Assembly: GCF_020447105.2 (NCBI RefSeq)
Contig: NZ_CP096184.1
Location: forward strand, 2,728,001 to 2,792,000
Origin: Demequina sp. TMPB413
Lineage (GTDB): Bacteria > Actinomycetota > Actinomycetes > Actinomycetales > Demequinaceae
Length of the DNA stretch: 64,000 nt
Direction: 5' to 3'
The notes beneath the pieces were generated by a model that was given only the letters and a program-made list of their open reading frames with translations, was not told the origin of the DNA and did not search any database. Positions 1 through 64,000 of this stretch are shown here, piece by piece (the stretch's first letter is position 1; every line of letters starts with the position of its first letter). A program made the translations under genes and the position numbers.

Positions 1-390
1 GAGCTCGCCCACATACTCGGCCATCTCGGGGTAGTCGAACGCCGCCCGCATGAGTGCGACCACTCGTGGGCCTCGCACGGGGTCGTCCCACACCTCGACA
101 AAGAACGTCATCACCCTGTCGCCCACGTGGGCGGGATCCCCTTCAGCAATGCGGTTCGCATGTGCCGCAAGGTCGATGGGTGGCCGCATCGCCTCGAAGA
201 ACAGCTCCGTCTTTGAACTGAAGTAGTGGCGTACCAGCGCGGGATCTACCTCCGCTTCGCGCGCCACCGCCCTGACGGAACCGCGTTCGTAGCCGTCGCG
301 GGAGAAGACGACGCCCGCCGCCGCCAGAATCTCTGCGCGAGTATCGGGGCCCCCGGGGCGCGGGCCCCGTTTGCCGCCCGTGCTTGCCAC
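1..390 (-). CDS. TetR-family transcriptional regulator (C-terminus missing)
   Basis: The N-terminal 130 residues of a TetR-type repressor; the gene runs off the left edge. Reading starts at a GTG at 388-390, two bases after the stop of the upstream Pro/Glu-rich gene, so the two are probably cotranscribed. The recognisable part is the DNA-binding helix-turn-helix: TRAEILAAAGVVFSRDGY, then the second helix pair ending in DPALVRHYFSSKTELF, which is the classic TetR signature. After it come the first helices of the ligand/dimer domain. The ligand and targets cannot be inferred. No ATG is available near the start, so GTG is the best choice. The family call is firm; the function is open. Confidence 0.88.
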   Translation of the reverse strand, partial: MASTGGKRGPRPGGPDTRAEILAAAGVVFSRDGYERGSVRAVAREAEVDPALVRHYFSSKTELFFEAMRPPIDLAAHANRIAEGDPAHVGDRVMTFFVEVWDDPVRGPRVVALMRAAFDYPEMAEYVGEL

Positions 391-392
391 GA

Positions 393-3212
<2,820 letters not shown>

Positions 3213-3293
3213 GCACTCAGGTTATGCCCAGGGGGGTGCGCCCGTCTGTTCGTGCGGCCCGCGCGTGTCAGATGTGGCAGGTAGCGTGACGCC

Positions 3294-4673
3294 ATGGCCA
3301 CTACCAAGAAGACCGCGCCCGCGTATCGGTGCACCGAATGCGGCTGGACCGCGGTCAAGTGGGTGGGGCGGTGTAGCGAGTGCCAGCAGTGGGGAACTGT
3401 GGTCGAGGTAGGCGCCACCGCAGGCCCCAGCACCAAGGCCACAGCGGTCGCCACACCTGCGCGTCCCATCGCCGACGTTCCCCGCAGTGAGTCAGCTCGT
3501 CACCCCACCAAGGTGTCGGAATTTGACCGCGTGCTGGGTGGCGGCTTGGTGGCGGGCGCGGCGGTACTCCTGGCAGGCGAGCCGGGCGTCGGCAAGTCCA
3601 CGCTCTTGCTCGAGGTGGCAGCACGAGCGGCTCGCGACGGCACCGACGTCTTGTATATCTCTGGTGAGGAGTCCGCGGGGCAAGTGCGCCTGCGTGCCGA
3701 ACGCATGGGCGCGCTCGAGCCGCGACTCAAGCTCGCCGCGGAGACGGACCTGGGCGTGGTGTTGGCCCACCTCGCAGCCGAGGCCCCAGGACTGGTGATC
3801 GTCGACTCGATCCAGACCATCGCGTCGGCGGCTGTCGAAGGCTCGCCAGGGGGAGTCTCGCAAGTGCGTGAGGTCGCCGCGGCGCTCATTCAGGCCACCA
3901 AGAGCTCCGGCGTTCCCATGGTGCTCGTTGGCCACGTCACCAAAGACGGCTCCGTGGCTGGGCCGCGACTCGTGGAGCACCTCGTGGACGTCGTGTGCCA
4001 GTTTGAGGGCGATCCGCACTCGCCGCTCCGGCTGCTGCGAGCGCTCAAGAACCGCTTCGGTTCGGTAGACGAGGTCGGGTGCTTCCAGCTCGTCGACTCT
4101 GGCATCGAAGAGGTCCCCGACCCTTCCGGTCTGTTCTTGACGCAAACGGGGGAGCCCATCGCCGGCACATGCGCCACGATCACCGTGGACGGCAGGCGCG
4201 CGCTTCCCGCGGAGATCCAGGCTCTCGTCGCGCCATCGGCGCTATCCAACCCGCGCCGTGCCACATCCGGCATGGACTCGGCCAGGGTGTCCATGATGCT
4301 GGCAGTTCTCCACCGGCGCGTGGGCGTCGCGCTCGTCGCGGACGATGTCTACGTTTCCACCGTCGGCGGCGCCAAGGTCGCAGAGCCCGCCGCAGACCTG
4401 GCCCTCGCGCTCGCGCTCGCTTCCGCGCGCGCCGATCGGCCGGTGCGCAAAGGCTTCGTCGCTGTAGGCGAGGTGGCGCTATCGGGCGCCGTGCGGCCAG
4501 TGAGCGCGATCGGTACTCGGCTGTCAGAGGCAGCCCGGCTGGGCTTCACCCATGCCATCGTGCCCGCTGGTGCCGAAGCGTCGGCAAAGGAAGCCGTCGG
4601 GGGACGCATGACAGTGATTGCGGTGGAATCCCTCGCCGACGCCGTGAGGGCTGGCGTCACGCCAGCCCAGTAG
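3294..4673 (+). CDS. radA: DNA repair protein RadA (Sms)
   Basis: RadA is a RecA-like ATPase that helps branch migration and processing of recombination intermediates. The 459 residues show the full family plan: an N-terminal four-cysteine zinc finger (C13, C16, C27, C30 in CTECGW...CSEC), Walker A GEPGVGKST at about 94-102, the diagnostic KNRFGS motif at 252-257, and a C-terminal Lon-protease-like domain lacking the protease dyad. Length is normal for the family. It is divergent from the Pro/Glu-rich gene with about 80 bases between; the start ATG at 3294 lies close to the zinc finger as expected. disA, a frequent neighbour of radA in actinobacteria, is not next to it here. Confidence 0.97.
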   Translation: MATTKKTAPAYRCTECGWTAVKWVGRCSECQQWGTVVEVGATAGPSTKATAVATPARPIADVPRSESARHPTKVSEFDRVLGGGLVAGAAVLLAGEPGVGKSTLLLEVAARAARDGTDVLYISGEESAGQVRLRAERMGALEPRLKLAAETDLGVVLAHLAAEAPGLVIVDSIQTIASAAVEGSPGGVSQVREVAAALIQATKSSGVPMVLVGHVTKDGSVAGPRLVEHLVDVVCQFEGDPHSPLRLLRALKNRFGSVDEVGCFQLVDSGIEEVPDPSGLFLTQTGEPIAGTCATITVDGRRALPAEIQALVAPSALSNPRRATSGMDSARVSMMLAVLHRRVGVALVADDVYVSTVGGAKVAEPAADLALALALASARADRPVRKGFVAVGEVALSGAVRPVSAIGTRLSEAARLGFTHAIVPAGAEASAKEAVGGRMTVIAVESLADAVRAGVTPAQ

Positions 4674-4679
4674 CCCGGC

Positions 4680-5306
4680 TTAGCCGGTCAACTGGAAGGT
4701 CGTGTCAGGGGCTTCGATCCCCTGGATCGTGAGCAGCGCGTGATACGTGCCGTTGCCAGGGGTGGCGCTCACGTCCGCACACTCCGGGGCGGACCGTTGG
4801 CGAGACCACGTCACGGAGAACGTCTCCTTCGCTCCAGGCTGCAACAGGAACTCGCGGGCGTTGATGGTCGCGTCCGTGGGGCAGTCGAGCGAAGAGAAGA
4901 TCCGGTCGCTACCGGAGGTGATCAACAACTCCGTGTCTGCCGCCGCGGTGTCGAGCAGGCAAGGCGCGTTGCCGGTGTGCGAGATCGATACGTCGAACAC
5001 GGGCAAGGCGCCTGCGCCAAACTGCCCAGGATTGGGAGTCGCCGTGAGGGAAACATCGGAGGCGGTGCACGCTCTCGACACATCGGTACCATCCGTTGCG
5101 CCATCAGACGGCAATGGAGATGTCGTGGCGTTCGTGTCCTCGGGGTTCGGGCTCACGCCGGCCTCGCCGTCGTCGCCACCACCTGGAGACGACCACAAGA
5201 AATACACAACGACCAAGAGCAGCACTGCGCCCACGATCGCGACGATGCGGCGGCGCCAGTACACCTCGGGGGGCTGACCGCCCACCGGCTCGCGAAGACC
5301 ATCCAT
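4680..5306 (-). CDS. Membrane-anchored protein with extracytoplasmic beta domain
   Basis: A 208-residue protein of unknown function. A longer in-frame reading exists upstream but overlaps mutY antisense. The ATG at 5304-5306 is chosen because it is preceded by a strong GGAAGGAGG ribosome site six bases away. A short cytoplasmic head ends in WRRR, then one membrane helix (about residues 21-42), a Ser/Thr/Gly/Asp linker, and a C-terminal domain of about 130 residues with alternating beta-like segments and four cysteines that could form two disulphides. The domain has the look of an Ig-like or DUF4232-style fold, but I cannot name it. It is convergent with radA (6 bp apart) and divergent from mutY (51 bp). 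Confidence 0.82.
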   Translation of the reverse strand: MDGLREPVGGQPPEVYWRRRIVAIVGAVLLLVVVYFLWSSPGGGDDGEAGVSPNPEDTNATTSPLPSDGATDGTDVSRACTASDVSLTATPNPGQFGAGALPVFDVSISHTGNAPCLLDTAAADTELLITSGSDRIFSSLDCPTDATINAREFLLQPGAKETFSVTWSRQRSAPECADVSATPGNGTYHALLTIQGIEAPDTTFQLTG

Positions 5307-5357
5307 GGCGGGCCTCCTTCCGATGTCCTTACCGTAACCATGCTTGCCGCTGGAACA

Positions 5358-6272
5358 ATGAAGGCCATGCCGTATCCAGCACACTCTGCCGAACTCAATA
5401 TTGAGCGCGTCGGCGCCGTCGTGGGCTGGTACGACGCTCACGCGAGGGACTTGCCGTGGCGGCGTGCCGATTGCAGCGCTTGGGGAGTGCTCGTGAGCGA
5501 GGTCATGTTGCAACAGACCCCGGTGTCGCGAGTGCTGCCCGCGTGGGAAGGATGGATGGCTCGGTGGCCCACCCCAGCGGACCTTGCCTCGGCGTCTCAG
5601 GCCGACGCCGTGCGCGCGTGGGAGCGGCTCGGCTACCCGCGTAGGGCCAAGCGCCTGTGGGAATGCGCCGCCGCGCTTGTTGATCGGCACGCGGGGGAGG
5701 TCCCAGACGACGCCGAAGCCCTGCTCGCGCTTCCCGGCGTGGGCGACTACACGGCGTCGGCGGTGTTGGCCTTCGCGTTTGGGCGCAGCGCGGTCGTGCT
5801 CGACACGAATGTGCGCCGGGTGATCGGCCGCGCGTGGCACGGAGAACCGCTTCCGGCGACCAGCCTCGGCAGGGCGGAGAGGGACGCCGCCGCAGCGATC
5901 GTTCCAATCGATCACGCCGACGCCGCAAAGTGGGCGGCCGCGTCGATGGAGCTGGGGGCGTTGGTGTGCACCGCGCGCTCGCCCCGTTGCGAGGAGTGCC
6001 CGCTGGCGGACATGTGCGTGTGGAAGCAGTCCGGAGGAAAAGGACTTGACCTGGCGCCGCGCAGGACGCAGGCCTGGCACGGCACCGACCGCCAAGTGCG
6101 CGGGCGCGTGCTCGCGCTGCTGCGCGATTCGCCACGACCCGTGAACATCTCCGGAAGTGCTCTTCTCGACGACGTCGCACCGGGCCAACTGGATCGCTGC
6201 CTTGCGGGACTCATCGCCGACGGATTGGTGGCCTTGGAGAACCCGGAGCGCGGAAGCTACGCGCTCGCCTAG
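5358..6272 (+). CDS. mutY: Adenine DNA glycosylase MutY
   Basis: Removes adenine mispaired with 8-oxoguanine. With the start at 5358 the protein is 304 residues. Family hallmarks: catalytic Glu48 in SEVMLQQT, helix-hairpin-helix LPGVGDYTASAV, catalytic Asp149 in VVLDTNVRRV, and a [4Fe-4S] loop with Cys204, Cys211, Cys214 and Cys220 (C-X6-C-X2-C-X5-C). The C-terminal NUDIX-like domain of E. coli MutY is reduced to a short winged-helix-like tail, as is usual in actinobacteria. Alternative starts are ATG 5340 and ATG 5367; none has a strong ribosome site, so the N-terminus is uncertain by up to nine residues. Confidence 0.95.
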   Translation: MKAMPYPAHSAELNIERVGAVVGWYDAHARDLPWRRADCSAWGVLVSEVMLQQTPVSRVLPAWEGWMARWPTPADLASASQADAVRAWERLGYPRRAKRLWECAAALVDRHAGEVPDDAEALLALPGVGDYTASAVLAFAFGRSAVVLDTNVRRVIGRAWHGEPLPATSLGRAERDAAAAIVPIDHADAAKWAAASMELGALVCTARSPRCEECPLADMCVWKQSGGKGLDLAPRRTQAWHGTDRQVRGRVLALLRDSPRPVNISGSALLDDVAPGQLDRCLAGLIADGLVALENPERGSYALA

Positions 6273-6379
6273 GTCGGCGCCGCCTCGTGGCGCGACTGAT
6301 AGCGGACGACTCCCGGCATCACGCTGGAGGGGGTATCTTGTAGGCGCACCTCCACGAGCCAAGGTGCCGAGGAGGGGCC

Positions 6380-7513
6380 ATGTCAGCGACAGCAGGTTGG
6401 TACGACGACCCGTCACAGTCGGGGCAGTTGCGCTATTGGGACGGGCAGCGGTGGACCGAACACACGCACGTCACGTCCGCGCCCGCTCCCGTCACCCAGG
6501 CGGAACAGGCTCCGGCCCAGACCGTCGACCAGGCTCCCGCCGCGACGACCGAGAGGGGCGCGCAAGCTTCCGCCTCGTCCGCCGACCAGGGCTTCGCGAC
6601 CCCCGCCGCTGCCTCCTACGCGCCGCAGCCCGCGGACTCGTATGACCCGCAAGCGAACGCGTCGTACTCGCCCCAAGCCACTCCTCAGTCGGCCGGCGCG
6701 GCGTTTTCGCCGGCGCAGCAGGCGTACTCACCCGACTCGTACTCACCAGATCCCTACTACTTGCCAGACAGCGCGCCCAAGCGTGGCCTGGGCGCGGGTG
6801 CCATCGTGGCGATTGTGCTCGGCGCCCTCCTACTCCTCGGGCTCATCGGAGGGGGAATCGTCTGGGCGATCAACAACGCGTCATCCGACCAAGAAGAGAC
6901 GCCTGCCGACCTCGAGGCGATCTTGTCGCCTTCGCCCGAGCAGACGGAGAGTGCCGAACCCACGGATGAATTGGGGTCCGCCGAGCACGCCGACATCCCT
7001 GCCGACTTCACGGTGCCGGCAGGCTTCGTGGAGCTTCGCCACCCCGAACTGGGGATCGCCTACGGCGTCCCGGCCGAGTGGGGTGACCTGACGGAGACGT
7101 ACAGGCCGTTCTTTGGCGAAGAGCCTCAGATGAGCTCCGGCGAGTTGATCACGTTCCTTGAGGCGTGGTCGCCCGACGGCGGCGACATGCCAGGTGGCGA
7201 CGAGGTGTTGGTACTGCACTCCGCGCTCCCTCGCGAGTACACGACCGAGCTCTATAGCTTGGGCGCGCGGCGTGGATTCGACGCTACCGGTGGCACGCAA
7301 ACCTGGTCGGAGCCGCGCACGTACACCAACGATCGAGGAGTGAGCGTCACGGTCTCGACGGGCACTCCCGTGGAGTCCGGCAGCTTCTTCAGCACAGACA
7401 TGTACATCGTGGGTGGCGGCGAATCGATGGTGCTGGTGCAGTGCACCTCGTACGTCGAGGGCGGCAACTGCGGCGCGGTCGAGGCGGCCGTCGCCACCAT
7501 GTGGGTCGGCTAG
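6380..7513 (+). CDS. DUF2510 membrane protein
   Basis: A 377-residue protein starting with a DUF2510 module at about residues 5-32 (GWYDDPSQSGQLRYWDGQRW), a Trp-rich motif common at the N-terminus of actinobacterial membrane proteins. It is followed by an Ala/Gln/Ser/Tyr-rich disordered linker to about residue 130, one membrane helix (about 138-160, GAIVAIVLGALLLLGLIGGG), an acidic linker, and an extracytoplasmic domain of about 170 residues with no family I recognise. A clear GAGGAGGGG ribosome site precedes the ATG. It follows mutY by 107 bases and converges with the aldo/keto reductase gene. Function unknown. Confidence 0.88.
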   Translation: MSATAGWYDDPSQSGQLRYWDGQRWTEHTHVTSAPAPVTQAEQAPAQTVDQAPAATTERGAQASASSADQGFATPAAASYAPQPADSYDPQANASYSPQATPQSAGAAFSPAQQAYSPDSYSPDPYYLPDSAPKRGLGAGAIVAIVLGALLLLGLIGGGIVWAINNASSDQEETPADLEAILSPSPEQTESAEPTDELGSAEHADIPADFTVPAGFVELRHPELGIAYGVPAEWGDLTETYRPFFGEEPQMSSGELITFLEAWSPDGGDMPGGDEVLVLHSALPREYTTELYSLGARRGFDATGGTQTWSEPRTYTNDRGVSVTVSTGTPVESGSFFSTDMYIVGGGESMVLVQCTSYVEGGNCGAVEAAVATMWVG

Positions 7514-7549
7514 CGCTCGCCTACGAGATTCCCGAACGGCGCTGAGCGG

Positions 7550-8566
7550 TCACAGCCACTCGGTGCCATGCACAGCGTGGGGCTCGATGGCGGTGAGTTC
7601 CTCTTCCGACAAGGGTTCACCAACTAGCGCCGCGACGTTGTCGCGCAGTTGCTGAACGCTCGAGGCGCCGATCAACGCGCTCGTGACGCGGTCGTCTCGC
7701 AGCACCCATTGGATCGCCAGTTGGGCAAGCGTCTGGCCGCGACCCACCGCGATGTCGTTGAGGGCGCGTGCCCTGTCGAGGTAGGTGTCGGTCAAGTTCT
7801 TCTGAGACAGGAACTGGCTGTGAGTGACGCGCGAACCCTCTGGCACACCCTTGAGGTAGCGGTCGGTGAGCATGCCTTGTGCGAGCGGCGAGAACACGAT
7901 CGAGCCGACGCCTTCCCTGCCGAGGACGTCGAGCAGACCCTCCTCGGGCCGCCTGTCGAACATCGAGTAGCGCGGTTGGTGAATGAGCAGCGGCGTCCCC
8001 AGGTGACGCAGGATGCGAGTCGCAACCTCGGCGTCGTCCGGGCCGTAGTTCGAGATGCCCGCGTAGAGCGCCTTCCCCGAGCGGACCGCCTGATCGAGCG
8101 CCATCATCGACTCCTCAATGGGGGTGTCGGGGTCTGGCCGGTGGTGATAGAAGATGTCCACGTACTCGAGGCCCATGCGCTGCAGGGACTGGTCGAGAGA
8201 GCTCAGCAGGTACTTGCGGGAGCCGAAGTCGCCGTAAGGGCCTGGCCACATGCCGTAGCCGGCCTTGGTGGAGATCAGGATCTCGTCGCGGTACGGCTTC
8301 AGGTCGCGCGCGAAGATGCCGCCGAAATTGCGCTCGGCGCTGCCCGGCGGCGGGCCGTAGTTGTTGGCGAGGTCGTAGTGAGTTAGCCCCAAGTCGAACG
8401 CGGCGAGGATGATGTCTCGTTGCCGCTCGAGGCCGGTCGCGTCGCCGAAGTTCTGCCACAAACCCAAGCTGACCGCCGGGAGGCGGATGCCGGAGCGACC
8501 GCAGCGGCGGTAGGTCATGGAGTCGTAGCGGTCGGCTGCTGCGGTGTGCGGCGTGTGAACGGTCAT
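7550..8566 (-). CDS. Aldo/keto reductase, YghZ (L-glyceraldehyde 3-phosphate reductase) type
   Basis: A 338-residue NADPH-dependent oxidoreductase of the AKR14/Kv-beta-like branch. The catalytic tetrad is visible: Asp in LTHYDLANNYG, Tyr in the same motif, Lys in LISTKAGYG and His in FYHHRPDPD. The end of the barrel carries the nucleotide-binding region (ALIGASSVQQLRDNV). E. coli YghZ reduces L-glyceraldehyde 3-phosphate and methylglyoxal, and the sequence style matches it closely over its whole length (GPPPGSAERNFG, MWPGPYGD). The substrate here is inferred. It appears monocistronic, flanked by the convergent DUF2510 gene and the last of three paralogous envelope genes. Confidence 0.93.
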   Translation of the reverse strand: MTVHTPHTAAADRYDSMTYRRCGRSGIRLPAVSLGLWQNFGDATGLERQRDIILAAFDLGLTHYDLANNYGPPPGSAERNFGGIFARDLKPYRDEILISTKAGYGMWPGPYGDFGSRKYLLSSLDQSLQRMGLEYVDIFYHHRPDPDTPIEESMMALDQAVRSGKALYAGISNYGPDDAEVATRILRHLGTPLLIHQPRYSMFDRRPEEGLLDVLGREGVGSIVFSPLAQGMLTDRYLKGVPEGSRVTHSQFLSQKNLTDTYLDRARALNDIAVGRGQTLAQLAIQWVLRDDRVTSALIGASSVQQLRDNVAALVGEPLSEEELTAIEPHAVHGTEWL

Positions 8567-8613
8567 GATGCCAGCCTAGGCAGTCGGACCGCGGGTTGTG
8601 CCAGTCTGGCGGG

Positions 8614-9801
8614 CTACGGACGTCCCAAGACGGCCGACGCTGGTACAGCGACGGGTCGACACGTATCCCCCTCGGGATAGCCAAAGGCGATCCAGTCGCC
8701 TGAGGCGACCAAGCGATCGCAGTTGGCGGACACGGTGTGAACGACCTTGGTCTCGCGGTCGACCACCAGGACGCGCCTGTCGAAGTCGCCAAAACTGAGC
8801 CCATGCACGGCTGCCCATTCAGGCGCAAGGAACACGTCACCGGCTGCACTCCCGACGAACGCCGTGGAGAGGGCTGCCTCCTGACCGTCTGTCCAGACGA
8901 GAGCTTCAGAGGTTCTGTCAACGCCCGCAGTGTCGCTTCCGCAGGCGTTGAACGGAACCGCACGGGCTATGGTTTCTGGCGGTACCAGCTGCCGCACCCC
9001 AGACGCCTCGCCCTGCATCACGCTGAATTGGTGCGCCTCAAGCGGCTCGCCTGAGGCGCCCGTCGCGACGTAGCCGAAGGTGCCGCCGTTTGGGTCACAG
9101 AGGTCACGCATCGGCGCAAGGGAAGCGCCTGTGTCGAGGGCGATGAACTCGCCCGTCGCGAGGTCGATGATGCCGGTCATCGACTCAAACGAGGAGTCTT
9201 GTGCCACTTCCATGACGAGGGCCACCAAGACGCCGTCCGCGACATGGAGACCGCCCCACTGCACACTGAGCGGTGCGCCGTCGCGAACAGGAACGGGCAT
9301 TGGCTCAAGTCCGTCCGCGCTGCCGATGGCCATCGCGACGGTCGGCTCCTGGGCCTGAAAGACGAGCTTGCCTTCGCCATTGACGCTGACCCCGCGCACT
9401 TGCCACGCAACGGCCACCGAGCCTCTGTGGATCGAGCCAACGGCCTCGCCCGCAACATCGTCGGCTAATGGCTTTGGCTCGCTCAGGACGTGCGGTTCGC
9501 CGTCGGGGGTGACGACCGCGACTCCTGGCTGCTGCCCGACGATCACCGGGATGTTTTCGGCACCTGTGACCTCGTAGTCGATGCTTCGTCCGCCGTCATA
9601 GAAGGCAACCAACAAGCTGCCGTCGTCGTCCACATCCAGCAGCACGGTCTGCGAACCGAGGTTCGGCGCCCAGATCGCCACATCGTCGTACTCGAACGGC
9701 TCCGGGGTCTCCCTGGTGATGTACCACCCGACCGCTCCCGCCGCGCCGATCACGAGCACCACGATGGTGGCGAGAACGATGAAGACCCCCCGATGTTTCA
9801 T
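8614..9801 (-). CDS. Membrane-anchored envelope protein, paralogue 1 (propeller-like)
   Basis: A 395-residue protein of unknown function. One N-terminal membrane helix (about residues 6-28, IVLATIVVLVIGAAGAVGWY) without a lipobox cysteine, then a soluble domain built of repeated short beta motifs such as DVDDDGSLLVAFYDG and VVTPDGEPHVL, which suggests a beta-propeller. It is clearly related to the next two genes upstream (9886 and 11090): all share the order DxDGSxxVxYxD, VAVVxPDG, a SxxGtVAW-like strand and a C-terminal motif with paired cysteines. It lies 84 bases downstream of the second paralogue on the same strand and may belong to its operon. Confidence 0.8.
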   Translation of the reverse strand: MKHRGVFIVLATIVVLVIGAAGAVGWYITRETPEPFEYDDVAIWAPNLGSQTVLLDVDDDGSLLVAFYDGGRSIDYEVTGAENIPVIVGQQPGVAVVTPDGEPHVLSEPKPLADDVAGEAVGSIHRGSVAVAWQVRGVSVNGEGKLVFQAQEPTVAMAIGSADGLEPMPVPVRDGAPLSVQWGGLHVADGVLVALVMEVAQDSSFESMTGIIDLATGEFIALDTGASLAPMRDLCDPNGGTFGYVATGASGEPLEAHQFSVMQGEASGVRQLVPPETIARAVPFNACGSDTAGVDRTSEALVWTDGQEAALSTAFVGSAAGDVFLAPEWAAVHGLSFGDFDRRVLVVDRETKVVHTVSANCDRLVASGDWIAFGYPEGDTCRPVAVPASAVLGRP

Positions 9802-9885
9802 GCCGCCACTCTAGTGAGCGCCGGCCCGTGGACGCGCACAGAGGGCACCGTCCCACGGAGAGAGCGCACCCTCTGGATTTTGTGT

Positions 9886-11085
9886 CTAGTCGGTGCGTAG
9901 GGTCCCGACATAGGTGATGCACTGACCCATCGGAGGAAACTCGTCGGACCAGTCCTCGGCGGGCTCGGCCCACATGATCGTGCGCCCTGAGACCTCCAGC
10001 AAGCCACCGCACATGGAGTCGCCGCCAGGGTTCCACTGTTCGCCAGTCGACCGGTTGACGATGCTCGTGCGGCTGCGAAGCAGAGGGCCGCTGGCCGCGA
10101 CGGCGATCCACTTCTCGGTCAGGAACGAGGCGATCGGGACCCCCTCGGCGGATATCCCAGTGGGTTCCAGCGTGGCTGTTTCGACGGTCGCCATGAGGTA
10201 CTCGGCACCTTCGTCACCCATGGAGCCCCACGCCGCACCGAGGATGCTGTCTCCGCAGCGAGTCACGCCGTGAAGTGGGGCGGCACCATCGCGTTCTTGA
10301 TCCAGGATGAAGACTGAATCGGGGTCGACCTGGAGCATCCCATGGTCGTCGAGAGTCGCCTCCGTGTACGTGACCTCGGTGATGGGTGCTTCTTCGGACC
10401 AGGACCGACTGACGGCAGAGACCACGGACTCGCCTTCACAGTCGTTCCGCTTGAACGAAAACACATTTGGCGAGGCGCCCCATGGATTCCACACTCGGCC
10501 ATTTGAGTCCGCGGCGAAGACGCCGAGAAACGCCCACAGCACCGTGTCATCGATGAGCGTGAAGTCGGGGCCGGGGAGAACCCGCTCACCCTCAAGGGCC
10601 CCGTCCGGCACCACCGAGGGGATGGGTGTCACCACGCCAGTGTCGCGGTCGACAAGCCACATGGCGGTGTCGGGGTTGTCCGCGCTCTCTGAGTCGTTGA
10701 CAAGCGCAATGGTGGACTCATTGAGCTTGGCGAAGAGCACATCGTCAGCCAAGGTCCCCTCGCCCGGTGCTTCCAGGTACTCGATGTCCCCGTTGGGGCT
10801 CACGATGGCGAGGCCCGTCTCGCCGTCGTCGACGCCGTCCTCCCACGACGAGGGGTCGTCCGAGTACCTGATGAGGACGTCGCCGTCCTCGGATAATGCG
10901 AGCGGCCACGATGCGTCGACGGCGCTTCCCGGCTGCCAGACATCGGTCGCCCATGGAGTGTCCTCCGCAGGAGTGATCTCACCATGGGTGGGAGGAGCCA
11001 TGGCGGCACCATCCCCGAGCAGTGAGCAACCGCAAGCCAGGAACGCGGCACCACTCGCCGCGATGATTGCCCCCCGTGCTCGCAT
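9886..11085 (-). CDS. Predicted lipoprotein, paralogue 2 (propeller-like)
   Basis: A 399-residue protein with a signal peptide ending in a lipobox (AFLACGC), so probably lipid-anchored at Cys18 or Cys20. The mature part has the same repeated pattern as its neighbours (LSEDGDVLIRYSDD, IVSPNGDIEYL, WLVDRDTGVVTPI) and conserved cysteines near the C-terminus. The ATG at 11083-11085 is four bases after the stop of the upstream paralogue, so translation is probably coupled. No catalytic motif is visible; a beta-propeller scaffold is an inference from the repeat spacing. Confidence 0.8.
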   Translation of the reverse strand: MRARGAIIAASGAAFLACGCSLLGDGAAMAPPTHGEITPAEDTPWATDVWQPGSAVDASWPLALSEDGDVLIRYSDDPSSWEDGVDDGETGLAIVSPNGDIEYLEAPGEGTLADDVLFAKLNESTIALVNDSESADNPDTAMWLVDRDTGVVTPIPSVVPDGALEGERVLPGPDFTLIDDTVLWAFLGVFAADSNGRVWNPWGASPNVFSFKRNDCEGESVVSAVSRSWSEEAPITEVTYTEATLDDHGMLQVDPDSVFILDQERDGAAPLHGVTRCGDSILGAAWGSMGDEGAEYLMATVETATLEPTGISAEGVPIASFLTEKWIAVAASGPLLRSRTSIVNRSTGEQWNPGGDSMCGGLLEVSGRTIMWAEPAEDWSDEFPPMGQCITYVGTLRTD

Positions 11086-11089
11086 GCGG

Positions 11090-12355
11090 TCACCCTACCG
11101 GCGCGGGTCCGGCGCCATGCGACAGCGAGGGTGCGCGCAAGTCGCCGACCCAGGAACTCGCTCCGGCGAAGTCCCTGCCGGTCTCGGCTGCCCACGACCA
11201 CAAGATGCGTCCCGCGCGCAGTTGCGGCGGCCCCAATGCCTGCTCGCACAGGCGCTGCCGCACTCCTGTCGGCAGATGAAACAGTTCACCGACGTACCGC
11301 TCGCGATCGCGCGACTGTGGAGCCCTGAAGAGGTTTCCCGCACACCACTCGCCGTCCGACGTGAAGTCGATCGCGCTGCTGCCCTGCGGCATGTGAACCC
11401 ATAGGCCGCCAGGGAGTTGAAGCACTCTCTGGCTCAGCCAGAACCCCACGACCGAACCGTCGCACACGCTCGCGCCGGGGTAGGTGCCCGACCGCAAGAG
11501 GCGAAGCACAGGGATGGGGCCATCGAGGCTCAGCTCCCCGACCTGGCCGAAGTCCACGGCGTCGCCTTCCATGACGCTCACCGCTGCGACGCGTCTGCCC
11601 TCGCGCTCGGCGGCTGTGTCCCTGTGCAGAGTCGGAAAACGCGTGCGACCGACGCGGTGGGTGGTTCCGTCCAGCGACGTCACTCCTATAGTTCCCTCGC
11701 TTCCAGTCAGCATCGTCCACGCGACCTTGTCGCCAGCGACCAACACCCAGCCATCAGGCGCCAGCGGAAGAGGTTGGCCCTTGGGAAGGCTTTCGGTATG
11801 GAGCATTCGCGGCGTCAGGCTGGGCTCTGCGACCCACAGGTGCGCCGACTTGCCGTCGATCGCAATCTGCCACCACGCGACGGTGCCTCGGTCGATGCTG
11901 GGCATCGGCCAACGGGCGGCCACCACGCCCTCCGGACCGGTGATCGCGCGAAAGCTTCCGTCCGGCGCGACGACGGCGATGTCCGAGGTCGTCTCATCTC
12001 TGTACCGGATGACGACCACACTGCCGTCGATATCGAGGGAGACTCCGGAAGTTCGTGATTGCAACGACGACACCTGGCGAGCGTTGGCAACCAGGTCGCT
12101 CACCTGGTGCCACTGTTCGTAGGGGACTGTTCGCCGAGCATCGTCGGGCATGCGAAAAGCCGCCTCGTCGGGCGACTGGGGCAGGCGTCTCGTTCTCCCG
12201 CTCGGAACGAATGCGCGCAGGATCGCCTTGACCACCGGCCAACGCCGACCTCGTGGCTGATCCATGACCGACTTGTGGAGGTGGGGTGCGATTCTCGCCA
12301 GGAACAGGAGGAACGGTGTGGCCAGCGCAATCAGCAGGATGATGAGTTGGCGCAC
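11090..12355 (-). CDS. Membrane-anchored envelope protein, paralogue 3 (propeller-like)
   Basis: A protein of about 421 residues starting with a hydrophobic anchor (RQLIILLIALATPFLLFLAR), then a basic stretch and a repeated beta domain related to the two downstream genes (VSLDIDGSVVVIRYRDE, VVAPDGSFRAI). It is the first gene of the three-gene cluster. The start is uncertain. I use the GTG at 12353-12355, which overlaps the stop of a seven-codon ORF (MKTSGER, ATG at 12377) that does have a GGGGGACGGG site before it. A one-base frameshift or sequencing error would instead fuse that ATG to this frame. The open frame further upstream reaches into the clpC terminator and is not credible as coding. 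Confidence 0.7.
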   Translation of the reverse strand: MRQLIILLIALATPFLLFLARIAPHLHKSVMDQPRGRRWPVVKAILRAFVPSGRTRRLPQSPDEAAFRMPDDARRTVPYEQWHQVSDLVANARQVSSLQSRTSGVSLDIDGSVVVIRYRDETTSDIAVVAPDGSFRAITGPEGVVAARWPMPSIDRGTVAWWQIAIDGKSAHLWVAEPSLTPRMLHTESLPKGQPLPLAPDGWVLVAGDKVAWTMLTGSEGTIGVTSLDGTTHRVGRTRFPTLHRDTAAEREGRRVAAVSVMEGDAVDFGQVGELSLDGPIPVLRLLRSGTYPGASVCDGSVVGFWLSQRVLQLPGGLWVHMPQGSSAIDFTSDGEWCAGNLFRAPQSRDRERYVGELFHLPTGVRQRLCEQALGPPQLRAGRILWSWAAETGRDFAGASSWVGDLRAPSLSHGAGPAPVG

Positions 12356-12525
12356 TAGCGTTCGCCCGACGTCTTCATGACCCGTCCCCCTGGATGTGGT
12401 GCCATGAGCATACCGACCGTGCGTAGCCCGGATGGTGAGAATGCGACCGGGAGTGGGCTGGACGGCGCGTTGTCCCCGCTCGTCTCCACGAAGTCCCGGG
12501 ACGCCCGCTTCGGGGTGAGAATCAC

Positions 12526-12562
12526 GAAGACCCCGGCTCCCTTGCGGGAGACCGGGGCCTTC
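12526..12562 (-). terminator. Rho-independent-type hairpin after clpC
   Basis: An imperfect GC-rich hairpin (GACCCCGGCTCCC / GGGAGACCGGGGCC arms, loop TTGC) begins about 17 bases beyond the clpC stop. The T tract on the minus strand is weak (TCTTCG), as is common in actinobacteria. Confidence 0.75.
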
Positions 12563-12578
12563 TGAGCGTGATGGAGGG

Positions 12579-15146
12579 TTAGGACTCCTTGGAGTCGCCC
12601 TCGTCGTTCTGCGATGAGCCGCCCGACTTCTCGACAGAGGCGGGCACCGGGTCAGTCGTGATGGGCTCGCCCACCACGCTGTCCCTGTCGATGCCCTCGA
12701 ACGTGAACTCGCCGAGGATTCCGTCGCCTTGCGCATCGACGCGGATGATCTGGCCCGACGTGATCTCGCCGAACAGGATCTTCTCTGACAACGGGTCCTC
12801 GATCTCGCGCTGCAGGGCTCGACGTAGCGGCCTTGCACCCAGGACTGGGTCGTAACCGCGTTCGGCAAGCAACCGCTTGGCCGCATCGGTCAGCTCGATG
12901 CCCATGTCCTTGTCCTTCATGCGCTCGTCGAGGCGAGCCACCATCAGGTCGACGATCTGGATGATCTCGTCCTGCGTGAGCTGCGGGAAGACCACGACGT
13001 TGTCGACGCGGTTGAGGAACTCAGGCTTGAAGTGCTCCTTGAGCTTGGAGTTCACCAGCTTGACCATCTCGTCGTACGTCTGGCCACCCTCCTGCGCCAC
13101 CGCAAAGCCGGTGGCCTGGCGCTTGGAAATCGCGTCGGCACCCAGATTGGTGGTCATGATGATGATGGTGTTCTTGAAGTTCACCTCTCGGCCCTGAGCA
13201 TCCGTCAGCTTGCCGTCTTCCAGGATCTGGAGCAGCGAGTTGAAGATGTCGGGGTGGGCCTTCTCGACCTCGTCGAACAGGACCACGGAGAACGGCTTGC
13301 GGCGCACCTTCTCGGTGAGCTGGCCGCCCTCTTCGAAGCCGACGTAGCCGGGAGGCGCACCGAACAGTCGCGCCACCGTGTGCTTCTCGCCGTACTCGGA
13401 CATGTCGAGCGAGATGAGGGCATCCTCGTCACCGAAGAGGAACTCGGCGAGCGCCTTGGCGAGCTCGGTCTTTCCAACGCCGGTGGGCCCGGCGAAGATG
13501 AACGAACCACCTGGGCGCTTGGGGTCCTTCAGGCCAGCACGCGTGCGACGAATCGCCTGCGACAGCACCTTGATGGCCGCCTCTTGGCCGACGATCCGCT
13601 TGTGCAGTTCGCCTTCCATCGCGAGCAGTCGAGAGGACTCGTCGGAGCTGACGCGAGCCACGGGCACGCCGGTGGACATCGCGAGCACCTCGGCGATCAG
13701 GTCCTCGTCCACCACCGCAGCGATGTCGAGGTCGCCCGACTTCCAGGCCTGCTCCTTCTCGGAGCGCTGCTCGGTGAGCTTGCGCTCCACGTCACGCAGC
13801 GACGCGGCCTTCTCGAAGTCCTGCTCGTCGATTGCCGACTCCTTGTCGCGACGCACGTTCGCGATCTTGTCGTCGAGGTCACGAAGCTCAGGCGGGCTGG
13901 TCATGCGACGGATGCGCAGACGCGCTCCCGCCTCATCGATCAGGTCGATCGCCTTGTCTGGCAAGAACCGGTCGGAGATGTAGCGGTCGGCCATTTGCGC
14001 CGCCGCCACGATGGCGTCGTCCGTGATGGTGACGCGGTGGAAAGCCTCGTAGCGGTCGCGCAGACCCTTGAGGATCTCGATCGCGTGGCTGAGTTCCGGC
14101 TCCGGCACCTGGATGGGTTGGAACCGACGCTCGAGCGCGGCGTCCTTCTCGATGTGCTTGCGGTACTCGTCGAGCGTGGTGGCACCGATGGTCTGCAGTT
14201 CCCCGCGGGCGAGCATGGGCTTCAGGATCGACGCGGCGTCGATCGCGCCCTCGGCTGCACCAGCACCCACCAGGGTGTGGATCTCGTCGATGAACAGGAT
14301 GATGTCGCCGCGCGTGCGGATCTCTTTGAGCACCTTCTTGAGGCGCTCCTCGAAGTCACCGCGGTAGCGGGAGCCTGCCACGAGCGAGCCGAGGTCAAGC
14401 GTGTAGAGGTGCTTGTCCTTGAGCGTCTCGGGCACGTCGCCGCGCACGATCGCCTGGGCGAGTCCCTCGACCACTGCGGTCTTGCCGACGCCTGGCTCGC
14501 CGATGAGGACCGGGTTGTTCTTGGTGCGGCGAGACAGGACCTGCATCACCCGCTCCATGATGAGCTCGCGGCCGATGACGGGGTCGAGCTTTCCCTCGCG
14601 CGCGGCTTGCGTGTAGTTGCGGCCGAACTGGTCGAGCACGGTGGAACCTGCGGGGGTGCCCTCTTGAGGTCCTCCCGCGGAGGCGCCGACTCCGGCGGTC
14701 TCCTTGCCCTCGTAGCCCGACAACAGCTGGATGACCTGCTGGCGCACAGAACTCAGTTCCGCCCCGAGCTTGCCGAGCACCTGAGCGGCTACGCCTTCGC
14801 CTTCGCGAATGAGGCCGAGCAGGATGTGCTCGGTGCCGATGTAGTTGTGGCCGAGTTGCAGTGCCTCGCGGAGAGACAGTTCGAGGACCTTCTTGGCGCG
14901 AGGGGTGAAGGGGATGTGGCCGGAGGGGGCGTGTGAGCCCTCGCCGATGATTTCCTGGACCTGCTCGCGCACGCCGTTGAGGGAGATGTCCATGGCCTCG
15001 AGTGCTTTGGCGGCAACGCCTTCGCCCTCGCGCACCAGGCCAAGCAGGATGTGCTCGGTCCCGATGTAGTTGTGGTTGAGCATGCGCGCCTCTTCTTGGG
15101 CGAGCACCACCACGCGACGGGCCCTGTCAGTGAACCGTTCGAACAT
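12579..15146 (-). CDS. clpC: ATP-dependent Clp protease ATPase subunit ClpC
   Basis: An 855-residue Hsp100 unfoldase that feeds substrates to ClpP. Two N-terminal Clp-N repeats (about 1-145, with the duplicated [13 protein letters not shown] motif), AAA module 1 with Walker [10 protein letters not shown] and Walker B ILFIDEIH, a middle domain with a UVR-like coiled segment ([17 protein letters not shown]), AAA module 2 with GPTGVGKTE and [12 protein letters not shown], and a charged Ser-rich tail. Length and order are those of actinobacterial ClpC1. A good ribosome site (GAGGAGG) precedes the ATG at 15144-15146. It is monocistronic, followed by its own hairpin. I saw no clear ClgR operator in the 200-base upstream gap. 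Confidence 0.97.
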
Positions 15147-15281
15147 CGTCTACCTCCTCGGCCACGAGGGAATGGTCCTCGGGGCGTGTCATCAGGCTAA
15201 CCACGTCGCCTAGGGGCCGATACCCATGTTCGCGGTGGGCGTGAGAGTTGTTACCGCAGCGAAATCAGCGGCCGACGCTGG

Positions 15282-15335
15282 TTGACGGCCGCGTTCACAG
15301 GACGTATCGTTTATCAATAACAACGAAAAACGATA
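15282..15335 (+). promoter_or_regulatory. Promoter and inverted-repeat operator of the DUF2975/HTH operon
   Basis: A near-consensus sigma70-type promoter, TTGACG (15282-15287), 17-base spacer, TATCGT (15305-15310). The -10 element is the left half of an inverted repeat, TATCGTTT at 15305-15312 and AAACGATA at 15328-15335, separated by an AT-rich spacer. Binding there would cover the -10 and start site. The HTH protein encoded second in this operon is the obvious candidate ligand (inference). AAGGAG follows at 15335-15340, ahead of the GTG start. Confidence 0.75.
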
Positions 15336-15346
15336 AGGAGTGAGTC

Positions 15347-15958
15347 GTGAACAACATGTCGGCCCCCCTGAAGCGGAGCGACCGCGTCAGCCTCTACATC
15401 TCCGCAGCGATTGCAATAGCGGCCATCGCCGCTGGTGCGGCCGCCACCGTGGTCAGGATCTCTGAAGTCGCTCCCGGCCACGACATCCCGGTGGTTGTCC
15501 CGCTGGCCGACGAGCAGGCTGAACTACCGCTCGGTCCCGACGGCGCAGCCGTGACCGTCGATGTCGAAACAGCGACCGTCATCGTGCCTGAGCCGGCACC
15601 GGCGACGCTCTTTGCGCTCTGGGCGCAACCCATCGTGCAGCTACTCGTCATCGCGGCCGCGATGGTCATCGCCGCGGCCTTCATGGTGCGTCTCGCAAGG
15701 GGGCGGGCCTTCGAACGCGGCACGGCTCGCCTCGCATATGCGGGTGCCGGTGTGATCACTGGTGGATGGCTCGTGGAGACCATCCTGACCAACATGACAA
15801 CGAACGGCGCGCTCTCAGCCATCAGCAACTACACCTACGAGGCAGCCCTCTTCGAAGTCACGCTCGGCCCCATGATCGCTGTGTTGGTCATCGCTGCCGT
15901 CGGTGTCGCCCTGCAGATCGGCGAGCGGCTTCAGAGCGAGACGGAGGGGCTCGTATGA
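15347..15958 (+). CDS. DUF2975-type four-helix membrane protein
   Basis: A 203-residue integral membrane protein with about four helices (near 20-40, 95-115, 128-148 and 175-195) and an acidic extracytoplasmic loop between the first two. The layout, and its pairing with a small YozG-like HTH gene, match the DUF2975 family. The start is the GTG at 15347, eight bases after AAGGAG; an ATG three codons downstream is possible. Its last codons overlap the HTH start (ATGA). In this family the membrane protein and the HTH protein are thought to form a small regulatory or toxin-antitoxin-like module, but biochemical function is unknown. Confidence 0.8.
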   Translation: MNNMSAPLKRSDRVSLYISAAIAIAAIAAGAAATVVRISEVAPGHDIPVVVPLADEQAELPLGPDGAAVTVDVETATVIVPEPAPATLFALWAQPIVQLLVIAAAMVIAAAFMVRLARGRAFERGTARLAYAGAGVITGGWLVETILTNMTTNGALSAISNYTYEAALFEVTLGPMIAVLVIAAVGVALQIGERLQSETEGLV

Positions 15959-16185
15959 GCCCCGCGGAACCGGAGCACAACGGGATTCACTGCCGCCTCG
16001 ACGAACTTCTCGAGCAGCGGGATCTGACTCTCACGCGGCTCAGCGAGATCGTCGGCGTCTCCTTGGTGAACCTGTCCGTGCTCAAGAACGATCGCGCGCG
16101 CGCCATCCGCTTCTCGACTCTTGTGGCCATTTGCGAGGCCCTTGACTGCGAGGTCGGCGACCTGTTGGTCCGCCAACCGGCGTAG
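15955..16185 (+). CDS. YozG-like HTH (XRE/Cro) regulator
   Basis: A 76-residue protein that is essentially one helix-turn-helix domain: HCRLDELLEQRDLTLTRLSEIVGVSLVNLSVLKNDRARAIRFSTL with the C-terminal LCEALDCxVGDLL-like ending of the YozG/Cro branch. The ATG overlaps the TGA of the DUF2975 gene, so the two are translationally coupled. It probably autoregulates through the inverted repeat at 15305-15335; this is inferred from position only. Confidence 0.9.
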   Translation: MSPAEPEHNGIHCRLDELLEQRDLTLTRLSEIVGVSLVNLSVLKNDRARAIRFSTLVAICEALDCEVGDLLVRQPA

Positions 16186-16190
16186 CGGGC

Positions 16191-16616
16191 TCAGGTCTCT
16201 AGCAGGATGGTGATGGGGCCGTCGTTGGTGAGCGTCACGTCCATGTGGGCGCCGAAGACGCCCGTACCGACCGTCAGCCCCCGCTCGCGCAGCGCCGTCA
16301 CCACGGCTGCGACGAGCGGCTCAGCGACGGGGCCTGGAGCCGCCTGATTCCAGGTGGGACGGCGGCCCTTGCGCGTGTCCGCATACAGGGTGAACTGGCT
16401 GACGACGATGACGGGCGCGTCCTCGTCGGCGACGGAGCGTTCGCCGTCGAGCAGGCGAAGGTCGGCGATCTTCCTGGCGATGGTCTCTGCTTGCTCGGGG
16501 CCGTCGTCGTGGGTGACGCCCACGAGGGCGACGATGCCCTGGCGGTCAAAGGACGCGACCTCTCGGCCGTCGACCACTACTGCTGCGCGTGAGGCGCGCT
16601 GCAACACCGCGCGCAT
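16191..16616 (-). CDS. dtd: D-aminoacyl-tRNA deacylase
   Basis: A 141-residue hydrolase that removes D-amino acids (and glycine) mischarged on tRNA. The two family motifs are intact: SQFTLYAD in the middle and NDGPITI near the C-terminus, the latter carrying the Gly-cis-Pro element that excludes L-amino acids. Full length. It is convergent with the HTH gene (5 bp gap) and 6 bp downstream of the DUF2516 gene on the same strand, so likely cotranscribed with it. Confidence 0.96.
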
Positions 16617-16622
16617 CGGGGA

Positions 16623-16970
16623 CTACCAGCCGCCGGTGTTCCGCGGGGCGCGTCCCCCGCCCGATGGTCCGCTGCGGTGCGGCCCCAGCGCCGGCTTCAC
16701 ACCCACGTGATACACGATCACGGCGACAGCGGCAGCGAGGCCGATGAAGTTGAGCGGACCAGAGCCGCCGCCGAAGGGGAACGGCAGCGAGATGAACAGC
16801 AGCGCGGTAGCAACCGACAGGATCACCACCCACAGCGTCTTGGTCTGCTTACCGGCGTTCACGAACGCCGCGTTGGAACGCCGTGCCGCATCCACGAGGG
16901 CCCAAATGCCTGCGCCAAAGGCCGCATACGAGATCGCCGCAAGCACCAAGAACTGCAAGAACTGAAACAT
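16623..16970 (-). CDS. DUF2516 family membrane protein
   Basis: A 115-residue actinobacterial membrane protein with three hydrophobic helices (about 5-27, 45-65 and 73-90) and the ALVDAxxR motif followed by NAGKQTKTLW typical of DUF2516. The tail is Gly/Pro/Arg rich. The start ATG is preceded by GGAGGTAA. Function unknown; commonly found near dtd or aldolase genes in Micrococcales. Confidence 0.88.
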   Translation of the reverse strand: MFQFLQFLVLAAISYAAFGAGIWALVDAARRSNAAFVNAGKQTKTLWVVILSVATALLFISLPFPFGGGSGPLNFIGLAAAVAVIVYHVGVKPALGPHRSGPSGGGRAPRNTGGW

Positions 16971-17073
16971 CGCTTACCTCCGCGGGTCACGCTATCTCAT
17001 GGCTAGTGGAAGCCCGAAAGCCCGACGCGGGCGCACCTGCAAGCAGAAGCGGAGCGAGTGCACGCTGTGCGAA

Positions 17074-18225
17074 CTACAGATCCCCGCCGTCGGCCGCGCA
17101 GCCCTTGCCCATCAGCAGCCCCTTGGTGGTGGGCCCTGGCTTAGGGGGTCGATCGGCAGAGAAACCCTCGGCGTTCACGATGATCTCTTGAGCGGCCGCG
17201 ATCGGGCCGTCTTCGCCCTGCACCTCAAGGACGGCCGTAGGGTCGGTCGACCGCTTGAGCACGGCCAGCGCGATGGGACCCAACTCATGGTGTCGCGCGA
17301 CCGAGGTCACCCGGCCGGCGGGCTTGCCGTCGGACGCGAGCGTCACGGCGGCGCCCAACGCCGGAAGGTCGGCATCGGAACCATCTAGGTGCAGCATGGT
17401 CAGCCTGCGCGGCGGGCGTCCCACGTTGTGGACCTTGGCAACCGTCTCCTGCCCGCGGTAGCAGCCCTTATGGAGATGCACGGCGGTGCGCAGCCAATCG
17501 AGTTCGTGGGGAAGTGTGGTCTCGTCGATCTCTGTGGCGGCGCGAGGGCGGTGCGCCGCGATCCGGAGCGCCTCCGAGGCCCACGTGCCCGCGAGCCGGG
17601 CGCCTGCCGCAACCCTGGCGTCAATAGCCGACTCGAGCTCGGCACGCGGCACGAGCGTGAGTCGCCACGGCCGTGGAGTCGCCTCGGCGCTCGCGGAGTC
17701 GGTGTACGACGTGCCGCCGGGGCCCACGTGGGGCCACTGGTCGACCCACGTCACAGCGTCGGCGGGACCTGAGCCGGACGTGCCGCGCGGCTCGCCGATC
17801 GCCGCCCACTGGGCTGTGACATCGGCGACCTCGACGCGCAGCATGAACCGCATCCGGTCAAGGAAGGCGGCCAACCCTTCGGCCGTCTCGGTGATGAGCC
17901 ACGCGGTCTCGCCATCATCGACGACCGCCGCGACGTGCTCGATCCGACCCTGCGGGTTCAGGATCATCAGTTCTGTGGAAGCCTCGGGTGCCAGGCTCGC
18001 GACCTCTTGAGTGGTGAGCGAGTTGAGCCACGTCAATCGATCGGGACCGGTGACCGTCACCACTCCAAGGTGCGACTGGTCCACCACACCAGCGCCAGCC
18101 TCGAGCGACCGTTGCTCCGCCGTCGGGTCCCCGTAGTGCCACGCCACGCCGGCGTCTGGGCCGGTGGCAGCGACCGCGCCCTGGCGAGAGAGCAGCGGAG
18201 AGGAAGCGACGAGTGCGGAAGTCAT
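17074..18225 (-). CDS. ygfZ: YgfZ/GcvT-fold folate-binding protein
   Basis: A 383-residue tetrahydrofolate-binding protein of the GcvT fold, known in E. coli (YgfZ) and mycobacteria (Rv0811c) to support Fe-S cluster enzyme maturation. The diagnostic motif K-G-C-Y-R-G-Q-E is at about residues 252-259, with the redox-active cysteine intact. N-terminal ATGPDAGVAWHYGDP and the GPDRLTWLNSL strand match the family. It is the last gene of a seven-gene minus-strand operon, 25 bases after the FABP-like gene. No convincing ribosome site precedes the ATG. Confidence 0.93.
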   Translation of the reverse strand: MTSALVASSPLLSRQGAVAATGPDAGVAWHYGDPTAEQRSLEAGAGVVDQSHLGVVTVTGPDRLTWLNSLTTQEVASLAPEASTELMILNPQGRIEHVAAVVDDGETAWLITETAEGLAAFLDRMRFMLRVEVADVTAQWAAIGEPRGTSGSGPADAVTWVDQWPHVGPGGTSYTDSASAEATPRPWRLTLVPRAELESAIDARVAAGARLAGTWASEALRIAAHRPRAATEIDETTLPHELDWLRTAVHLHKGCYRGQETVAKVHNVGRPPRRLTMLHLDGSDADLPALGAAVTLASDGKPAGRVTSVARHHELGPIALAVLKRSTDPTAVLEVQGEDGPIAAAQEIIVNAEGFSADRPPKPGPTTKGLLMGKGCAADGGDL

Positions 18226-18250
18226 GACGAGTGAACGACCGAGCGGCCGC

Positions 18251-18787
18251 TTACGATTCCGCCACGCGCGACATGCGGCCAGATGCGTAGTTGCTCAGTT
18301 CGTTTCCGAAGGCGGCGATATCGAAGGCGAACATGAGTTCCCCTCCCACGTGTCCGTAGAGTCGCGACGCCCCGCCGACGTCGGGGGCCGATGCCGAACG
18401 CGCCATCAGGTCAGATGCGAGTTCGATCTTGCCGTTGCCAACGGCCCCAATCAGCAGCGCAATCGAGCCGGAGGCATCAGCGAGCATCAACTCCACCGGG
18501 TGAAGGTTCTCGCTGAGCTCGAGTCCCTCCGGCGGCGTGGGCGGCACGCGCCAGTACCCCTGCTCGCTCGACCACACGGGACCGTCCTCACCATCGGCGC
18601 CCAGCACCGTCCACGTGGAGCGGTAAATGAGGTAGGGCCCGCCGTCGTGATCGAGGGTCACCTCTGAGCGGAAATCGGTGCGAGGAATCCCCGGGTACTC
18701 GATCACCCCATGGCCCGACCACGAGCCGACCAGCCAGGCAAGTGGATAGACCTCTGGTGCGAGATCGTCAGGCAGCGTGAACGTCAC
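18251..18787 (-). CDS. FABP-like beta-barrel protein (Rv0813c/nitrobindin family)
   Basis: A 178-residue ten-stranded lipocalin-like barrel with the signature LAWLVGSWSGHGVIEYPGI. I choose the GTG at 18785-18787, which overlaps the stop of the 36-residue upstream gene (GTGA), over an ATG nine codons earlier that would overlap that gene out of frame. Nitrobindins use a C-terminal His to ligate haem and isomerise peroxynitrite. In this protein the corresponding end reads ELSNYASGRMSRV and has no histidine, so it looks like the Rv0813c branch, which probably binds something other than haem. The neighbours YgfZ, thioredoxin-like and glnR reproduce mycobacterial synteny around Rv0813c. Confidence 0.88.
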   Translation of the reverse strand: MTFTLPDDLAPEVYPLAWLVGSWSGHGVIEYPGIPRTDFRSEVTLDHDGGPYLIYRSTWTVLGADGEDGPVWSSEQGYWRVPPTPPEGLELSENLHPVELMLADASGSIALLIGAVGNGKIELASDLMARSASAPDVGGASRLYGHVGGELMFAFDIAAFGNELSNYASGRMSRVAES

Positions 18788-18894
18788 CGCTTGGGCGCCT
18801 TCAAGACGCGCCACAGCACGATACCGACGATCCAGGCAGTCGCGCCGAAGGCCGCGATGGCCAGGCCGACGAAGGTGGCTTCGAGTGCAGTCAT
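18784..18894 (-). CDS. 36-residue single-pass membrane peptide
   Basis: A small ORF below common length cut-offs: ATG at 18892-18894 with GGAGAG six bases upstream, stop TGA at 18784-18786 overlapping the GTG of the FABP-like gene. The peptide is MTALEATFVG, then one membrane helix (LAIAAFGATAWIVGIVLW) and a basic end RVLKAPKR. The ribosome site, the overlap with the next gene and a plausible helix with a positive-inside tail all support it as real. Function unknown; it may mainly serve translational coupling. Confidence 0.72.
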   Translation of the reverse strand: MTALEATFVGLAIAAFGATAWIVGIVLWRVLKAPKR

Positions 18895-18936
18895 GGTCTC
18901 TCCAGTCTAGGCAGGGCTGCGCAGTTCACCGGTGCG

Positions 18937-19293
18937 TCAATACACGAGTGGCGTGGAATCGGGGTCCATGCTTTCGGCCACGAACGCGGCCGAGCCGGCG
19001 ATGCGCACACCATCCATCAGATCGTGGGCACCGAGGTCCCTGCGCTGGATGCACTGAGTGCACGCCGTGATGGTTCCCGCCGCGAGCACCGCGTCGCGCA
19101 GTTGCGACAGCGGGGGGCTGTGCGGCAGTTCAACGTCGACCACTCCCGGCACCACTTGGAACACCGCATCGCCCGTGAGCCACAGACTCACCTCGACACC
19201 AGAGGCGGCAGCAGTGGCCGCAACGGTGAAGGCCTGCAACAAGGTCTCTGGCCGCTCGGCACCCCACGTGCACTTCACCACCAAGCGCGGCAC
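18937..19293 (-). CDS. DsrE-family protein
   Basis: A 118-residue alpha/beta protein of the DsrE/DsrF/YchN superfamily, whose members carry sulfane sulfur on a conserved cysteine or act as small regulatory subunits. The family plan is visible: a first strand (RLVVKCTW), the long ETLLQAFTVAATAAASGVEV helix, SLWLTGDAVF, and a cysteine pair in ITACTQCIQRR, followed by the RIAGSAAFV end. It starts at a GTG (19291-19293) one base after the TGA of the DUF4395 gene, so the two are coupled. Sulfur transfer is inferred from the fold and neighbours. Confidence 0.85.
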   Translation of the reverse strand: MPRLVVKCTWGAERPETLLQAFTVAATAAASGVEVSLWLTGDAVFQVVPGVVDVELPHSPPLSQLRDAVLAAGTITACTQCIQRRDLGAHDLMDGVRIAGSAAFVAESMDPDSTPLVY

Positions 19294-19294
19294 G

Positions 19295-19741
19295 TCACAC
19301 CGCCTTGCTCGTGGCGCGCTTCATCAGCAAGTAGATCTCACAGCCCGCGCAGAATCCGAACACCCCGTTGAGGAACGATGCGATGGCCACCAGTGCGGCG
19401 AACACGTAGAAGCCTGCGTCCGCACCGACGAGTCCCAGGATGAGTCCAGCCGCCGCCATTGCCAGGCCCATTTGCTGAGCGAAGCGTGGAGGGCGGAAAC
19501 TTTCTGTTGCGGCCGGAGGGCCGATGCGAGGTCGCACGAAGGTGCGAAAGAGCCAGGACTGAACGGTCATCTGGGGCCCGACGGTCGCGCCGGGCAGGAA
19601 CATGGCGGTCAGCACGGCCATGAGGATGATGCCAGCGGTATTCGCTCCGACGAGCAGCGCGGCAAGCACCACGGCGAACGTCACCAAGGCCCCAAAGCGG
19701 TATCCGCGCGGGTCGATCTGAACGTCAGATGTGGGGGACAC
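19295..19741 (-). CDS. DUF4395 membrane protein with CxxC
   Basis: A 148-residue membrane protein with about four helices in two pairs (near 18-50 and 92-130). It contains the DUF4395 features: Asp-Pro-Arg near the N-terminus (VQIDPRGYRF) and a cysteine pair in the last helix (FGFCAGCEIY). DUF4395 genes usually sit beside thioredoxin-like or rhodanese genes, as here, suggesting a membrane thiol-redox or sulfur-trafficking step, but no activity is proven. It lies between the thioredoxin-like gene (50 bp upstream) and the DsrE gene (1 bp downstream). Confidence 0.88.
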   Translation of the reverse strand: MSPTSDVQIDPRGYRFGALVTFAVVLAALLVGANTAGIILMAVLTAMFLPGATVGPQMTVQSWLFRTFVRPRIGPPAATESFRPPRFAQQMGLAMAAAGLILGLVGADAGFYVFAALVAIASFLNGVFGFCAGCEIYLLMKRATSKAV

Positions 19742-19791
19742 GAGACCTCCTCAATAGGCTCGCCATCCTAGTCCCGGACGGTGGAGCGCAC

Positions 19792-20229
19792 CTAGATGGA
19801 GTACTCGCCCGGGGGCGGCAGTTCGGCCAGCGCCGCGCGTGCCTGCGCTTCGGTAGGGGCCCCGTTCATGCGAGAGACCACCACGCCGTCGGCGTCCAAG
19901 ACCAAGGTGGTGGGAGTACGCATGATGTCGAGCCTGCGGGCGAGATCAAGTCGCTCCGAGGCATCGATCTCGATATGGACCACGTGCGGTTGTTCCGCCG
20001 CGACGCGCAATAGCAGCGCGCGGGTGGGAGGGCACTTGGCGCAAATCGGCGTGGAGAACTGTACGAAGGTCGCGCGGAGGCCGCGCGGCGCACCCAAGTC
20101 CTCCGGAGTGAGCGCCCCTGGAACCGTCACGTGCTGGACCCTGCCCTGGCGGCGCGACCACCAGACGTACGCAACGGCGCTCGCGGCCAAGACGACCAAG
20201 ACCGCAGCGAGCCGGACGATGACGTCCAC
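19792..20229 (-). CDS. Thioredoxin-like membrane-anchored protein (ThiX/Rv0816c type)
   Basis: A 145-residue protein with an N-terminal membrane helix (about 5-23) and a thioredoxin fold. The active site is CAKC in FSTPICAKCPPTR instead of CGPC, and the cis-Pro loop reads MRTPTTLVLDADG. The start is the GTG at 20227-20229, one base after the TGA of the upstream membrane protein. M. tuberculosis has the same order thiX, membrane protein, glnR-like (Rv0816c-Rv0818). The partner is probably DUF4395 or DsrE, by context. Confidence 0.88.
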   Translation of the reverse strand: MDVIVRLAAVLVVLAASAVAYVWWSRRQGRVQHVTVPGALTPEDLGAPRGLRATFVQFSTPICAKCPPTRALLLRVAAEQPHVVHIEIDASERLDLARRLDIMRTPTTLVLDADGVVVSRMNGAPTEAQARAALAELPPPGEYSI

Positions 20230-20230
20230 G

Positions 20231-20965
20231 TCAGCCCACCAGCAGTCGGCCGCTCAGGTACACCAGCACACCCGCAGAAAGGACCGGGGTGATGCCAGAA
20301 GCGATCGCGGCAAGCATGTGACGCGGCGCTGGTTCCCTGTGGGTCAGTTCTGTCACCACCACTACCGAGGCCGCGCCGACGACGCCGACCAGGGAGCCGC
20401 CCGCCCAACTGATCGAGTCAAAGAGCTGTCCGAGGCCCGCGCCGGTGAGGGTGCCGAGCACAAGGGAGATGATGGCGTTGATGGTGGGCTTCTTTGTCAA
20501 CACCGCAGCAATCCCTGAGACCGCGATCGCGGCCGCCCCTGCGACCACGAGGTCTGTTGCACCTGGCGTGCGGTTCGCTGCCACCCACGCGCCCGCTGAT
20601 ACCGCGACGAGCGCGCCGGCCATCATGCCGGTTGCCGACGAGACGGCTCGGCCAGGAGGGGAGGGGAAGAAGACTTCTGCCGCGAGGGAGAGCAGCACGG
20701 CCGCGCCTGCAGCGGCGACGGCGTAGCGCAAATAGGGCTCGCCGCGGCCCACGCCGACAGCGATCACCGAGATCGCTCCCGACACGGCGATGATGGCCGA
20801 GCCGACCCTGCGGCGGTACACGCGTAGCAAGCGAGGCCACCCGAAGGCGGCGACTGCGATCAGTGCGCTCACCCCGAGGGCCAGGTACCGCGTGCCCAAC
20901 AGGCCCGTCAGTGCGACGACGGTGGCTGCGGCGAACGTCGCCGTGGCGCGCGTCGAGGGATTCAC
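20231..20965 (-). CDS. Polytopic membrane protein next to glnR
   Basis: A 244-residue hydrophobic protein with about seven to eight membrane segments and no catalytic motif. It occupies the position of Rv0817c between thiX and glnR in mycobacteria, though sequence similarity was not tested. The start ATG at 20963-20965 faces glnR across only 56 bases, which must hold both promoters. It is the first gene of the minus-strand operon that ends with YgfZ. Function unknown. Confidence 0.75.
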   Translation of the reverse strand: MNPSTRATATFAAATVVALTGLLGTRYLALGVSALIAVAAFGWPRLLRVYRRRVGSAIIAVSGAISVIAVGVGRGEPYLRYAVAAAGAAVLLSLAAEVFFPSPPGRAVSSATGMMAGALVAVSAGAWVAANRTPGATDLVVAGAAAIAVSGIAAVLTKKPTINAIISLVLGTLTGAGLGQLFDSISWAGGSLVGVVGAASVVVVTELTHREPAPRHMLAAIASGITPVLSAGVLVYLSGRLLVG

Positions 20966-21021
20966 GCGCGTAAGTCTCGCATGAGTGCTGACGGTAAGGT
21001 AATTCCAACCCGGAGGTAGCC

Positions 21022-21738
21022 ATGGCCGACCTGCTTGTGCTGACGCCGTCTGCTGACGGCGCCGCCGGGGTACTGCCTGCGTTGGCCCTCTTGAGTCACA
21101 GAACCCGCGTGGTCGCGCCAGAGCCGTCGGCCATGTTGGACGCGCTCGATGCCGACGTCCTGGTGATCGACGCCCGCAACGATCTAGCCGAGGCGCGCAA
21201 CAACTGTCGACTCGTGCAGGTCACCGGCGTGAAGGTCCCGCTGCTGCTGGTGCTGCGTGAGGGTGGGATGTCGATCGTCACCGCCGAATGGGGTGCGGAC
21301 GATGTGGTGCTGACCGACGCCGCGCCTGCCGAGGTCGAGGCGCGAGTGCGTCTGTTGCTGGGACGCGCCTCGAGCGTCGATCCTCTTGAGAAGGCCGCGG
21401 AGTATCAATCCGGCGACTTGACGGTCGACGTGGGCGGCTACACGGCACGGCTCAAGGGCAGGCCGCTCGACCTCACCTACAAGGAGTTTGAACTCCTGAA
21501 GTATTTGATGCAGCACCCTGGCCGCGTGTACACCCGCGACCAGCTGCTTCAAGAGGTGTGGGGCTTCGACTACTACGGTGGAACGCGCACGGTCGACGTC
21601 CACGTGAGGCGCCTGCGCGCCAAACTTGGTGCGGAACACGAACAACTCATTGGCACTGTCCGCAACGTCGGCTACCGATTCGACCCGATTCCCATCAAGC
21701 ACACTGCTGACCCCGCCGCGCGCGCGGCGAATGCCTGA
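21022..21738 (+). CDS. glnR: GlnR-like orphan OmpR-family response regulator
   Basis: A 238-residue regulator: an atypical receiver domain (1-118) and an OmpR-type winged helix (about 130-225, [31 protein letters not shown]...[16 protein letters not shown]). The receiver keeps [10 protein letters not shown] and WGADDVVL, as in actinobacterial GlnR, the master regulator of nitrogen assimilation, which works as a phosphorylation-independent homodimer with no cognate kinase. No histidine kinase gene is adjacent. A GGAGGT site precedes the ATG. The GlnR assignment rests on the receiver sequence and on the thiX-glnR synteny. Confidence 0.88.
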
Positions 21739-21855
21739 CAACCTCGGGAAGCACCAGGGGTGCCCGGGGCGTTGAGGGCAGTAACTGGGCCCACGGTGCT
21801 CGGTAGGCTAGGACACGCCCCTCGGGGCTGAGTCCGTCAAAGAAAGTAGGTTCCG

Positions 21856-23169
21856 ATGGCCCGCACACGCGCCGGAAGGCTTTTCAGCCGCCTGACGCCG
21901 TCGACAGAGGAGACCCTCGCCGACGTACTGCGGACCGAGCGCGCTGGCGGCGTGCTCCTGCTCGTCGGCACCGTCGTCGCGCTGGTCTGGGCGAACTCGG
22001 CTTGGGCGGGCGCCTATGAGACCGTCAAGGGCACCGTCATCGGCCCGCACGCGCTGTACCTCGACCTCGCCCTGGAGACGTGGGCGAAGGACGGCTTGCT
22101 CGCCATCTTCTTCTTTGTGATCGGGCTGGAACTCAAGCGAGAAATTGTGGCTGGCGAACTGCGCAAGCCCTCCACTGCGATCGTGCCCATCATCGCCGCT
22201 GTAGGCGGCATGCTCGTGCCTGCCGGCCTCTATGTGCTCATCAACGCCTTCGGCGATGGCGGTTCGCTGTCCGGATGGGCCGTGCCCGTCGCAACGGACA
22301 TTGCCTTCGCGGTCGCCGTGCTGAGCATCGTTGGCCGCTGGCTCCCCAACGCCTTGCGCGCCTTTCTGCTGACGCTTGCCGTCGTCGATGACCTCTTGGC
22401 GATCATCATCATCGCCGTGTTCTTCAGCGACAGCCTTGCCTTCGCGTGGCTCGGCGCTTCGGCGCTGTGCATCGTGCTGTTCTGGTACCTGATCCGCAGG
22501 GGCATTACTAGTGCGTGGATCTTGGTGCCGCTCGCGCTGGTGGCCTGGGGCACCATGCATGCCTCCGGCGTCCACGCCACGATCGCCGGGGTCGCGCTGG
22601 GCCTGGCCGTTCCCGCGATCGCACGCAAGGGCAAGGACGACAGCCTCGCGGAGCACTGGGAGCACTGGTGGCGGCCCATTTCGGCTGGTGTGGCGGTGCC
22701 CGTCTTCGCGCTCTTCGCCGCCGGCGTCGTCATCGATAGTGAGGCGATCTCTGTCGCCGCGTCCGACCCCGTGGCCCAAGGCGTCGTCGCCGGGCTTGTC
22801 TTGGGCAAGCCTCTAGGGATCTTGCTGTTCACGTTCATCGTGGCGACGTTCACGCGCGCGTCCCTCGATAGGGGTCTCAGTTGGTGGGACGTGCTCGGCA
22901 TGTCCTCACTCGCAGGAATCGGCTTCACCGTCTCCCTCTTGATCGGAGACCTCGCTTTCGCAGGGGAGCGCGTGTCCGAGGTGAAGATGTCGGTGCTCGC
23001 AGCTTCCCTCCTCTCAGCCCTGCTTGGTTCCGCGATCCTGCTGTGGCGCGACAGGCACTACCGCGCCATCTTTGAGCGCCGCTCGACCCCTGTGCCCGAC
23101 TCGCCGCACGCCAAGGAGGAGGCCCACAAGCGCCGGGTCGAAGAAGACCGGGCAGCCGAGGCGCATTAG
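21856..23169 (+). CDS. nhaA: Na+/H+ antiporter NhaA
   Basis: A 437-residue electrogenic antiporter with about 12 membrane helices. The transport-site features are present: [12 protein letters not shown] (Asp148) and the paired aspartates 178-179 in [10 protein letters not shown], equivalent to E. coli Asp163/164, plus [20 protein letters not shown]. The C-terminal 50 residues are a charged cytoplasmic tail ending in EEDRAAEAH. The 3' end overlaps nth by four bases (convergent). It provides sodium and pH homeostasis. Confidence 0.96.
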
Positions 23170-23852
23170 CCGACGCGTCCCGCCGAGGGGCACCACCTGG
23201 CGATCTCGCAGCCGCCGCAGTCGGGCTTGCGGGCCGTGCACCTGCGGCGCCCATGGAAGATGATGCGGTGCGACCAGAGGGTCCACTGCGGCCTTTCGAT
23301 GAGCGCCATCAGGTCGCGCTCGACGGCCACGGGGTCGTCGTTGACGGTGAGCCCGAGGCGCCTGGAGAGCCTGCCCATGTGGGTGTCGACGGTGATGCCA
23401 GGCACGTCGAACGCGTTGCCGAGCACCACGTTTGCGGTCTTGCGTCCTACGCCCCGCAGCTCGACGAGGTCGCGCAGTCTGCCAGGAACGTCGCCGTCGT
23501 GGAGGCGCACGAGGTCCGCAGAAAGCTCCAAGAGCGACGACGCTTTGGCGCGGAAGAAGCCCGTGGAACGGATGAGTTCTTCAAGTTCCTCCCGCGGCGC
23601 CGACGCCATGGTGGGGGCATCGGGGAAGCGGGCAAAAAGGGTGGGGGTGACCTGGTTGACGCGCACATCCGTGCACTGGGCGGACAGGACGGTCGCCACG
23701 AGCAACTGAAACGGGCTGGTGTAGTCCAGCTCGCAGTGCGCATCGGGATAGACCTCCGCGAGCGTCCTGTTGACGCGCCGTGCACGGCGCACGAGGGCGA
23801 CAGAAGGAGCCTCGCCTTCGACAGCCACGGGAAGCGCGTCACGTGATGCCAT
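23166..23852 (-). CDS. nth: Endonuclease III
   Basis: A bifunctional DNA glycosylase/AP lyase for oxidised pyrimidines. With the ATG at 23850-23852 it has 228 residues. Helix-hairpin-helix [14 protein letters not shown] carries catalytic Lys138, [14 protein letters not shown] carries Asp156, and the C-terminal [4Fe-4S] loop has the C-X6-C-X2-C-X5-C spacing ([17 protein letters not shown]). A TTG eight codons upstream (23876) has a better ribosome site (AAGGGGG) and is a real alternative. It neighbours the crp module, as in mycobacteria (Rv3674c, Rv3676). Confidence 0.95.
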
Positions 23853-23948
23853 GGACTCACTGTAAGCGGGACTCAAGGCCCCCTTGATGCACGCCGATAC
23901 AGTTCACGACCGGCATTCCGCCGGCGCGTGGCGCGAAGGGCGGTGTCT

Positions 23949-24356
23949 GTGGCACTCAGTAGCCAGGCTGCGCTCGCCCAATTGCGCCATCAGCGCCGGG
24001 AAATGCGCCGAGAGTTGTCACGCATCCGTTGGTGGCTTCGCCTCTTGCAGGCGCGTAGGGACCTCCTGGTGGCTCAAGTCGCGCCTCCTGGGGAGACGGG
24101 AGCGGTCGATCTTGACTCCGCTTGGGAGGCCCTCGCGGCCGACGCGCCGACGTCTACTGAGCTCGCCGCCGCAATCTGGACGGAAGCCCCACACCGGATA
24201 CCGGGTAGCATCGAGCGCATCGACGCTCTGACCGCGCGTCTTGAGTCGTATGAGGCGCGAGTCAGTGAGAACCTTGAGACTGTGACGGGCGACATGGTGA
24301 AAGCATTGGGTGAGGCGCATCGGGCGTCCGTGGCACCGAGGTTGAGCCATGCCTGA
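23949..24356 (+). CDS. RsiG-like coiled-coil protein upstream of crp
   Basis: A 135-residue, mainly helical protein. Residues 9-43 (ALAQLRHQRREMRRELSR, then IRWWLRLLQARRDLL) closely resemble the first helix of RsiG, the c-di-GMP-dependent anti-sigma factor of Streptomyces, especially RLLQ-x-R-x-D-L/I-L. The RsiG ligand motif E-X3-S-X2-R-X3-Q-X3-D is only partly kept: Gln34 and Asp38 match, while the Glu, Ser and Arg positions are Leu, Arg and Leu. The C-terminal half is a second helical hairpin. The start is one of three GTGs (23928, 23943, 23949); 23949 is best spaced from AAGGGCGG. The gene overlaps crp by eight bases (ATGCCTGA), so they are translationally coupled. The RsiG assignment is by eye and moderate. 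Confidence 0.6.
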   Translation: MALSSQAALAQLRHQRREMRRELSRIRWWLRLLQARRDLLVAQVAPPGETGAVDLDSAWEALAADAPTSTELAAAIWTEAPHRIPGSIERIDALTARLESYEARVSENLETVTGDMVKALGEAHRASVAPRLSHA

Positions 24357-25041
24357 AAATCCCCGGGAAGAACAGCTCCTGCGATCCGCGCCGCTCTTTG
24401 GCGGCATGGATGCCGAGAACGCTCGCTCGCTGATCGCCATGATGGTGCGTCGCGAGGTGGCGCGAGGCGAGACCATCTTCCGCGAGGGCGATGACGGCCA
24501 TGCGATGTACGTCTTGGTGCGCGGCAAGGTCAAGTTGGCGCGCACGGCCCGTGACGGCCGTGAGAACCTGCTGGCGCTGCTGGGTGTTGGCGACATGTTC
24601 GGCGAGCTCACGGTCTTCGACCCTGGGCCACGCATGTCGCGAGCGCACGCAGTCGAGGACTCAGTGGTGTACGAACTCCCCAAGGACACTCTCGACGTGT
24701 GGCTGGACGATCACCTGGACATGAGTCGCCACATGCTCCGCGCCTTGGCGCAACGCATCCGGCGCACGTCAAACACGATGGCCGACCTGATCTTCTCCGA
24801 CGTCCCAGGCCGCGTGGCCAAGGCGATCCTTGACCTTGGGCACCGATTCGGACGGATGGAACGCGGGCACGTCACCGTGCGCCACGGGCTGACGCAGGAG
24901 GAACTTGCGCAGTTGGTGGGCGCCTCGCGCGAAACGGTCAACAAGGCGCTCGCTGACTTCGCCTCAAGGGGCTGGATCGACGTCCACATCGGTGCCGTCG
25001 AGGTATACGAGCCGGAGCGCTTGCGCGCCCGTTCACGCTAA
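24349..25041 (+). CDS. crp: Crp/Fnr-family regulator (Crp/GlxR type)
   Basis: A 230-residue global regulator. Residues 15-125 are a cyclic-nucleotide-binding domain with FREGDDGHAMYVLVRGKVKLA and the phosphate-binding cassette region FGELTVFDPGPRMSRAHA. A long dimer helix follows, then a winged helix with TQEELAQLVGASRETVNKAL as recognition helix. Sequence and length match actinobacterial Crp (Rv3676) and GlxR. The gene order nth, crp, RidA, PBP also matches mycobacteria. The ligand is probably cAMP, inferred from family. Confidence 0.95.
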   Translation: MPENPREEQLLRSAPLFGGMDAENARSLIAMMVRREVARGETIFREGDDGHAMYVLVRGKVKLARTARDGRENLLALLGVGDMFGELTVFDPGPRMSRAHAVEDSVVYELPKDTLDVWLDDHLDMSRHMLRALAQRIRRTSNTMADLIFSDVPGRVAKAILDLGHRFGRMERGHVTVRHGLTQEELAQLVGASRETVNKALADFASRGWIDVHIGAVEVYEPERLRARSR

Positions 25042-25070
25042 GACCTGCCGGATCGTGCCCGACGCACGGG

Positions 25071-25532
25071 CTAGTTGCTGAGCGACACCGTGAGTTCGAC
25101 CTCGACAGGCGCGCCCATCGGCAGGGCGGCAACCCCCACGGCAGAGCGCACATGCCTGCCCGCTTCACCAAAGATCTCGATCATGAGGTCGGAGGCGGCG
25201 TTCATGACTGCGGGCTGCCCGCCGAACTCGGGAGCGCTCGCGACATAGCCCACCACGCGCACCACCGAAGCGATCCTGTCGATTCCTCCCGCAGCGTCGG
25301 CCGCTGCCGCGACGGCGTTGAGGGCGGCCGTGCGCGCACAATCGGCCGCGACGTCTGCGCTGACCGTGTCGCCGACGATGCCCGTCGCCTGCAGCGCCCC
25401 GTCAACGAACGGCACCTGGCCTGACGTGAAGACCAGAACGCCGTGGCGGATCGCGGGAATGTAGGAGCCAACGGGAGCCGCGACAGAGGGAAGCGTGAGT
25501 CCCGCAGCGGCAAGGCGAGCCGAGTGGGTCAC
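25071..25532 (-). CDS. RidA-family protein (Rv3678c type)
   Basis: A 153-residue YjgF/RidA-fold protein, a family of trimeric enamine/imine deaminases. It has the FTSGQVPF strand, the AALNAVAAAADAAGGIDRIASVVRVVGYV region and the C-terminal HVRSAVGVAALPMGAPVEVEL. The arginine that defines active RidA (in R-x-x-V) is present in HVRSAVG. It starts at a GTG overlapping the TGA of the DUF4177 gene and is convergent with crp. Confidence 0.9.
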   Translation of the reverse strand: MTHSARLAAAGLTLPSVAAPVGSYIPAIRHGVLVFTSGQVPFVDGALQATGIVGDTVSADVAADCARTAALNAVAAAADAAGGIDRIASVVRVVGYVASAPEFGGQPAVMNAASDLMIEIFGEAGRHVRSAVGVAALPMGAPVEVELTVSLSN

Positions 25533-25681
25533 GCCTTAGGCCTCTTCAGGTACGCGACGATGCCCCCGGTCGGCCCGGTGACAATCGTGACGAGCTCCCA
25601 GCCGTCAGAACCCCATTGATCCAGGATCTGTTTGGTCGCGTGTTCGATGAGTGGAACGGTGGCATACTCCCATGTGGTCAT
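25529..25681 (-). CDS. DUF4177-type small protein
   Basis: A 50-residue protein: MTTWEYATVPLIEH, then KQILDQWGSDGWELVTIV and a GIVAYLKRPKA end. This matches the DUF4177 pattern W-E-Y..., L-N/D-xxGxxGWELVxV, YLKR. ATG at 25679-25681; the stop overlaps the GTG of the RidA gene (GTGA), so they form a coupled pair, as in the equivalent actinobacterial locus. Function unknown. Confidence 0.85.
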   Translation of the reverse strand: MTTWEYATVPLIEHATKQILDQWGSDGWELVTIVTGPTGGIVAYLKRPKA

Positions 25682-25770
25682 GCGATGAGCCTATCCCGAG
25701 GCACGGAACCACAAGGGGCCGCCGCACGTTTGCTCTCCAGTCCGTCCGCCTCACGACGTAAGGTTCTCCT

Positions 25771-28359
25771 ATGGGACTGTTTACTGCCGATCGCGCGCGC
25801 CGCGACGGACGCGTCACGATCGTCCAATTCGTCACCTCTCTTGCAGGCTTCCTGCTGTTCTCCATCATGGGCGGCGTGCTCGTGGCGGGACTTGCTCTGC
25901 CAGCGGTGACAGTCGGCGGCCAGGCGGTCAACGGCACCGCGACGCTCTTCGAGTCGTTGCCAGAGGAGTTCGATCAGACCGACCTTCCCCAGGCCTCGTC
26001 GATCTATGCGAACGACGGCACGACGCAGCTGGCCACGTTCTACACGCAGAACCGCACCGTGGTGACGTTGGAAGAAATCTCGCCGTGGATGCAAAAGGCG
26101 CAGGTCGCGATCGAGGATAAGCGGTTCTGGTTGCACAACGGCGTTGACGGCGAAGGCCTCTTGAGCGCTGCCTACGACAACCTCCGTTCGGACGACACCC
26201 GCGGCGCCTCGACCATTACCCAGCAGTTGGTCAAGAACACCTTGCTCCAGGCTGCAGAGGCGATCAGGGATGAGGCGGAGAGCCGCGAACGAGTTGAGGC
26301 TGCGACGGAAGTCTCGCTCGCCCGCAAGATCAAGGAGTGGCGGCTCGCGCTCGCGTACGAAGAGCGTCTGAACGACCTCTACGGCACCACGTGCTCGGAA
26401 GACCCTGCCGTGGACTGCGGTAAGGAGCAGGTGCTGCAGCAGTACCTCAACATCGCCCAGTACGGGCCCAGCCTTTATGGCGTTGAAGCCGCCGCGCGGC
26501 TCTACTTTGGCGTCTCCGCCAAGGACCTCACCGCGATTCAGGCGGCCACCATTGCCGGAATTACCCAAAACCCCACCAAGTGGGATCCACTCAAGGGTCT
26601 CGACGATGGCGATTTCGAGGACACGACCTTCCGCCGCAATCTGGTGTTGCAGGCGATGCACGATCAGGGGCTCCTCACGCTGGCCGAGTACGTGACCTAC
26701 AGCAACACGACGGTTGAGTCGACGCTCAACGTCACGTATCCGAAGTTCTCTTGCGCGGCCTCAGAGATCGCGCCCTTCTTCTGCGACTACGTCACCAAGG
26801 TGATCGACAAGGACCCGGCCTTCCAAGACGAGGGCACCCAACTGCTGTACAAGGGCGGACTCAAGATCGTGACCACGCTCGACCCGCGCATGCAGGTTGA
26901 GGCGACGGATTCGTTGCGCCGCGGCGTGCCCTACAACGACGCGTCGGGGCTGGAGAATGCGCTCGTCGCGCTCGACGTGCCCACGGGCAACATTTTGGCG
27001 ATGGCGCAGAACAGACCCTTTGATCCCACGAGCAAGGAACCTGGCTCCACGGCCATCAACTATGCGGTGGATCGCGAGTTCGGTGGTTCCCGCGGATTCT
27101 CGCCAGGCTCCTCCTTCAAGCCGCTCGTGCTCGCGCAATGGCTCGACACTGGGCACTCTCTGAGCCAGACGATTTCCGGTGTTCCCCGCACGTGGGAGGC
27201 GGACTCGTGGCGCGCTGCGTGCCCCGAAGGCGAGAACTACGCGAGCCCTTACAAGGTCGGCAACGTCTACGCGTCTGAGAACGTGCAAATGTCCGTGCTT
27301 ACGGCGACGCGGCTCTCCGTAAACACCGCCTTTGTTGCAATGACAAACCAGTTGGACCTGTGCGAGGTCAGGGACATGGCTCTCAACTTGGGCTTCCACC
27401 GGGCAGATGGCGCCAACTTCGAGGTGATTCCCTCGGTGACGCTCGGTTCTCAGAACGCGTCGCCACTCACCATGGCGTCGGTCTACCAGACGTTCGCGAA
27501 CAGGGGCATCCACTGCGAGCCGCGCTCGATCCTCAAGATGACCACGCTTGACGGCGAGCCAGTCACTCTTGAAGACGGCACAGTCATTGAGCCTCCAGCG
27601 GTCTCGTGCTCGCAGGTCATTAGGGCCGAAGTTGCCGACGGGGTGACTCACGCGCTCACCACCGTCATGGAGTCTGGAACAGGTAGAGAACTCGGTATTG
27701 GCCGGCCCACCGCGGGTAAGACCGGAACCGCACAGAACAACACTCACTTGTGGTTCGTGGGCTACACCCCGCAACTCGTCTCGGCAGTGTGGACAGGCAA
27801 CGCCGACGGTGACATCCCGTTGCAGGGCATCTCCATCAATGGCAGCCGGGTACGTGCAGCCTGGTACGGAGGCGATGTCTCCGGGCCCATTTGGCAAGAC
27901 TTCATGGCGACCGCGCTTGAGCCGTACCCCGTTGTAGGCCTACCAACTGCATCTGACGTCATCGTCAACGGTGCCCAGTTGCGGGTTCCTATGGTGGTTG
28001 GCCTCCCCGAGAAGGAGGCTCAGTGGGCCATCAACGACGCAGGCTTCCAATACAACAAGTCGACGGAGTTTGTCTATCAACCTGGCGTGCCTGCAGGGCA
28101 GATCGTCCAACAGCAGCCTGAGGCCGACGCCACGATGCGTGCCGGCGGCACGGTGACCTACTACATGTCGACCGATCAACTGCCCGGTTGGTGGTACAAC
28201 TGGCCGGCAGGATGGGACCCGCTCGTCGCTCCCGCGGATTGGTGGGGTGGAGCATGGCCGCCTCCCGACTGGACGAAGAACAATCCGTCGCAGGGTTGGG
28301 ACCCCACGCCAAAGCCGCCGCCAAACCCGACGCCAGAACCGCCCAACCCCGATGATTGA
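25771..28359 (+). CDS. Bifunctional class A penicillin-binding protein with PASTA domain (PonA2 type)
   Basis: An 862-residue cell-wall synthase. A short cytoplasmic head, one membrane helix (about 17-48), a GT51 glycosyltransferase domain with catalytic Glu115 in VAIEDKRFW and the ASTITQQLVKN motif, then a transpeptidase with SxxK at Ser447-Lys450, SxN at Ser516-Asn518 and KTG at 650-652. One PASTA repeat (about 728-800) follows, then an unusual Trp/Pro-rich tail (WWYNWPAGW, WWGGAWPPPDW) ending in PPNPTPEPPNPDD. Domain order and position beside crp/RidA match mycobacterial PonA2. It is followed after 30 bases by a metallophosphoesterase gene. Confidence 0.95.
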   Translation: MGLFTADRARRDGRVTIVQFVTSLAGFLLFSIMGGVLVAGLALPAVTVGGQAVNGTATLFESLPEEFDQTDLPQASSIYANDGTTQLATFYTQNRTVVTLEEISPWMQKAQVAIEDKRFWLHNGVDGEGLLSAAYDNLRSDDTRGASTITQQLVKNTLLQAAEAIRDEAESRERVEAATEVSLARKIKEWRLALAYEERLNDLYGTTCSEDPAVDCGKEQVLQQYLNIAQYGPSLYGVEAAARLYFGVSAKDLTAIQAATIAGITQNPTKWDPLKGLDDGDFEDTTFRRNLVLQAMHDQGLLTLAEYVTYSNTTVESTLNVTYPKFSCAASEIAPFFCDYVTKVIDKDPAFQDEGTQLLYKGGLKIVTTLDPRMQVEATDSLRRGVPYNDASGLENALVALDVPTGNILAMAQNRPFDPTSKEPGSTAINYAVDREFGGSRGFSPGSSFKPLVLAQWLDTGHSLSQTISGVPRTWEADSWRAACPEGENYASPYKVGNVYASENVQMSVLTATRLSVNTAFVAMTNQLDLCEVRDMALNLGFHRADGANFEVIPSVTLGSQNASPLTMASVYQTFANRGIHCEPRSILKMTTLDGEPVTLEDGTVIEPPAVSCSQVIRAEVADGVTHALTTVMESGTGRELGIGRPTAGKTGTAQNNTHLWFVGYTPQLVSAVWTGNADGDIPLQGISINGSRVRAAWYGGDVSGPIWQDFMATALEPYPVVGLPTASDVIVNGAQLRVPMVVGLPEKEAQWAINDAGFQYNKSTEFVYQPGVPAGQIVQQQPEADATMRAGGTVTYYMSTDQLPGWWYNWPAGWDPLVAPADWWGGAWPPPDWTKNNPSQGWDPTPKPPPNPTPEPPNPDD

Positions 28360-28389
28360 TCGCGGCGCGCCGGCGCCCGACGGGCTCAA

Positions 28390-29289
28390 GTGAACCCGTT
28401 CGTCGCGTCGGCGCTCGGCGTGGGCGCCGTAGGGGTGGCAGGAGTGGCGTGGGGACTGGCGGAGGCGCACGCCTTCACGGTGCGCCGCGTCGCAGTTCCG
28501 GTGCTGCCCCGTGATTCGACGCCTGTCAAGGTGCTTCACCTGTCGGACCTGCACCTGACGCCGCGCCAGCGCGACAAGATCGCCTGGGCAGCCTCGCTTG
28601 CACAGGAGCGCCCCGATCTGGTGGTCGTGACGGGTGACAATCTGGCGCACGTCGACGCCGTTCCGGCGGTGGCAGAGGCGCTCGCGGGGTTGTTCGAAGT
28701 CCCTGGCGTCTTCGTGTTTGGCTCGAACGACTACTTTGCGCCGCACATGAAGAACCCCTTGGGTTACTTCGCTGGGCCGTCGCGGGCTCGTCACGAGGCG
28801 GTCCACTTGCCCACCGAGCAGCTGCGGCGCGTCTTTCTCGATGGCGGTTGGCACGATCTGAACAATGCGAGGGCACACTTTGGGGTGGCTGGTCTGGCCG
28901 TCTCTGCCGTCGGCATGGACGATCCCCATATTCATCGCGACGTCATGCCTGCTCGGGATTCGGCGGCGCCGGCCGACCTACGTCTCGGCGTCGTGCACGC
29001 TCCGTACCGCAGGGCCTTGCAGGCCCTCGCGGGTGACGGATCCGACCTCATCCTTGGGGGCCACACGCACGGAGGCCAGGTGTGTGTTCCCGGCTACGGA
29101 GCGTTGGTGACCAATTGCGACCTTGATCGGCGTCGCGCGAAGGGCCTGTCCACGTGGCCAGGCGACGGTTCAGCTCCCGATGACACGTGGCTGCACGTGA
29201 GTGCTGGGGCTGGTACGTCTCCTTTCGCCCCCGTGCGCTTTGCGTGCCGCCCTGAGGCCACCGTGCTCACTTTGACGGCGAGGGAGTAG
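28390..29289 (+). CDS. Metallophosphoesterase
   Basis: A 299-residue calcineurin-like phosphoesterase. Metal-binding motifs: LSDLHLT (DxH), VVTGDNLAH (GDN), GSNDYFAPH in place of the usual GNHD/E, and GGHTHGGQ. The GSND variant followed by KNPLGYF is my recollection of the actinobacterial subfamily, not an obvious inactivation. The N-terminus has a hydrophobic segment (ALGVGAVGVAGVAWGLAEA) that may anchor it. The start is a GTG at 28390 with a weak ribosome site; it probably shares the PBP transcript, as Rv3683 does with ponA2 in mycobacteria. Confidence 0.9.
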   Translation: MNPFVASALGVGAVGVAGVAWGLAEAHAFTVRRVAVPVLPRDSTPVKVLHLSDLHLTPRQRDKIAWAASLAQERPDLVVVTGDNLAHVDAVPAVAEALAGLFEVPGVFVFGSNDYFAPHMKNPLGYFAGPSRARHEAVHLPTEQLRRVFLDGGWHDLNNARAHFGVAGLAVSAVGMDDPHIHRDVMPARDSAAPADLRLGVVHAPYRRALQALAGDGSDLILGGHTHGGQVCVPGYGALVTNCDLDRRRAKGLSTWPGDGSAPDDTWLHVSAGAGTSPFAPVRFACRPEATVLTLTARE

Positions 29290-29348
29290 CGGCGAGGGGG
29301 CGATTTCGCGGCGAGGTGTCCGGTCGGATATCCTAGGCAGGCTTTTCA

Positions 29349-29425
<77 letters not shown>

Positions 29426-29434
29426 AGAGAGTGA

Positions 29435-29479
29435 GCAACACAAAAGGGTCGACGCATGGCGTCGGCCCTTTTGTGTTGC
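29435..29479. terminator. Strong hairpin terminator after tRNA-Pro
   Basis: A 14-bp perfect stem (GCAACACAAAAGGG / CCCTTTTGTGTTGC) enclosing a second GACGC/GCGTC stem. The A-rich and T-rich arms supply a T tract, so it could act in both directions. Confidence 0.88.
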
Positions 29480-29518
29480 GAGCGAACGCGGGAGGGGTTG
29501 ACCGGAGCGCCGCAGGCG

Positions 29519-29700
29519 CGGAGGGAACACCCCGACGACGCCGGTGACGGCGTAGACGCCCTCCCGGAGGGAACACCCCGACGACGCCGGTGACGGCGTA
29601 GACGCCCTCCCGCAGAGAACACCCCGACAACGCCGGTGACGGCGCAGACGCCCTCCCGCGGGGAACACCCCGACGATGCCGGTGACACCCGAGACGTCCC
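29519..29700. repeat. 46-bp tandem repeat, four copies
   Basis: Four head-to-tail copies with an exact 46-base period; the common word GAACACCCCGAC starts at 29525, 29571, 29617 and 29663. Each unit holds small hairpin elements: GGCG-TAGA-CGCC, GCCG-GTGA-CGGC and CCCTCC-CGGAGGG. Later copies carry a few substitutions. The unit is not a multiple of three and no gene is supported here. It fills most of the gap between the tRNA-Pro terminator and the ROK promoter. Confidence 0.9.
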
Positions 29701-29718
29701 CCAAGGTCGAGGTCCCGG

Positions 29719-29746
29719 TTGTCACCACAGCGCGCGTGGGTATGCT
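29719..29746 (+). promoter_or_regulatory. Predicted promoter of the ROK regulator gene
   Basis: TTGTCA at 29719-29724, a 16-base spacer, and TATGCT at 29741-29746, 34 bases before the ATG at 29780. The spacer contains the palindromic GCGCGC. Placement and similarity to consensus are good. Confidence 0.6.
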
Positions 29747-29779
29747 GAATCCCACAACAAACCCGAAGACGGGACTCGA

Positions 29780-31015
29780 ATGGGTGACGAAGCGTCGGAC
29801 CGCACGGTCCGTGGTAGCCGCAATGAAGAGACGCGTCAGCGCAATCTCTCGCTCGTACTGAGCGCGGTCCACTCCGCCGCGGAACTCACTCGATCGGATC
29901 TCACCAGGCTCTCAGGGCTCAATCGTTCGACGGTCGGAGCGCTGGTGGGAGACCTCGTGAACGCCGGGCTGGTGGTCGAGGCGGAACCGCGCGCCACTCA
30001 CCAGGCTGGACGCCCCAGCCCCGTGGTGCGCCCCAGCCCCGACGTCGTTGCCATCACCGTCAACCCTGACGTTGCGGGGGTGGTCTGCGCCGTTGTAGGG
30101 CTCGGTGGCCAGGTGCGTCTTCGCGAGACCTTCCTCACGCCGCAACGACTGACTGCGGAGGATGCGGCACTCCTCACCAAGGACTTCCTGGACAAGGTCG
30201 CGAGCGACTTTCCTTCGACCACGAGAGTGGCTGGCGTCGGTATTGCCATTCCAGGGATCGTCGATGAGCATCACCACACCGTGAGGGAAGCCCCACACCT
30301 CAAGTGGTTCGACGTCCCACTGGTCTCCGTCATTGAAGAGGAACTGACCCTGCCCGTGCGGATGGCGAACGACGCCACGCTTGGGGTGATGGCAGAGTCG
30401 ATGTTCGGCGCAGGCGCTGGCTTTGACGACGTTGTCTACCTCAACGGCTCCGTGTCAGGTATTGGCGGGGGAGTCGTCACCGGGGGTCACCTCGTCAAGG
30501 GGGTCCGTGGGTTCGGCGCCGAGCTCGGCCACATCCTCGTTAACCCCCAGGGCACCGTGTGCGCGTGCCGGCGAGTGGGTTGCCTCGAGACCGAGGTCAA
30601 CATTCAGAGGATCTGGGAGGTTGCAGGTGAGGGGCAGGTGGCGATCGATGATCTCGATCACCTCTACTCGCTGCGCGCGTCCGCGGCCCTCGAGGCGGAA
30701 CTCGATCGCCAAGCGGACGCCCTCGCGGCCGGCATTGCCTCACTGGTCAACATCTTCGCGCCAGCCAGGGTCATCCTTGGCGGGCACGTTGGCGCGCTCT
30801 TCGAAGCGAGGAGTGAGCGCGTTCACGCCAGGGTGGCCGCCGAGGCGCTCGCCCCCGTGGCCGAGCAAGTGTCGCTGGTGCGCAACGTGTTGCGCGAGCG
30901 CATGGTGCCGATCGGCGCTGCGCAACTCGCATTCGCTCCGCTGCTCGCCGACCCGGTCAACACCCCGCTGTTCGAGTGGGGATCCCTTCAGGCAGTCGTC
31001 ACGGCACTGCCCTGA
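29780..31015 (+). CDS. ROK-family transcriptional regulator
   Basis: A 411-residue repressor of the NagC/XylR type. An N-terminal winged helix (about 20-80: LSLVLSAVHSAAELTRSDLTRLSGLNRSTVGALVGDLVNAGLV) is fused to a sugar-kinase-like ROK domain. The zinc motif CACRRVGCLE and the ELGH histidine are intact, and the AND/DATLG catalytic-site region is kept. An earlier in-frame start would read through the 46-bp repeats and is rejected; the ATG at 29780 lies 34 bases downstream of a good promoter. Ligand unknown, presumably a sugar. No sugar genes are adjacent. Confidence 0.9.
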   Translation: MGDEASDRTVRGSRNEETRQRNLSLVLSAVHSAAELTRSDLTRLSGLNRSTVGALVGDLVNAGLVVEAEPRATHQAGRPSPVVRPSPDVVAITVNPDVAGVVCAVVGLGGQVRLRETFLTPQRLTAEDAALLTKDFLDKVASDFPSTTRVAGVGIAIPGIVDEHHHTVREAPHLKWFDVPLVSVIEEELTLPVRMANDATLGVMAESMFGAGAGFDDVVYLNGSVSGIGGGVVTGGHLVKGVRGFGAELGHILVNPQGTVCACRRVGCLETEVNIQRIWEVAGEGQVAIDDLDHLYSLRASAALEAELDRQADALAAGIASLVNIFAPARVILGGHVGALFEARSERVHARVAAEALAPVAEQVSLVRNVLRERMVPIGAAQLAFAPLLADPVNTPLFEWGSLQAVVTALP

Positions 31016-31035
31016 GACTGACGGTACGGGGCGCC

Positions 31036-33347
<2,312 letters not shown>

Positions 33348-33473
33348 TGCACTACCCCGGTTTTTCGATTGGCGTGCGCCCGCACAGGCGCGCGACCAGT
33401 GTAGTGGGAGCGCCAACGGCCGACGCGCGGGTGGCGGGAGGGCGCGGAAGCCGGATACGTTCACCCGGTGGGC

Positions 33474-34973
33474 ATGACACAGCAGGAATGGGCAGAGCCA
33501 GAGGCCGTCACCACGTCTGGCAGGGTGCGGGGCGCGTGGCGCCACCACGTCAGCGCCGACGCAACGGTCAGCAGGCACGCGGTGTTCAGGGGCATTCCCT
33601 TTGCCGCTGCACCCGTTGGGCCTTTGCGCTTTGCGGCGCCCGTGCCACCGTCGGCGTGGGAGGGCACGAGGGAGGCGGTCGCTTATGGCCCGACCGCCCA
33701 GCGAATGACTCCTTACGCGTTCCCTCGCATCCCCGAGCCGTCGATCCCTGGCGACGACATCCTCACCGTGAATGTCACGACGCCAGACCCATCAGCGTCC
33801 GCTGGACTGCCGGTGCTTGTCTGGATCCACGGTGGTGGGTTTGAGGCGGGTTCGCCAGCGAGCCCCTGGTACGAGGGCGGGGCCTTCGCTCGCGACGGCG
33901 TGGTGGTGGTGACGCTCGCCTATCGGCTCGCTTTCGAGGGCTTCGGCTGGATCGATGGCGGCGTCAATAACAGGGCGGTGCGCGACTGGCTGGCGGGACT
34001 CGAGTGGGTGCAGCGCAACATCGCGGCCTTCGGTGGCGACCCCGCCAAGGTGACGATCGCGGGCCAGAGTGCTGGCGGAGCGGCTGTACTACGTCTGCTC
34101 ACGATGCCCGCCGCGCAGCCCTTCTTCGCCGGGGTCATCGCGGTGTCGCCTCCAGACGCTTCCGTCACCGTCGAGCAGGCTCGCGAGGCGAGCGCCAAGG
34201 TGGCGCGGGCGGTCGGGGCGCCTGACACATCAGAGCAATCGTTCGCGGCAGTAGACCACGACTCACTGTGGGACGCGAGGGGCGCGGCCACCGTGGACCC
34301 AGAGTCGCCAGACTCCATGCTGACAGGGGGAGCTCTCATGCTCGCGCCGGTGATCGACGGCGAACTGATCCCTCAAACGGCCGCCGAGGCCCTGGCCACC
34401 GGCGTCGGCGAGGACAAGCCCGTGTTCCTGGGTGCGACAGCCCACGAGTTTCGCTACCTCGCCGACCAGATCAGGCCCGCCGTCGGCGACGGGCCAGCGA
34501 AAGGCCTCCTGGAACGCAATGGTCTGCCGCCGGCGCTCGCGGCCGACCTTGTGGCTCGGGAGGGCGGAAGAGGCGCGGCGTGGGTGCTCGGCATGGCCAT
34601 CTCGGATGCCCTCTTCAGGGCTCCGGTGGCGGGAGTGGCAGGAGCGCGCGCGAGCGCGCCGGCGCCCACCTGGGTCTACGACTTCCGTTGGGAGTCGCGC
34701 TCGCCATCCATCGACGGCGCGGCGCACTGCGTTGACGTGCCCTTCGGTTTCGACATCCTCGGTGCGGCAGGGGTCGACCACCTCACTGGTAGGGCCCCGC
34801 AGGCGCTCGCCGACGCCGTCCATGGCGACTGGTTGAGCATCGTCACGAATGGCCGCATCGACGCCCCACCCCACAGCGAAGGTGACGCCACCGTCGTATA
34901 CGGCGACGACGGCGCGAGGACGGTCGCGCCTGGTTACCGCCTCGAGCGACGCCTGTGGGACGCCGCGCGGTAG
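33474..34973 (+). CDS. Type B carboxylesterase
   Basis: A 499-residue alpha/beta hydrolase of the carboxylesterase/para-nitrobenzyl esterase family. N-terminal VRGAWRHH...[16 protein letters not shown], the oxyanion-hole HGGGFEAGS, nucleophile Ser199 in GQSAGG, and a C-terminal His region ([13 protein letters not shown]). I start at ATG 33474 with GGTGGG upstream; a GTG two codons earlier is possible. The substrate is not predictable. It is divergent from lysC with about 125 bases between. Confidence 0.9.
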
Positions 34974-35017
34974 CGCGTCTCCAACCATCGCCCAACCCTT
35001 GGCGTACCTTGAGCGTT

Positions 35018-35956
35018 ATGAGTGACATGACGACCACGGCACCTGCGCTTGAGGCGCACGGCGTACGGCGGGCTTTCGGATCGGTCCAGGCCGTCGTGAA
35101 CGCGAGCCTGACGGTCCAGCCCGGCTCGGTGACGGCGCTGATTGGCCCCAACGGTTGCGGAAAGACCACCCTCATGCTCATGTTGGCGGGACTCCTCCAG
35201 CCCGACGGAGGGGAGGTCGTGGTGGGCGGCGTGAGCCCAGCGACCAGCCCCAAGGCGGCGCGCACCGCGGTCGGGTGGATGCCGGATGTGTTGGGCACCT
35301 GGGAGTCGCTCACGTGCAAGGAAACGCTCGTCACGTTCGCGCGGGCGTACGGCCTCACCCCGGCCGACGCCGATGCCAGGGCCTTCGCGCTCCTCGAGAG
35401 GGTCCATCTTGCGGACCTTGCCTCACAGCCTGCACGGGTGCTGAGCCGTGGCCAGAAGCAGCGGCTCTCGCTCGCGCGGGCTCTCGTCAACGACCCTCCC
35501 GTCCTCATCCTCGACGAGCCTGCCTCTGGCCTCGATCCCCGCTCCCGCGTCGAGTTGCGCGACCTGGTGCGGCAACTGGGCGCCGAGGGCAAGGCGGTCC
35601 TTGTCTCCTCCCACGTGCTCGCAGAGCTCGATGAGATGGTTGACGACGCCGTCTTCATGTCCAAGGGTGTGACTCTTGGAGCGGCGGCCGACGCCGAGGT
35701 GGCGCGGGCAAAGACTCGGTGGCGAGTGGTGTCGGTTGACGGTGACCTTGCGGCCTCCCTGGCGAGGGCCTCCCGCGACTTCACTGTCGAGGAGGTGCCC
35801 GCGGGCGCGGCTGCGGTGGTGAGCGTCGCCGATGACGCCGATGCGGCGGCACTCGTTGCCGCCCTCGTGACCGACGGGATCAAGGTGGCGCGCATCGCGC
35901 CGGTCGGTTCCGCGCTTGAACAGGCATACCTCACGATGGAGACGGAGCGGCGATGA
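35018..35956 (+). CDS. ABC transporter ATPase
   Basis: A 312-residue nucleotide-binding subunit. Walker A GPNGCGKTT (43-51), a signature LSRGQKQR (about 142-149) that departs from LSGGQ, Walker B/D-loop ILDEPASGLDPRSR, and the switch His in LVSSHVLAEL. The C-terminal 85 residues resemble the regulatory extension of ABC-2 exporters (CcmA/NatA class). ATG at 35018; a longer frame upstream overlaps the esterase stop and is rejected. Its TGA overlaps the permease ATG, so the two form one transporter. Substrate unknown. Confidence 0.92.
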   Translation: MSDMTTTAPALEAHGVRRAFGSVQAVVNASLTVQPGSVTALIGPNGCGKTTLMLMLAGLLQPDGGEVVVGGVSPATSPKAARTAVGWMPDVLGTWESLTCKETLVTFARAYGLTPADADARAFALLERVHLADLASQPARVLSRGQKQRLSLARALVNDPPVLILDEPASGLDPRSRVELRDLVRQLGAEGKAVLVSSHVLAELDEMVDDAVFMSKGVTLGAAADAEVARAKTRWRVVSVDGDLAASLARASRDFTVEEVPAGAAAVVSVADDADAAALVAALVTDGIKVARIAPVGSALEQAYLTMETERR

Positions 35957-37146
35957 CCACCACCTCACAGCCTCCAGTGGCGCCGCAGACGGCGTCGTCC
36001 GCCCGCCGTGAGCCGTGGCGCCTATCCCTGTCGGGCATCCGCTTGATCGCAGAACTCGAACTGCGCCAGCGCGTGCGCTCCACCAAGTGGAAGTGGGCGC
36101 TCGCCTCCGTCGCCGTGCTCATCGGCGGCGTGACGTTCTTGGTGTGGGGCGCGACCCACGCCTTTGGGACGGACAGCTACGGAGGCCCTGGCGACCTCGT
36201 CTTTGGCCTCGTCGTCTTCTTCGTGCTCTTCCTGGGCTTGGTGGTCTCACCGACGCTGTCGGCCACGTCCATCAATGGGGATGTGCGTGACGGGACCATG
36301 GCGCCGCTTCAGGCGACCGCGCTCTCTGCTGCGGACATTGTGCTGGGCAAGCTCTTGGCCTCCTGGGCGGCATCGCTCGCCTTCTTGGTGGTGGCGCTGC
36401 CCTTCATCGCGATCGCGTACTTCGACGGCCGCATGCCTGCGCTCGCGATGCTCACGGTCATGCTGGTGCTCGCTCTCGAGTTGCTCGTGGTCTGCGCGAT
36501 CGGGCTGGGATGGTCGGCGCTCACGGCCCGCACCCCAGCGTCGGCCGTGCTTACCTATACGACGGTCGCTGTGCTCGTTGCGGTCCTGCCGATCCTGTTT
36601 GGGCTGTTGTCCGTCACGTTCACAGAAGAGGTGGAGGTGACGTACTCCAACAGGGAGTACATCTACTACGACGGTTCCTACCTCGAGGAGCCATCACCTG
36701 GCGAGCTCCCTGAAGGCGCTCAGCAGGACGCGACGGGAGACTACTTCGTGTGTCGCGACTACACCTATACCGAGGACGTGCCGCGCACCGATCGGCTGTG
36801 GTGGCTGCTCGCCGTCAATCCGTACGTGATCGTGGCCGACTCAGCCCCGAGCCCTCGGGTCCGCGAGCGGGGCGACGACTACTACTACGACGACATCGGC
36901 ATCCTGAGCGGCCTCAAGATGGCGGTGCGCGAGGCGCGTGTGGGGCCAACGTTTGGCGCCGACTCGTGCAACGACGAACTCACGTACGAGGAGCGGGAGC
37001 GACTCGATCGCATCGACGCCTTGCCCCCTGTATGGCCGTGGGGACTCGCAGCACAGGCACTGCTTGCCATCGGCGGCGTCGCGCTGGGCGTGCGTCGACT
37101 GTCGGTTCCGTACGGAAAGCTGCCGACGGGTTCGCGAGTCGCGTAG
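35953..37146 (+). CDS. ABC-2 type transporter permease
   Basis: A 397-residue membrane subunit with about six to seven helices. Residues 40-200 hold the ABC-2 core (SATSINGDVRDGTMAPLQATALSAADIVLGKLLASWAASLAFL). Between helices five and six, residues 220-345 form a large acidic, Tyr-rich extracytoplasmic loop (EVTYSNREYIYYDGSYLEEP and DDYYYDDIG) with several cysteines, unusual for the family. The ATG overlaps the ATPase stop. It is convergent with recR. Confidence 0.9.
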   Translation: MTTTSQPPVAPQTASSARREPWRLSLSGIRLIAELELRQRVRSTKWKWALASVAVLIGGVTFLVWGATHAFGTDSYGGPGDLVFGLVVFFVLFLGLVVSPTLSATSINGDVRDGTMAPLQATALSAADIVLGKLLASWAASLAFLVVALPFIAIAYFDGRMPALAMLTVMLVLALELLVVCAIGLGWSALTARTPASAVLTYTTVAVLVAVLPILFGLLSVTFTEEVEVTYSNREYIYYDGSYLEEPSPGELPEGAQQDATGDYFVCRDYTYTEDVPRTDRLWWLLAVNPYVIVADSAPSPRVRERGDDYYYDDIGILSGLKMAVREARVGPTFGADSCNDELTYEERERLDRIDALPPVWPWGLAAQALLAIGGVALGVRRLSVPYGKLPTGSRVA

Positions 37147-37180
37147 GCCCGGCGGCTCGCCCAGCCAAGGGGCGGCGCTC

Positions 37181-37777
37181 CTAGGAGACCGTGCGGCGTC
37201 CCTCGAAGGCGCGACCGAGCGTGACCTCGTCGGCGTACTCCAGATCGCCGCCGACGGGCAGTCCTGACGCCAGCCGTGACACCGTGATCCCGATGGGCGC
37301 GAGCATGCGCGTCAGGTAGGTGGCTGTGGCCTCCCCCTCGATGTTGGGGTCCGTCGCGATGATGACCTCTTGCACCTTGCCGTCGCCTAGGCGCGTGAGT
37401 AGCTCCCTGATGCGCAGGTCGTCGGGGCCAACTCCGTTCATGGGATCGATCGCGCCGCCGAGCACGTGGTACTTGCCCCTGAATTCGCGCGTGCGCTCAA
37501 TCGCGACCACGTCTTTCGGCTCCTCCACCACGCACAGCGTCTCCTCTGACCGGCGGGTGTCTGCGCAGATGCGGCATTGTGCTGATTCGGCGACGTTGCC
37601 GCAGATCTCACAGAAGCGCACCTTCGCCTTGACCGTGGTGATCGACTCGGCGAGCCTGGCCACGTCGGCGGCATCGGTGCTCAGCAGGTGAAAGGCGATG
37701 CGCTGAGCACTCTTGGGCCCGATTCCCGGGAGTCGTCCGAGCTCATCGATCAGGTCCTGCACCGCGCCGTCATACAT
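37181..37777 (-). CDS. recR: Recombination mediator RecR
   Basis: A 198-residue protein of the RecFOR pathway that helps load RecA on gapped DNA. N-terminal helix-hairpin-helix ([20 protein letters not shown]), a C4 zinc finger ([16 protein letters not shown]), a Toprim domain ([16 protein letters not shown]...[21 protein letters not shown]) and a C-terminal Walker B-like end. Normal length. Encoded close to dnaX, as in most bacteria, although here a VOC gene intervenes. Confidence 0.97.
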
Positions 37778-37813
37778 GGGCTCAAGCGTAGGCGGCTCAC
37801 GGCCGCGCGCGGG

Positions 37814-38251
37814 TCAGGCGCGGCTGAGCTCTTGCGCGAGCATGACCAGGATGCCGCTCGGCCCGCGAACGTACGTGAGCCTGTAGAGGTCTTGGTACGT
37901 CGCCACCCCTCGCAACGGGTAGCAGCCATGACGTGCCGCCACCGCGAGAGCCTCGTCAATGTCGTCCACGGAAAAGGCGACGCGATGCATCCCGATCTCA
38001 TTCGGAAGCGTCGGGCTGGTCTCGATCGCCTGCGGATGAAGGTACTCGAAGAGTTCGAGGCTGCCGTCACCGTCCGGGGTCTTGAGGAGGGCGATCTTCG
38101 CATGGTTGCCGTCGAGCCCAACAGCGGTGTCTGCCCACTCGCCACTCACCGTGTCTGTTCCGACGACGGTCAGGCCCAGATCGGTGAAGAAGGAGACTGC
38201 GGCGTCGAGGTCGCGAACGGCGATGCCGACGTTTTCAAACCGAATGGCCAT
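37814..38251 (-). CDS. VOC (glyoxalase-fold) protein
   Basis: A 145-residue vicinal-oxygen-chelate protein with two beta-alpha-beta-beta-beta modules (IRFENVGIAVRDLDAAVSFFTDLGLTV and GMHRVAFSVDDIDEALAVAARHG). Metal ligands of the family could be His in one strand and Glu in FVEYL-like ELFEYLHP and VML ends. It sits between recR and dnaX on the same strand. Likely dioxygenase, lyase or resistance function, not assignable. Confidence 0.85.
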   Translation of the reverse strand: MAIRFENVGIAVRDLDAAVSFFTDLGLTVVGTDTVSGEWADTAVGLDGNHAKIALLKTPDGDGSLELFEYLHPQAIETSPTLPNEIGMHRVAFSVDDIDEALAVAARHGCYPLRGVATYQDLYRLTYVRGPSGILVMLAQELSRA

Positions 38252-38278
38252 GCGCTCGATGCTACCGACCGGTCGCGA

Positions 38279-40207
38279 CTAGCGGCCGTCGTCCTCGACG
38301 ATGGTGCCGCCGAGCATTGAGGCGATCACGTCCGCCCCGGTGAGGTGGGAGGTGGGGGCTGCGACGTCGTCGTCCGAAATGTCTTCATGGTCGGCGGGAG
38401 CCTCGTGCGGCAAGGGAGGCTCTTGGGACGAGGCGTTCGTTGCGGCGGATGGCGCCGGCCCCGACGCGCCCGACGCCGGAGCGCCACCGGGCTCTGGCGG
38501 TCCCACGACAGGTTCGACGCGCACGTGGAGGCCAAGGGTCTCGCGCACGGCGAGAGCCAAGTTCTCTGAGTGCGGTCCCGCTCCAAATCGCGATGCGAGG
38601 GCGGGATTGTCGAAGGCGATCTTCAACACCCCTGCCTCCACGGAGGCAACCTGGGCACTTTGGCTGACCATCGCCCACGTGACGCGTCGCCGTTCAAGGG
38701 TGCCGAGTACCTCCGGCCAGCGCCTGCGCACCAACTCGGAGTCAGCCGGACCGCCTGCCACGTCGCCGGTGGGCGCGCGTACGGGCTCGTCGGCGACGTC
38801 GGCCGTCTGGGCAGGAGCCGCGACGGGGACCTGCGGGATGCTCGCGGTCGTCGGCGGGCTCGCGGGGGGTGATGACGGGGGAGCAGGCTCCGGAGCACGC
38901 TCCTGTGCCTGAGGGATCGCACCCGTCGCGGCTTCCTCGCGCGCGGCTGCGACGGCGGCTCGCGCGGCGGCCAAACCTGAAGCGGCTTCTCCGCCGGGAG
39001 CGCCTGGCTGCTGTCGCGGCGGGGTAGGCGCCGCTTCGGTTGCGGGTGCAGGGGCTGTGGACGCCGGGGCTTGCGCTGCGGCGGGGGCGGCCGAGGCGGC
39101 AGGCGCCCTATCGGCGGCGATGATGCGAGCGCAGAGCAACTCCAAGTGGAGCCGGGGAGAGGTGGCGCCGATCATCGCGGTGAGGGCATCGTTCACCAAG
39201 TCACCTGCACGCGAGGCGCGGCCAAGTCCCAGCCGCCTGGCCTGATCAGCCATGCGCTCCTGCTGGTCCTCTGAGGCAACGGCAAGCGCCTGCGCACCAG
39301 ACGCGCCGGATGCCGCTAGCACGATCAGATCGCGCAAGCGCTCCAACAGGTCTTCAACGAATCGGCGAGGCTCGTGGCCGGTCTCCACCACGCGTCCCAC
39401 GACCGAGAAGAGCGAGGCCCCGTCGGCCGCAGCGATGGCGTCAACAGCGTCGTCAAGAAGTGTGGCGTCGGTGAAGCCGAGGAGCGAGATGGCTCGCTCG
39501 TACGTCACCCCGCCCGCGTCGGAGCCGGCGATCAACTGATCGAGGACCGACAAGGAGTCCCTCACGGAGCCGCCCCCTGCACGCACGACGAGCGGAAGCA
39601 CACCGTCGGCGATGTCGACGCCTTCCGCTGCCGCCAGTTGCGCCAAGTAGCCCGTGAGGACTCCTGGCGGCACAAGCCTGAAGGGGTAGTGGTGCGTGCG
39701 GGAACGGATGGTGCCAATGACCTTGTCCGGCTCGGTCGTGGCGAACACGAAGCGGACGTGAGGCGGAGGCTCTTCCACCAACTTCAGGAGCGCGTTGAAG
39801 CCCTGGGTGGTGACCATATGCGCTTCGTCGAGGATGAAGATCTTGTAGCGATCTCGAGCGGGAGCGAAGGCCGCGCGCTCTCGCAACTCTCTCGCGTCGT
39901 CAACGCCGTTGTGCGAGGCCGCGTCAATCTCGACCACGTCGACTGAGCCGGAACCACCGCGAGCGAGCTCCACGCACGAGTCGCACGTGCCGCACGGCGA
40001 GTCTGTGGGCCCCGCAGCACAGTTGAGACACCGCGCAAGGATCCGTGCCGAGGTGGTCTTGCCACAACCGCGCGGACCTGAGAAGAGGTAGGCGTGCGCC
40101 ACCCTGTCTGCCCGCAGGGCCTGCATCAGCGGGGCTGTCACGTGTTCCTGGCCCACGACGTCGGCGAAGGTGTCTGGGCGATAACGGCGATACAGGGCGG
40201 TACTCAC
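38279..40207 (-). CDS. dnaX: DNA polymerase III subunits gamma/tau
   Basis: The clamp-loader ATPase, 642 residues from the GTG at 40205-40207 (MSTALYRRYRPDTF, the usual N-terminus). Walker A GPRGCGKTT, zinc module (CLNCAAGPTDSPCGTCDSC), Walker B IFILDEAHM, SRC-like TTEPDKVIGTIRSR, then domain III, a long Ala/Pro-rich linker (about 390-500) and a C-terminal tau domain (RRWPEVLGTLERRRVTWAM...). I see no poly-A slippery site for a gamma frameshift. The SRP RNA gene lies just upstream on the same strand. Confidence 0.96.
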   Translation of the reverse strand: MSTALYRRYRPDTFADVVGQEHVTAPLMQALRADRVAHAYLFSGPRGCGKTTSARILARCLNCAAGPTDSPCGTCDSCVELARGGSGSVDVVEIDAASHNGVDDARELRERAAFAPARDRYKIFILDEAHMVTTQGFNALLKLVEEPPPHVRFVFATTEPDKVIGTIRSRTHHYPFRLVPPGVLTGYLAQLAAAEGVDIADGVLPLVVRAGGGSVRDSLSVLDQLIAGSDAGGVTYERAISLLGFTDATLLDDAVDAIAAADGASLFSVVGRVVETGHEPRRFVEDLLERLRDLIVLAASGASGAQALAVASEDQQERMADQARRLGLGRASRAGDLVNDALTAMIGATSPRLHLELLCARIIAADRAPAASAAPAAAQAPASTAPAPATEAAPTPPRQQPGAPGGEAASGLAAARAAVAAAREEAATGAIPQAQERAPEPAPPSSPPASPPTTASIPQVPVAAPAQTADVADEPVRAPTGDVAGGPADSELVRRRWPEVLGTLERRRVTWAMVSQSAQVASVEAGVLKIAFDNPALASRFGAGPHSENLALAVRETLGLHVRVEPVVGPPEPGGAPASGASGPAPSAATNASSQEPPLPHEAPADHEDISDDDVAAPTSHLTGADVIASMLGGTIVEDDGR

Positions 40208-40275
40208 AGTGCTGAGCCTAGTCGCCGCATGTGACACCGCACGAGGTCCCTGTGAGTAGCCGCCACTGGGACACA

Positions 40276-40373
40276 GAAGGACCCCCCACGCACCCGTCAG
40301 AGCCCGCTTACCCTTGCTTCATTCCTGACCTGGGGGAGTTGGGCGAGGTAACGCCACGTGGGGGGTCGGCACC
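40276..40373 (-). ncRNA. ffs: Signal recognition particle RNA (4.5S type)
   Basis: On the minus strand the signature AGGTCAGGAATGAAGCAAGGG (domain IV with asymmetric loop and tetraloop region) is followed by TAAGCGGG, and the ends pair: CGACCCCCCACG near 40355-40368 with CGTGGGGGGTCC near 40279-40292. This gives a single long hairpin of about 97 bases, the small bacterial SRP RNA. A TACACT -10 box lies just upstream (minus strand, about 40374-40379). Position directly upstream of dnaX is the usual one in actinobacteria. Ends are good to a few bases. Confidence 0.88.
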
Positions 40374-40451
40374 AGTGTAATGGCCAGTGAGCGAAGCGCC
40401 CAGTCGCGCGGTTCGCCGCAGGCGCGGGCCTCAGGTACCATTCATGGGCCT

Positions 40452-40539
40452 GGAGGATTCGCCTAGTGGCCTATGGCGCACGCTTGGAAAGCGTGTTGGG
40501 TGCAAGCCCTCGGGGGTTCGAATCCCCCATCCTCCGCCA
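40452..40539 (+). tRNA. tRNA-Ser (GGA)
   Basis: An 88-base class II tRNA with encoded CCA. Acceptor GGAGGAT/ATCCTCC, anticodon stem ACGCT/AGCGT around TTGGAAA (anticodon GGA), long variable arm, T loop TTCGAAT. Confidence 0.97.
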
Positions 40540-40564
40540 ACTGATCCGTCCGAACCAGAAGTAG

Positions 40565-41290
40565 GTGACTGTGACGTCTCGCTCCCGCTCCTTGCGCACG
40601 CGGCGCGAGGTGGTGCGCCGTCACCGCAGAGAACGCCAGTTCCTGGTCTTTGGCCTGCTGGTCGGATTGATTGCCACCGTCGCAGTGATCGCGTATGCGA
40701 TGTACCAGGGGCGGGTCAACTCTCCGATCACCTACGCGATCGTGACGCCGCCGCCCGATTTTGAGTCGGACATCAAGTGGCCTTGCGCGCCGATCGACGA
40801 AGGCAATGGCGAGAACCTGCCCATGAGCCCCAGCCAGGTCACCGTACGAGTGCTCAATGGCACGGAGGAGCAGGGCCTCGCAGGCAACACTCTCGAGGTG
40901 CTCAAGGGTCGCGGCTACGTGCCTGCGGCGTCGGGTGCCGCCACCAACTGGAACCGCACGTACGGCGAGTACGCCAGGATCCAGTTTGGCGAGGAGGGCT
41001 TGCGCCAGGCGTACACGGTCGCGGCGAACTTCCCCGAGTATGTGATGGTCCTCGACAACCGCAAGGGCGCCGTGGTCGACATCATTCTTGGGGAACTGTA
41101 TGAAGTGGACCAGTTGCGTCCCCAGTACGCTCCTGAACTCGACCCCGACGTGGAACTCGCGGCGCCAGTGCAGTGCCTGCCGATTGCACTCGTGCAGCCC
41201 GAGCCCGCGCCGCGCATCATTCCCATCGACCCGCTCGCGCCCATCGTGACGCCAAGCCCCTCGGTGTCGCCTTCCGCCGCAGCTGAGTAG
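40565..41290 (+). CDS. LytR C-terminal-domain membrane protein
   Basis: A 241-residue protein: a very basic head ([19 protein letters not shown]), one membrane helix (about 26-46), and an extracytoplasmic LytR_C domain (about 95-170, [28 protein letters not shown]) that in other actinobacteria accompanies LytR-CpsA-Psr wall-polymer transferases. The Pro/Ser-rich tail is disordered. The start is a GTG at 40565 (another GTG two codons later). It follows tRNA-Ser by 25 bases and is followed after 5 bases by a DUF4190 gene. A role in envelope polymer attachment is inferred. Confidence 0.88.
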
Positions 41291-41295
41291 CACTC

Positions 41296-41565
41296 ATGGA
41301 ACTCCAGGCAAACCAGCGCACCAATCAACTCGCGACGTGGTCCCTCGTCGCCTCCTTTCTTGGTTTGGCCATGATCCTGCCCATCGCGGGGTCGATCATC
41401 GGCATTGTCTTCGGCAACCGCGCGATGGACGCCATCGAGAAGAGCGGCGAAAGGGGCGGCGGCCGTGCGCAAGCGGCGGTCGTCTTCGGCTGGTTTGGCA
41501 TCGTCGAGGCGACCATTGCGGTCATCGCGATCGGCGTGATCATCTATTCGGCAGCCAATTCCTAG
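41296..41565 (+). CDS. DUF4190-type membrane protein
   Basis: An 89-residue protein with two membrane helices joined by a Gly/Arg-rich loop: [30 protein letters not shown] and [20 protein letters not shown]. The [14 protein letters not shown] motif before the loop and the [10 protein letters not shown] after it match DUF4190. Short spacing suggests cotranscription with the LytR_C gene. Function unknown. Confidence 0.8.
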
Positions 41566-41585
41566 GCGGCTCGAGCACCCGTACC

Positions 41586-41687
41586 CAACAGGGACCAAGC
41601 CATCCCTCCGTCCGGGACCAAGGACGAAAGCCTCACAAGAATCCTGCACGGGACGATTTCTCGTGCAGAGAGAGTGAGGAACCCCCC
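41586..41687 (+). promoter_or_regulatory. Structured 5' leader of the chemoreceptor gene
   Basis: The 122 bases before the GTG can fold into several stems: AGGGA/TCCCT around CCAAGCCA, GTCC/GGAC around GGGACCAA, and a closing stem CCTCAC (41631-41636) with GTGAGG (41674-41679) enclosing the perfect hairpin CTGCACG (41644-41650) / CGTGCAG (41662-41668). The closing stem contains the ribosome site GAGGA, so this fold would hide it. The word GGGACCAAG occurs twice. It does not match the c-di-GMP-I core I know. Base pairing is seen; regulation is inferred. Confidence 0.5.
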
Positions 41688-43382
41688 GTGTCTACTGTTG
41701 CCGCCACCGTCCCTTCCGTCCCCGCCCCCGTGGACGTCCCCGCCACAGCGCGAAAGCGCTCAGTGTTTGCCTTGAGGTGGTACGAGAACCTGGGCCTGCG
41801 CGCCAAGATCGTGTCCATCGTGGTGGCGTTCGCCATCGTGACGGCGATCGTGTCGGCAGTCTCGACGGTGGCCATGACGCGGACCATTGGAGACACGCGC
41901 TCACTGACGACACTGCAGAACGATGTTTCCTTCCAGATTGGCGTGGTGCACCAAGAGGAACTGAAGGCGCGCATGCTCGCGGCGACGGCGGCAGCGATTC
42001 CCCTCGACACGGCAGAGGCGCAGGCAGCCATGATCGAGAACATCGAGGGGACCGATGCCGACCTCGCCGCAGCCGCGGCGGCGTACGAGGCTGGAATCGC
42101 GTCTCTCGGCGAGGCGGCTTCCACTCTTGGCGGCGCCAACTGGCAGGACTTCAACGCCGCATGGGCGGAGTGGACGAACTTGCGCGACACCGAGATGGCC
42201 GCCGCCATCGGCACGGGCGAGAAGCAGGAGTTCGCCGATGCCCTGGCATCGGCCAAGCCGACGCTCGACCGAGCAATCGACAGCCTCGAGGCAGAAGAGG
42301 CGCTGGTCGCCGAAGCGGCACGAGCACTCGCTGCCGACGCTGACCAGCAAGCGAGCGCGTCGATCACGCTCGGCCTCATCACGCTTGGCGTCGGACTTGT
42401 CCTGGTCATCGGTCTGGCTTTGGGCGCCGCCCAGATCTTGCGTCGTCAGGTGTCAGCGGTACGCAAGGTCGCCGACGCCCTGGCTGACGGAAACTTCACC
42501 GTCGCCTCCGGCGTCGACACCAAAGACGAAATCGGCCGCATGGGCGCCGCTCTCGACGCAGCTACTCGCACCCTGCGCTCCACGATGTCGGAAGTGGCTG
42601 GCTCGTCTCGCTCGGTCGCGGCAGCCGCCGACCAACTCGCGACGGGAAACGCCGCGGTCGCGACGGGTGCTCAAGAGATGAGCACGCGCGCCGACATGGT
42701 GTCGACGGCCGCGACGGAAGTCAGCCGCAACCTCACCGACGTATCAAGCGGCTCGGAGGAGATGACGGCCTCCATCAGGGAGATCGCGCACTCCACGTCG
42801 GAAGCGGCACGCGTGGGCATTCAGGCCGCTGAGGCAGCTCGCGCCGCCGATGAACAGATCGGCAGGCTCGGCGTCTCTAGCCAGGAGATCGGCAACGTGG
42901 TCAAGGTCATCACCCAGATCGCTGGCCAGACGAACTTGCTGGCGCTGAATGCCACGATCGAGGCTGCGCGTGCCGGCGAGGCTGGCAAGGGATTCGCGGT
43001 GGTCGCTGGCGAGGTCGGCGAGTTGGCGCGCGAGACCGCGCGGGCGACCGAAGACATCGCCACGCGTGTCGAGGCCATCCAGCACGACGCTCAGGGTGCT
43101 GTCGCTGCGATCACGCAGATCGCGCAGATCGTGGAGCACATCAACGAATACCAGTCGACGATCGCCTCCGCAGTCGAGGAGCAGACGGCTACCACCAACG
43201 AGATGGGTCGCAACGTGGTGGATGCCGCGACCGGTTCAGAAGAGATCGCCTCAGGGATCGACACCGTCGCTCAAGCGGCGATGTCCTCATCCCAGGTGTT
43301 GACGGAGGTCAGCCAGGCGATCGAGGAGCTCAACTCGTTGTCGAAGGAGCTGAGCGACCGCGTCGCGGCCTTCACGTACTAG
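41688..43382 (+). CDS. Methyl-accepting chemotaxis protein
   Basis: A 564-residue transmembrane chemoreceptor from the GTG at 41688 (ribosome site GTGAGGA). TM1 about 41-63, a four-helix-bundle sensor to about 222, TM2 about 224-250, HAMP about 251-305, then a long coiled-coil signalling domain with the hairpin tip [24 protein letters not shown] (about 411-434). The C-terminus has no NWETF-type CheR tether. No che or fla genes are in the window. The upstream open frame is not coding. A hairpin terminator follows. Confidence 0.95.
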
Positions 43383-43397
43383 ATCGACCACCGAACG

Positions 43398-43439
43398 GCA
43401 ACGGCCCGGCTCCCCTCGAGGAGACCGGGCCGTTGCTTT
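43398..43439 (+). terminator. Hairpin terminator after the chemoreceptor gene
   Basis: A 12-bp perfect stem GCAACGGCCCGG / CCGGGCCGTTGC with a 15-base loop, followed by TTT, 16 bases after the stop codon. It ends against the tRNA-Ser gene on the other strand. Confidence 0.88.
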
Positions 43440-43528
43440 GGCGGTGACGGTGGGATTTGAACCCACGGTGGACTTTCACCCACACACGCTTTCGAGGCGT
43501 GCTCCTTAGGCCGCTCGGACACGTCACC
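43439..43528 (-). tRNA. tRNA-Ser (CGA)
   Basis: A 90-base class II tRNA with encoded CCA on the minus strand. Acceptor GGTGACG/CGTCACC, anticodon loop CTCGAAA (anticodon CGA), long variable arm, T loop TTCAAAT. Confidence 0.96.
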
Positions 43529-43615
43529 CTGCCGGACGAGGATACCGGGCGAGACCGCGCCCACCAAACCAGAGTGTGATGCCCGATACCCCGCCGTCGG
43601 CGAGGCGAAGCCCGC

Positions 43616-44065
43616 TTAGCGTCGTGCGGAGAAGAAGTCCGTCAGCAATGCGGCAGCGGCGTCGGCCTCGACACCCGCCACCACCTCCACCGCCGCAGCC
43701 AGCCTGGCGTCCCTCACAAGGTCCCACTGACTGCCGGTCGCGCCCGCCTTGGCGTCCCACGCGCCGATCACGAGTCGCGGGATGCGCGCGGCGAGGATCG
43801 CGCCGGCACACATGACGCACGGCTCGAGAGTGACGACGAGGGTGTGGCCTTCGAGGTGCCACGTACCGGCGCTCTTCGCCGCTTGCCTGAGGGCCAGGAC
43901 TTCGGCGTGGGCAGTCGGGTCGGAGTCGACTTCCCGACGGTTGTGTCCGCGACCAACGACGTCGCCGGTGGGCGACAGCACGACGGCGCCGACGGGGACG
44001 TCGTCGTGGCGGAGTGCCTCCCTCGCCTCGCCGAGTGCCTCCCGCATCGCCAGAGCATCGTCCAT
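43616..44065 (-). CDS. tadA: tRNA-specific adenosine deaminase
   Basis: Deaminates A34 to inosine in tRNA-Arg(ACG). The 149 residues contain the deaminase zinc site: His53-Ala-Glu55 (TAHAEVLAL) with Glu55 as proton shuttle, and Pro-Cys83-Val-Met-Cys86 ([11 protein letters not shown]). I start at ATG 44063-44065; a GTG three codons earlier (44074) is possible, while the long upstream frame overlaps upp and is rejected. It is divergent from upp. Confidence 0.94.
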
Positions 44066-44137
44066 GTCCGCCACGCTAGCCCAATCGCTCGGGCCGATGA
44101 CCCTCGGAGGGCCCACTGTGGCGGTACCGTGATGCCC

Positions 44138-44773
44138 ATGGACCTTCATGTCGCCAACCATCCCCTCATCGACCACAAGGTCACTGTGCTGCGGGACAAG
44201 ACCACTCCGTCGCCCACCTTCCGCCTCCTGGTGGACGAGCTGGTGACCTTGCTGGCTTATGAAGCGACCCGCCACGTGCGTGTGGAGCAGCGCGCCGTCA
44301 CCACGCCGCTCACGGCGACCACCGGCACTCGCATTGCCGATCCCGCGCCGCTCATCGTGCCGATCCTCCGCGCAGGGTTGGGAATGCTTGATGGGATGAC
44401 TCGCCTGCTGCCGAGCGCGGAGGTGGGCTTCCTCGGCCTCAAGCGCGATGAGGAGACGCTGGAGGCCGTCACGTACGCCAACAGGTTGCCTGAGGACCTC
44501 ACGGGCCGCCAGGTGTTCATTCTTGACCCGATGCTCGCGACGGGCGGTTCACTCGTTGCGGCGATCGACTACGTATTGCAGCGCGGGGCCACCGACGTGA
44601 CGTGTGTGTGCCTGTTGGCCGCGCCCGAGGGAATCGATCACGTGCGGGCGCACGTGGGCGATCGCGTCGATGTCAACATCGTGGTGGCGTGCGTCGACGA
44701 GAAGCTCAACGAGGTCGGCTACATCGTGCCGGGCCTTGGTGATGCTGGAGACCGGCTCTACGGTCTCGTCTGA
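44138..44773 (+). CDS. upp: Uracil phosphoribosyltransferase
   Basis: Pyrimidine salvage: uracil + PRPP to UMP. 211 residues, N-terminus [21 protein letters not shown] as in the family, TYEATR-like [21 protein letters not shown], the PRPP loop [11 protein letters not shown] and the uracil-binding GDAGDRLYG end. Another ATG two codons upstream (44132) cannot be excluded. The tadA-upp divergent arrangement is common in actinobacteria. Confidence 0.96.
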
Positions 44774-44774
44774 C

Positions 44775-45299
44775 TCAAGCGGTGGTGCACTCCGTGAGGT
44801 AGGAGTCGTTGACGCGCTGCTGTGCGGCCGGCTGCTCTGTGATGAGAGAGGAAGCTACCTCGCTCGACTGCAAAGCGGAGGTTTGGTCGACCAGGCTGCC
44901 GTAGGACGGCGCCGTCTCCGCGATCTGGCCGAGGCCGACGACGTACAAGGTCCAGTAGTCCGCGAGGGTCTCGACGTCGGGCGTGGTCCCTGCAGGAGCG
45001 AGCACTGCGGCTTCTTCGAGTGTCGCGGCGTACTCCGTCGCCGTCGCGACCGTTTCGGCGCCCGCCGTGTGCAGCGCGTCGAGGTCGCCCTCGGTCGCGC
45101 CGGCGCTCATGGCGTCCATCGTGGTGAAGAGGCTGTCGAGTGCCTCGACGGCCGGCGGCGCTGTCGTGGCGGCGGCTGCCATCGCATCGCAGAAGTTCTT
45201 GGCCGGTTCTGGTGCCCCAGACGGGTCGTCCGTTCCCGGCGAGGAGCAAGCGGAGACAAACAAGACCGATGTCGCGGCAAGTGCCAGGAGGCTTTTCAC
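44775..45299 (-). CDS. Predicted lipoprotein
   Basis: A 174-residue secreted protein with a lipobox (MKSLLALAATSVLFVSACSS, lipid at Cys18). The mature part is Ala/Thr-rich and helical, with two further cysteines (NFCDAM and the C-terminal TECTTA) that could form a disulphide closing the domain. Family not recognised. It is divergent from nrdA across about 400 bases and convergent with upp (1 bp). Confidence 0.8.
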   Translation of the reverse strand: MKSLLALAATSVLFVSACSSPGTDDPSGAPEPAKNFCDAMAAAATTAPPAVEALDSLFTTMDAMSAGATEGDLDALHTAGAETVATATEYAATLEEAAVLAPAGTTPDVETLADYWTLYVVGLGQIAETAPSYGSLVDQTSALQSSEVASSLITEQPAAQQRVNDSYLTECTTA

Positions 45300-45490
45300 G
45301 GGACAAGTGTGACGGGTGCGCGGGTTTGTGGCAAAACGCGACTTTGCCCGAGCCGCATGTCATACCTCGGTGACACCCTTAAGGGGTGGTTGTCCACCGA
45401 CGGTGCGCAGTTTCGAACAGGGTGCGGCTCCGGCTGTGGAGGACACGCCGCGTTCTCCACACCTTGTGCACAGGCACCTGGGGATGACCA

Positions 45491-45532
45491 CTATATCTAG
45501 GGGCATCGTCGCAAACGCACCCCTATATGTAG
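45491..45532 (+). promoter_or_regulatory. Two NrdR boxes
   Basis: CTATATCTAG at 45491-45500 and CTATATGTAG at 45523-45532, each the palindromic core of the NrdR box (ACACwATATwTwGTGT), 32 bases (three helical turns) apart as required for cooperative NrdR binding. The second box abuts the -35 element, consistent with repression when (d)ATP is high. The nrdR gene itself is not in the window. Confidence 0.85.
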
Positions 45533-45561
45533 TTGCAACATGGCATTTTTCGAGTTAGTCT
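45533..45561 (+). promoter_or_regulatory. Predicted nrdAB promoter
   Basis: TTGCAA at 45533-45538, a 17-base spacer and TAGTCT at 45556-45561. It would give a leader of about 135 bases before the GTG at 45704. The leader contains a 9-bp inverted repeat, CGCTCGGGC (45571-45579) and GCCCGAGCG (45611-45619). From 45300 to about 45480 I see no gene. Confidence 0.65.
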
Positions 45562-45703
45562 CGATCCCAACGCTCGGGCCGGTTTTGGGCGACCACGACC
45601 CCCATCACCAGCCCGAGCGAACGTCCCACACATCGCGTATGCAGGCCACTTACCGTCGGCAGCGAATTCGGGCCCAGTGGCCTACAGTCCCCAAAGGAGC
45701 ATC

Positions 45704-48700
45704 GTGACGATCACGGAGAACAACGCGGCTGGCGTCAACGGCGACGTCGCTTCCGCAGTAGCTGAAGTCAACCCACACCGTTCCGGTATTCACGTCACCA
45801 AGCGCGACGGCACCCGCGAGCCGTACAACGCCGACCGCATCAACAAGGCGATCGAGCGCGCTGCCGTCGGCCTTCCCGACCAGATCTCCATTACGACGCA
45901 GGTCGCGTCGGAGTTGGCCATCACCCTTTTCGACGGCATCACCACCGAGCAGCTGGACGAGGCCGCGATCGGCGTCGCGGTACAGAACGTCAAGGACGAC
46001 CCCAACTTCGACACGGTCGCCGCAAGGCTGCTCCGCAAGGTGATCTACAAGCGCGTGTTGGGCGGCTACGACAGCGAGCTTGAGTTGGCGCTGCTCCACC
46101 AGGCGCGGTTCCCCGGCTACATCCGCGACGCGGTCGAGGAGGGCCTGCTCGATCAGCGTCTGGTCTCCCACTTCGACCTCGACGCTCTCGCCGCCGCGAT
46201 CGACCACCGTCGCGACGACCTGCTGAAGTACATCGGCACCGTGACCATGCGCAACCGCTACATGATCACCGACCGCCACGGCAAGAGCCTTGAGGTCCCG
46301 CAGTACTTCTGGATGCGCGTCTGCATGGGGCTGTCGCTCAACGAGCCAAACCCCACCGAGATGGCTCTTCAGTTCTACGACAAGATCTCTCGTCTCGACT
46401 ACCTGCCAGCAGGGTCGACGCTGGTCAACGCAGGCACCTCGTACCCACAGCTGTCCAACTGCTTTGTGATGCAGATGGAAGACGACATGGACCACATCGC
46501 CAAGACCGTCGGCGATGTCATGTGGCTCACCAAGGGCACCGGCGGCATTGGCCTGTCTGTGACCAAGTTGCGCTCTGAGGGCTCGCCGATCAAGTCGAAC
46601 AACACCACGTCGACCGGGCCTATCCCGTTCATGCACACGATCGACTCGACGCTGCGTGCCGTGTCTCGCGGTGGCAAGAAGTTTGGCGCCCTGTGCTTCT
46701 ACATGGAGAACTGGCACCTTGACTTCCACCAATTCCTCGACTTGAGGCAGAACTCCGGCGACCCCTACCGCCGCACGCGCACCGCGAACACTGCGGTGTG
46801 GATCTCGGACGAGTTCATGAAGCGCGTTCGCAACGACGAGGACTGGTATCTGTTCGATCCCGCTGAGGCGCCCGACCTGGTCGAACTCGTCGGCTCCAAG
46901 TTCTCCGCGCGCTATGCCGAGTATGTGGCGATGGCCGAGTCCGGCAAGATCCGTGCCTTCAAGAAGATGAGGGCCCGCGAGCAGTACAAGTCGATCCTGA
47001 TTTCCCTGCAGGCGTCCTCGCACCCGTGGTTGACGTGGAAGGACACGATCAACAACCGCGCCCTCAACACCAACACCGGCACGATTCACCTGTCGAACCT
47101 GTGCACCGAGATCTGCCTCCCGCAAGACCGCGAGAACATCGCCGTGTGCAACCTGGCGTCCGTGAACCTCTCGACCCACTTGGTCGACGGTCAGATTGAC
47201 TGGAAGCGCATGGAGGCGTCGGTGCGGCTCGCGGTGCGCCAACTGGACAACCTGGTCGACATCACGCTGTCGTCAGTCCCCGAGTCGGAGCGCGCCAACA
47301 AGGAGAACCGCGCCATCGGCCTTGGCGTCATGGGCTTCACCGACGTCACCGAGCGGCTGGGCATGGCGTACGAGTCCGAGGAGTCCTACAACCTGATCGA
47401 CGAGATCGTCGAGTTCGTTTCCTTCCACGCGATCGATGAGTCGGCCGACCTTGCCCGCGAGCGCGGGTCCTATGACAACTTCGAGGGCTCCGGATGGTCA
47501 CAGGGCCTGGTGCCTTTCGACACGATCGACATCGCAGAGGCTGACCGCGGCGTGCCGATCACGGTCGACCGCACCACCCGACAGGACTGGGACTCACTGC
47601 GCGCCAAGGTCAAGCGCGGCATCCGCAACGCCACCCTCATGGCCGTCGCGCCCACCGCCTCGATCGGGCTCGTGGCAGGCACGACGCCAGGGTTCGACCC
47701 CCAGTTCTCGCAGATCTTCTCCCGCGCCACCTCGTCCGGCAAGTTCCTTGAGGTGAACCGCAACCTGGTGAAGGACCTTCAAGACCTGGACCTGTGGGAA
47801 GACGTCAAGGACGAGCTTCTGTCGGTGCAAGGAGACCTGTCCCAGATCGACTCGGTGCCAGAGCACCTCAAGGAGGTCTACAAGACCTCCTTCCAGCTCA
47901 GCCCCTACGCCTTCATCGAGGTGGCGGCACGTGCTCAGAAGTGGATCGACCAGGCCATCAGCCGCAACATCTACCTTGAGGACCGCGACGTCGAGCGGAT
48001 GATGGACCTTTATGCGGCAGCATGGGAGCGTGGCGTCAAGACCACGTACTACCTGCACATGAAGCCCCGCCACACGGCGGAGCAGTCGACCGTGCGCGTG
48101 AACAAGACCGAGAAGATCAACTCGACTGGTTCGGCCAACGGTCGCGGCAAGGGCTCCGCTGGCCCAGCCAAGCGCGGTTTCGGTGGGTTCGGCGGCGCCA
48201 AGAAGCAAGGTGTCGGCACGGCCACTGCAACGGCCGACGTCGTGGCGGGCGTTGAAGCGACCGTCACGACGGACGTCCAGGACCAGGCGGAGACGCCCGC
48301 TGCTCCGGCAGCGTCAGCCGCTACTGCCCAGCCAGCGAAGCGTGGCTTCGGCAGCGTGGCGCAGCCAGCGGCCGCACCGGTCGAGGCAGCGGTCGTGACC
48401 GAGCCAGCCTCCTCTGCCCCTTCCATCCAGCAGGCGCCAGCGTCTGTGATGTCTGCCCTCGCGGCGACGGCGTTCGCGCCTGCGCCCACTCGGCAGCCCG
48501 TGGTGCCGCCGTCGGCACTGCCCGAGCCGATCGACGAGCCCACCGCAAACGAAGAGGTGGATGAGATGAGCGGCGACGGACACCACGAGTCCTCCGCACC
48601 TGAGGGCGCGACGGTGCTCGAGGTGGTCGAGTCCGTAGCGACCTCGGCAGACGGTGACACCGAGCTCGTCGACGGCGTCGCATGTCCCGTCGACCCGATG

Positions 48701-48730
48701 GAACGACTCCAGTGCGAGTCCTGCCAGTAA
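45704..48730 (+). CDS. nrdA: Class I ribonucleotide reductase, alpha (catalytic) subunit
   Basis: Reduces ribonucleoside diphosphates to deoxyribonucleotides. 1008 residues from the GTG at 45704 (AAAGGAG five bases upstream). One N-terminal ATP-cone (about 28-115, HVTKRDGTREPYNADRINKAI). Catalytic cysteines in YPQLSNCFVMQ and, around the finger loop, NLCTEICLPQ and IAVCNLASVNLS, which also supply the Asn-Cys-Glu triad. The C-terminal shuttle pair is CESCQ (1004-1008). Between the barrel (ending near 790) and this tail is an Ala/Pro/Val-rich linker of roughly 200 residues with a duplicated AKRGFG motif, far longer than in E. coli NrdA. nrdB follows after 38 bases. No nrdI or nrdH is adjacent, which argues against class Ib. 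Confidence 0.96.
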   Translation: MTITENNAAGVNGDVASAVAEVNPHRSGIHVTKRDGTREPYNADRINKAIERAAVGLPDQISITTQVASELAITLFDGITTEQLDEAAIGVAVQNVKDDPNFDTVAARLLRKVIYKRVLGGYDSELELALLHQARFPGYIRDAVEEGLLDQRLVSHFDLDALAAAIDHRRDDLLKYIGTVTMRNRYMITDRHGKSLEVPQYFWMRVCMGLSLNEPNPTEMALQFYDKISRLDYLPAGSTLVNAGTSYPQLSNCFVMQMEDDMDHIAKTVGDVMWLTKGTGGIGLSVTKLRSEGSPIKSNNTTSTGPIPFMHTIDSTLRAVSRGGKKFGALCFYMENWHLDFHQFLDLRQNSGDPYRRTRTANTAVWISDEFMKRVRNDEDWYLFDPAEAPDLVELVGSKFSARYAEYVAMAESGKIRAFKKMRAREQYKSILISLQASSHPWLTWKDTINNRALNTNTGTIHLSNLCTEICLPQDRENIAVCNLASVNLSTHLVDGQIDWKRMEASVRLAVRQLDNLVDITLSSVPESERANKENRAIGLGVMGFTDVTERLGMAYESEESYNLIDEIVEFVSFHAIDESADLARERGSYDNFEGSGWSQGLVPFDTIDIAEADRGVPITVDRTTRQDWDSLRAKVKRGIRNATLMAVAPTASIGLVAGTTPGFDPQFSQIFSRATSSGKFLEVNRNLVKDLQDLDLWEDVKDELLSVQGDLSQIDSVPEHLKEVYKTSFQLSPYAFIEVAARAQKWIDQAISRNIYLEDRDVERMMDLYAAAWERGVKTTYYLHMKPRHTAEQSTVRVNKTEKINSTGSANGRGKGSAGPAKRGFGGFGGAKKQGVGTATATADVVAGVEATVTTDVQDQAETPAAPAASAATAQPAKRGFGSVAQPAAAPVEAAVVTEPASSAPSIQQAPASVMSALAATAFAPAPTRQPVVPPSALPEPIDEPTANEEVDEMSGDGHHESSAPEGATVLEVVESVATSADGDTELVDGVACPVDPMERLQCESCQ

Positions 48731-48768
48731 TCAGCCTTCCCGACCACGCAGACCATAAGGAGTAACTC

Positions 48769-49755
48769 ATGGGAATCCTCGGCACCGGCATTCAGGACGG
48801 CCTCCTGCTCAAGCCAGTCACCTACCAATGGGCCATGGACCTGTACGACCAGGCGGTCGCCAACACCTGGTTCCCCAACGAGATCCAGTTGGGTGAAGAC
48901 CTCGCGGACTTCAAGAAGATGACCGATGAGGAACGTCACGCCATCACGTTCCTCATGTCGTACTTCAATCCGAACGAGCTGCTCGTCAACAAGGCCCTTG
49001 CCTTCGGCGTCTACCCCTACATCAATGCCCCCGAGTGCCACCTGTACCTCGCGAAGCAGATGTGGGAAGAGGCGAACCACTGCATGTCGTTCGAGTACGT
49101 CCTCGAGACGTTCCCGATCAACCGCGAGCAGGCCTACGACTCCCACGTGACCGAGCCCTCCATGGCCGCCAAGGAGGAGTTCGAGGTCAAGTTCATCAAG
49201 CGAATGACCGAGGAGACCCTCGACATCACCACCACCGAGGGCAAGAAGGACTTTGTCCGCAACCTCGTCGCTTACAACATCATCCTTGAGGGAATCTGGT
49301 TCTACTCGGGCTTCATGGTGGCGCTCAGCTTCCGCCAGCGGAACCTGTTGCGCAACTTCGGCTCACTCATGGACTGGGTGATCCGCGACGAGTCGCTGCA
49401 CCTCCAGTTCGGCATCAACCTGATCCTCACGGTGCTCGAAGAGAACGAGGACCTGCAGGAGGAAGAGTTCGCCAACGAGATCCGCCAGATGATCATCGGC
49501 GCGGTCGAAATGGAGGAGGCCTACAACAGGGCCCTGCTTCCCACCGGCATCCTCGGGCTCAACGCCGACTACGTGAACCAGTACGTGAAGTACCTGGCAG
49601 ACCGCCGTCTCGAGGAGCTCGGTTTCGAGCCGTACTACAACGTCTCGAACCCGGCCAAGTGGATGGCGACGGCGAATGACACCTTGCAGTTGGTGAACTT
49701 CTTCGAAGCCACCAACACCTCCTACGAGGTGAATGGGCCCACGGGCAAGAAGTAG
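48769..49755 (+). CDS. nrdB: Ribonucleotide reductase beta subunit, class Ic-like (no radical tyrosine)
   Basis: The 328-residue ferritin-fold partner of NrdA. Six metal ligands can be placed: Glu70 (NPNELLVNK), Glu101 and His104 (WEEANHCMSF), Glu174 (IILEGIWFY), Glu208 and His211 (RDESLHLQF). Where class Ia/Ib enzymes have the radical Tyr, four residues after the His, this protein has Phe108, and the first ligand is Glu rather than Asp. Chlamydia trachomatis NrdB, the type class Ic enzyme with a Mn(IV)/Fe(III) cofactor, has the same residues (E89, E120, H123, F127, E193, E227, H230) with identical spacings of 31, 73 and 34, and Tyr110 matches its Tyr129. The C-terminus lacks an obvious extended Tyr tail. 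Ribosome site AAGGAG. Confidence 0.93.
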   Translation: MGILGTGIQDGLLLKPVTYQWAMDLYDQAVANTWFPNEIQLGEDLADFKKMTDEERHAITFLMSYFNPNELLVNKALAFGVYPYINAPECHLYLAKQMWEEANHCMSFEYVLETFPINREQAYDSHVTEPSMAAKEEFEVKFIKRMTEETLDITTTEGKKDFVRNLVAYNIILEGIWFYSGFMVALSFRQRNLLRNFGSLMDWVIRDESLHLQFGINLILTVLEENEDLQEEEFANEIRQMIIGAVEMEEAYNRALLPTGILGLNADYVNQYVKYLADRRLEELGFEPYYNVSNPAKWMATANDTLQLVNFFEATNTSYEVNGPTGKK

Positions 49756-49785
49756 GGGTTGGGGTCCGCGAGCCGCGCGACTTTA

Positions 49786-49821
49786 CTTTCCGAGGGCGAT
49801 CAGGCTTGATCCCTCGGAAAG
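49786..49821. terminator. Hairpin terminator after nrdB
   Basis: An 11-bp arm CTTTCCGAGGG pairs with CCCTCGGAAAG (the inner GATCA/TGATC extends the fold), 31 bases after the nrdB stop. The remaining 215 bases to the MFS gene contain only the palindrome listed next. Confidence 0.82.
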
Positions 49822-49928
49822 CAAAGGCGCGCGTCTCGCTACGTGCGCAGTCAGGAACAGCACCCTGCGTCCGCATTGGTCCCAACTGGCACTGGCGAGG
49901 TTCAGGCCGCGCGGAATAGCCTGGCTTG

Positions 49929-49940
49929 CGAAACGTTTCG
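49929..49940. promoter_or_regulatory. LacI-type operator palindrome upstream of the MFS gene
   Basis: A perfect 12-base palindrome CGAAACGTTTCG in the context TTGCGAAACGTTTCGATTA, about 100 bases before the MFS start. It fits the LacI/GalR operator style with a central CG step. No LacI-family gene is in the window, so the regulator is unknown. Confidence 0.5.
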
Positions 49941-50036
49941 ATTAAAGGCGGCTATCGCCGCAAACCCCTCGACGACGCGGGCGCCCCACCCGTGCGTCCC
50001 GTCGCGCCATGACTCGATCAGGAGGCAGCGCGCTCC

Positions 50037-51296
50037 ATGACTGCGCCCACGACGGTCGCCACCGCGACCCCCACCGTCCACGCCAACTACGGCGACACCC
50101 TCACCAAGGCGCAGCGGCTGACCTATGTCCTCATGCTGGGCGCGCTCGTCGCGCTCGGCCCCTTCACGATCGATCTGTACTTGCCAGCGTTCCCGTCGGT
50201 GGCGTCGGACCTCGCCACGTCGGCCGCGGCGATCCAACTGACGCTGACGGCCACCACCGTCGGCTTCGGACTCGGCCAACTCATCGTGGGGCCGCTATCT
50301 GACGCCATGGGACGTAGGCGCCCCTTGCTCATCGCCACTTCGGTGCACATCGTTGCGAGCGTCGGCGTGGCCATGGCTCCCTCCGTCGAGTGGGTCATGG
50401 CAGGCCGAGTCGTACAAGGAATGGGCGCTGCGGGTGGCGCGGTCGTCGCGATGGCGGTGGTCCGCGACCTGTTCGGTGGGCAACGCCTCATCAGGATGCT
50501 GTCGCGATTGGCACTCGTGATGGGTTTCGCGCCTGTCTTCGCGCCGGTCATCGGCTCGCAACTGTTGCGATTCGTCGAGTGGCGCGGCGTCTTCGTCTTC
50601 CTTGCCGCATACGGGCTCATCGTGACGGCCGTGGCCGGATTCATCCTCGTCGAAACCCTGCCCCATGAACGGCGAGGCCGCTTCTCCAGCGCCACCGTGG
50701 CGCGGCGCTACCGGCGCCTAGTCAAGGACCCCGCATTCATCGGGATTGCGGTGGTCGGTGCTGCGACGTTCACCGCGCTATTCGCCTATCTGTCCGCCTC
50801 CTCCTTCATCTTCCAGGACGTGTTCGGGCTGACGGCCCAGCAGTTCGGCCTTGTCTTCGGCCTCAACTCCATAGGACTTGTCGCAGGCACCCAGATCTCC
50901 GCTCGCCTGATGCGTCACGTCGCTCCACGAGTCGTGACCGCAGGAGGCCTCGGAATTATGACGGCAGGCGCGCTAGGGCTCCTGGTGTCGTCGCTGCTCG
51001 ACGCCGGACTGCTTGGCGTCGTCATCCCGCTGTTCTTTGTCATCGCGCCCGCTGGGCTCGTGATGCCCACCGTCCAGGTCATGGCCCTCGCGGACCACGC
51101 GACGGAGGCAGGCACGGCCGCGTCGCTCATCGGGGCAGCAAACATGGGCATCGCGGGGGCAGTCTCACCTCTGGTCGGCATCGGCGGAAACTCGCCAACG
51201 GCGATGGCTGTGGTGATGCTGGGAGCGCTCATGGTGGGCCAGGCGAGCCTGTGGCTCGTCGTGCGAGGCCGTACGACCAACGAAGTGATGGCCTGA
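50037..51296 (+). CDS. MFS multidrug exporter, Bcr/CflA family
   Basis: A 419-residue major facilitator with 12 helices. The loop 2-3 motif reads GPLSDAMGRRRPLL, motif C-like gapless helices follow (GAAGGAVVAMAVVRDLF matches the Bcr/CflA RALQGxGAAxGxVVxxAVVRD pattern), and the N-terminal GPFTIDLYLPAFP is the Bcr/CflA hallmark. Likely a proton-coupled drug efflux pump (bicyclomycin/chloramphenicol family); the substrate is inferred only at family level. ATG at 50037 with AGGAGG upstream. Confidence 0.93.
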   Translation: MTAPTTVATATPTVHANYGDTLTKAQRLTYVLMLGALVALGPFTIDLYLPAFPSVASDLATSAAAIQLTLTATTVGFGLGQLIVGPLSDAMGRRRPLLIATSVHIVASVGVAMAPSVEWVMAGRVVQGMGAAGGAVVAMAVVRDLFGGQRLIRMLSRLALVMGFAPVFAPVIGSQLLRFVEWRGVFVFLAAYGLIVTAVAGFILVETLPHERRGRFSSATVARRYRRLVKDPAFIGIAVVGAATFTALFAYLSASSFIFQDVFGLTAQQFGLVFGLNSIGLVAGTQISARLMRHVAPRVVTAGGLGIMTAGALGLLVSSLLDAGLLGVVIPLFFVIAPAGLVMPTVQVMALADHATEAGTAASLIGAANMGIAGAVSPLVGIGGNSPTAMAVVMLGALMVGQASLWLVVRGRTTNEVMA

Positions 51297-51359
51297 GGCC
51301 CGCCGAAAGGCTCCAGCGCACCCCCGCGCGGCCCCCTTCATGGTGAGTAGGTTGGGCTC

Positions 51360-51968
51360 ATGACTCGACGCGTGGCCATTCTGCTCTTCGATGACTTCGA
51401 CCTCATTGACGCTGGCGGGCCTTACGAGGTCTTTCTCACCGCGTCGCGCCTAGCGGAACGCGATGGACTCCCGCCTCAATACGAGGTGCTGTTGGTGAGC
51501 CCGTCCGGTGCCGACGCCGTAGCGTTCGGGGGCATGACGCTGACGGGCCTTCAGGAGGCTTCGGCCGTCGGCCGGGTCGACATTGCCATCGTCCCAGGCA
51601 CGATCGATGTGGCGCGAGCAGTCGCTGACTCGGCACTTGCCGCCGCAGTCGAGGCCCTACTCGGCGCGAGCGAGGTCACTGCCTCCGTCTGTACCGGAGC
51701 GTTTCTCTTGGCTGAGGCGGGGGCGCTCGTTGGCAAGAGCGCTACCACGCACTGGGAGGACGTGCCTCAACTAGCCCAGGCGGGGGGTGTACGCGAGGCG
51801 AGAACGGGCGTGCGGTGGGTCGACGAAGGCGCCATCGTGACGTCAGGCGGGCTCACGTCGGGAATCCACATGGCCCTTCATCTGGTGGCTCGCGACCATG
51901 GCGTGGAGCACGCGGTCCGTACCGCGCGGCAACTCGACCTCCCGTGGGATCCGGCCGGCGTTTCGTAA
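51360..51968 (+). CDS. DJ-1/PfpI family protein
   Basis: A 202-residue class I glutamine-amidotransferase-like protein. The nucleophile elbow is Cys111 in TASVCTGAFLLAEAGAL, with an acidic residue in LLFDDFDLIDAGGPYEV (a DJ-1 superfamily Asp/Glu pair) and THWEDVPQL after it. The closest known relatives are isonitrile hydratase (InhA) and the ligand domain of AraC-type GATase regulators, but no HTH is attached here. It follows the MFS gene by 63 bases and may be cotranscribed. Function not assignable. Confidence 0.9.
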   Translation: MTRRVAILLFDDFDLIDAGGPYEVFLTASRLAERDGLPPQYEVLLVSPSGADAVAFGGMTLTGLQEASAVGRVDIAIVPGTIDVARAVADSALAAAVEALLGASEVTASVCTGAFLLAEAGALVGKSATTHWEDVPQLAQAGGVREARTGVRWVDEGAIVTSGGLTSGIHMALHLVARDHGVEHAVRTARQLDLPWDPAGVS

Positions 51969-52010
51969 CCGCCCGCGCCACCCCTCCCAGTGAGCGGTGA
52001 CCGCCTCTGG

Positions 52011-55000
52011 CTACTCGTCGGAGATCGTCACCGTGAGGGTGCTCAGCAGGAAGTTGTCGCCAGCGGTGCTGACGGTCACGGTGTGGACGCCCTGAGCGAC
52101 GCTGGCTGGCCGGAACAACTTTGCGTCGACGCCGAGCGTGTTGGCGTACTTGCCGCCGAACGCAGTGGAGTCCGCCGCGTTGCCGATGGCGCCATCGACG
52201 GCACCCGTGCCGTTCCATTGGAGTGGCATGTAGGTGGCATCGTCGACGTCGAGGCGGTCCCCGGTGAGGGCGCGGTCAGCTTCCCACGCAGTCCAGCCGA
52301 CGGTGACGTTGGCGTCCGACGACGTGGCGAACTGCACGTTCGCCGCCTTGCCAGAGGAGATCCACTGCGCTCCATCGAAGATCGCCACTCGCGAGTTTGC
52401 CAGGGTCGGGTCTTCGTAGATGACCGTCAGCGCAAAGCCGCCGTAATAGGTCTTGTCTCCATCGGTCATGGTCGATGGGAGAGCGATGTCGGCAAGCGAC
52501 CAGGTGCCTTCGAAGGCGTCGGCGTCCAGGAGCTCCGTGACGTCCAGGCGAGAGCGGTAGTACAGCCTGCCGCCTTCCTCCCGTTCCGCCGTGTTGTCCG
52601 CCGTGATCGCAGCGTAGTCCGCGGCGCCAGGGAGCTTGAGACGTGCGCTTGCGAGCTCGCCAACCATTGTGTCCGTCGCGACCCGGTTGGCCGACCACTC
52701 AAGAAGTGCGTACTCGACCTTGGCGCCCTCCGGCAGGTCAAGCTGAGTGGAGGCGGAATTGCGGATGCCGCCTGCCTCGTTCAGCGGAGTCATGACCCAG
52801 TTGTTGTTGTTGAACTTGCTGTCGGTAGAGGTTCCGACATAGTTCATGACGTCCGCGCAACGCGAGTCCGCATCCGGACCACAGCCAAGGAGCGTGGCAC
52901 CCACGTGGATCGCGGCAACTTGGCCCTCCGTGGAGTAGTCGACGTCCACGTCCTCTTCGTCGTCCAGATCTTCCAGACCGGTCAGGACGCTGTAGGTGAC
53001 GTGCTGTTCGCCGGAGGTGACGGAGAACGTGGTCTGCGCGTCCTCCGCGAGGTCAGAGTTGACCACCAGGTCAAGGTCGAGAGTGGCGTCGCTGCCTGCA
53101 GGCAGGACCGGCAGGATGCAGTCTGCGGTGGCAGTGTCATCGCTCAGCGTGCACTCCCATTCGCCGCTCGTGATGACGCCTTCGACGGCGAAGCGCATGT
53201 AGGACGCCAACCGCGACTGCGGGTACACCGCCGTGCCGCCACCGGCGGGGCTCGCCGCGGGCGGGGCGAAGCTCAGACCGGCGGGAAGGGTGATGATCGC
53301 ATCGATGGTGTCTGCGGCCGCGTCCCCTTGGTTGGATAGCGCCATCCCGATGACGGGCGCCGACCGGGTGATCTCTAGGTAGTCCAGCGGGGCCTTGCCA
53401 AGTGCAAGAACGGCCGTTGGCGTCGGGCCGCCGGTGCCACCACCGGACTCACCGCCAGTCTCACCGCCAGTCGAACCACCGGTCTCACCACCAGTCTCAC
53501 CACCGGTCTCACCGCCAGTCTCACCGCCAGTCTCACCGCCGGTCTCACCGCCGGTCTCACCGCCGGTCTCACCGCCAGTCGAACCGCCGGTCGTTGACCC
53601 GGTGTTCGCGCCAGCTGTCGGACCGGGGGTCGAACCAATCGTGGTGCCAACCGCTGCGCCCCCGTGACTGCCGGGAGCCTCAGGGGCCGGATCGATCTCT
53701 GGTTCTTCGACAGGTGGCGTGGTCGCTGGCGGCTGCTCGTCGGACGGCTGCTCACCGCGCCCGTCGTCCGTGTTGGGCGCCGGCGGCGGCGTGTTCGAGG
53801 TGTCCGGGAGAATGTTGGCAACAGACGCGGGCGGCGGGTCACTCTCGAAAGCGCCAAAGTAGCCTGCCCCGGCGACGGCCATGGTGGTGACTCCGACGAC
53901 TGCCGCTGCAGGGAGCAGAAAACTTCCAAGTCCCGCGAAGGCACTGGAAAGGGTCGTCGCGGTGCTTGCAGTGCCGGCGGCCGCCGCCGCACTGGCAACA
54001 GAGGAGGTGCCTGCGGCGCCGAGAACTGAGGTGCCTGCGGCGCCAGAGGTTGCCGCAGAGGTGGCGGCGGCAGTGGCCGCAGTGCCACTCGCCCCACCGG
54101 TGGTGAAGGCGGCACCGACGCCGACCGCTGTGGCGGTCCCGACCGCGGCCACGCCAGACGTACCTGCGCCGCCAGCGCCCGCAGCCACTGCCGAACCAGA
54201 GCCGGCGGTGGCACCCGCGCCAGCGCCGGTCGCAGCGCCGAGGGTTCCGCCGATAGGCAGCCCACCTTCGAGGGCAGAGATTCCCGCTGCACCAAGCACG
54301 AGCGGCGCGATGATGCCTCGCATGCCTCTGTTGACGTCTTGGAGTTCGGCCACGAGCGCCGCACACTTCTCGCACGTATTGACGTGTTCGTCGACCCGCG
54401 ACGACTCTCGCTTGTTGAGGCCGCCGCGCACGAAGGCTCCAAGCTGCGAGTTCACCGCCAGGCAGTTCACATCTTCCGCAGTCGCGAGATGCTGTTGCAG
54501 GTAGGCCTGGCGCAACGCTTCGCGTGCCCGGTATGACAGCGCCGCTACACCGTTGGCCGACAGGCCAAGCAGGGGTGCGATCTCCTTGGGACTCTTCTTC
54601 TCGACCTCCGTGTACCAGAGCACGGCTTGCCAGCGTTCTGGTAGCGAAGAGAAGGCGTGCGCCACGAGCCCTTGCTCGAAGTTGGCCATTGCAGGCTCGT
54701 CGGAAGAGGCTTCGTAGCCGAGCGCCGACTCGTAGGGCGACATGTCCTCGCGTGGCCTGGTGCGGATCCCCTTGTTGATGAGATCCATGCCGGTGCGGCG
54801 AACGATCGTGAAGAGATAGGCGCGGAAGGCGAGGTCAGGGCCATCGCCCCGCTGCAGTGCACGCAGCACCCGCGAGAAGGCCTCGGAGACGACGTCGTCG
54901 ATGTCCGTGGGCGTGTTCGTGTACTGCGCGGCCACCTTGCGCGCTGCGGAGGCGTGGCGCTCGTAGAGCACGCCAAAAGCCGCCGAGTCGCCGGCGCGCA

Positions 55001-55064
55001 CGCCTGCGATCAGCTCTGGATCGCTAGACGTTTCCGTCCATAACGCGATCATCTCTTGGCCCAT
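52011..55064 (-). CDS. ECF sigma factor fused to anti-sigma zinc finger, membrane helix and surface domain
   Basis: One 1017-residue polypeptide. Region 2 at about 15-100 (ERHASAARKVAAQYTNTPTDIDDVVSEAFSR) and region 4 at about 135-190 (LPERWQAVLWYTEVEKKSPKEIAPLLGLSANGVAALSYRAREALRQ) form an ECF sigma factor. A zinc anti-sigma motif H227-X3-C231-X2-C234 follows, then a Gly/Ala-rich stretch (250-375), a membrane helix (about 378-402), a Pro-rich linker, a Gly-Gly-Glu-Thr repeat tract (about 487-545), a DUF11-like strand region, and a C-terminal beta-rich surface domain of about 230 residues (YGGFALTVIYEDP...VAIFDG). It recalls the ECF52-type multidomain sigma factors of actinobacteria (subgroup from memory). 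ATG 55064 is chosen over upstream frames because region 2 begins soon after. Confidence 0.88.
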   Translation of the reverse strand: MGQEMIALWTETSSDPELIAGVRAGDSAAFGVLYERHASAARKVAAQYTNTPTDIDDVVSEAFSRVLRALQRGDGPDLAFRAYLFTIVRRTGMDLINKGIRTRPREDMSPYESALGYEASSDEPAMANFEQGLVAHAFSSLPERWQAVLWYTEVEKKSPKEIAPLLGLSANGVAALSYRAREALRQAYLQQHLATAEDVNCLAVNSQLGAFVRGGLNKRESSRVDEHVNTCEKCAALVAELQDVNRGMRGIIAPLVLGAAGISALEGGLPIGGTLGAATGAGAGATAGSGSAVAAGAGGAGTSGVAAVGTATAVGVGAAFTTGGASGTAATAAATSAATSGAAGTSVLGAAGTSSVASAAAAAGTASTATTLSSAFAGLGSFLLPAAAVVGVTTMAVAGAGYFGAFESDPPPASVANILPDTSNTPPPAPNTDDGRGEQPSDEQPPATTPPVEEPEIDPAPEAPGSHGGAAVGTTIGSTPGPTAGANTGSTTGGSTGGETGGETGGETGGETGGETGGETGGETGGETGGSTGGETGGESGGGTGGPTPTAVLALGKAPLDYLEITRSAPVIGMALSNQGDAAADTIDAIITLPAGLSFAPPAASPAGGGTAVYPQSRLASYMRFAVEGVITSGEWECTLSDDTATADCILPVLPAGSDATLDLDLVVNSDLAEDAQTTFSVTSGEQHVTYSVLTGLEDLDDEEDVDVDYSTEGQVAAIHVGATLLGCGPDADSRCADVMNYVGTSTDSKFNNNNWVMTPLNEAGGIRNSASTQLDLPEGAKVEYALLEWSANRVATDTMVGELASARLKLPGAADYAAITADNTAEREEGGRLYYRSRLDVTELLDADAFEGTWSLADIALPSTMTDGDKTYYGGFALTVIYEDPTLANSRVAIFDGAQWISSGKAANVQFATSSDANVTVGWTAWEADRALTGDRLDVDDATYMPLQWNGTGAVDGAIGNAADSTAFGGKYANTLGVDAKLFRPASVAQGVHTVTVSTAGDNFLLSTLTVTISDE
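53448..53590. repeat. 12-bp tandem repeat encoding Gly-Gly-Glu-Thr
   Basis: About a dozen near-identical 12-base units (plus strand CCGGTCTCACCG or CCAGTCTCACCA variants) encode GGET/GGST repeats in the extracytoplasmic linker of the sigma/anti-sigma fusion. The unit is a multiple of three, so length can change without loss of frame. Confidence 0.9.
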
Positions 55065-55245
55065 GTACTCGTCCGCCCTGCCCGGTGTGGGGAGATTCGT
55101 GCCCCTATCGTCTCCCCTTTGGGGGGTAATGCACAAGATCTCCCCCAGGTGGTATTGATCACATGGTGCGTGTGCGGCGTGTCGATGCGTCAAGAAACCC
55201 TCGCAAAGCGCGTCATAGAGGGGACCGTGGTCCCTCTCATGACAC

Positions 55246-56019
55246 ATGACGGGCAACGACCACCTCACGGGAACCGTGGGAACCTCGACTCTTCTGCACG
55301 CGTGGCAGACGGCGAGCATTGATTCTTGCTGGCTGCGACCGGGTGACTGGTACACGCCAGCGGTCGAGGCCCTCGTCGAGGCCTTGGAGGCTCGACTCGA
55401 CACCGCACCCGCAGCATTCCGCCTGGGTCAAGCGCGATCAGAGTCTGGCGTGGGGATCACAGAGGCGATCGACGACATGGCGGTGTTGTTCCGCTCCGCC
55501 GGCTTCGAGTCGGCGCCGATTCGCTCCATCCGCGCCTTGTGCGAGGGATGGACAGAGGGCACTGTTGCCTCTCCGGCCGCGCCGCAAATGGCGGACCCAG
55601 AATCTGGACTTGGCACGGCTGAGTACCTGACCCAACGCCTGTCCGAGGTATATGGGGCCGCCAAGCGACACGGCACCACGGTGACGGAAACTCACGCTCT
55701 GGTGATGATCGACGTGTCCGTTATCGACGCCGATCCGTGGCAACGGATGGCGCGCAATGCCGCCGTCGGGCAGGCACTCAAGAGCGCCTACGGAGATGGC
55801 CATCCCATGGCGAGACTGGGTGACGGCCTCTACGCCGTGCTCGTTGAGCGAGGGACCTCCCTCGGCAAGGGAGTCGCGGTGCTCCGCGATCACATCTCGG
55901 ATCGTGCCTTGACCATGAGCGTGGGCAACCTGATGCGTCAGCCACCCCGCGTGTGGATCGAGTCGCTCCCTGACACACACGCCTACGCGCACGACTTGAT
56001 TGAATCGATGCAGCGTTAG
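55246..56019 (+). CDS. Degenerate GGDEF-like protein
   Basis: A 257-residue soluble protein. The C-terminal half follows the order of a GGDEF domain: DPESGLGTAEYLTQRLSEVY (117-136, compare DxLTGLxNRRxL), ALVMIDVSVID (151-161, compare LxxxDxDxFK), WQRMARNAAVGQALKSAY, and MARLGDGLYAVLVER (188-202) where a diguanylate cyclase has ARxGGDEFxxLL. The signature is thus reduced to G-D-G-L-Y, so cyclase activity is not expected. The N-terminal 110 residues match nothing I know. It is divergent from the sigma/anti-sigma gene with 181 bases between, which include the palindrome CCCCTTTGGGG. Start ATG 55246 lacks a strong ribosome site. Confidence 0.65.
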   Translation: MTGNDHLTGTVGTSTLLHAWQTASIDSCWLRPGDWYTPAVEALVEALEARLDTAPAAFRLGQARSESGVGITEAIDDMAVLFRSAGFESAPIRSIRALCEGWTEGTVASPAAPQMADPESGLGTAEYLTQRLSEVYGAAKRHGTTVTETHALVMIDVSVIDADPWQRMARNAAVGQALKSAYGDGHPMARLGDGLYAVLVERGTSLGKGVAVLRDHISDRALTMSVGNLMRQPPRVWIESLPDTHAYAHDLIESMQR

Positions 56020-56030
56020 TGCGACCCGTG

Positions 56031-56073
56031 GGTTGCGGTGCGTGGCGCGCTGAGGGCGCCACGCACCGCAACC
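56031..56073. terminator. 18-bp perfect hairpin between convergent genes
   Basis: GGTTGCGGTGCGTGGCGC pairs perfectly with GCGCCACGCACCGCAACC across a 7-base loop, between the stop codons at 56019 and 56102. It has no T tract but sits where a bidirectional terminator is needed. Confidence 0.8.
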
Positions 56074-56101
56074 ACAGGTGGTGCGAGAAGCACCCGCGCG
56101 G

Positions 56102-56938
56102 CTAGGCCTTGCGGTTGTAGGCCCTGATGGCGAGCGGTGCAAACACGGCGACGAAGATCGCGCACCACAGGAGCGTCCACGCCACGGGTGACTGCCAGTT
56201 GCCGTCGTTGGCCGCGACCGGGCCAAGAGCGGGGTCGTTCCACAGCGCGCGGAGCGCCTCGACGAGGTGTGACAGCGGATTGGCGTTCGCGAACGCGGCC
56301 AACCAGCTTGGCATCGACTCAGTGGGCACGAAGGCGTTTGAGGCGAAGGTGAGCGGGAACAGCGTCATGAAGACGATGCCTTGCACGGCCCGTTGCGAGC
56401 GTGCCATCAGGCCGATGAGCATCGGCCCCCAGGCCAAGCACAAGGCAAACAGAATCGCGAGCGCCATGCCGCCCAGGAAGTGCCAGATGGACGTGCCGAT
56501 GCGGAATCCGAGCGCGTAGCCAGTGCCGACCATGATGCCGATCAGGAGGACGTAGCGCACCACGTCACCAAGCACCGCGCCAAACAGAGGCGCCACTCTG
56601 GAAATCGGCAGGGAACGGAAGCGGTCGAAGATTCCCTTCTCCATGTCCGCATTGAGCTGGATGCCAATGCCGACCGACGCGAAGGCGATGTTCTGGCCGA
56701 TGATTCCGGTGACGAGCAGCGGCAGATAGTCCTGGACTGAACCGGAGATGGCGCCCCCGAAGATGTAGGCGAACAGCAGGGTGAACATGATGGGCGACAG
56801 GGTGACGTCAATGAGCCCCTCTGGAGTGCGCCACGTCTTGACGAGCGAGCGCTTGGCAAGCACCCACGAGTGCCGCAGCATGTCGCCCGGCCCGTGGGGG
56901 ATGACTTCTACCTCATGGGTAGCGCCTGCGATGGTCAT
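56102..56938 (-). CDS. ABC-2 type exporter permease (DrrB family)
   Basis: A 278-residue membrane protein with six helices. DrrB/NodJ features: an N-terminal cytoplasmic HSWVLAKRSLVKTWRTPEGL, YIFGGAISG, DRFRSLPISRVAPLFGAVLGDV between helices 2 and 3, and FMTLFPLTFASNAFVPTESMPSWL near helix 5. The ATG overlaps the stop of the upstream ATPase gene (ATGA), so the two form one exporter, most like the daunorubicin-type efflux systems. Confidence 0.94.
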   Translation of the reverse strand: MTIAGATHEVEVIPHGPGDMLRHSWVLAKRSLVKTWRTPEGLIDVTLSPIMFTLLFAYIFGGAISGSVQDYLPLLVTGIIGQNIAFASVGIGIQLNADMEKGIFDRFRSLPISRVAPLFGAVLGDVVRYVLLIGIMVGTGYALGFRIGTSIWHFLGGMALAILFALCLAWGPMLIGLMARSQRAVQGIVFMTLFPLTFASNAFVPTESMPSWLAAFANANPLSHLVEALRALWNDPALGPVAANDGNWQSPVAWTLLWCAIFVAVFAPLAIRAYNRKA

Positions 56939-57924
56939 GCCTCGACCTCCTCGGTCGCATCTGCGGCACCGGGAGCGGTGCGATTGCGTTCGCCGGTGAG
57001 GGTGAAGAAGACCTCGTCGAGGCTTGGCAACATGAGCGAGAGTTCCGTCACCTCGATCGAGGCGGCGCGAAGGCGCCCCACGACATCGGCGAGGGCTGCG
57101 TCGTTGGGAACAGGCACCGAGTATTCGCCGCTGCGAGGTTGATCGACGTGCGCTCCGTCGGTCGCGACGCCACTGAGAATCGCACGGACCTCTTCACCCT
57201 TGTCGGGCTCGGCAGGACGCACGCGCAACGTCTGGGAACCGACCACCCGTTTGAGCCGCTCGGCCGTATCGTGCGCAATGACCTCGCCGTGGTTGATGAC
57301 GACGATGTCGTCGGCAAGAGCGTCGGCCTCTTCCAAGTACTGCGTGGTGAGTAGGACGGAGGTGCCCCTGGCGACGATGTCGCGCACCACGTCCCACATG
57401 TCCTCGCGCTTGGCGGGGTCGAGGCCGGTCGTAGGTTCGTCGAGAAACACGATCTCAGGGTGGCCGGTCAGGGAGGCGGCGAGGTCGAGTCGACGCCTCA
57501 TCCCGCCCGAGTAATTCTTGGCCATCTTGTCGGCGGCCTCGGACAGGTCGAACCACTCAAGAAGCTCTGCGGCCCTCCCTTTTGCGATGGAGGGGCGCAT
57601 GTTCAGCAGCTCCCCGATCATCACGAGGTTCTCCCTGCCCGTCAGTTCTTCGTCCATCGACGCGTATTGACCGGTCAATCCCACGCGCTTGCGGACCTCG
57701 CTTGGATGACGGACGACGTCATGACCGGCGACGATGGCGCGCCCGGCGTCGGGACGTAGCAGTGTGGCAAGAATGCGCACTGCGGTGGTCTTGCCGGCGC
57801 CATTTGGCCCGAGCACGCCGAGCACCGTGCCGCGCGGGACCTGGAAGGAGACGCCCTTGAGCGCCTTGGTCTCCTTGAAGGACTTGACGAGGCCGTCGGC
57901 CTCGACCGCGATATCTGAAGACAT
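56935..57924 (-). CDS. ABC exporter ATPase (DrrA family)
   Basis: A 329-residue ATPase from the ATG at 57922-57924. Walker A GPNGAGKTT (39-47), Q-loop VGLTGQYASMDEELTGRENL, signature NYSGGMRRRLDLA, Walker B/D-loop IVFLDEPTTGLDPAKR, switch in LLTTQYLEEADALAD (Gln in place of His, as is usual in DrrA), and a C-terminal domain ending in LPSLDEVFFTLTG, the DrrA CREEM-like end. The substrate, a drug or lipid, is unknown. No TetR-type regulator is adjacent. Confidence 0.95.
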   Translation of the reverse strand: MSSDIAVEADGLVKSFKETKALKGVSFQVPRGTVLGVLGPNGAGKTTAVRILATLLRPDAGRAIVAGHDVVRHPSEVRKRVGLTGQYASMDEELTGRENLVMIGELLNMRPSIAKGRAAELLEWFDLSEAADKMAKNYSGGMRRRLDLAASLTGHPEIVFLDEPTTGLDPAKREDMWDVVRDIVARGTSVLLTTQYLEEADALADDIVVINHGEVIAHDTAERLKRVVGSQTLRVRPAEPDKGEEVRAILSGVATDGAHVDQPRSGEYSVPVPNDAALADVVGRLRAASIEVTELSLMLPSLDEVFFTLTGERNRTAPGAADATEEVEA

Positions 57925-57990
57925 GGCGACACAGTACGACGGACGTCCGACAAATGCCCTGCCGACGGGAGGCGCCGGTACCGTGGTCGT

Positions 57991-58218
57991 GTGACCAGGT
58001 ACCGCGTCCACGTGAAGCCGGGCTCGAAGAAGGGCCCGCTGGTTCAGGTCGGAGCCGACGGCCTGCTCACCGTTTTTGTACGGGAGCGTGCCGTGGACGG
58101 CCAAGCGAACGACGGCGTCGTCGCGGCGCTCGCAGAGCATTGGGGGCTGCGCAAACGGGACGTCCGTATCACCTCTGGCCACGCCTCCCGCCTCAAGACG
58201 GTGGAGATCAGCGACTAG
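57991..58218 (+). CDS. DUF167 (YggU) family protein
   Basis: A 75-residue small alpha/beta protein with the YggU pattern: VHVKPGSKKGPL, VFVRERAVDGQANDGVVAALAEHWGLRKRDVRITSGHASRLKTVEI. It starts at a GTG at 57991. Function unknown despite wide conservation. It is divergent from the DrrA-type ATPase gene. Confidence 0.92.
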   Translation: MTRYRVHVKPGSKKGPLVQVGADGLLTVFVRERAVDGQANDGVVAALAEHWGLRKRDVRITSGHASRLKTVEISD

Positions 58219-58301
58219 TCAGGCTGCCATCATCTCCAGTTTGTGCGACCACTTTGTCACAGTCGACTCACCGCGCATCCGCCCGGGACGATGAGAAGGC
58301 T

Positions 58302-60641
58302 GTGAACCGCGTTCTTGCCTCTCTCGACGGCGTGAGGCGGCATGCCCTCCGACCCGTTGGTCGCTACGTTGCGCCTGTCTCGCTCGCACTCTTGGCGTCT
58401 GGTTGGCTGGTCTTGTTCGCATTGCTCCTCACCTGGGGGCCAGGGGACTACCCTGGCCGCGACGTCACCCTGTATTTGACACTGATGATTGGTGCAGGGG
58501 TGGCCGTCCTTGCCCGAGCCGCCACATCCCACACCGATCGGTTTGCGTGGCTCTCGCTCGGATTGGCGATGATCGTGTCGTCCATTGGGGACGCCGTCTA
58601 CTCGGCGATCACCTCTGGCTCGGACGCGGAGCCGTTTCCCTCACTCGCCGATGCCTTCTACCTTGCCTATTACCCGCTGATCATCGCCGGCGTCGTCGCT
58701 TTCGTACGGCGCCGCGCGCGCGACGTTCCTTCTGTGGTGTGGTGGGACGGTTCGATATTGGCGGTTGCCGTCGGGGCGCTCGTCGGCGCCGTCTTCCTGG
58801 CGCCGCTGACGGGAACTCTCACGGGCGGCCCTCTCACCGTGATCGTCGGCGCCGCGTATCCGCTCGGAGACACGGCGGTACTCCTCATCGCGGCACTCGG
58901 CATCACGCTGGTGGGCGTGCGTCGCGCCCGCGCTCTGGTGTGGATGGGCGCCGCCATGGGCGTGTCAGCCATCGCCGACCTCGGGTATTGGAACCTCGTC
59001 GCGAGCGACTCCTACCTGGAAGGAACGGTGCTCGACGCGTTGTGGCCGCTGAGCAACATCCTGCTTGCCGTGGGGGCGTGGCTCTCGCCTTCGTCGACGG
59101 GCGATCAGATGCCAGGCACAAGAGGCCTCATGATCGTCCCCGGCGCCAGCCTGATCGCGGCCACTGCGACCCTCGCGTTTGGCAACGCGCGCAACATTCC
59201 GCTCCTCACGGTCGTGCTGGCGGTCGCTGCATTGCTGGGAGTCCTTCACCGGCTCAACACCACCGTGCGACACACCGTGCTCATGATGGACGCGCGCAAG
59301 GACGCCACCACCGACGAGCTCACCGGCCTCGCGAACCGACGCGGCTTCACCGTGGCGGCTGAGGGCGCGCTGCGCGATCTCGACGCTGGGATGTGCGCTG
59401 CTCTTCTCCACGCCGACTTGGACGGCTTCAAGGACGTGAACGACAGTTTGGGGCACGACGCTGGGGACAGGGTCCTCCGCCACGTCACTCAGCGACTTGT
59501 CGCCGAGCGGGCGCCTGCTGGCACTTTGGTGGGCAGGCTGGGCGGTGACGAATTCGCAGTCCTCATTCCGGGCGCCGACGCCGATGAGGCGGTGAAGTAC
59601 GCCCGCCGGCTCTGCACGTCGCTCGCTCGCCCGATCGACGTGGACGGCACGCGGGTCACGATGCACGCGAGCATTGGCCTCGCGATCGCCCCGATCGACG
59701 GCGACCAACTCTCCACGCTTCTCCGCAGGGCCGATATCGCGATGTACCGCGCGAAGGCTGACCGCGGAGGGGTCGCCTCCTTCGATCCCGCGGTTGACCT
59801 GGCTGGCGAGGATCACCTTCAACGAGTCGCAGAACTGCGGCAAGGGATCCTTGCGGGCGAACTCGTGCTCCACTATCAGCCCAAGATCGCACTCGCCGAT
59901 GGAGGGGTCGAAGGTGTCGAGGCCCTGGTGCGCTGGGCCAGGCCCGCTAGCGGCTTGGTGTACCCCGGAGACTTCTTGCCCCTAGCGGTACGTGCAGGGC
60001 TGATGGGCATGGTGACCAGAGCCGTGTTGGAGATCGCCGCCGATCAGGCATCGGCATGGCGCCGAAGCGGGCTCGAACTGCCGATCGCCATCAATTTGCC
60101 GTCCACGGCACTTCTTGACGAAGGATTGCCAGCGAAGGCCGCCCAGTTCCTCGCCACGCATGACCTGCCGGGGTCTGCGATCCAGGTCGAGATCACCGAG
60201 GAGGCCCTCTTGAGGGGGCGCCAACGCGCTCGTAGCGTCCTCGAAGGGCTGCGGGCTCTGGGCATCAGGACGGCAATCGATGACTACGGGACGGGCTACT
60301 CGTCGCTGATCTACCTTCACGAACTCGTGGTCGATGAGGTAAAGATCGACAGGTCCTTCATCGAGCCGCTCCTGCTCAGCGACCGATCCTCGTACATCGT
60401 GAAGTCGACGATCGACCTGGCGCACGCGCTCGGTCTGACCGTGACGGCGGAGGGGGTTGAACACGCCGACGTCGCCCAGGCACTCAAAGACCTTGGTTGC
60501 GACACCGCGCAGGGGTACTACTGGTCGCGTCCGTGCCCAGCGGCAGAACTCGAGGCCTGGCTCGCGGTCCACAGGAGCGCGTCTCAAGACGAAATGCTGG
60601 ACAGCGCTCTCGGCCTTCGCGCGTCGCCCGTGGCCGACTAG
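58302..60641 (+). CDS. Membrane GGDEF-EAL protein (c-di-GMP cyclase/phosphodiesterase)
   Basis: A 779-residue protein from the GTG at 58302 (GAGAAGG upstream). About eight to nine membrane helices (20-335) form a MASE-like sensor. A GGDEF domain follows with DELTGLANRRGF and intact signature GGDEF (414-418). There is no RxxD inhibitory site five residues before it. An EAL domain has Glu540-Ala-Leu (VEALVRW), TEEALL, the DDYGTGYSSL metal motif (Asp660-661) and KIDRSFI, so both catalytic sites look functional. Which activity dominates cannot be told from sequence. Its 3' end is 9 bases from convergent hspR. Confidence 0.94.
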   Translation: MNRVLASLDGVRRHALRPVGRYVAPVSLALLASGWLVLFALLLTWGPGDYPGRDVTLYLTLMIGAGVAVLARAATSHTDRFAWLSLGLAMIVSSIGDAVYSAITSGSDAEPFPSLADAFYLAYYPLIIAGVVAFVRRRARDVPSVVWWDGSILAVAVGALVGAVFLAPLTGTLTGGPLTVIVGAAYPLGDTAVLLIAALGITLVGVRRARALVWMGAAMGVSAIADLGYWNLVASDSYLEGTVLDALWPLSNILLAVGAWLSPSSTGDQMPGTRGLMIVPGASLIAATATLAFGNARNIPLLTVVLAVAALLGVLHRLNTTVRHTVLMMDARKDATTDELTGLANRRGFTVAAEGALRDLDAGMCAALLHADLDGFKDVNDSLGHDAGDRVLRHVTQRLVAERAPAGTLVGRLGGDEFAVLIPGADADEAVKYARRLCTSLARPIDVDGTRVTMHASIGLAIAPIDGDQLSTLLRRADIAMYRAKADRGGVASFDPAVDLAGEDHLQRVAELRQGILAGELVLHYQPKIALADGGVEGVEALVRWARPASGLVYPGDFLPLAVRAGLMGMVTRAVLEIAADQASAWRRSGLELPIAINLPSTALLDEGLPAKAAQFLATHDLPGSAIQVEITEEALLRGRQRARSVLEGLRALGIRTAIDDYGTGYSSLIYLHELVVDEVKIDRSFIEPLLLSDRSSYIVKSTIDLAHALGLTVTAEGVEHADVAQALKDLGCDTAQGYYWSRPCPAAELEAWLAVHRSASQDEMLDSALGLRASPVAD

Positions 60642-60650
60642 CCCCTCGCG

Positions 60651-61064
60651 TTAGGAGGAACGGCCTCGCCAGACGACCAGGCCGCGGCCTTCGTCCCGTC
60701 GGCCGCGTTGACCGCGTTCCACGATGACGACGTTTCCCGAAGGTCCCGTGGTGAAGACACGCGAGCCGAGATCCGCACGGGGCCGCAGCCGTTCGACCTC
60801 TGCTTCCAGCCGCTCGACCCGCTTGCTGAGCGTCAGGATGCGCGCGATGCCAGCCAGGTTGATGCCCTCTTTTTGGCTCATGCGTTGTACCTCGCGCAGC
60901 GTCGCGACGTCGCGCAAGGAGTAGCGGCGGCCTCCGCCGGGACGACGCCGGGGCACCACCAGCCCGAGCCTGTCGTACTGGCGCAGGGTCTGGGCGTGCA
61001 TCCCGGCGAGTTCAGCCGCGGCGGAAATCAGGAACACGGGTTCGTCTACGTCCGGTTGCTCCAT
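60651..61064 (-). CDS. hspR: Heat-shock repressor HspR
   Basis: A 137-residue MerR-family autorepressor of the dnaK operon. The winged helix reads FLISAAAELAGMHAQTLRQYDRLGLVVPRR, then GGGRRYSLRDVATLREVQRMSQKEGINLAGI, both diagnostic of HspR, followed by a coiled coil (ERLEAEVERLR) and a basic disordered tail. It is the last gene of dnaK-grpE-dnaJ-hspR. Its HAIR operator, normally upstream of dnaK, lies outside the window. Confidence 0.96.
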   Translation of the reverse strand: MEQPDVDEPVFLISAAAELAGMHAQTLRQYDRLGLVVPRRRPGGGRRYSLRDVATLREVQRMSQKEGINLAGIARILTLSKRVERLEAEVERLRPRADLGSRVFTTGPSGNVVIVERGQRGRRDEGRGLVVWRGRSS

Positions 61065-61106
61065 GACTCCTCCTTTCCGTCGGGCCTCATTGCCCAGGCT
61101 AGGGTT

Positions 61107-62036
61107 CTACTTGGCCGCGTCGTCGTACAAGCGTGCCCGCGGGTCGTCTGCTGCCGTCTCGAGGGCAAACGCCTGGAGTGCCTCTTTGGCGGCCTTCGAG
61201 AGCTTTGAGGGCACCGCCACTTCGACGCGCACCAGCAAGTCGCCCACGCCGTCCTTGGCCACCAGCCCCTTGCCCTTGACGCGTAGCGTCGCTCCAGACG
61301 ACGTGCCCGGTGCGATCTTCACCTTGACACGTTCCCCCGTCAGCGTCGGCACCTCGACGGTCGCACCCAGGACGGCCTCGTCGAAGGACACGGGGAGATT
61401 CATGCGGAGGTTGCGGCCGTCGGCCGTGAAGACGGGGTGCTTGCCCACATGCACGGTCAGGATCACGTCTCCCGCTGGGCCGCCGCCAGCACCGGGGCGA
61501 CCCTTGCCGCGGATCCGAATCTTCTGTCCGTCAGCGACGCCCACCGGAAGTCGTGTCGAGACGCGTTGACCGTCGATGCCGAGCGTGACTGTCGCGCCTT
61601 GAGTCGCTTGCCTGAACGTCACCTCGGTCGCCGCTGCGAGGTCGGCTCCGCGCTGGGGTCCGCGGCCGCGACCGCCGAACAGGCCGCCAAGGATGTCCTC
61701 GAAGCCCTGGCCGCGCGTCGGCCCGCCCCCGAACATGCCGCCGAACACGTCTTCGAAGCCCTGACCGCCGCCTGGGCCGCCCGCCTGGAAGCGAGCGCCC
61801 CCGCCCATGGCGCGAATAGCGTCGTACTGCTGGCGCTGTTCGGCATCGGATAGCACGCCATAGGCCTCGCCGACCTCTTTGAAGCGCTTCTCGGCCGACG
61901 CGTCATTGGGATGGCGGTCGGGGTGGAGGTCGCGCGCGAGCTTGCGGTAGGCCTTCTTGATGTCGGTGGCGGAGGCATCCTTCGGCACGCCAAGCGTCGC
62001 GTAGAAGTCCTTGTTGAACCAGTCTTGGCTTGTCAC
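61107..62036 (-). CDS. dnaJ: DnaJ-type co-chaperone without zinc finger
   Basis: A 309-residue J-domain protein. J domain 9-75 ([39 protein letters not shown] intact), a Gly/Phe-rich region with repeated [25 protein letters not shown], then two C-terminal beta domains. The CxxCxGxG zinc finger of type A DnaJ is absent; the protein has no cysteine. It is therefore a type B (CbpA/DnaJ2-like) co-chaperone although it occupies the dnaJ1 position in the hspR operon. It stimulates DnaK ATPase. Confidence 0.95.
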
Positions 62037-62072
62037 GGCTTGCCTCCTTTCTTGTCCGATGCTGCGGGGTGG

Positions 62073-62654
62073 TTAGTCGTCTGCTGGCTGGGCGACGATC
62101 ACGCGTGCGGCTCGCACCACGCGTTCGCCGAGGCGGTGGCCCGGTTGGGCGACGTGCTGCACCGTCGGTTCGCTGACGTCGGCGCTTGGCTGTGACATGA
62201 GCGCCTCGTGGAGCGCAGGGTCGAAAGTCTCGCCCTCAGCGCCGAAGCTTGACCATCCGAAGCGGCCGAGGGCCTCTTCGAGCTTCTCCGCGATGGACGC
62301 GAAGGGCCCCTCCGCGAGGTCGCCGTGTTGGCGTGCCGCGGCAATGTCGTCGAGAACTGGCAAGAGCGCTTCGAGCACCTTGGCCGTCGCGACGTCCCCG
62401 ATGGCGAGGCGGTCGCGATCGACGCGCTTGCGATAGTTCACGTACTCCGCTTGGAGGCGCTGGAGGTCGGCCAAGTGCTCTGCGGCCTTCACCTCCGCCT
62501 GGGTGAGCGCGTCGTCGGCGCCCGCCTCATCGGCGTCAAAGTCGTCCTTCTTGCCCTCGTCCGTCGCGGCGTCGTCGATGATCTGCTCGGCCTCAGCCAA
62601 GGCGTCGTCCGCGCCGTCGTCGTCTGGCGTTGAGTACCCTGTGTTGTCTTCCAT
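62073..62654 (-). CDS. grpE: Nucleotide exchange factor GrpE
   Basis: A 193-residue DnaK co-chaperone. An acidic disordered head (DDDGADDALAEAEQIIDD), a long coiled coil (AEHLADLQRLQAEYVNYRKRVDRDR) and the C-terminal beta domain (GEGETFDPALHEAL, VxxVxQPGHRLGERVVRAARVIVAQP). Full length, between dnaK and dnaJ. Confidence 0.96.
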   Translation of the reverse strand: MEDNTGYSTPDDDGADDALAEAEQIIDDAATDEGKKDDFDADEAGADDALTQAEVKAAEHLADLQRLQAEYVNYRKRVDRDRLAIGDVATAKVLEALLPVLDDIAAARQHGDLAEGPFASIAEKLEEALGRFGWSSFGAEGETFDPALHEALMSQPSADVSEPTVQHVAQPGHRLGERVVRAARVIVAQPADD

Positions 62655-62726
62655 GACGTCCTTCCATGCACTGTGGCGGCGAGCGGACTTCCCCGCCCGC
62701 CGCCAACTGTGCGCTGTAGTTCTGGA

Positions 62727-64000
62727 CTACTTCGTGTCGTCCTCGTCGTCAACGATCTCGGCGTCAACGACGTCGTCATCGGAGGAAGCAGACTCGCCAG
62801 CTGGGGCGTCAGCGCCGGGCTCGCCACCGGCCTCTTGTTCGGCCTTGTAGATGGCCTCGCCGATGCGCTGGGCCTTGGCGACGAGGTCGTCGTGCGCGGT
62901 CTTCACCGCGTCGGTGTCCTCGCCCTCGAGGGCCTTGCGGACCTCGGCGATAGCCTCCTTGACCTCGTCGGCCACTTCGGCGGGAACCTTGTCCTCGTTG
63001 TCGGACAGGATCTTCTCCGTCGAGTAGGCGAAGTTCTCCGCATTGTTGCGGGTCTCTGCCTCCTCGCGGCGCTTCTTGTCCTCGGCCTCGTGCTCCTCGG
63101 CATCCTTGACCATGCGGTCGATGTCTTCCTTCGACAATGCAGAGCCGCCCGTGACGGTGATCGAGGACTCCTTGCCGGTGCCGCGGTCCTTGGCATGGAC
63201 GTGCACGATGCCATTGGCGTCGATGTCGAACGTGACCTCGATCTGGGGCACTCCGCGGGGGGCCGGGGCAATGCCGCCCAGCTCGAAGGTGCCGAGCAAC
63301 TTGTTGTCCCTGGCGAACTGGCGCTCGCCCTGGAACACCTGGATCATCACCGACGGCTGGTTGTCATCCGCGGTGGAGAACACCTCGGAGGACTTGGTGG
63401 GGATCGCGGTGTTGCGCTCGATCAGCGTGGTCATCACGCCGCCCTTGGTCTCGATGCCGAGGCTGAGGGGGGTGACGTCGATCAGCAGGACGTCCTTGCG
63501 TTCGCCCTTGATGACGCCGGCCTGGAGGGCTGCGCCAACGGCAACGACCTCATCAGGGTTGACGCCCTTGTTGGGCTCCTGGCCGCCGGTGAGTTCCTTG
63601 ACCACGTCGGTCACGGCCGGCATACGGGTCGAGCCGCCGACCATCACCACGTGGTCGATGTCTGCGAGCTTGATGCCCGCGTCCTTGATGACCTGGTTGA
63701 ACGGCGCCTTCGTGCGCTCGAGCAGGTCCTTGGTCATGTCCTGGAACTTGGAGCGGGTGAGCTTGGTGTCCAGGTGGACGGGGCCGTTCTCGCCGATGCT
63801 GAGGTACTGCAGCGAGATGGTGGTCTGCTGAGCGGAGCTGAGTTCCTTCTTGGCCTGCTCAGCGGCCTCGCGGAGGCGCTGCAGGGCTGACTTGTCCTTT
63901 GACAGGTCAACACCCTCCGAGTTCTTGACTTCCTTCACCAGGAAGTCGACGATGCGCTGGTCCCAGTCGTCGCCGCCGAGGCGGTTGTCGCCCGCCGTGG
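62727..64000 (-). CDS. dnaK: Chaperone DnaK (N-terminus beyond the window)
   Basis: About 424 C-terminal residues of the Hsp70 chaperone; the reading frame stays open to the right edge ([19 protein letters not shown]), so the start lies outside. Visible are the C-terminal part of the ATPase domain ([30 protein letters not shown]), the linker [16 protein letters not shown], the substrate-binding beta sandwich ([26 protein letters not shown]), the helical lid and an acidic tail ([15 protein letters not shown]). First gene of the dnaK-grpE-dnaJ-hspR operon. Confidence 0.97.

Follow-up and report, generated by a model that had tools for sequence, protein, structure and literature searches.

How can a sigma factor reach its promoters when it is built into the same chain as its own inhibitor, a membrane anchor and a surface domain? 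The question is raised by a gene at 52011..55064 (-; coordinates exact) of the window, a stretch of 64,000 nucleotides from Demequina sp. TMPB413. One intact open reading frame (ORF) encodes 1017 amino acids, in the order ECF sigma2-sigma4, zf-HC2 finger, membrane helix, Pro/Gly-rich linker and a 470-residue Ig-like surface region. Apart from the unusual length of the ORF, nothing speaks for a sequencing error or a chance fusion of separate genes, and we regard either as negligible. A sequencing join, which the earlier note had named as fatal to its reading, is ruled out because a single long ORF is present in 27 of the 31 related loci (L029 among them, with an internal deletion). The remaining loci either reach the end of available sequence (L004, L028) or appear frame-broken (L025, L030). 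Among the sigma-fusion matches found across the order, most have open frames of at least 480 aa.

The N-terminal domains were borne out as first described, that is, ECF regions 2 and 4 followed by H-X3-C-X2-C. Pfam places sigma region 2 at residues 33-98 (54771..54968, (-); PF04542 Sigma70_r2, 5.1e-13), region 4 at residues 134-184 (54513..54665, (-); PF08281 Sigma70_r4_2, 7.4e-6) and the zf-HC2 anti-sigma zinc finger at residues 201-235 (54360..54464, (-); PF13490, 2.8e-5), all three with scores exceeding their own curated cut-offs. The ECF superfamily model TIGR02937 of NCBIfam gives 2e-22 (79.6 bits, cut-off 42.9), and ECF sigma factors are the top matches in a PDB profile search. In fold comparison, model residues 13-105 match sigmaE region 2 (4lup_A; Z 14.3, rmsd 1.8, 90 aligned) and model residues 116-195 match 3hug_A (Z 10.8, rmsd 3.8, 80 aligned). 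The zinc motif H227-x3-C231-x2-C234 shows no variation among the 31 aligned rows, the one from the window included. Four alignments were used: A1 (31 rows, without L030), A2 (26 rows, without L004, L025, L028, L029, L030 and L032), A3 (49 rows) and A4 (40 rows, L071 removed for stops at the coordinates used).

The chain was first described as having one membrane helix. Such a helix lies at residues about 379-403 (53856..53930, (-)), judged by hydropathy and by charge asymmetry in relatives; the modelled helix covers 388-402 with low confidence. A second hydrophobic segment directly after the zinc motif complicates this description, namely residues 248-268 (54261..54323, (-)), seen in hydropathy and alignments, with a conserved IIAPLVLGxxG and an invariant Pro254. 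Between the two lies a nearly charge-free Ala/Gly/Ser/Thr-rich tract (residues 272-370, 53955..54251, (-)) whose length differs among species. If segment 248-268 spanned the membrane as well, the Ala/Gly tract would be an outside loop and the beta domain cytoplasmic. The hydropathy of the segment (19-residue mean up to 1.72) and its hydrophobic character in most relatives would suit this arrangement, which we nevertheless hold to be rather improbable: it is opposed by the invariant proline within the segment, by the charges flanking the main helix in relatives, which set its N-side inside, and by the features of the outer domain described below. Zinc anti-sigma domains also bear a further helix at the place where segment 248-268 falls, which we count against a second span. 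We read the segment, modelled with pLDDT about 60, as the end of the anti-sigma domain and not as a spanning helix.

The charges were counted over 15 residues on each side of the main helix, with L001 and L035-L057 excluded as copies, likewise ORFs without a clear second helix. Outside the genus (25 proteins from 23 loci), 29 K/R and 2 D/E precede the helix, and 10 K/R and 57 D/E follow it. The 33 Demequina rows, some of them doubled where one ORF has two HMM domains, show 1 K/R and 0 D/E before the helix, which are too few charges to decide topology. The evidence favours an outside C-terminus because of the charge asymmetry in relatives, four invariant cysteines and Ig-like fold matches; the C-terminus inside, which would have undone the original proposal, is disfavoured on the same grounds.

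Beyond the helix, an outer linker (residues 407-546, 53427..53846, (-)) begins with an acidic Pro-rich part and continues with Gly/Thr/Glu repeats. Its GGET-type repeat tract (53436..53597, (-), ends approximate) is apparent from the sequence and was found as the earlier note wrote it, together with the YYGGFALTVIYEDP...FDG stretch. The surface region (residues 547-1017, 52014..53426, (-)) is modelled as beta domains, the first one Ig-like (pLDDT 90.9, pTM 0.87), and its cysteines 638, 649, 728 and 736 are invariant in 26 rows. Fold matches are to alpha-2-macroglobulin, integrin and adhesin Ig-like domains (best Z 11.2, rmsd 2.7, 112 aligned); they fall mostly on the first 150 residues and are generic, with no ligand indicated. 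Sequence searches of Pfam, NCBIfam and PDB gave zero matches for the outer domain. Pfam assigns no family to residues 547-1017 at E <= 0.01, and nothing beyond sigma and finger to the whole protein at E <= 1.

The original remark that such parts are normally two or three proteins understates what has been described, as such fusions are known in Actinobacteria from ECF48, ECF52 and ECF53. Among the members of these three groups, which are named in PMC8999054, SCO4117 of Streptomyces coelicolor is the best understood. Like this ECF52 protein, which in the account of PMC5826349 carries an ECF domain, zf-HC2, a membrane region, a Pro-rich outer linker and an outer domain, the sigma fusion combines ECF domain, finger, membrane helix and Pro-rich outer extension in one chain. 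Unlike in ECF52, no carbohydrate-binding domain was detected by Pfam in its outer region, and the fold by itself leaves sugar binding possible. ECF48 and ECF53, as presented in PMC8999054, similarly have a C-terminal zinc finger and one or two membrane helices, and proteolysis is expected to release them. IutY of Pseudomonas putida (ECF243) is likewise a sigma factor fused to its own membrane anti-sigma (PMC8999054); it serves iron-starvation cell-surface signalling for aerobactin and, unlike the sigma fusion, belongs to a Gram-negative host.

While SCO4117 adjoins atrA, the sigma fusion has a fixed divergent partner, a 257-aa gene at 55246..56019 (+). Its family was found at 50 places (48 of 297 genomes of the order), at all 50 divergent from a sigma-fusion match, with 101-663 bases between the aligned parts. 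This constant adjacency within the order is new here. The partner has no Pfam family, and its second half shows a very weak similarity of GGDEF type: a PDB profile search places a putative GGDEF protein first at E 0.021, with unrelated chains at 0.24-0.38, and hhalign against two GGDEF rows gives Prob 1.6 and E 0.032. Across the family, Pfam finds GGDEF_2 in 2 of 40 members (best 0.028) and PilX in 4 of 40 (best 0.01).

The region at 55065-55245, between the two genes, had been suggested as the place to look for a bipartite promoter motif. One was indeed found, GCGTCAT-N18-TCTCAT at 55210..55240 (+), but it points to the neighbour and not to the sigma gene. We read it as the promoter of the partner, with a predicted leaderless start at 55246. 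Upstream of the partner, GCGTCAT is present in 31 of 31 loci and is joined by TCTCAT at N18 in 29 of them. The 41 genomes of the genus contain 88 copies at N18; the same words at other spacings total 6 for 12-17 and 18 for 19-24, about 2 per spacing over 12 spacings. Of 42 non-partner sites picked by their downstream gene, 39 have a pyrimidine-purine step at one particular offset, the average at other offsets being 25% (binomial 2e-20, a value too strong since sites share descent). This promoter signature between sigma gene and partner is apparently also new here. A shorter form, CGTCAT-N18-TCTCA, matched in 225 of 297 genomes, which was too unspecific, and gave way to the 13-base form. Reading GCGTCAT as a -10 element with an A-rich -35 upstream was dropped as well: outside Demequina the N18 partner word is mostly conserved and the A-rich part is not.

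Does this sigma factor read the motif? We infer that it does, and co-occurrence is in favour. Where a genome has a close orthologue (E <= 1e-90, a cut chosen after the list was seen), the exact motif is present in 34 of 41 cases; among the other genomes it is present in 29 of 256. This comparison is confounded by ancestry. Within family f9 it is found in 11 of 17 genomes with a close orthologue and in 0 of 6 without (Fisher p 0.014). Close-orthologue genomes lacking an exact copy are the other six of f9 and one Demequina (G103); where a close orthologue is missing, four of the genomes with a match owe it to the same sequence, read as coding. Another sigma factor could read the motif, because 21 sigma-region-2 matches occur in the own genome, the sigma fusion among them. 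The tethered sigma would then be real, the promoters would belong elsewhere, and the adjacency of the partner would have other reasons. In line with this, the motif is absent in the sigma gene's own direction from its upstream region, which carries a different conserved block pair, CTTG ... GGRANNAT, and four partner loci of other orders (L197-L200) contain no motif copy even with a loose pattern. We take this alternative seriously and still consider it unlikely, given the near-constant words at partner promoters and the distribution of the motif among genomes with and without close orthologues, f9 included.

The earlier note had left the target genes unknown, and here the recurrent genes behind the conserved motif improve the picture, with the link to this sigma factor conjectural. 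Among 62 distinct sites in 60 regions, which are a choice among motif matches, blastx assigns the downstream gene to one of seven kinds in 48 cases: LRV 23, LuxR 7, Tat 5, BldC 4, NIT 3, partner 3 and EAL 3, so that 45 are non-partner sites. At the other 14, none of the recurrent genes follows. Short or weak matches are the basis of three of the five Tat assignments and of two LRV assignments, and one Tat match is 742 bases downstream. Four exact matches occur in the own genome; at 301918 the match overlaps the beginning of a transporter-like ORF, and we treated it as chance. Searching with two mismatches gave 103 places there, against 22 for a reversed control, and was of little use except for 2264229, a site with one mismatch that precedes a NIT-domain protein. 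Motif-associated genes in the own genome are thus those of the partner, an LRV protein, BldC (NCBIfam HTH_BldC, 4.1e-29, 100.2 bits, cut-off 77) and the NIT-domain protein; other Demequina add Tat-type secreted and EAL proteins, and family f9 has LuxR-type and EAL proteins. Conserved motif and recurrent genes together delimit a small set of likely targets, new here.

Taken together, we consider it probable that the protein is an ECF sigma factor which inhibits itself and stays tethered to the membrane until proteolysis upon a surface signal frees it to serve a small regulon through GCGTCAT-N18-TCTCAT. Domains, conservation, fixed partner, motif and downstream genes of this model are grounded in sequence; proteolytic release and the nature of the signal are what we infer. 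The N-terminal sigma2-sigma4 would be restrained by the zinc finger C-terminal to it, and the single helix would pass outward to the long Pro/Gly linker bearing the beta-rich domain. A surface event would lead to site 1 cleavage, then an intramembrane M50-type protease would cut, the finger would be cleared and the sigma domain set free. Transcription would follow at the partner, LRV, BldC and NIT genes here, at Tat-type and EAL genes in other Demequina and at LuxR-type and EAL genes in f9. An M50 protease gene is present (508-aa frame, 4.6e-43), and a second frame of 370 aa matches in two pieces.

A tethered sigma with an outside sensor, released by proteolysis or by a conformational signal, had been proposed from the start. 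It fits the domain order, the charge pattern, the four invariant cysteines and the models of SCO4117/ECF52 and IutY. Release by a conformational signal, through redox effects or loss of zinc at the finger or through a ligand pulling on the tether, seems unlikely to us. In its favour, soluble zinc anti-sigma factors normally answer oxidative stress, according to PMC8999054, and sigma-plus-finger frames without the membrane part exist (263 aa in G159, 251 aa in G088). A sigma tethered for good, however, would need to act at the membrane, and it is Prc and RseP that free IutY, according to PMC8999054 the sole fusion whose release has been tested. Proteolytic release, the mode we prefer, was also proposed for SCO4117, by an uncharacterised protease (PMC5826349). 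The motif of SCO4117, CSGYN-17-SRHA, is termed theoretical by its authors (PMC5826349); by eye it does not fit GCGTCAT-N18-TCTCAT, which the sigma fusion presumably reads.

More tentatively, it is possible that this one-protein switch senses the surface and heads a small, old developmental and second-messenger regulon in Demequina and its actinobacterial relatives. The sigma factor might be freed by contact or wall stress to act on the degenerate GGDEF-like partner (as feedback or c-di-GMP reader), BldC, NIT-domain and EAL proteins, through a distinct promoter class that is leaderless at the partner. Several actinobacterial groups are predicted to have fused tethered sigma factors. In the present case the sequence itself provides the words and spacing of the promoter, its start site and candidate targets, and the output of such a switch becomes testable. 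If our assumptions are true, a tethered switch would be linked to BldC and EAL-type proteins outside Streptomyces.

The 1017-aa sigma fusion is encoded on the minus strand (52011-55064) by an uninterrupted reading frame. Pfam places sigma region 2, sigma region 4 and zf-HC2, all above cut-off, in just the order that the earlier note had read, and the remaining named matches are likewise ECF-type sigma factors. In the AlphaFold model of residues 1-420, the sigma domains and finger helices are at high confidence up to about 240; values are about 60 at 251-270 and below 50 over most of the Ala/Gly tract. According to VIA-align, residues 13-105 match 4lup_A (sigmaE region 2; Z 14.3, rmsd 1.8, 90 aligned) and residues 116-195 match 3hug_A (-35-binding domain of SigL; Z 10.8, rmsd 3.8, 80 aligned). 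The surface region 547-1017 is modelled as beta domains (pLDDT 90.9, pTM 0.87), with generic Ig-like fold matches chiefly over its first 150 residues.

A contig scan yielded relatives at 31 loci; the record titles give Demequina, Demequinaceae or unnamed actinobacteria. One long ORF with the same order of parts is present in 27 of the 31, so the fusion is one polypeptide and no artefact of a sequencing error joining separate genes. The other four either leave the stored stretch (L004, L028) or are apparently frame-shifted (L025, L030). Identity to the window protein is 69-92% over residues 1-275 (30 rows) versus 40-69% over 547-1017 (25 rows), hence the sensor evolves faster than the N-terminal sigma-finger switch. 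The switch is matched at E <= 1e-40 in 95 of the order's 297 genomes, mostly in open frames of 480-1640 aa. Membrane-free sigma-finger frames of 263 aa (locus L065, genome G159) and 251 aa (L066, G088) end before the hydrophobic segment and could be soluble variants of this switch.

There are two main hydropathy candidates, 248-268 and approximately 379-403. Outside the genus (25 proteins, 23 loci), the 15 residues preceding the second helix contain 29 K/R and 2 D/E, and the 15 following it 10 K/R and 57 D/E. The following side is likewise acidic in Demequina (5 K/R, 79 D/E; 33 rows), while the preceding side, with 1 K/R and 0 D/E in 33 rows, is too sparsely charged to decide. Cysteines 638, 649, 728 and 736 of the outer part are invariant (26 rows). 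Charge asymmetry and cysteines together support a single spanning helix with the C-terminus outside, and thus favour the external sensor proposed earlier. Segment 248-268, which abuts the finger and carries a proline shared by all 49 aligned rows, is read as part of the inhibitory domain.

By analogy with known systems, release of the sigma factor is likely to be proteolytic and stepwise. The fused sigma IutY of Pseudomonas putida is freed by Prc and RseP, according to the part of PMC8999054 consulted, and the published model for SCO4117, an ECF52 sigma of Streptomyces coelicolor, serves as a further analogue (PMC5826349, in part). In this scheme an event at the surface would trigger a first cut close to the membrane, followed by intramembrane cutting, for which M50 genes are present as candidates, and finally by clearing of the finger. 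The fusion has the layout of ECF48, ECF52 and ECF53, as far as the consulted parts of PMC8999054 and PMC10766802 go; that of PMC8103513 does not name these groups. It differs in having no detectable carbohydrate-binding domain and a fixed divergent partner. Among the papers that a literature library listed on fused ECF factors, ECF52/ECF53, the ECF classification, Demequina, Cellulomonas and bldC, none concerned this gene pair as far as titles and opening abstract lines show.

The product of the partner gene (55246-56019, divergent from the sigma gene) is 257 aa long and matches no Pfam family. Its second half bears a very weak GGDEF resemblance, other weak matches scoring similarly, and we treat that label as a lead. 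The family occupies 50 places in 48 of the order's 297 genomes, and in a scripted comparison with switch matches it was divergent from a sigma-fusion match at all 50, with 101-663 bases between the aligned parts. Across the class, 27 of 296 genomes were found to carry it, and 25 of these belong to other orders; in all four such loci examined (L197-L200) a sigma-plus-finger model match is divergent from it, the likeness covering sigma and finger and two sigma frames being cut by the locus end. Past the partner and two ABC-transporter genes lies a GGDEF-EAL gene (57954-60641), matched in four fetched loci only. On the other side, nrdE, nrdF, an MFS transporter and a DJ-1/FtrA-like protein (45533-51968) have counterparts adjoining the sigma gene in most Demequina loci.

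The promoter search upstream of the sigma gene, advised in the earlier note, did reveal a bipartite motif, but on the partner strand: GCGTCAT-N18-TCTCAT (55210-55240), with constant spacing in the intergenic alignment. GCGTCAT is found in 31/31 loci and the full 13-base form in 29/31. At N18 this form has 88 copies, in 40 of 41 genus genomes, where the reversed pattern has none. The same words give 6 copies in all at spacings 12-17 and 18 at spacings 19-24; the enrichment is therefore specific to N18 and does not stem from word use. Bases 5 and 6 past TCTCAT are pyrimidine then purine at 39 of 42 non-partner sites, against a mean of 25% at 19 other offsets (binomial value 2e-20, overstated because many sites are orthologous). 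This predicts a start 11 bases past the first T of TCTCAT; TCTCAT would then occupy -11 to -6 and GCGTCAT -36 to -30, the layout of a sigma70-family promoter. The partner message would be leaderless, its predicted start being the A of the ATG (55246). A short inverted repeat, CTCAT-N5-ATGAG, spans this position in several species (55230-55250).

We consider it probable, from sequence comparison, that the sigma fusion itself reads the motif. Among the 41 genomes that hold a close orthologue (E <= 1e-90, the limit being placed at a gap in the list), 34 have the exact motif, versus 29 of 256 others, and in family f9 the figures are 11 of 17 with versus 0 of 6 without (Fisher p 0.014), a co-occurrence that fits this role and is confounded by ancestry. 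Such tracking speaks against reading by another sigma factor, for which there are nevertheless arguments: the own genome has 21 sigma-region-2 matches, the sigma fusion included, no motif copy was found at L197-L200, and the region ahead of the sigma gene has conserved blocks of its own that differ from the motif. These blocks, GTGTGAC-AAT and CTTG...GGRANNAT, are conserved across Demequina on the sigma-gene strand (55065-55240) and suggest that the sigma gene has a separate promoter, unlike the partner's, and perhaps an operator. At L137 (genome G271, family f6) the exact motif lies upstream of a 161-aa ORF preceding a co-directional sigma fusion, possibly an autoregulatory arrangement. Compared by eye, the motif does not agree with that put forward for SCO4117 in the consulted part of PMC5826349.

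If the sigma fusion reads the motif, its predicted targets can be surveyed from 62 distinct sites in 60 fetched regions around motif matches. The 869 bases past each site were compared by blastx with eight reference proteins (six from the fetched set, the window's partner and a NIT protein from L150), which assigned 48 sites and left 14 unassigned. Sites precede genes for an LRV-repeat protein (23), a small LuxR-type regulator (7), a Tat-type secreted protein (5), BldC (4), a NIT-domain protein (3), the partner (3) and EAL (3); the match behind three of the five Tat sites and two LRV sites is short or weak. The names come from Pfam (LRV 1.9e-6, NIT 1.8e-20, EAL 2.8e-46 and 1e-12, GerE 8.3e-13) and NCBIfam (HTH_BldC 4.1e-29); the Tat-type protein, with no family match, is named from a reading of its RR signal. 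The own genome has sites at the partner (2783210), BldC (2131335) and LRV (1785812), and one with a single mismatch at the NIT-domain protein (2264229). All seven LuxR and two of three EAL sites come from f9, the BldC, NIT and Tat sites from Demequina; the list of predicted targets thus differs between families.
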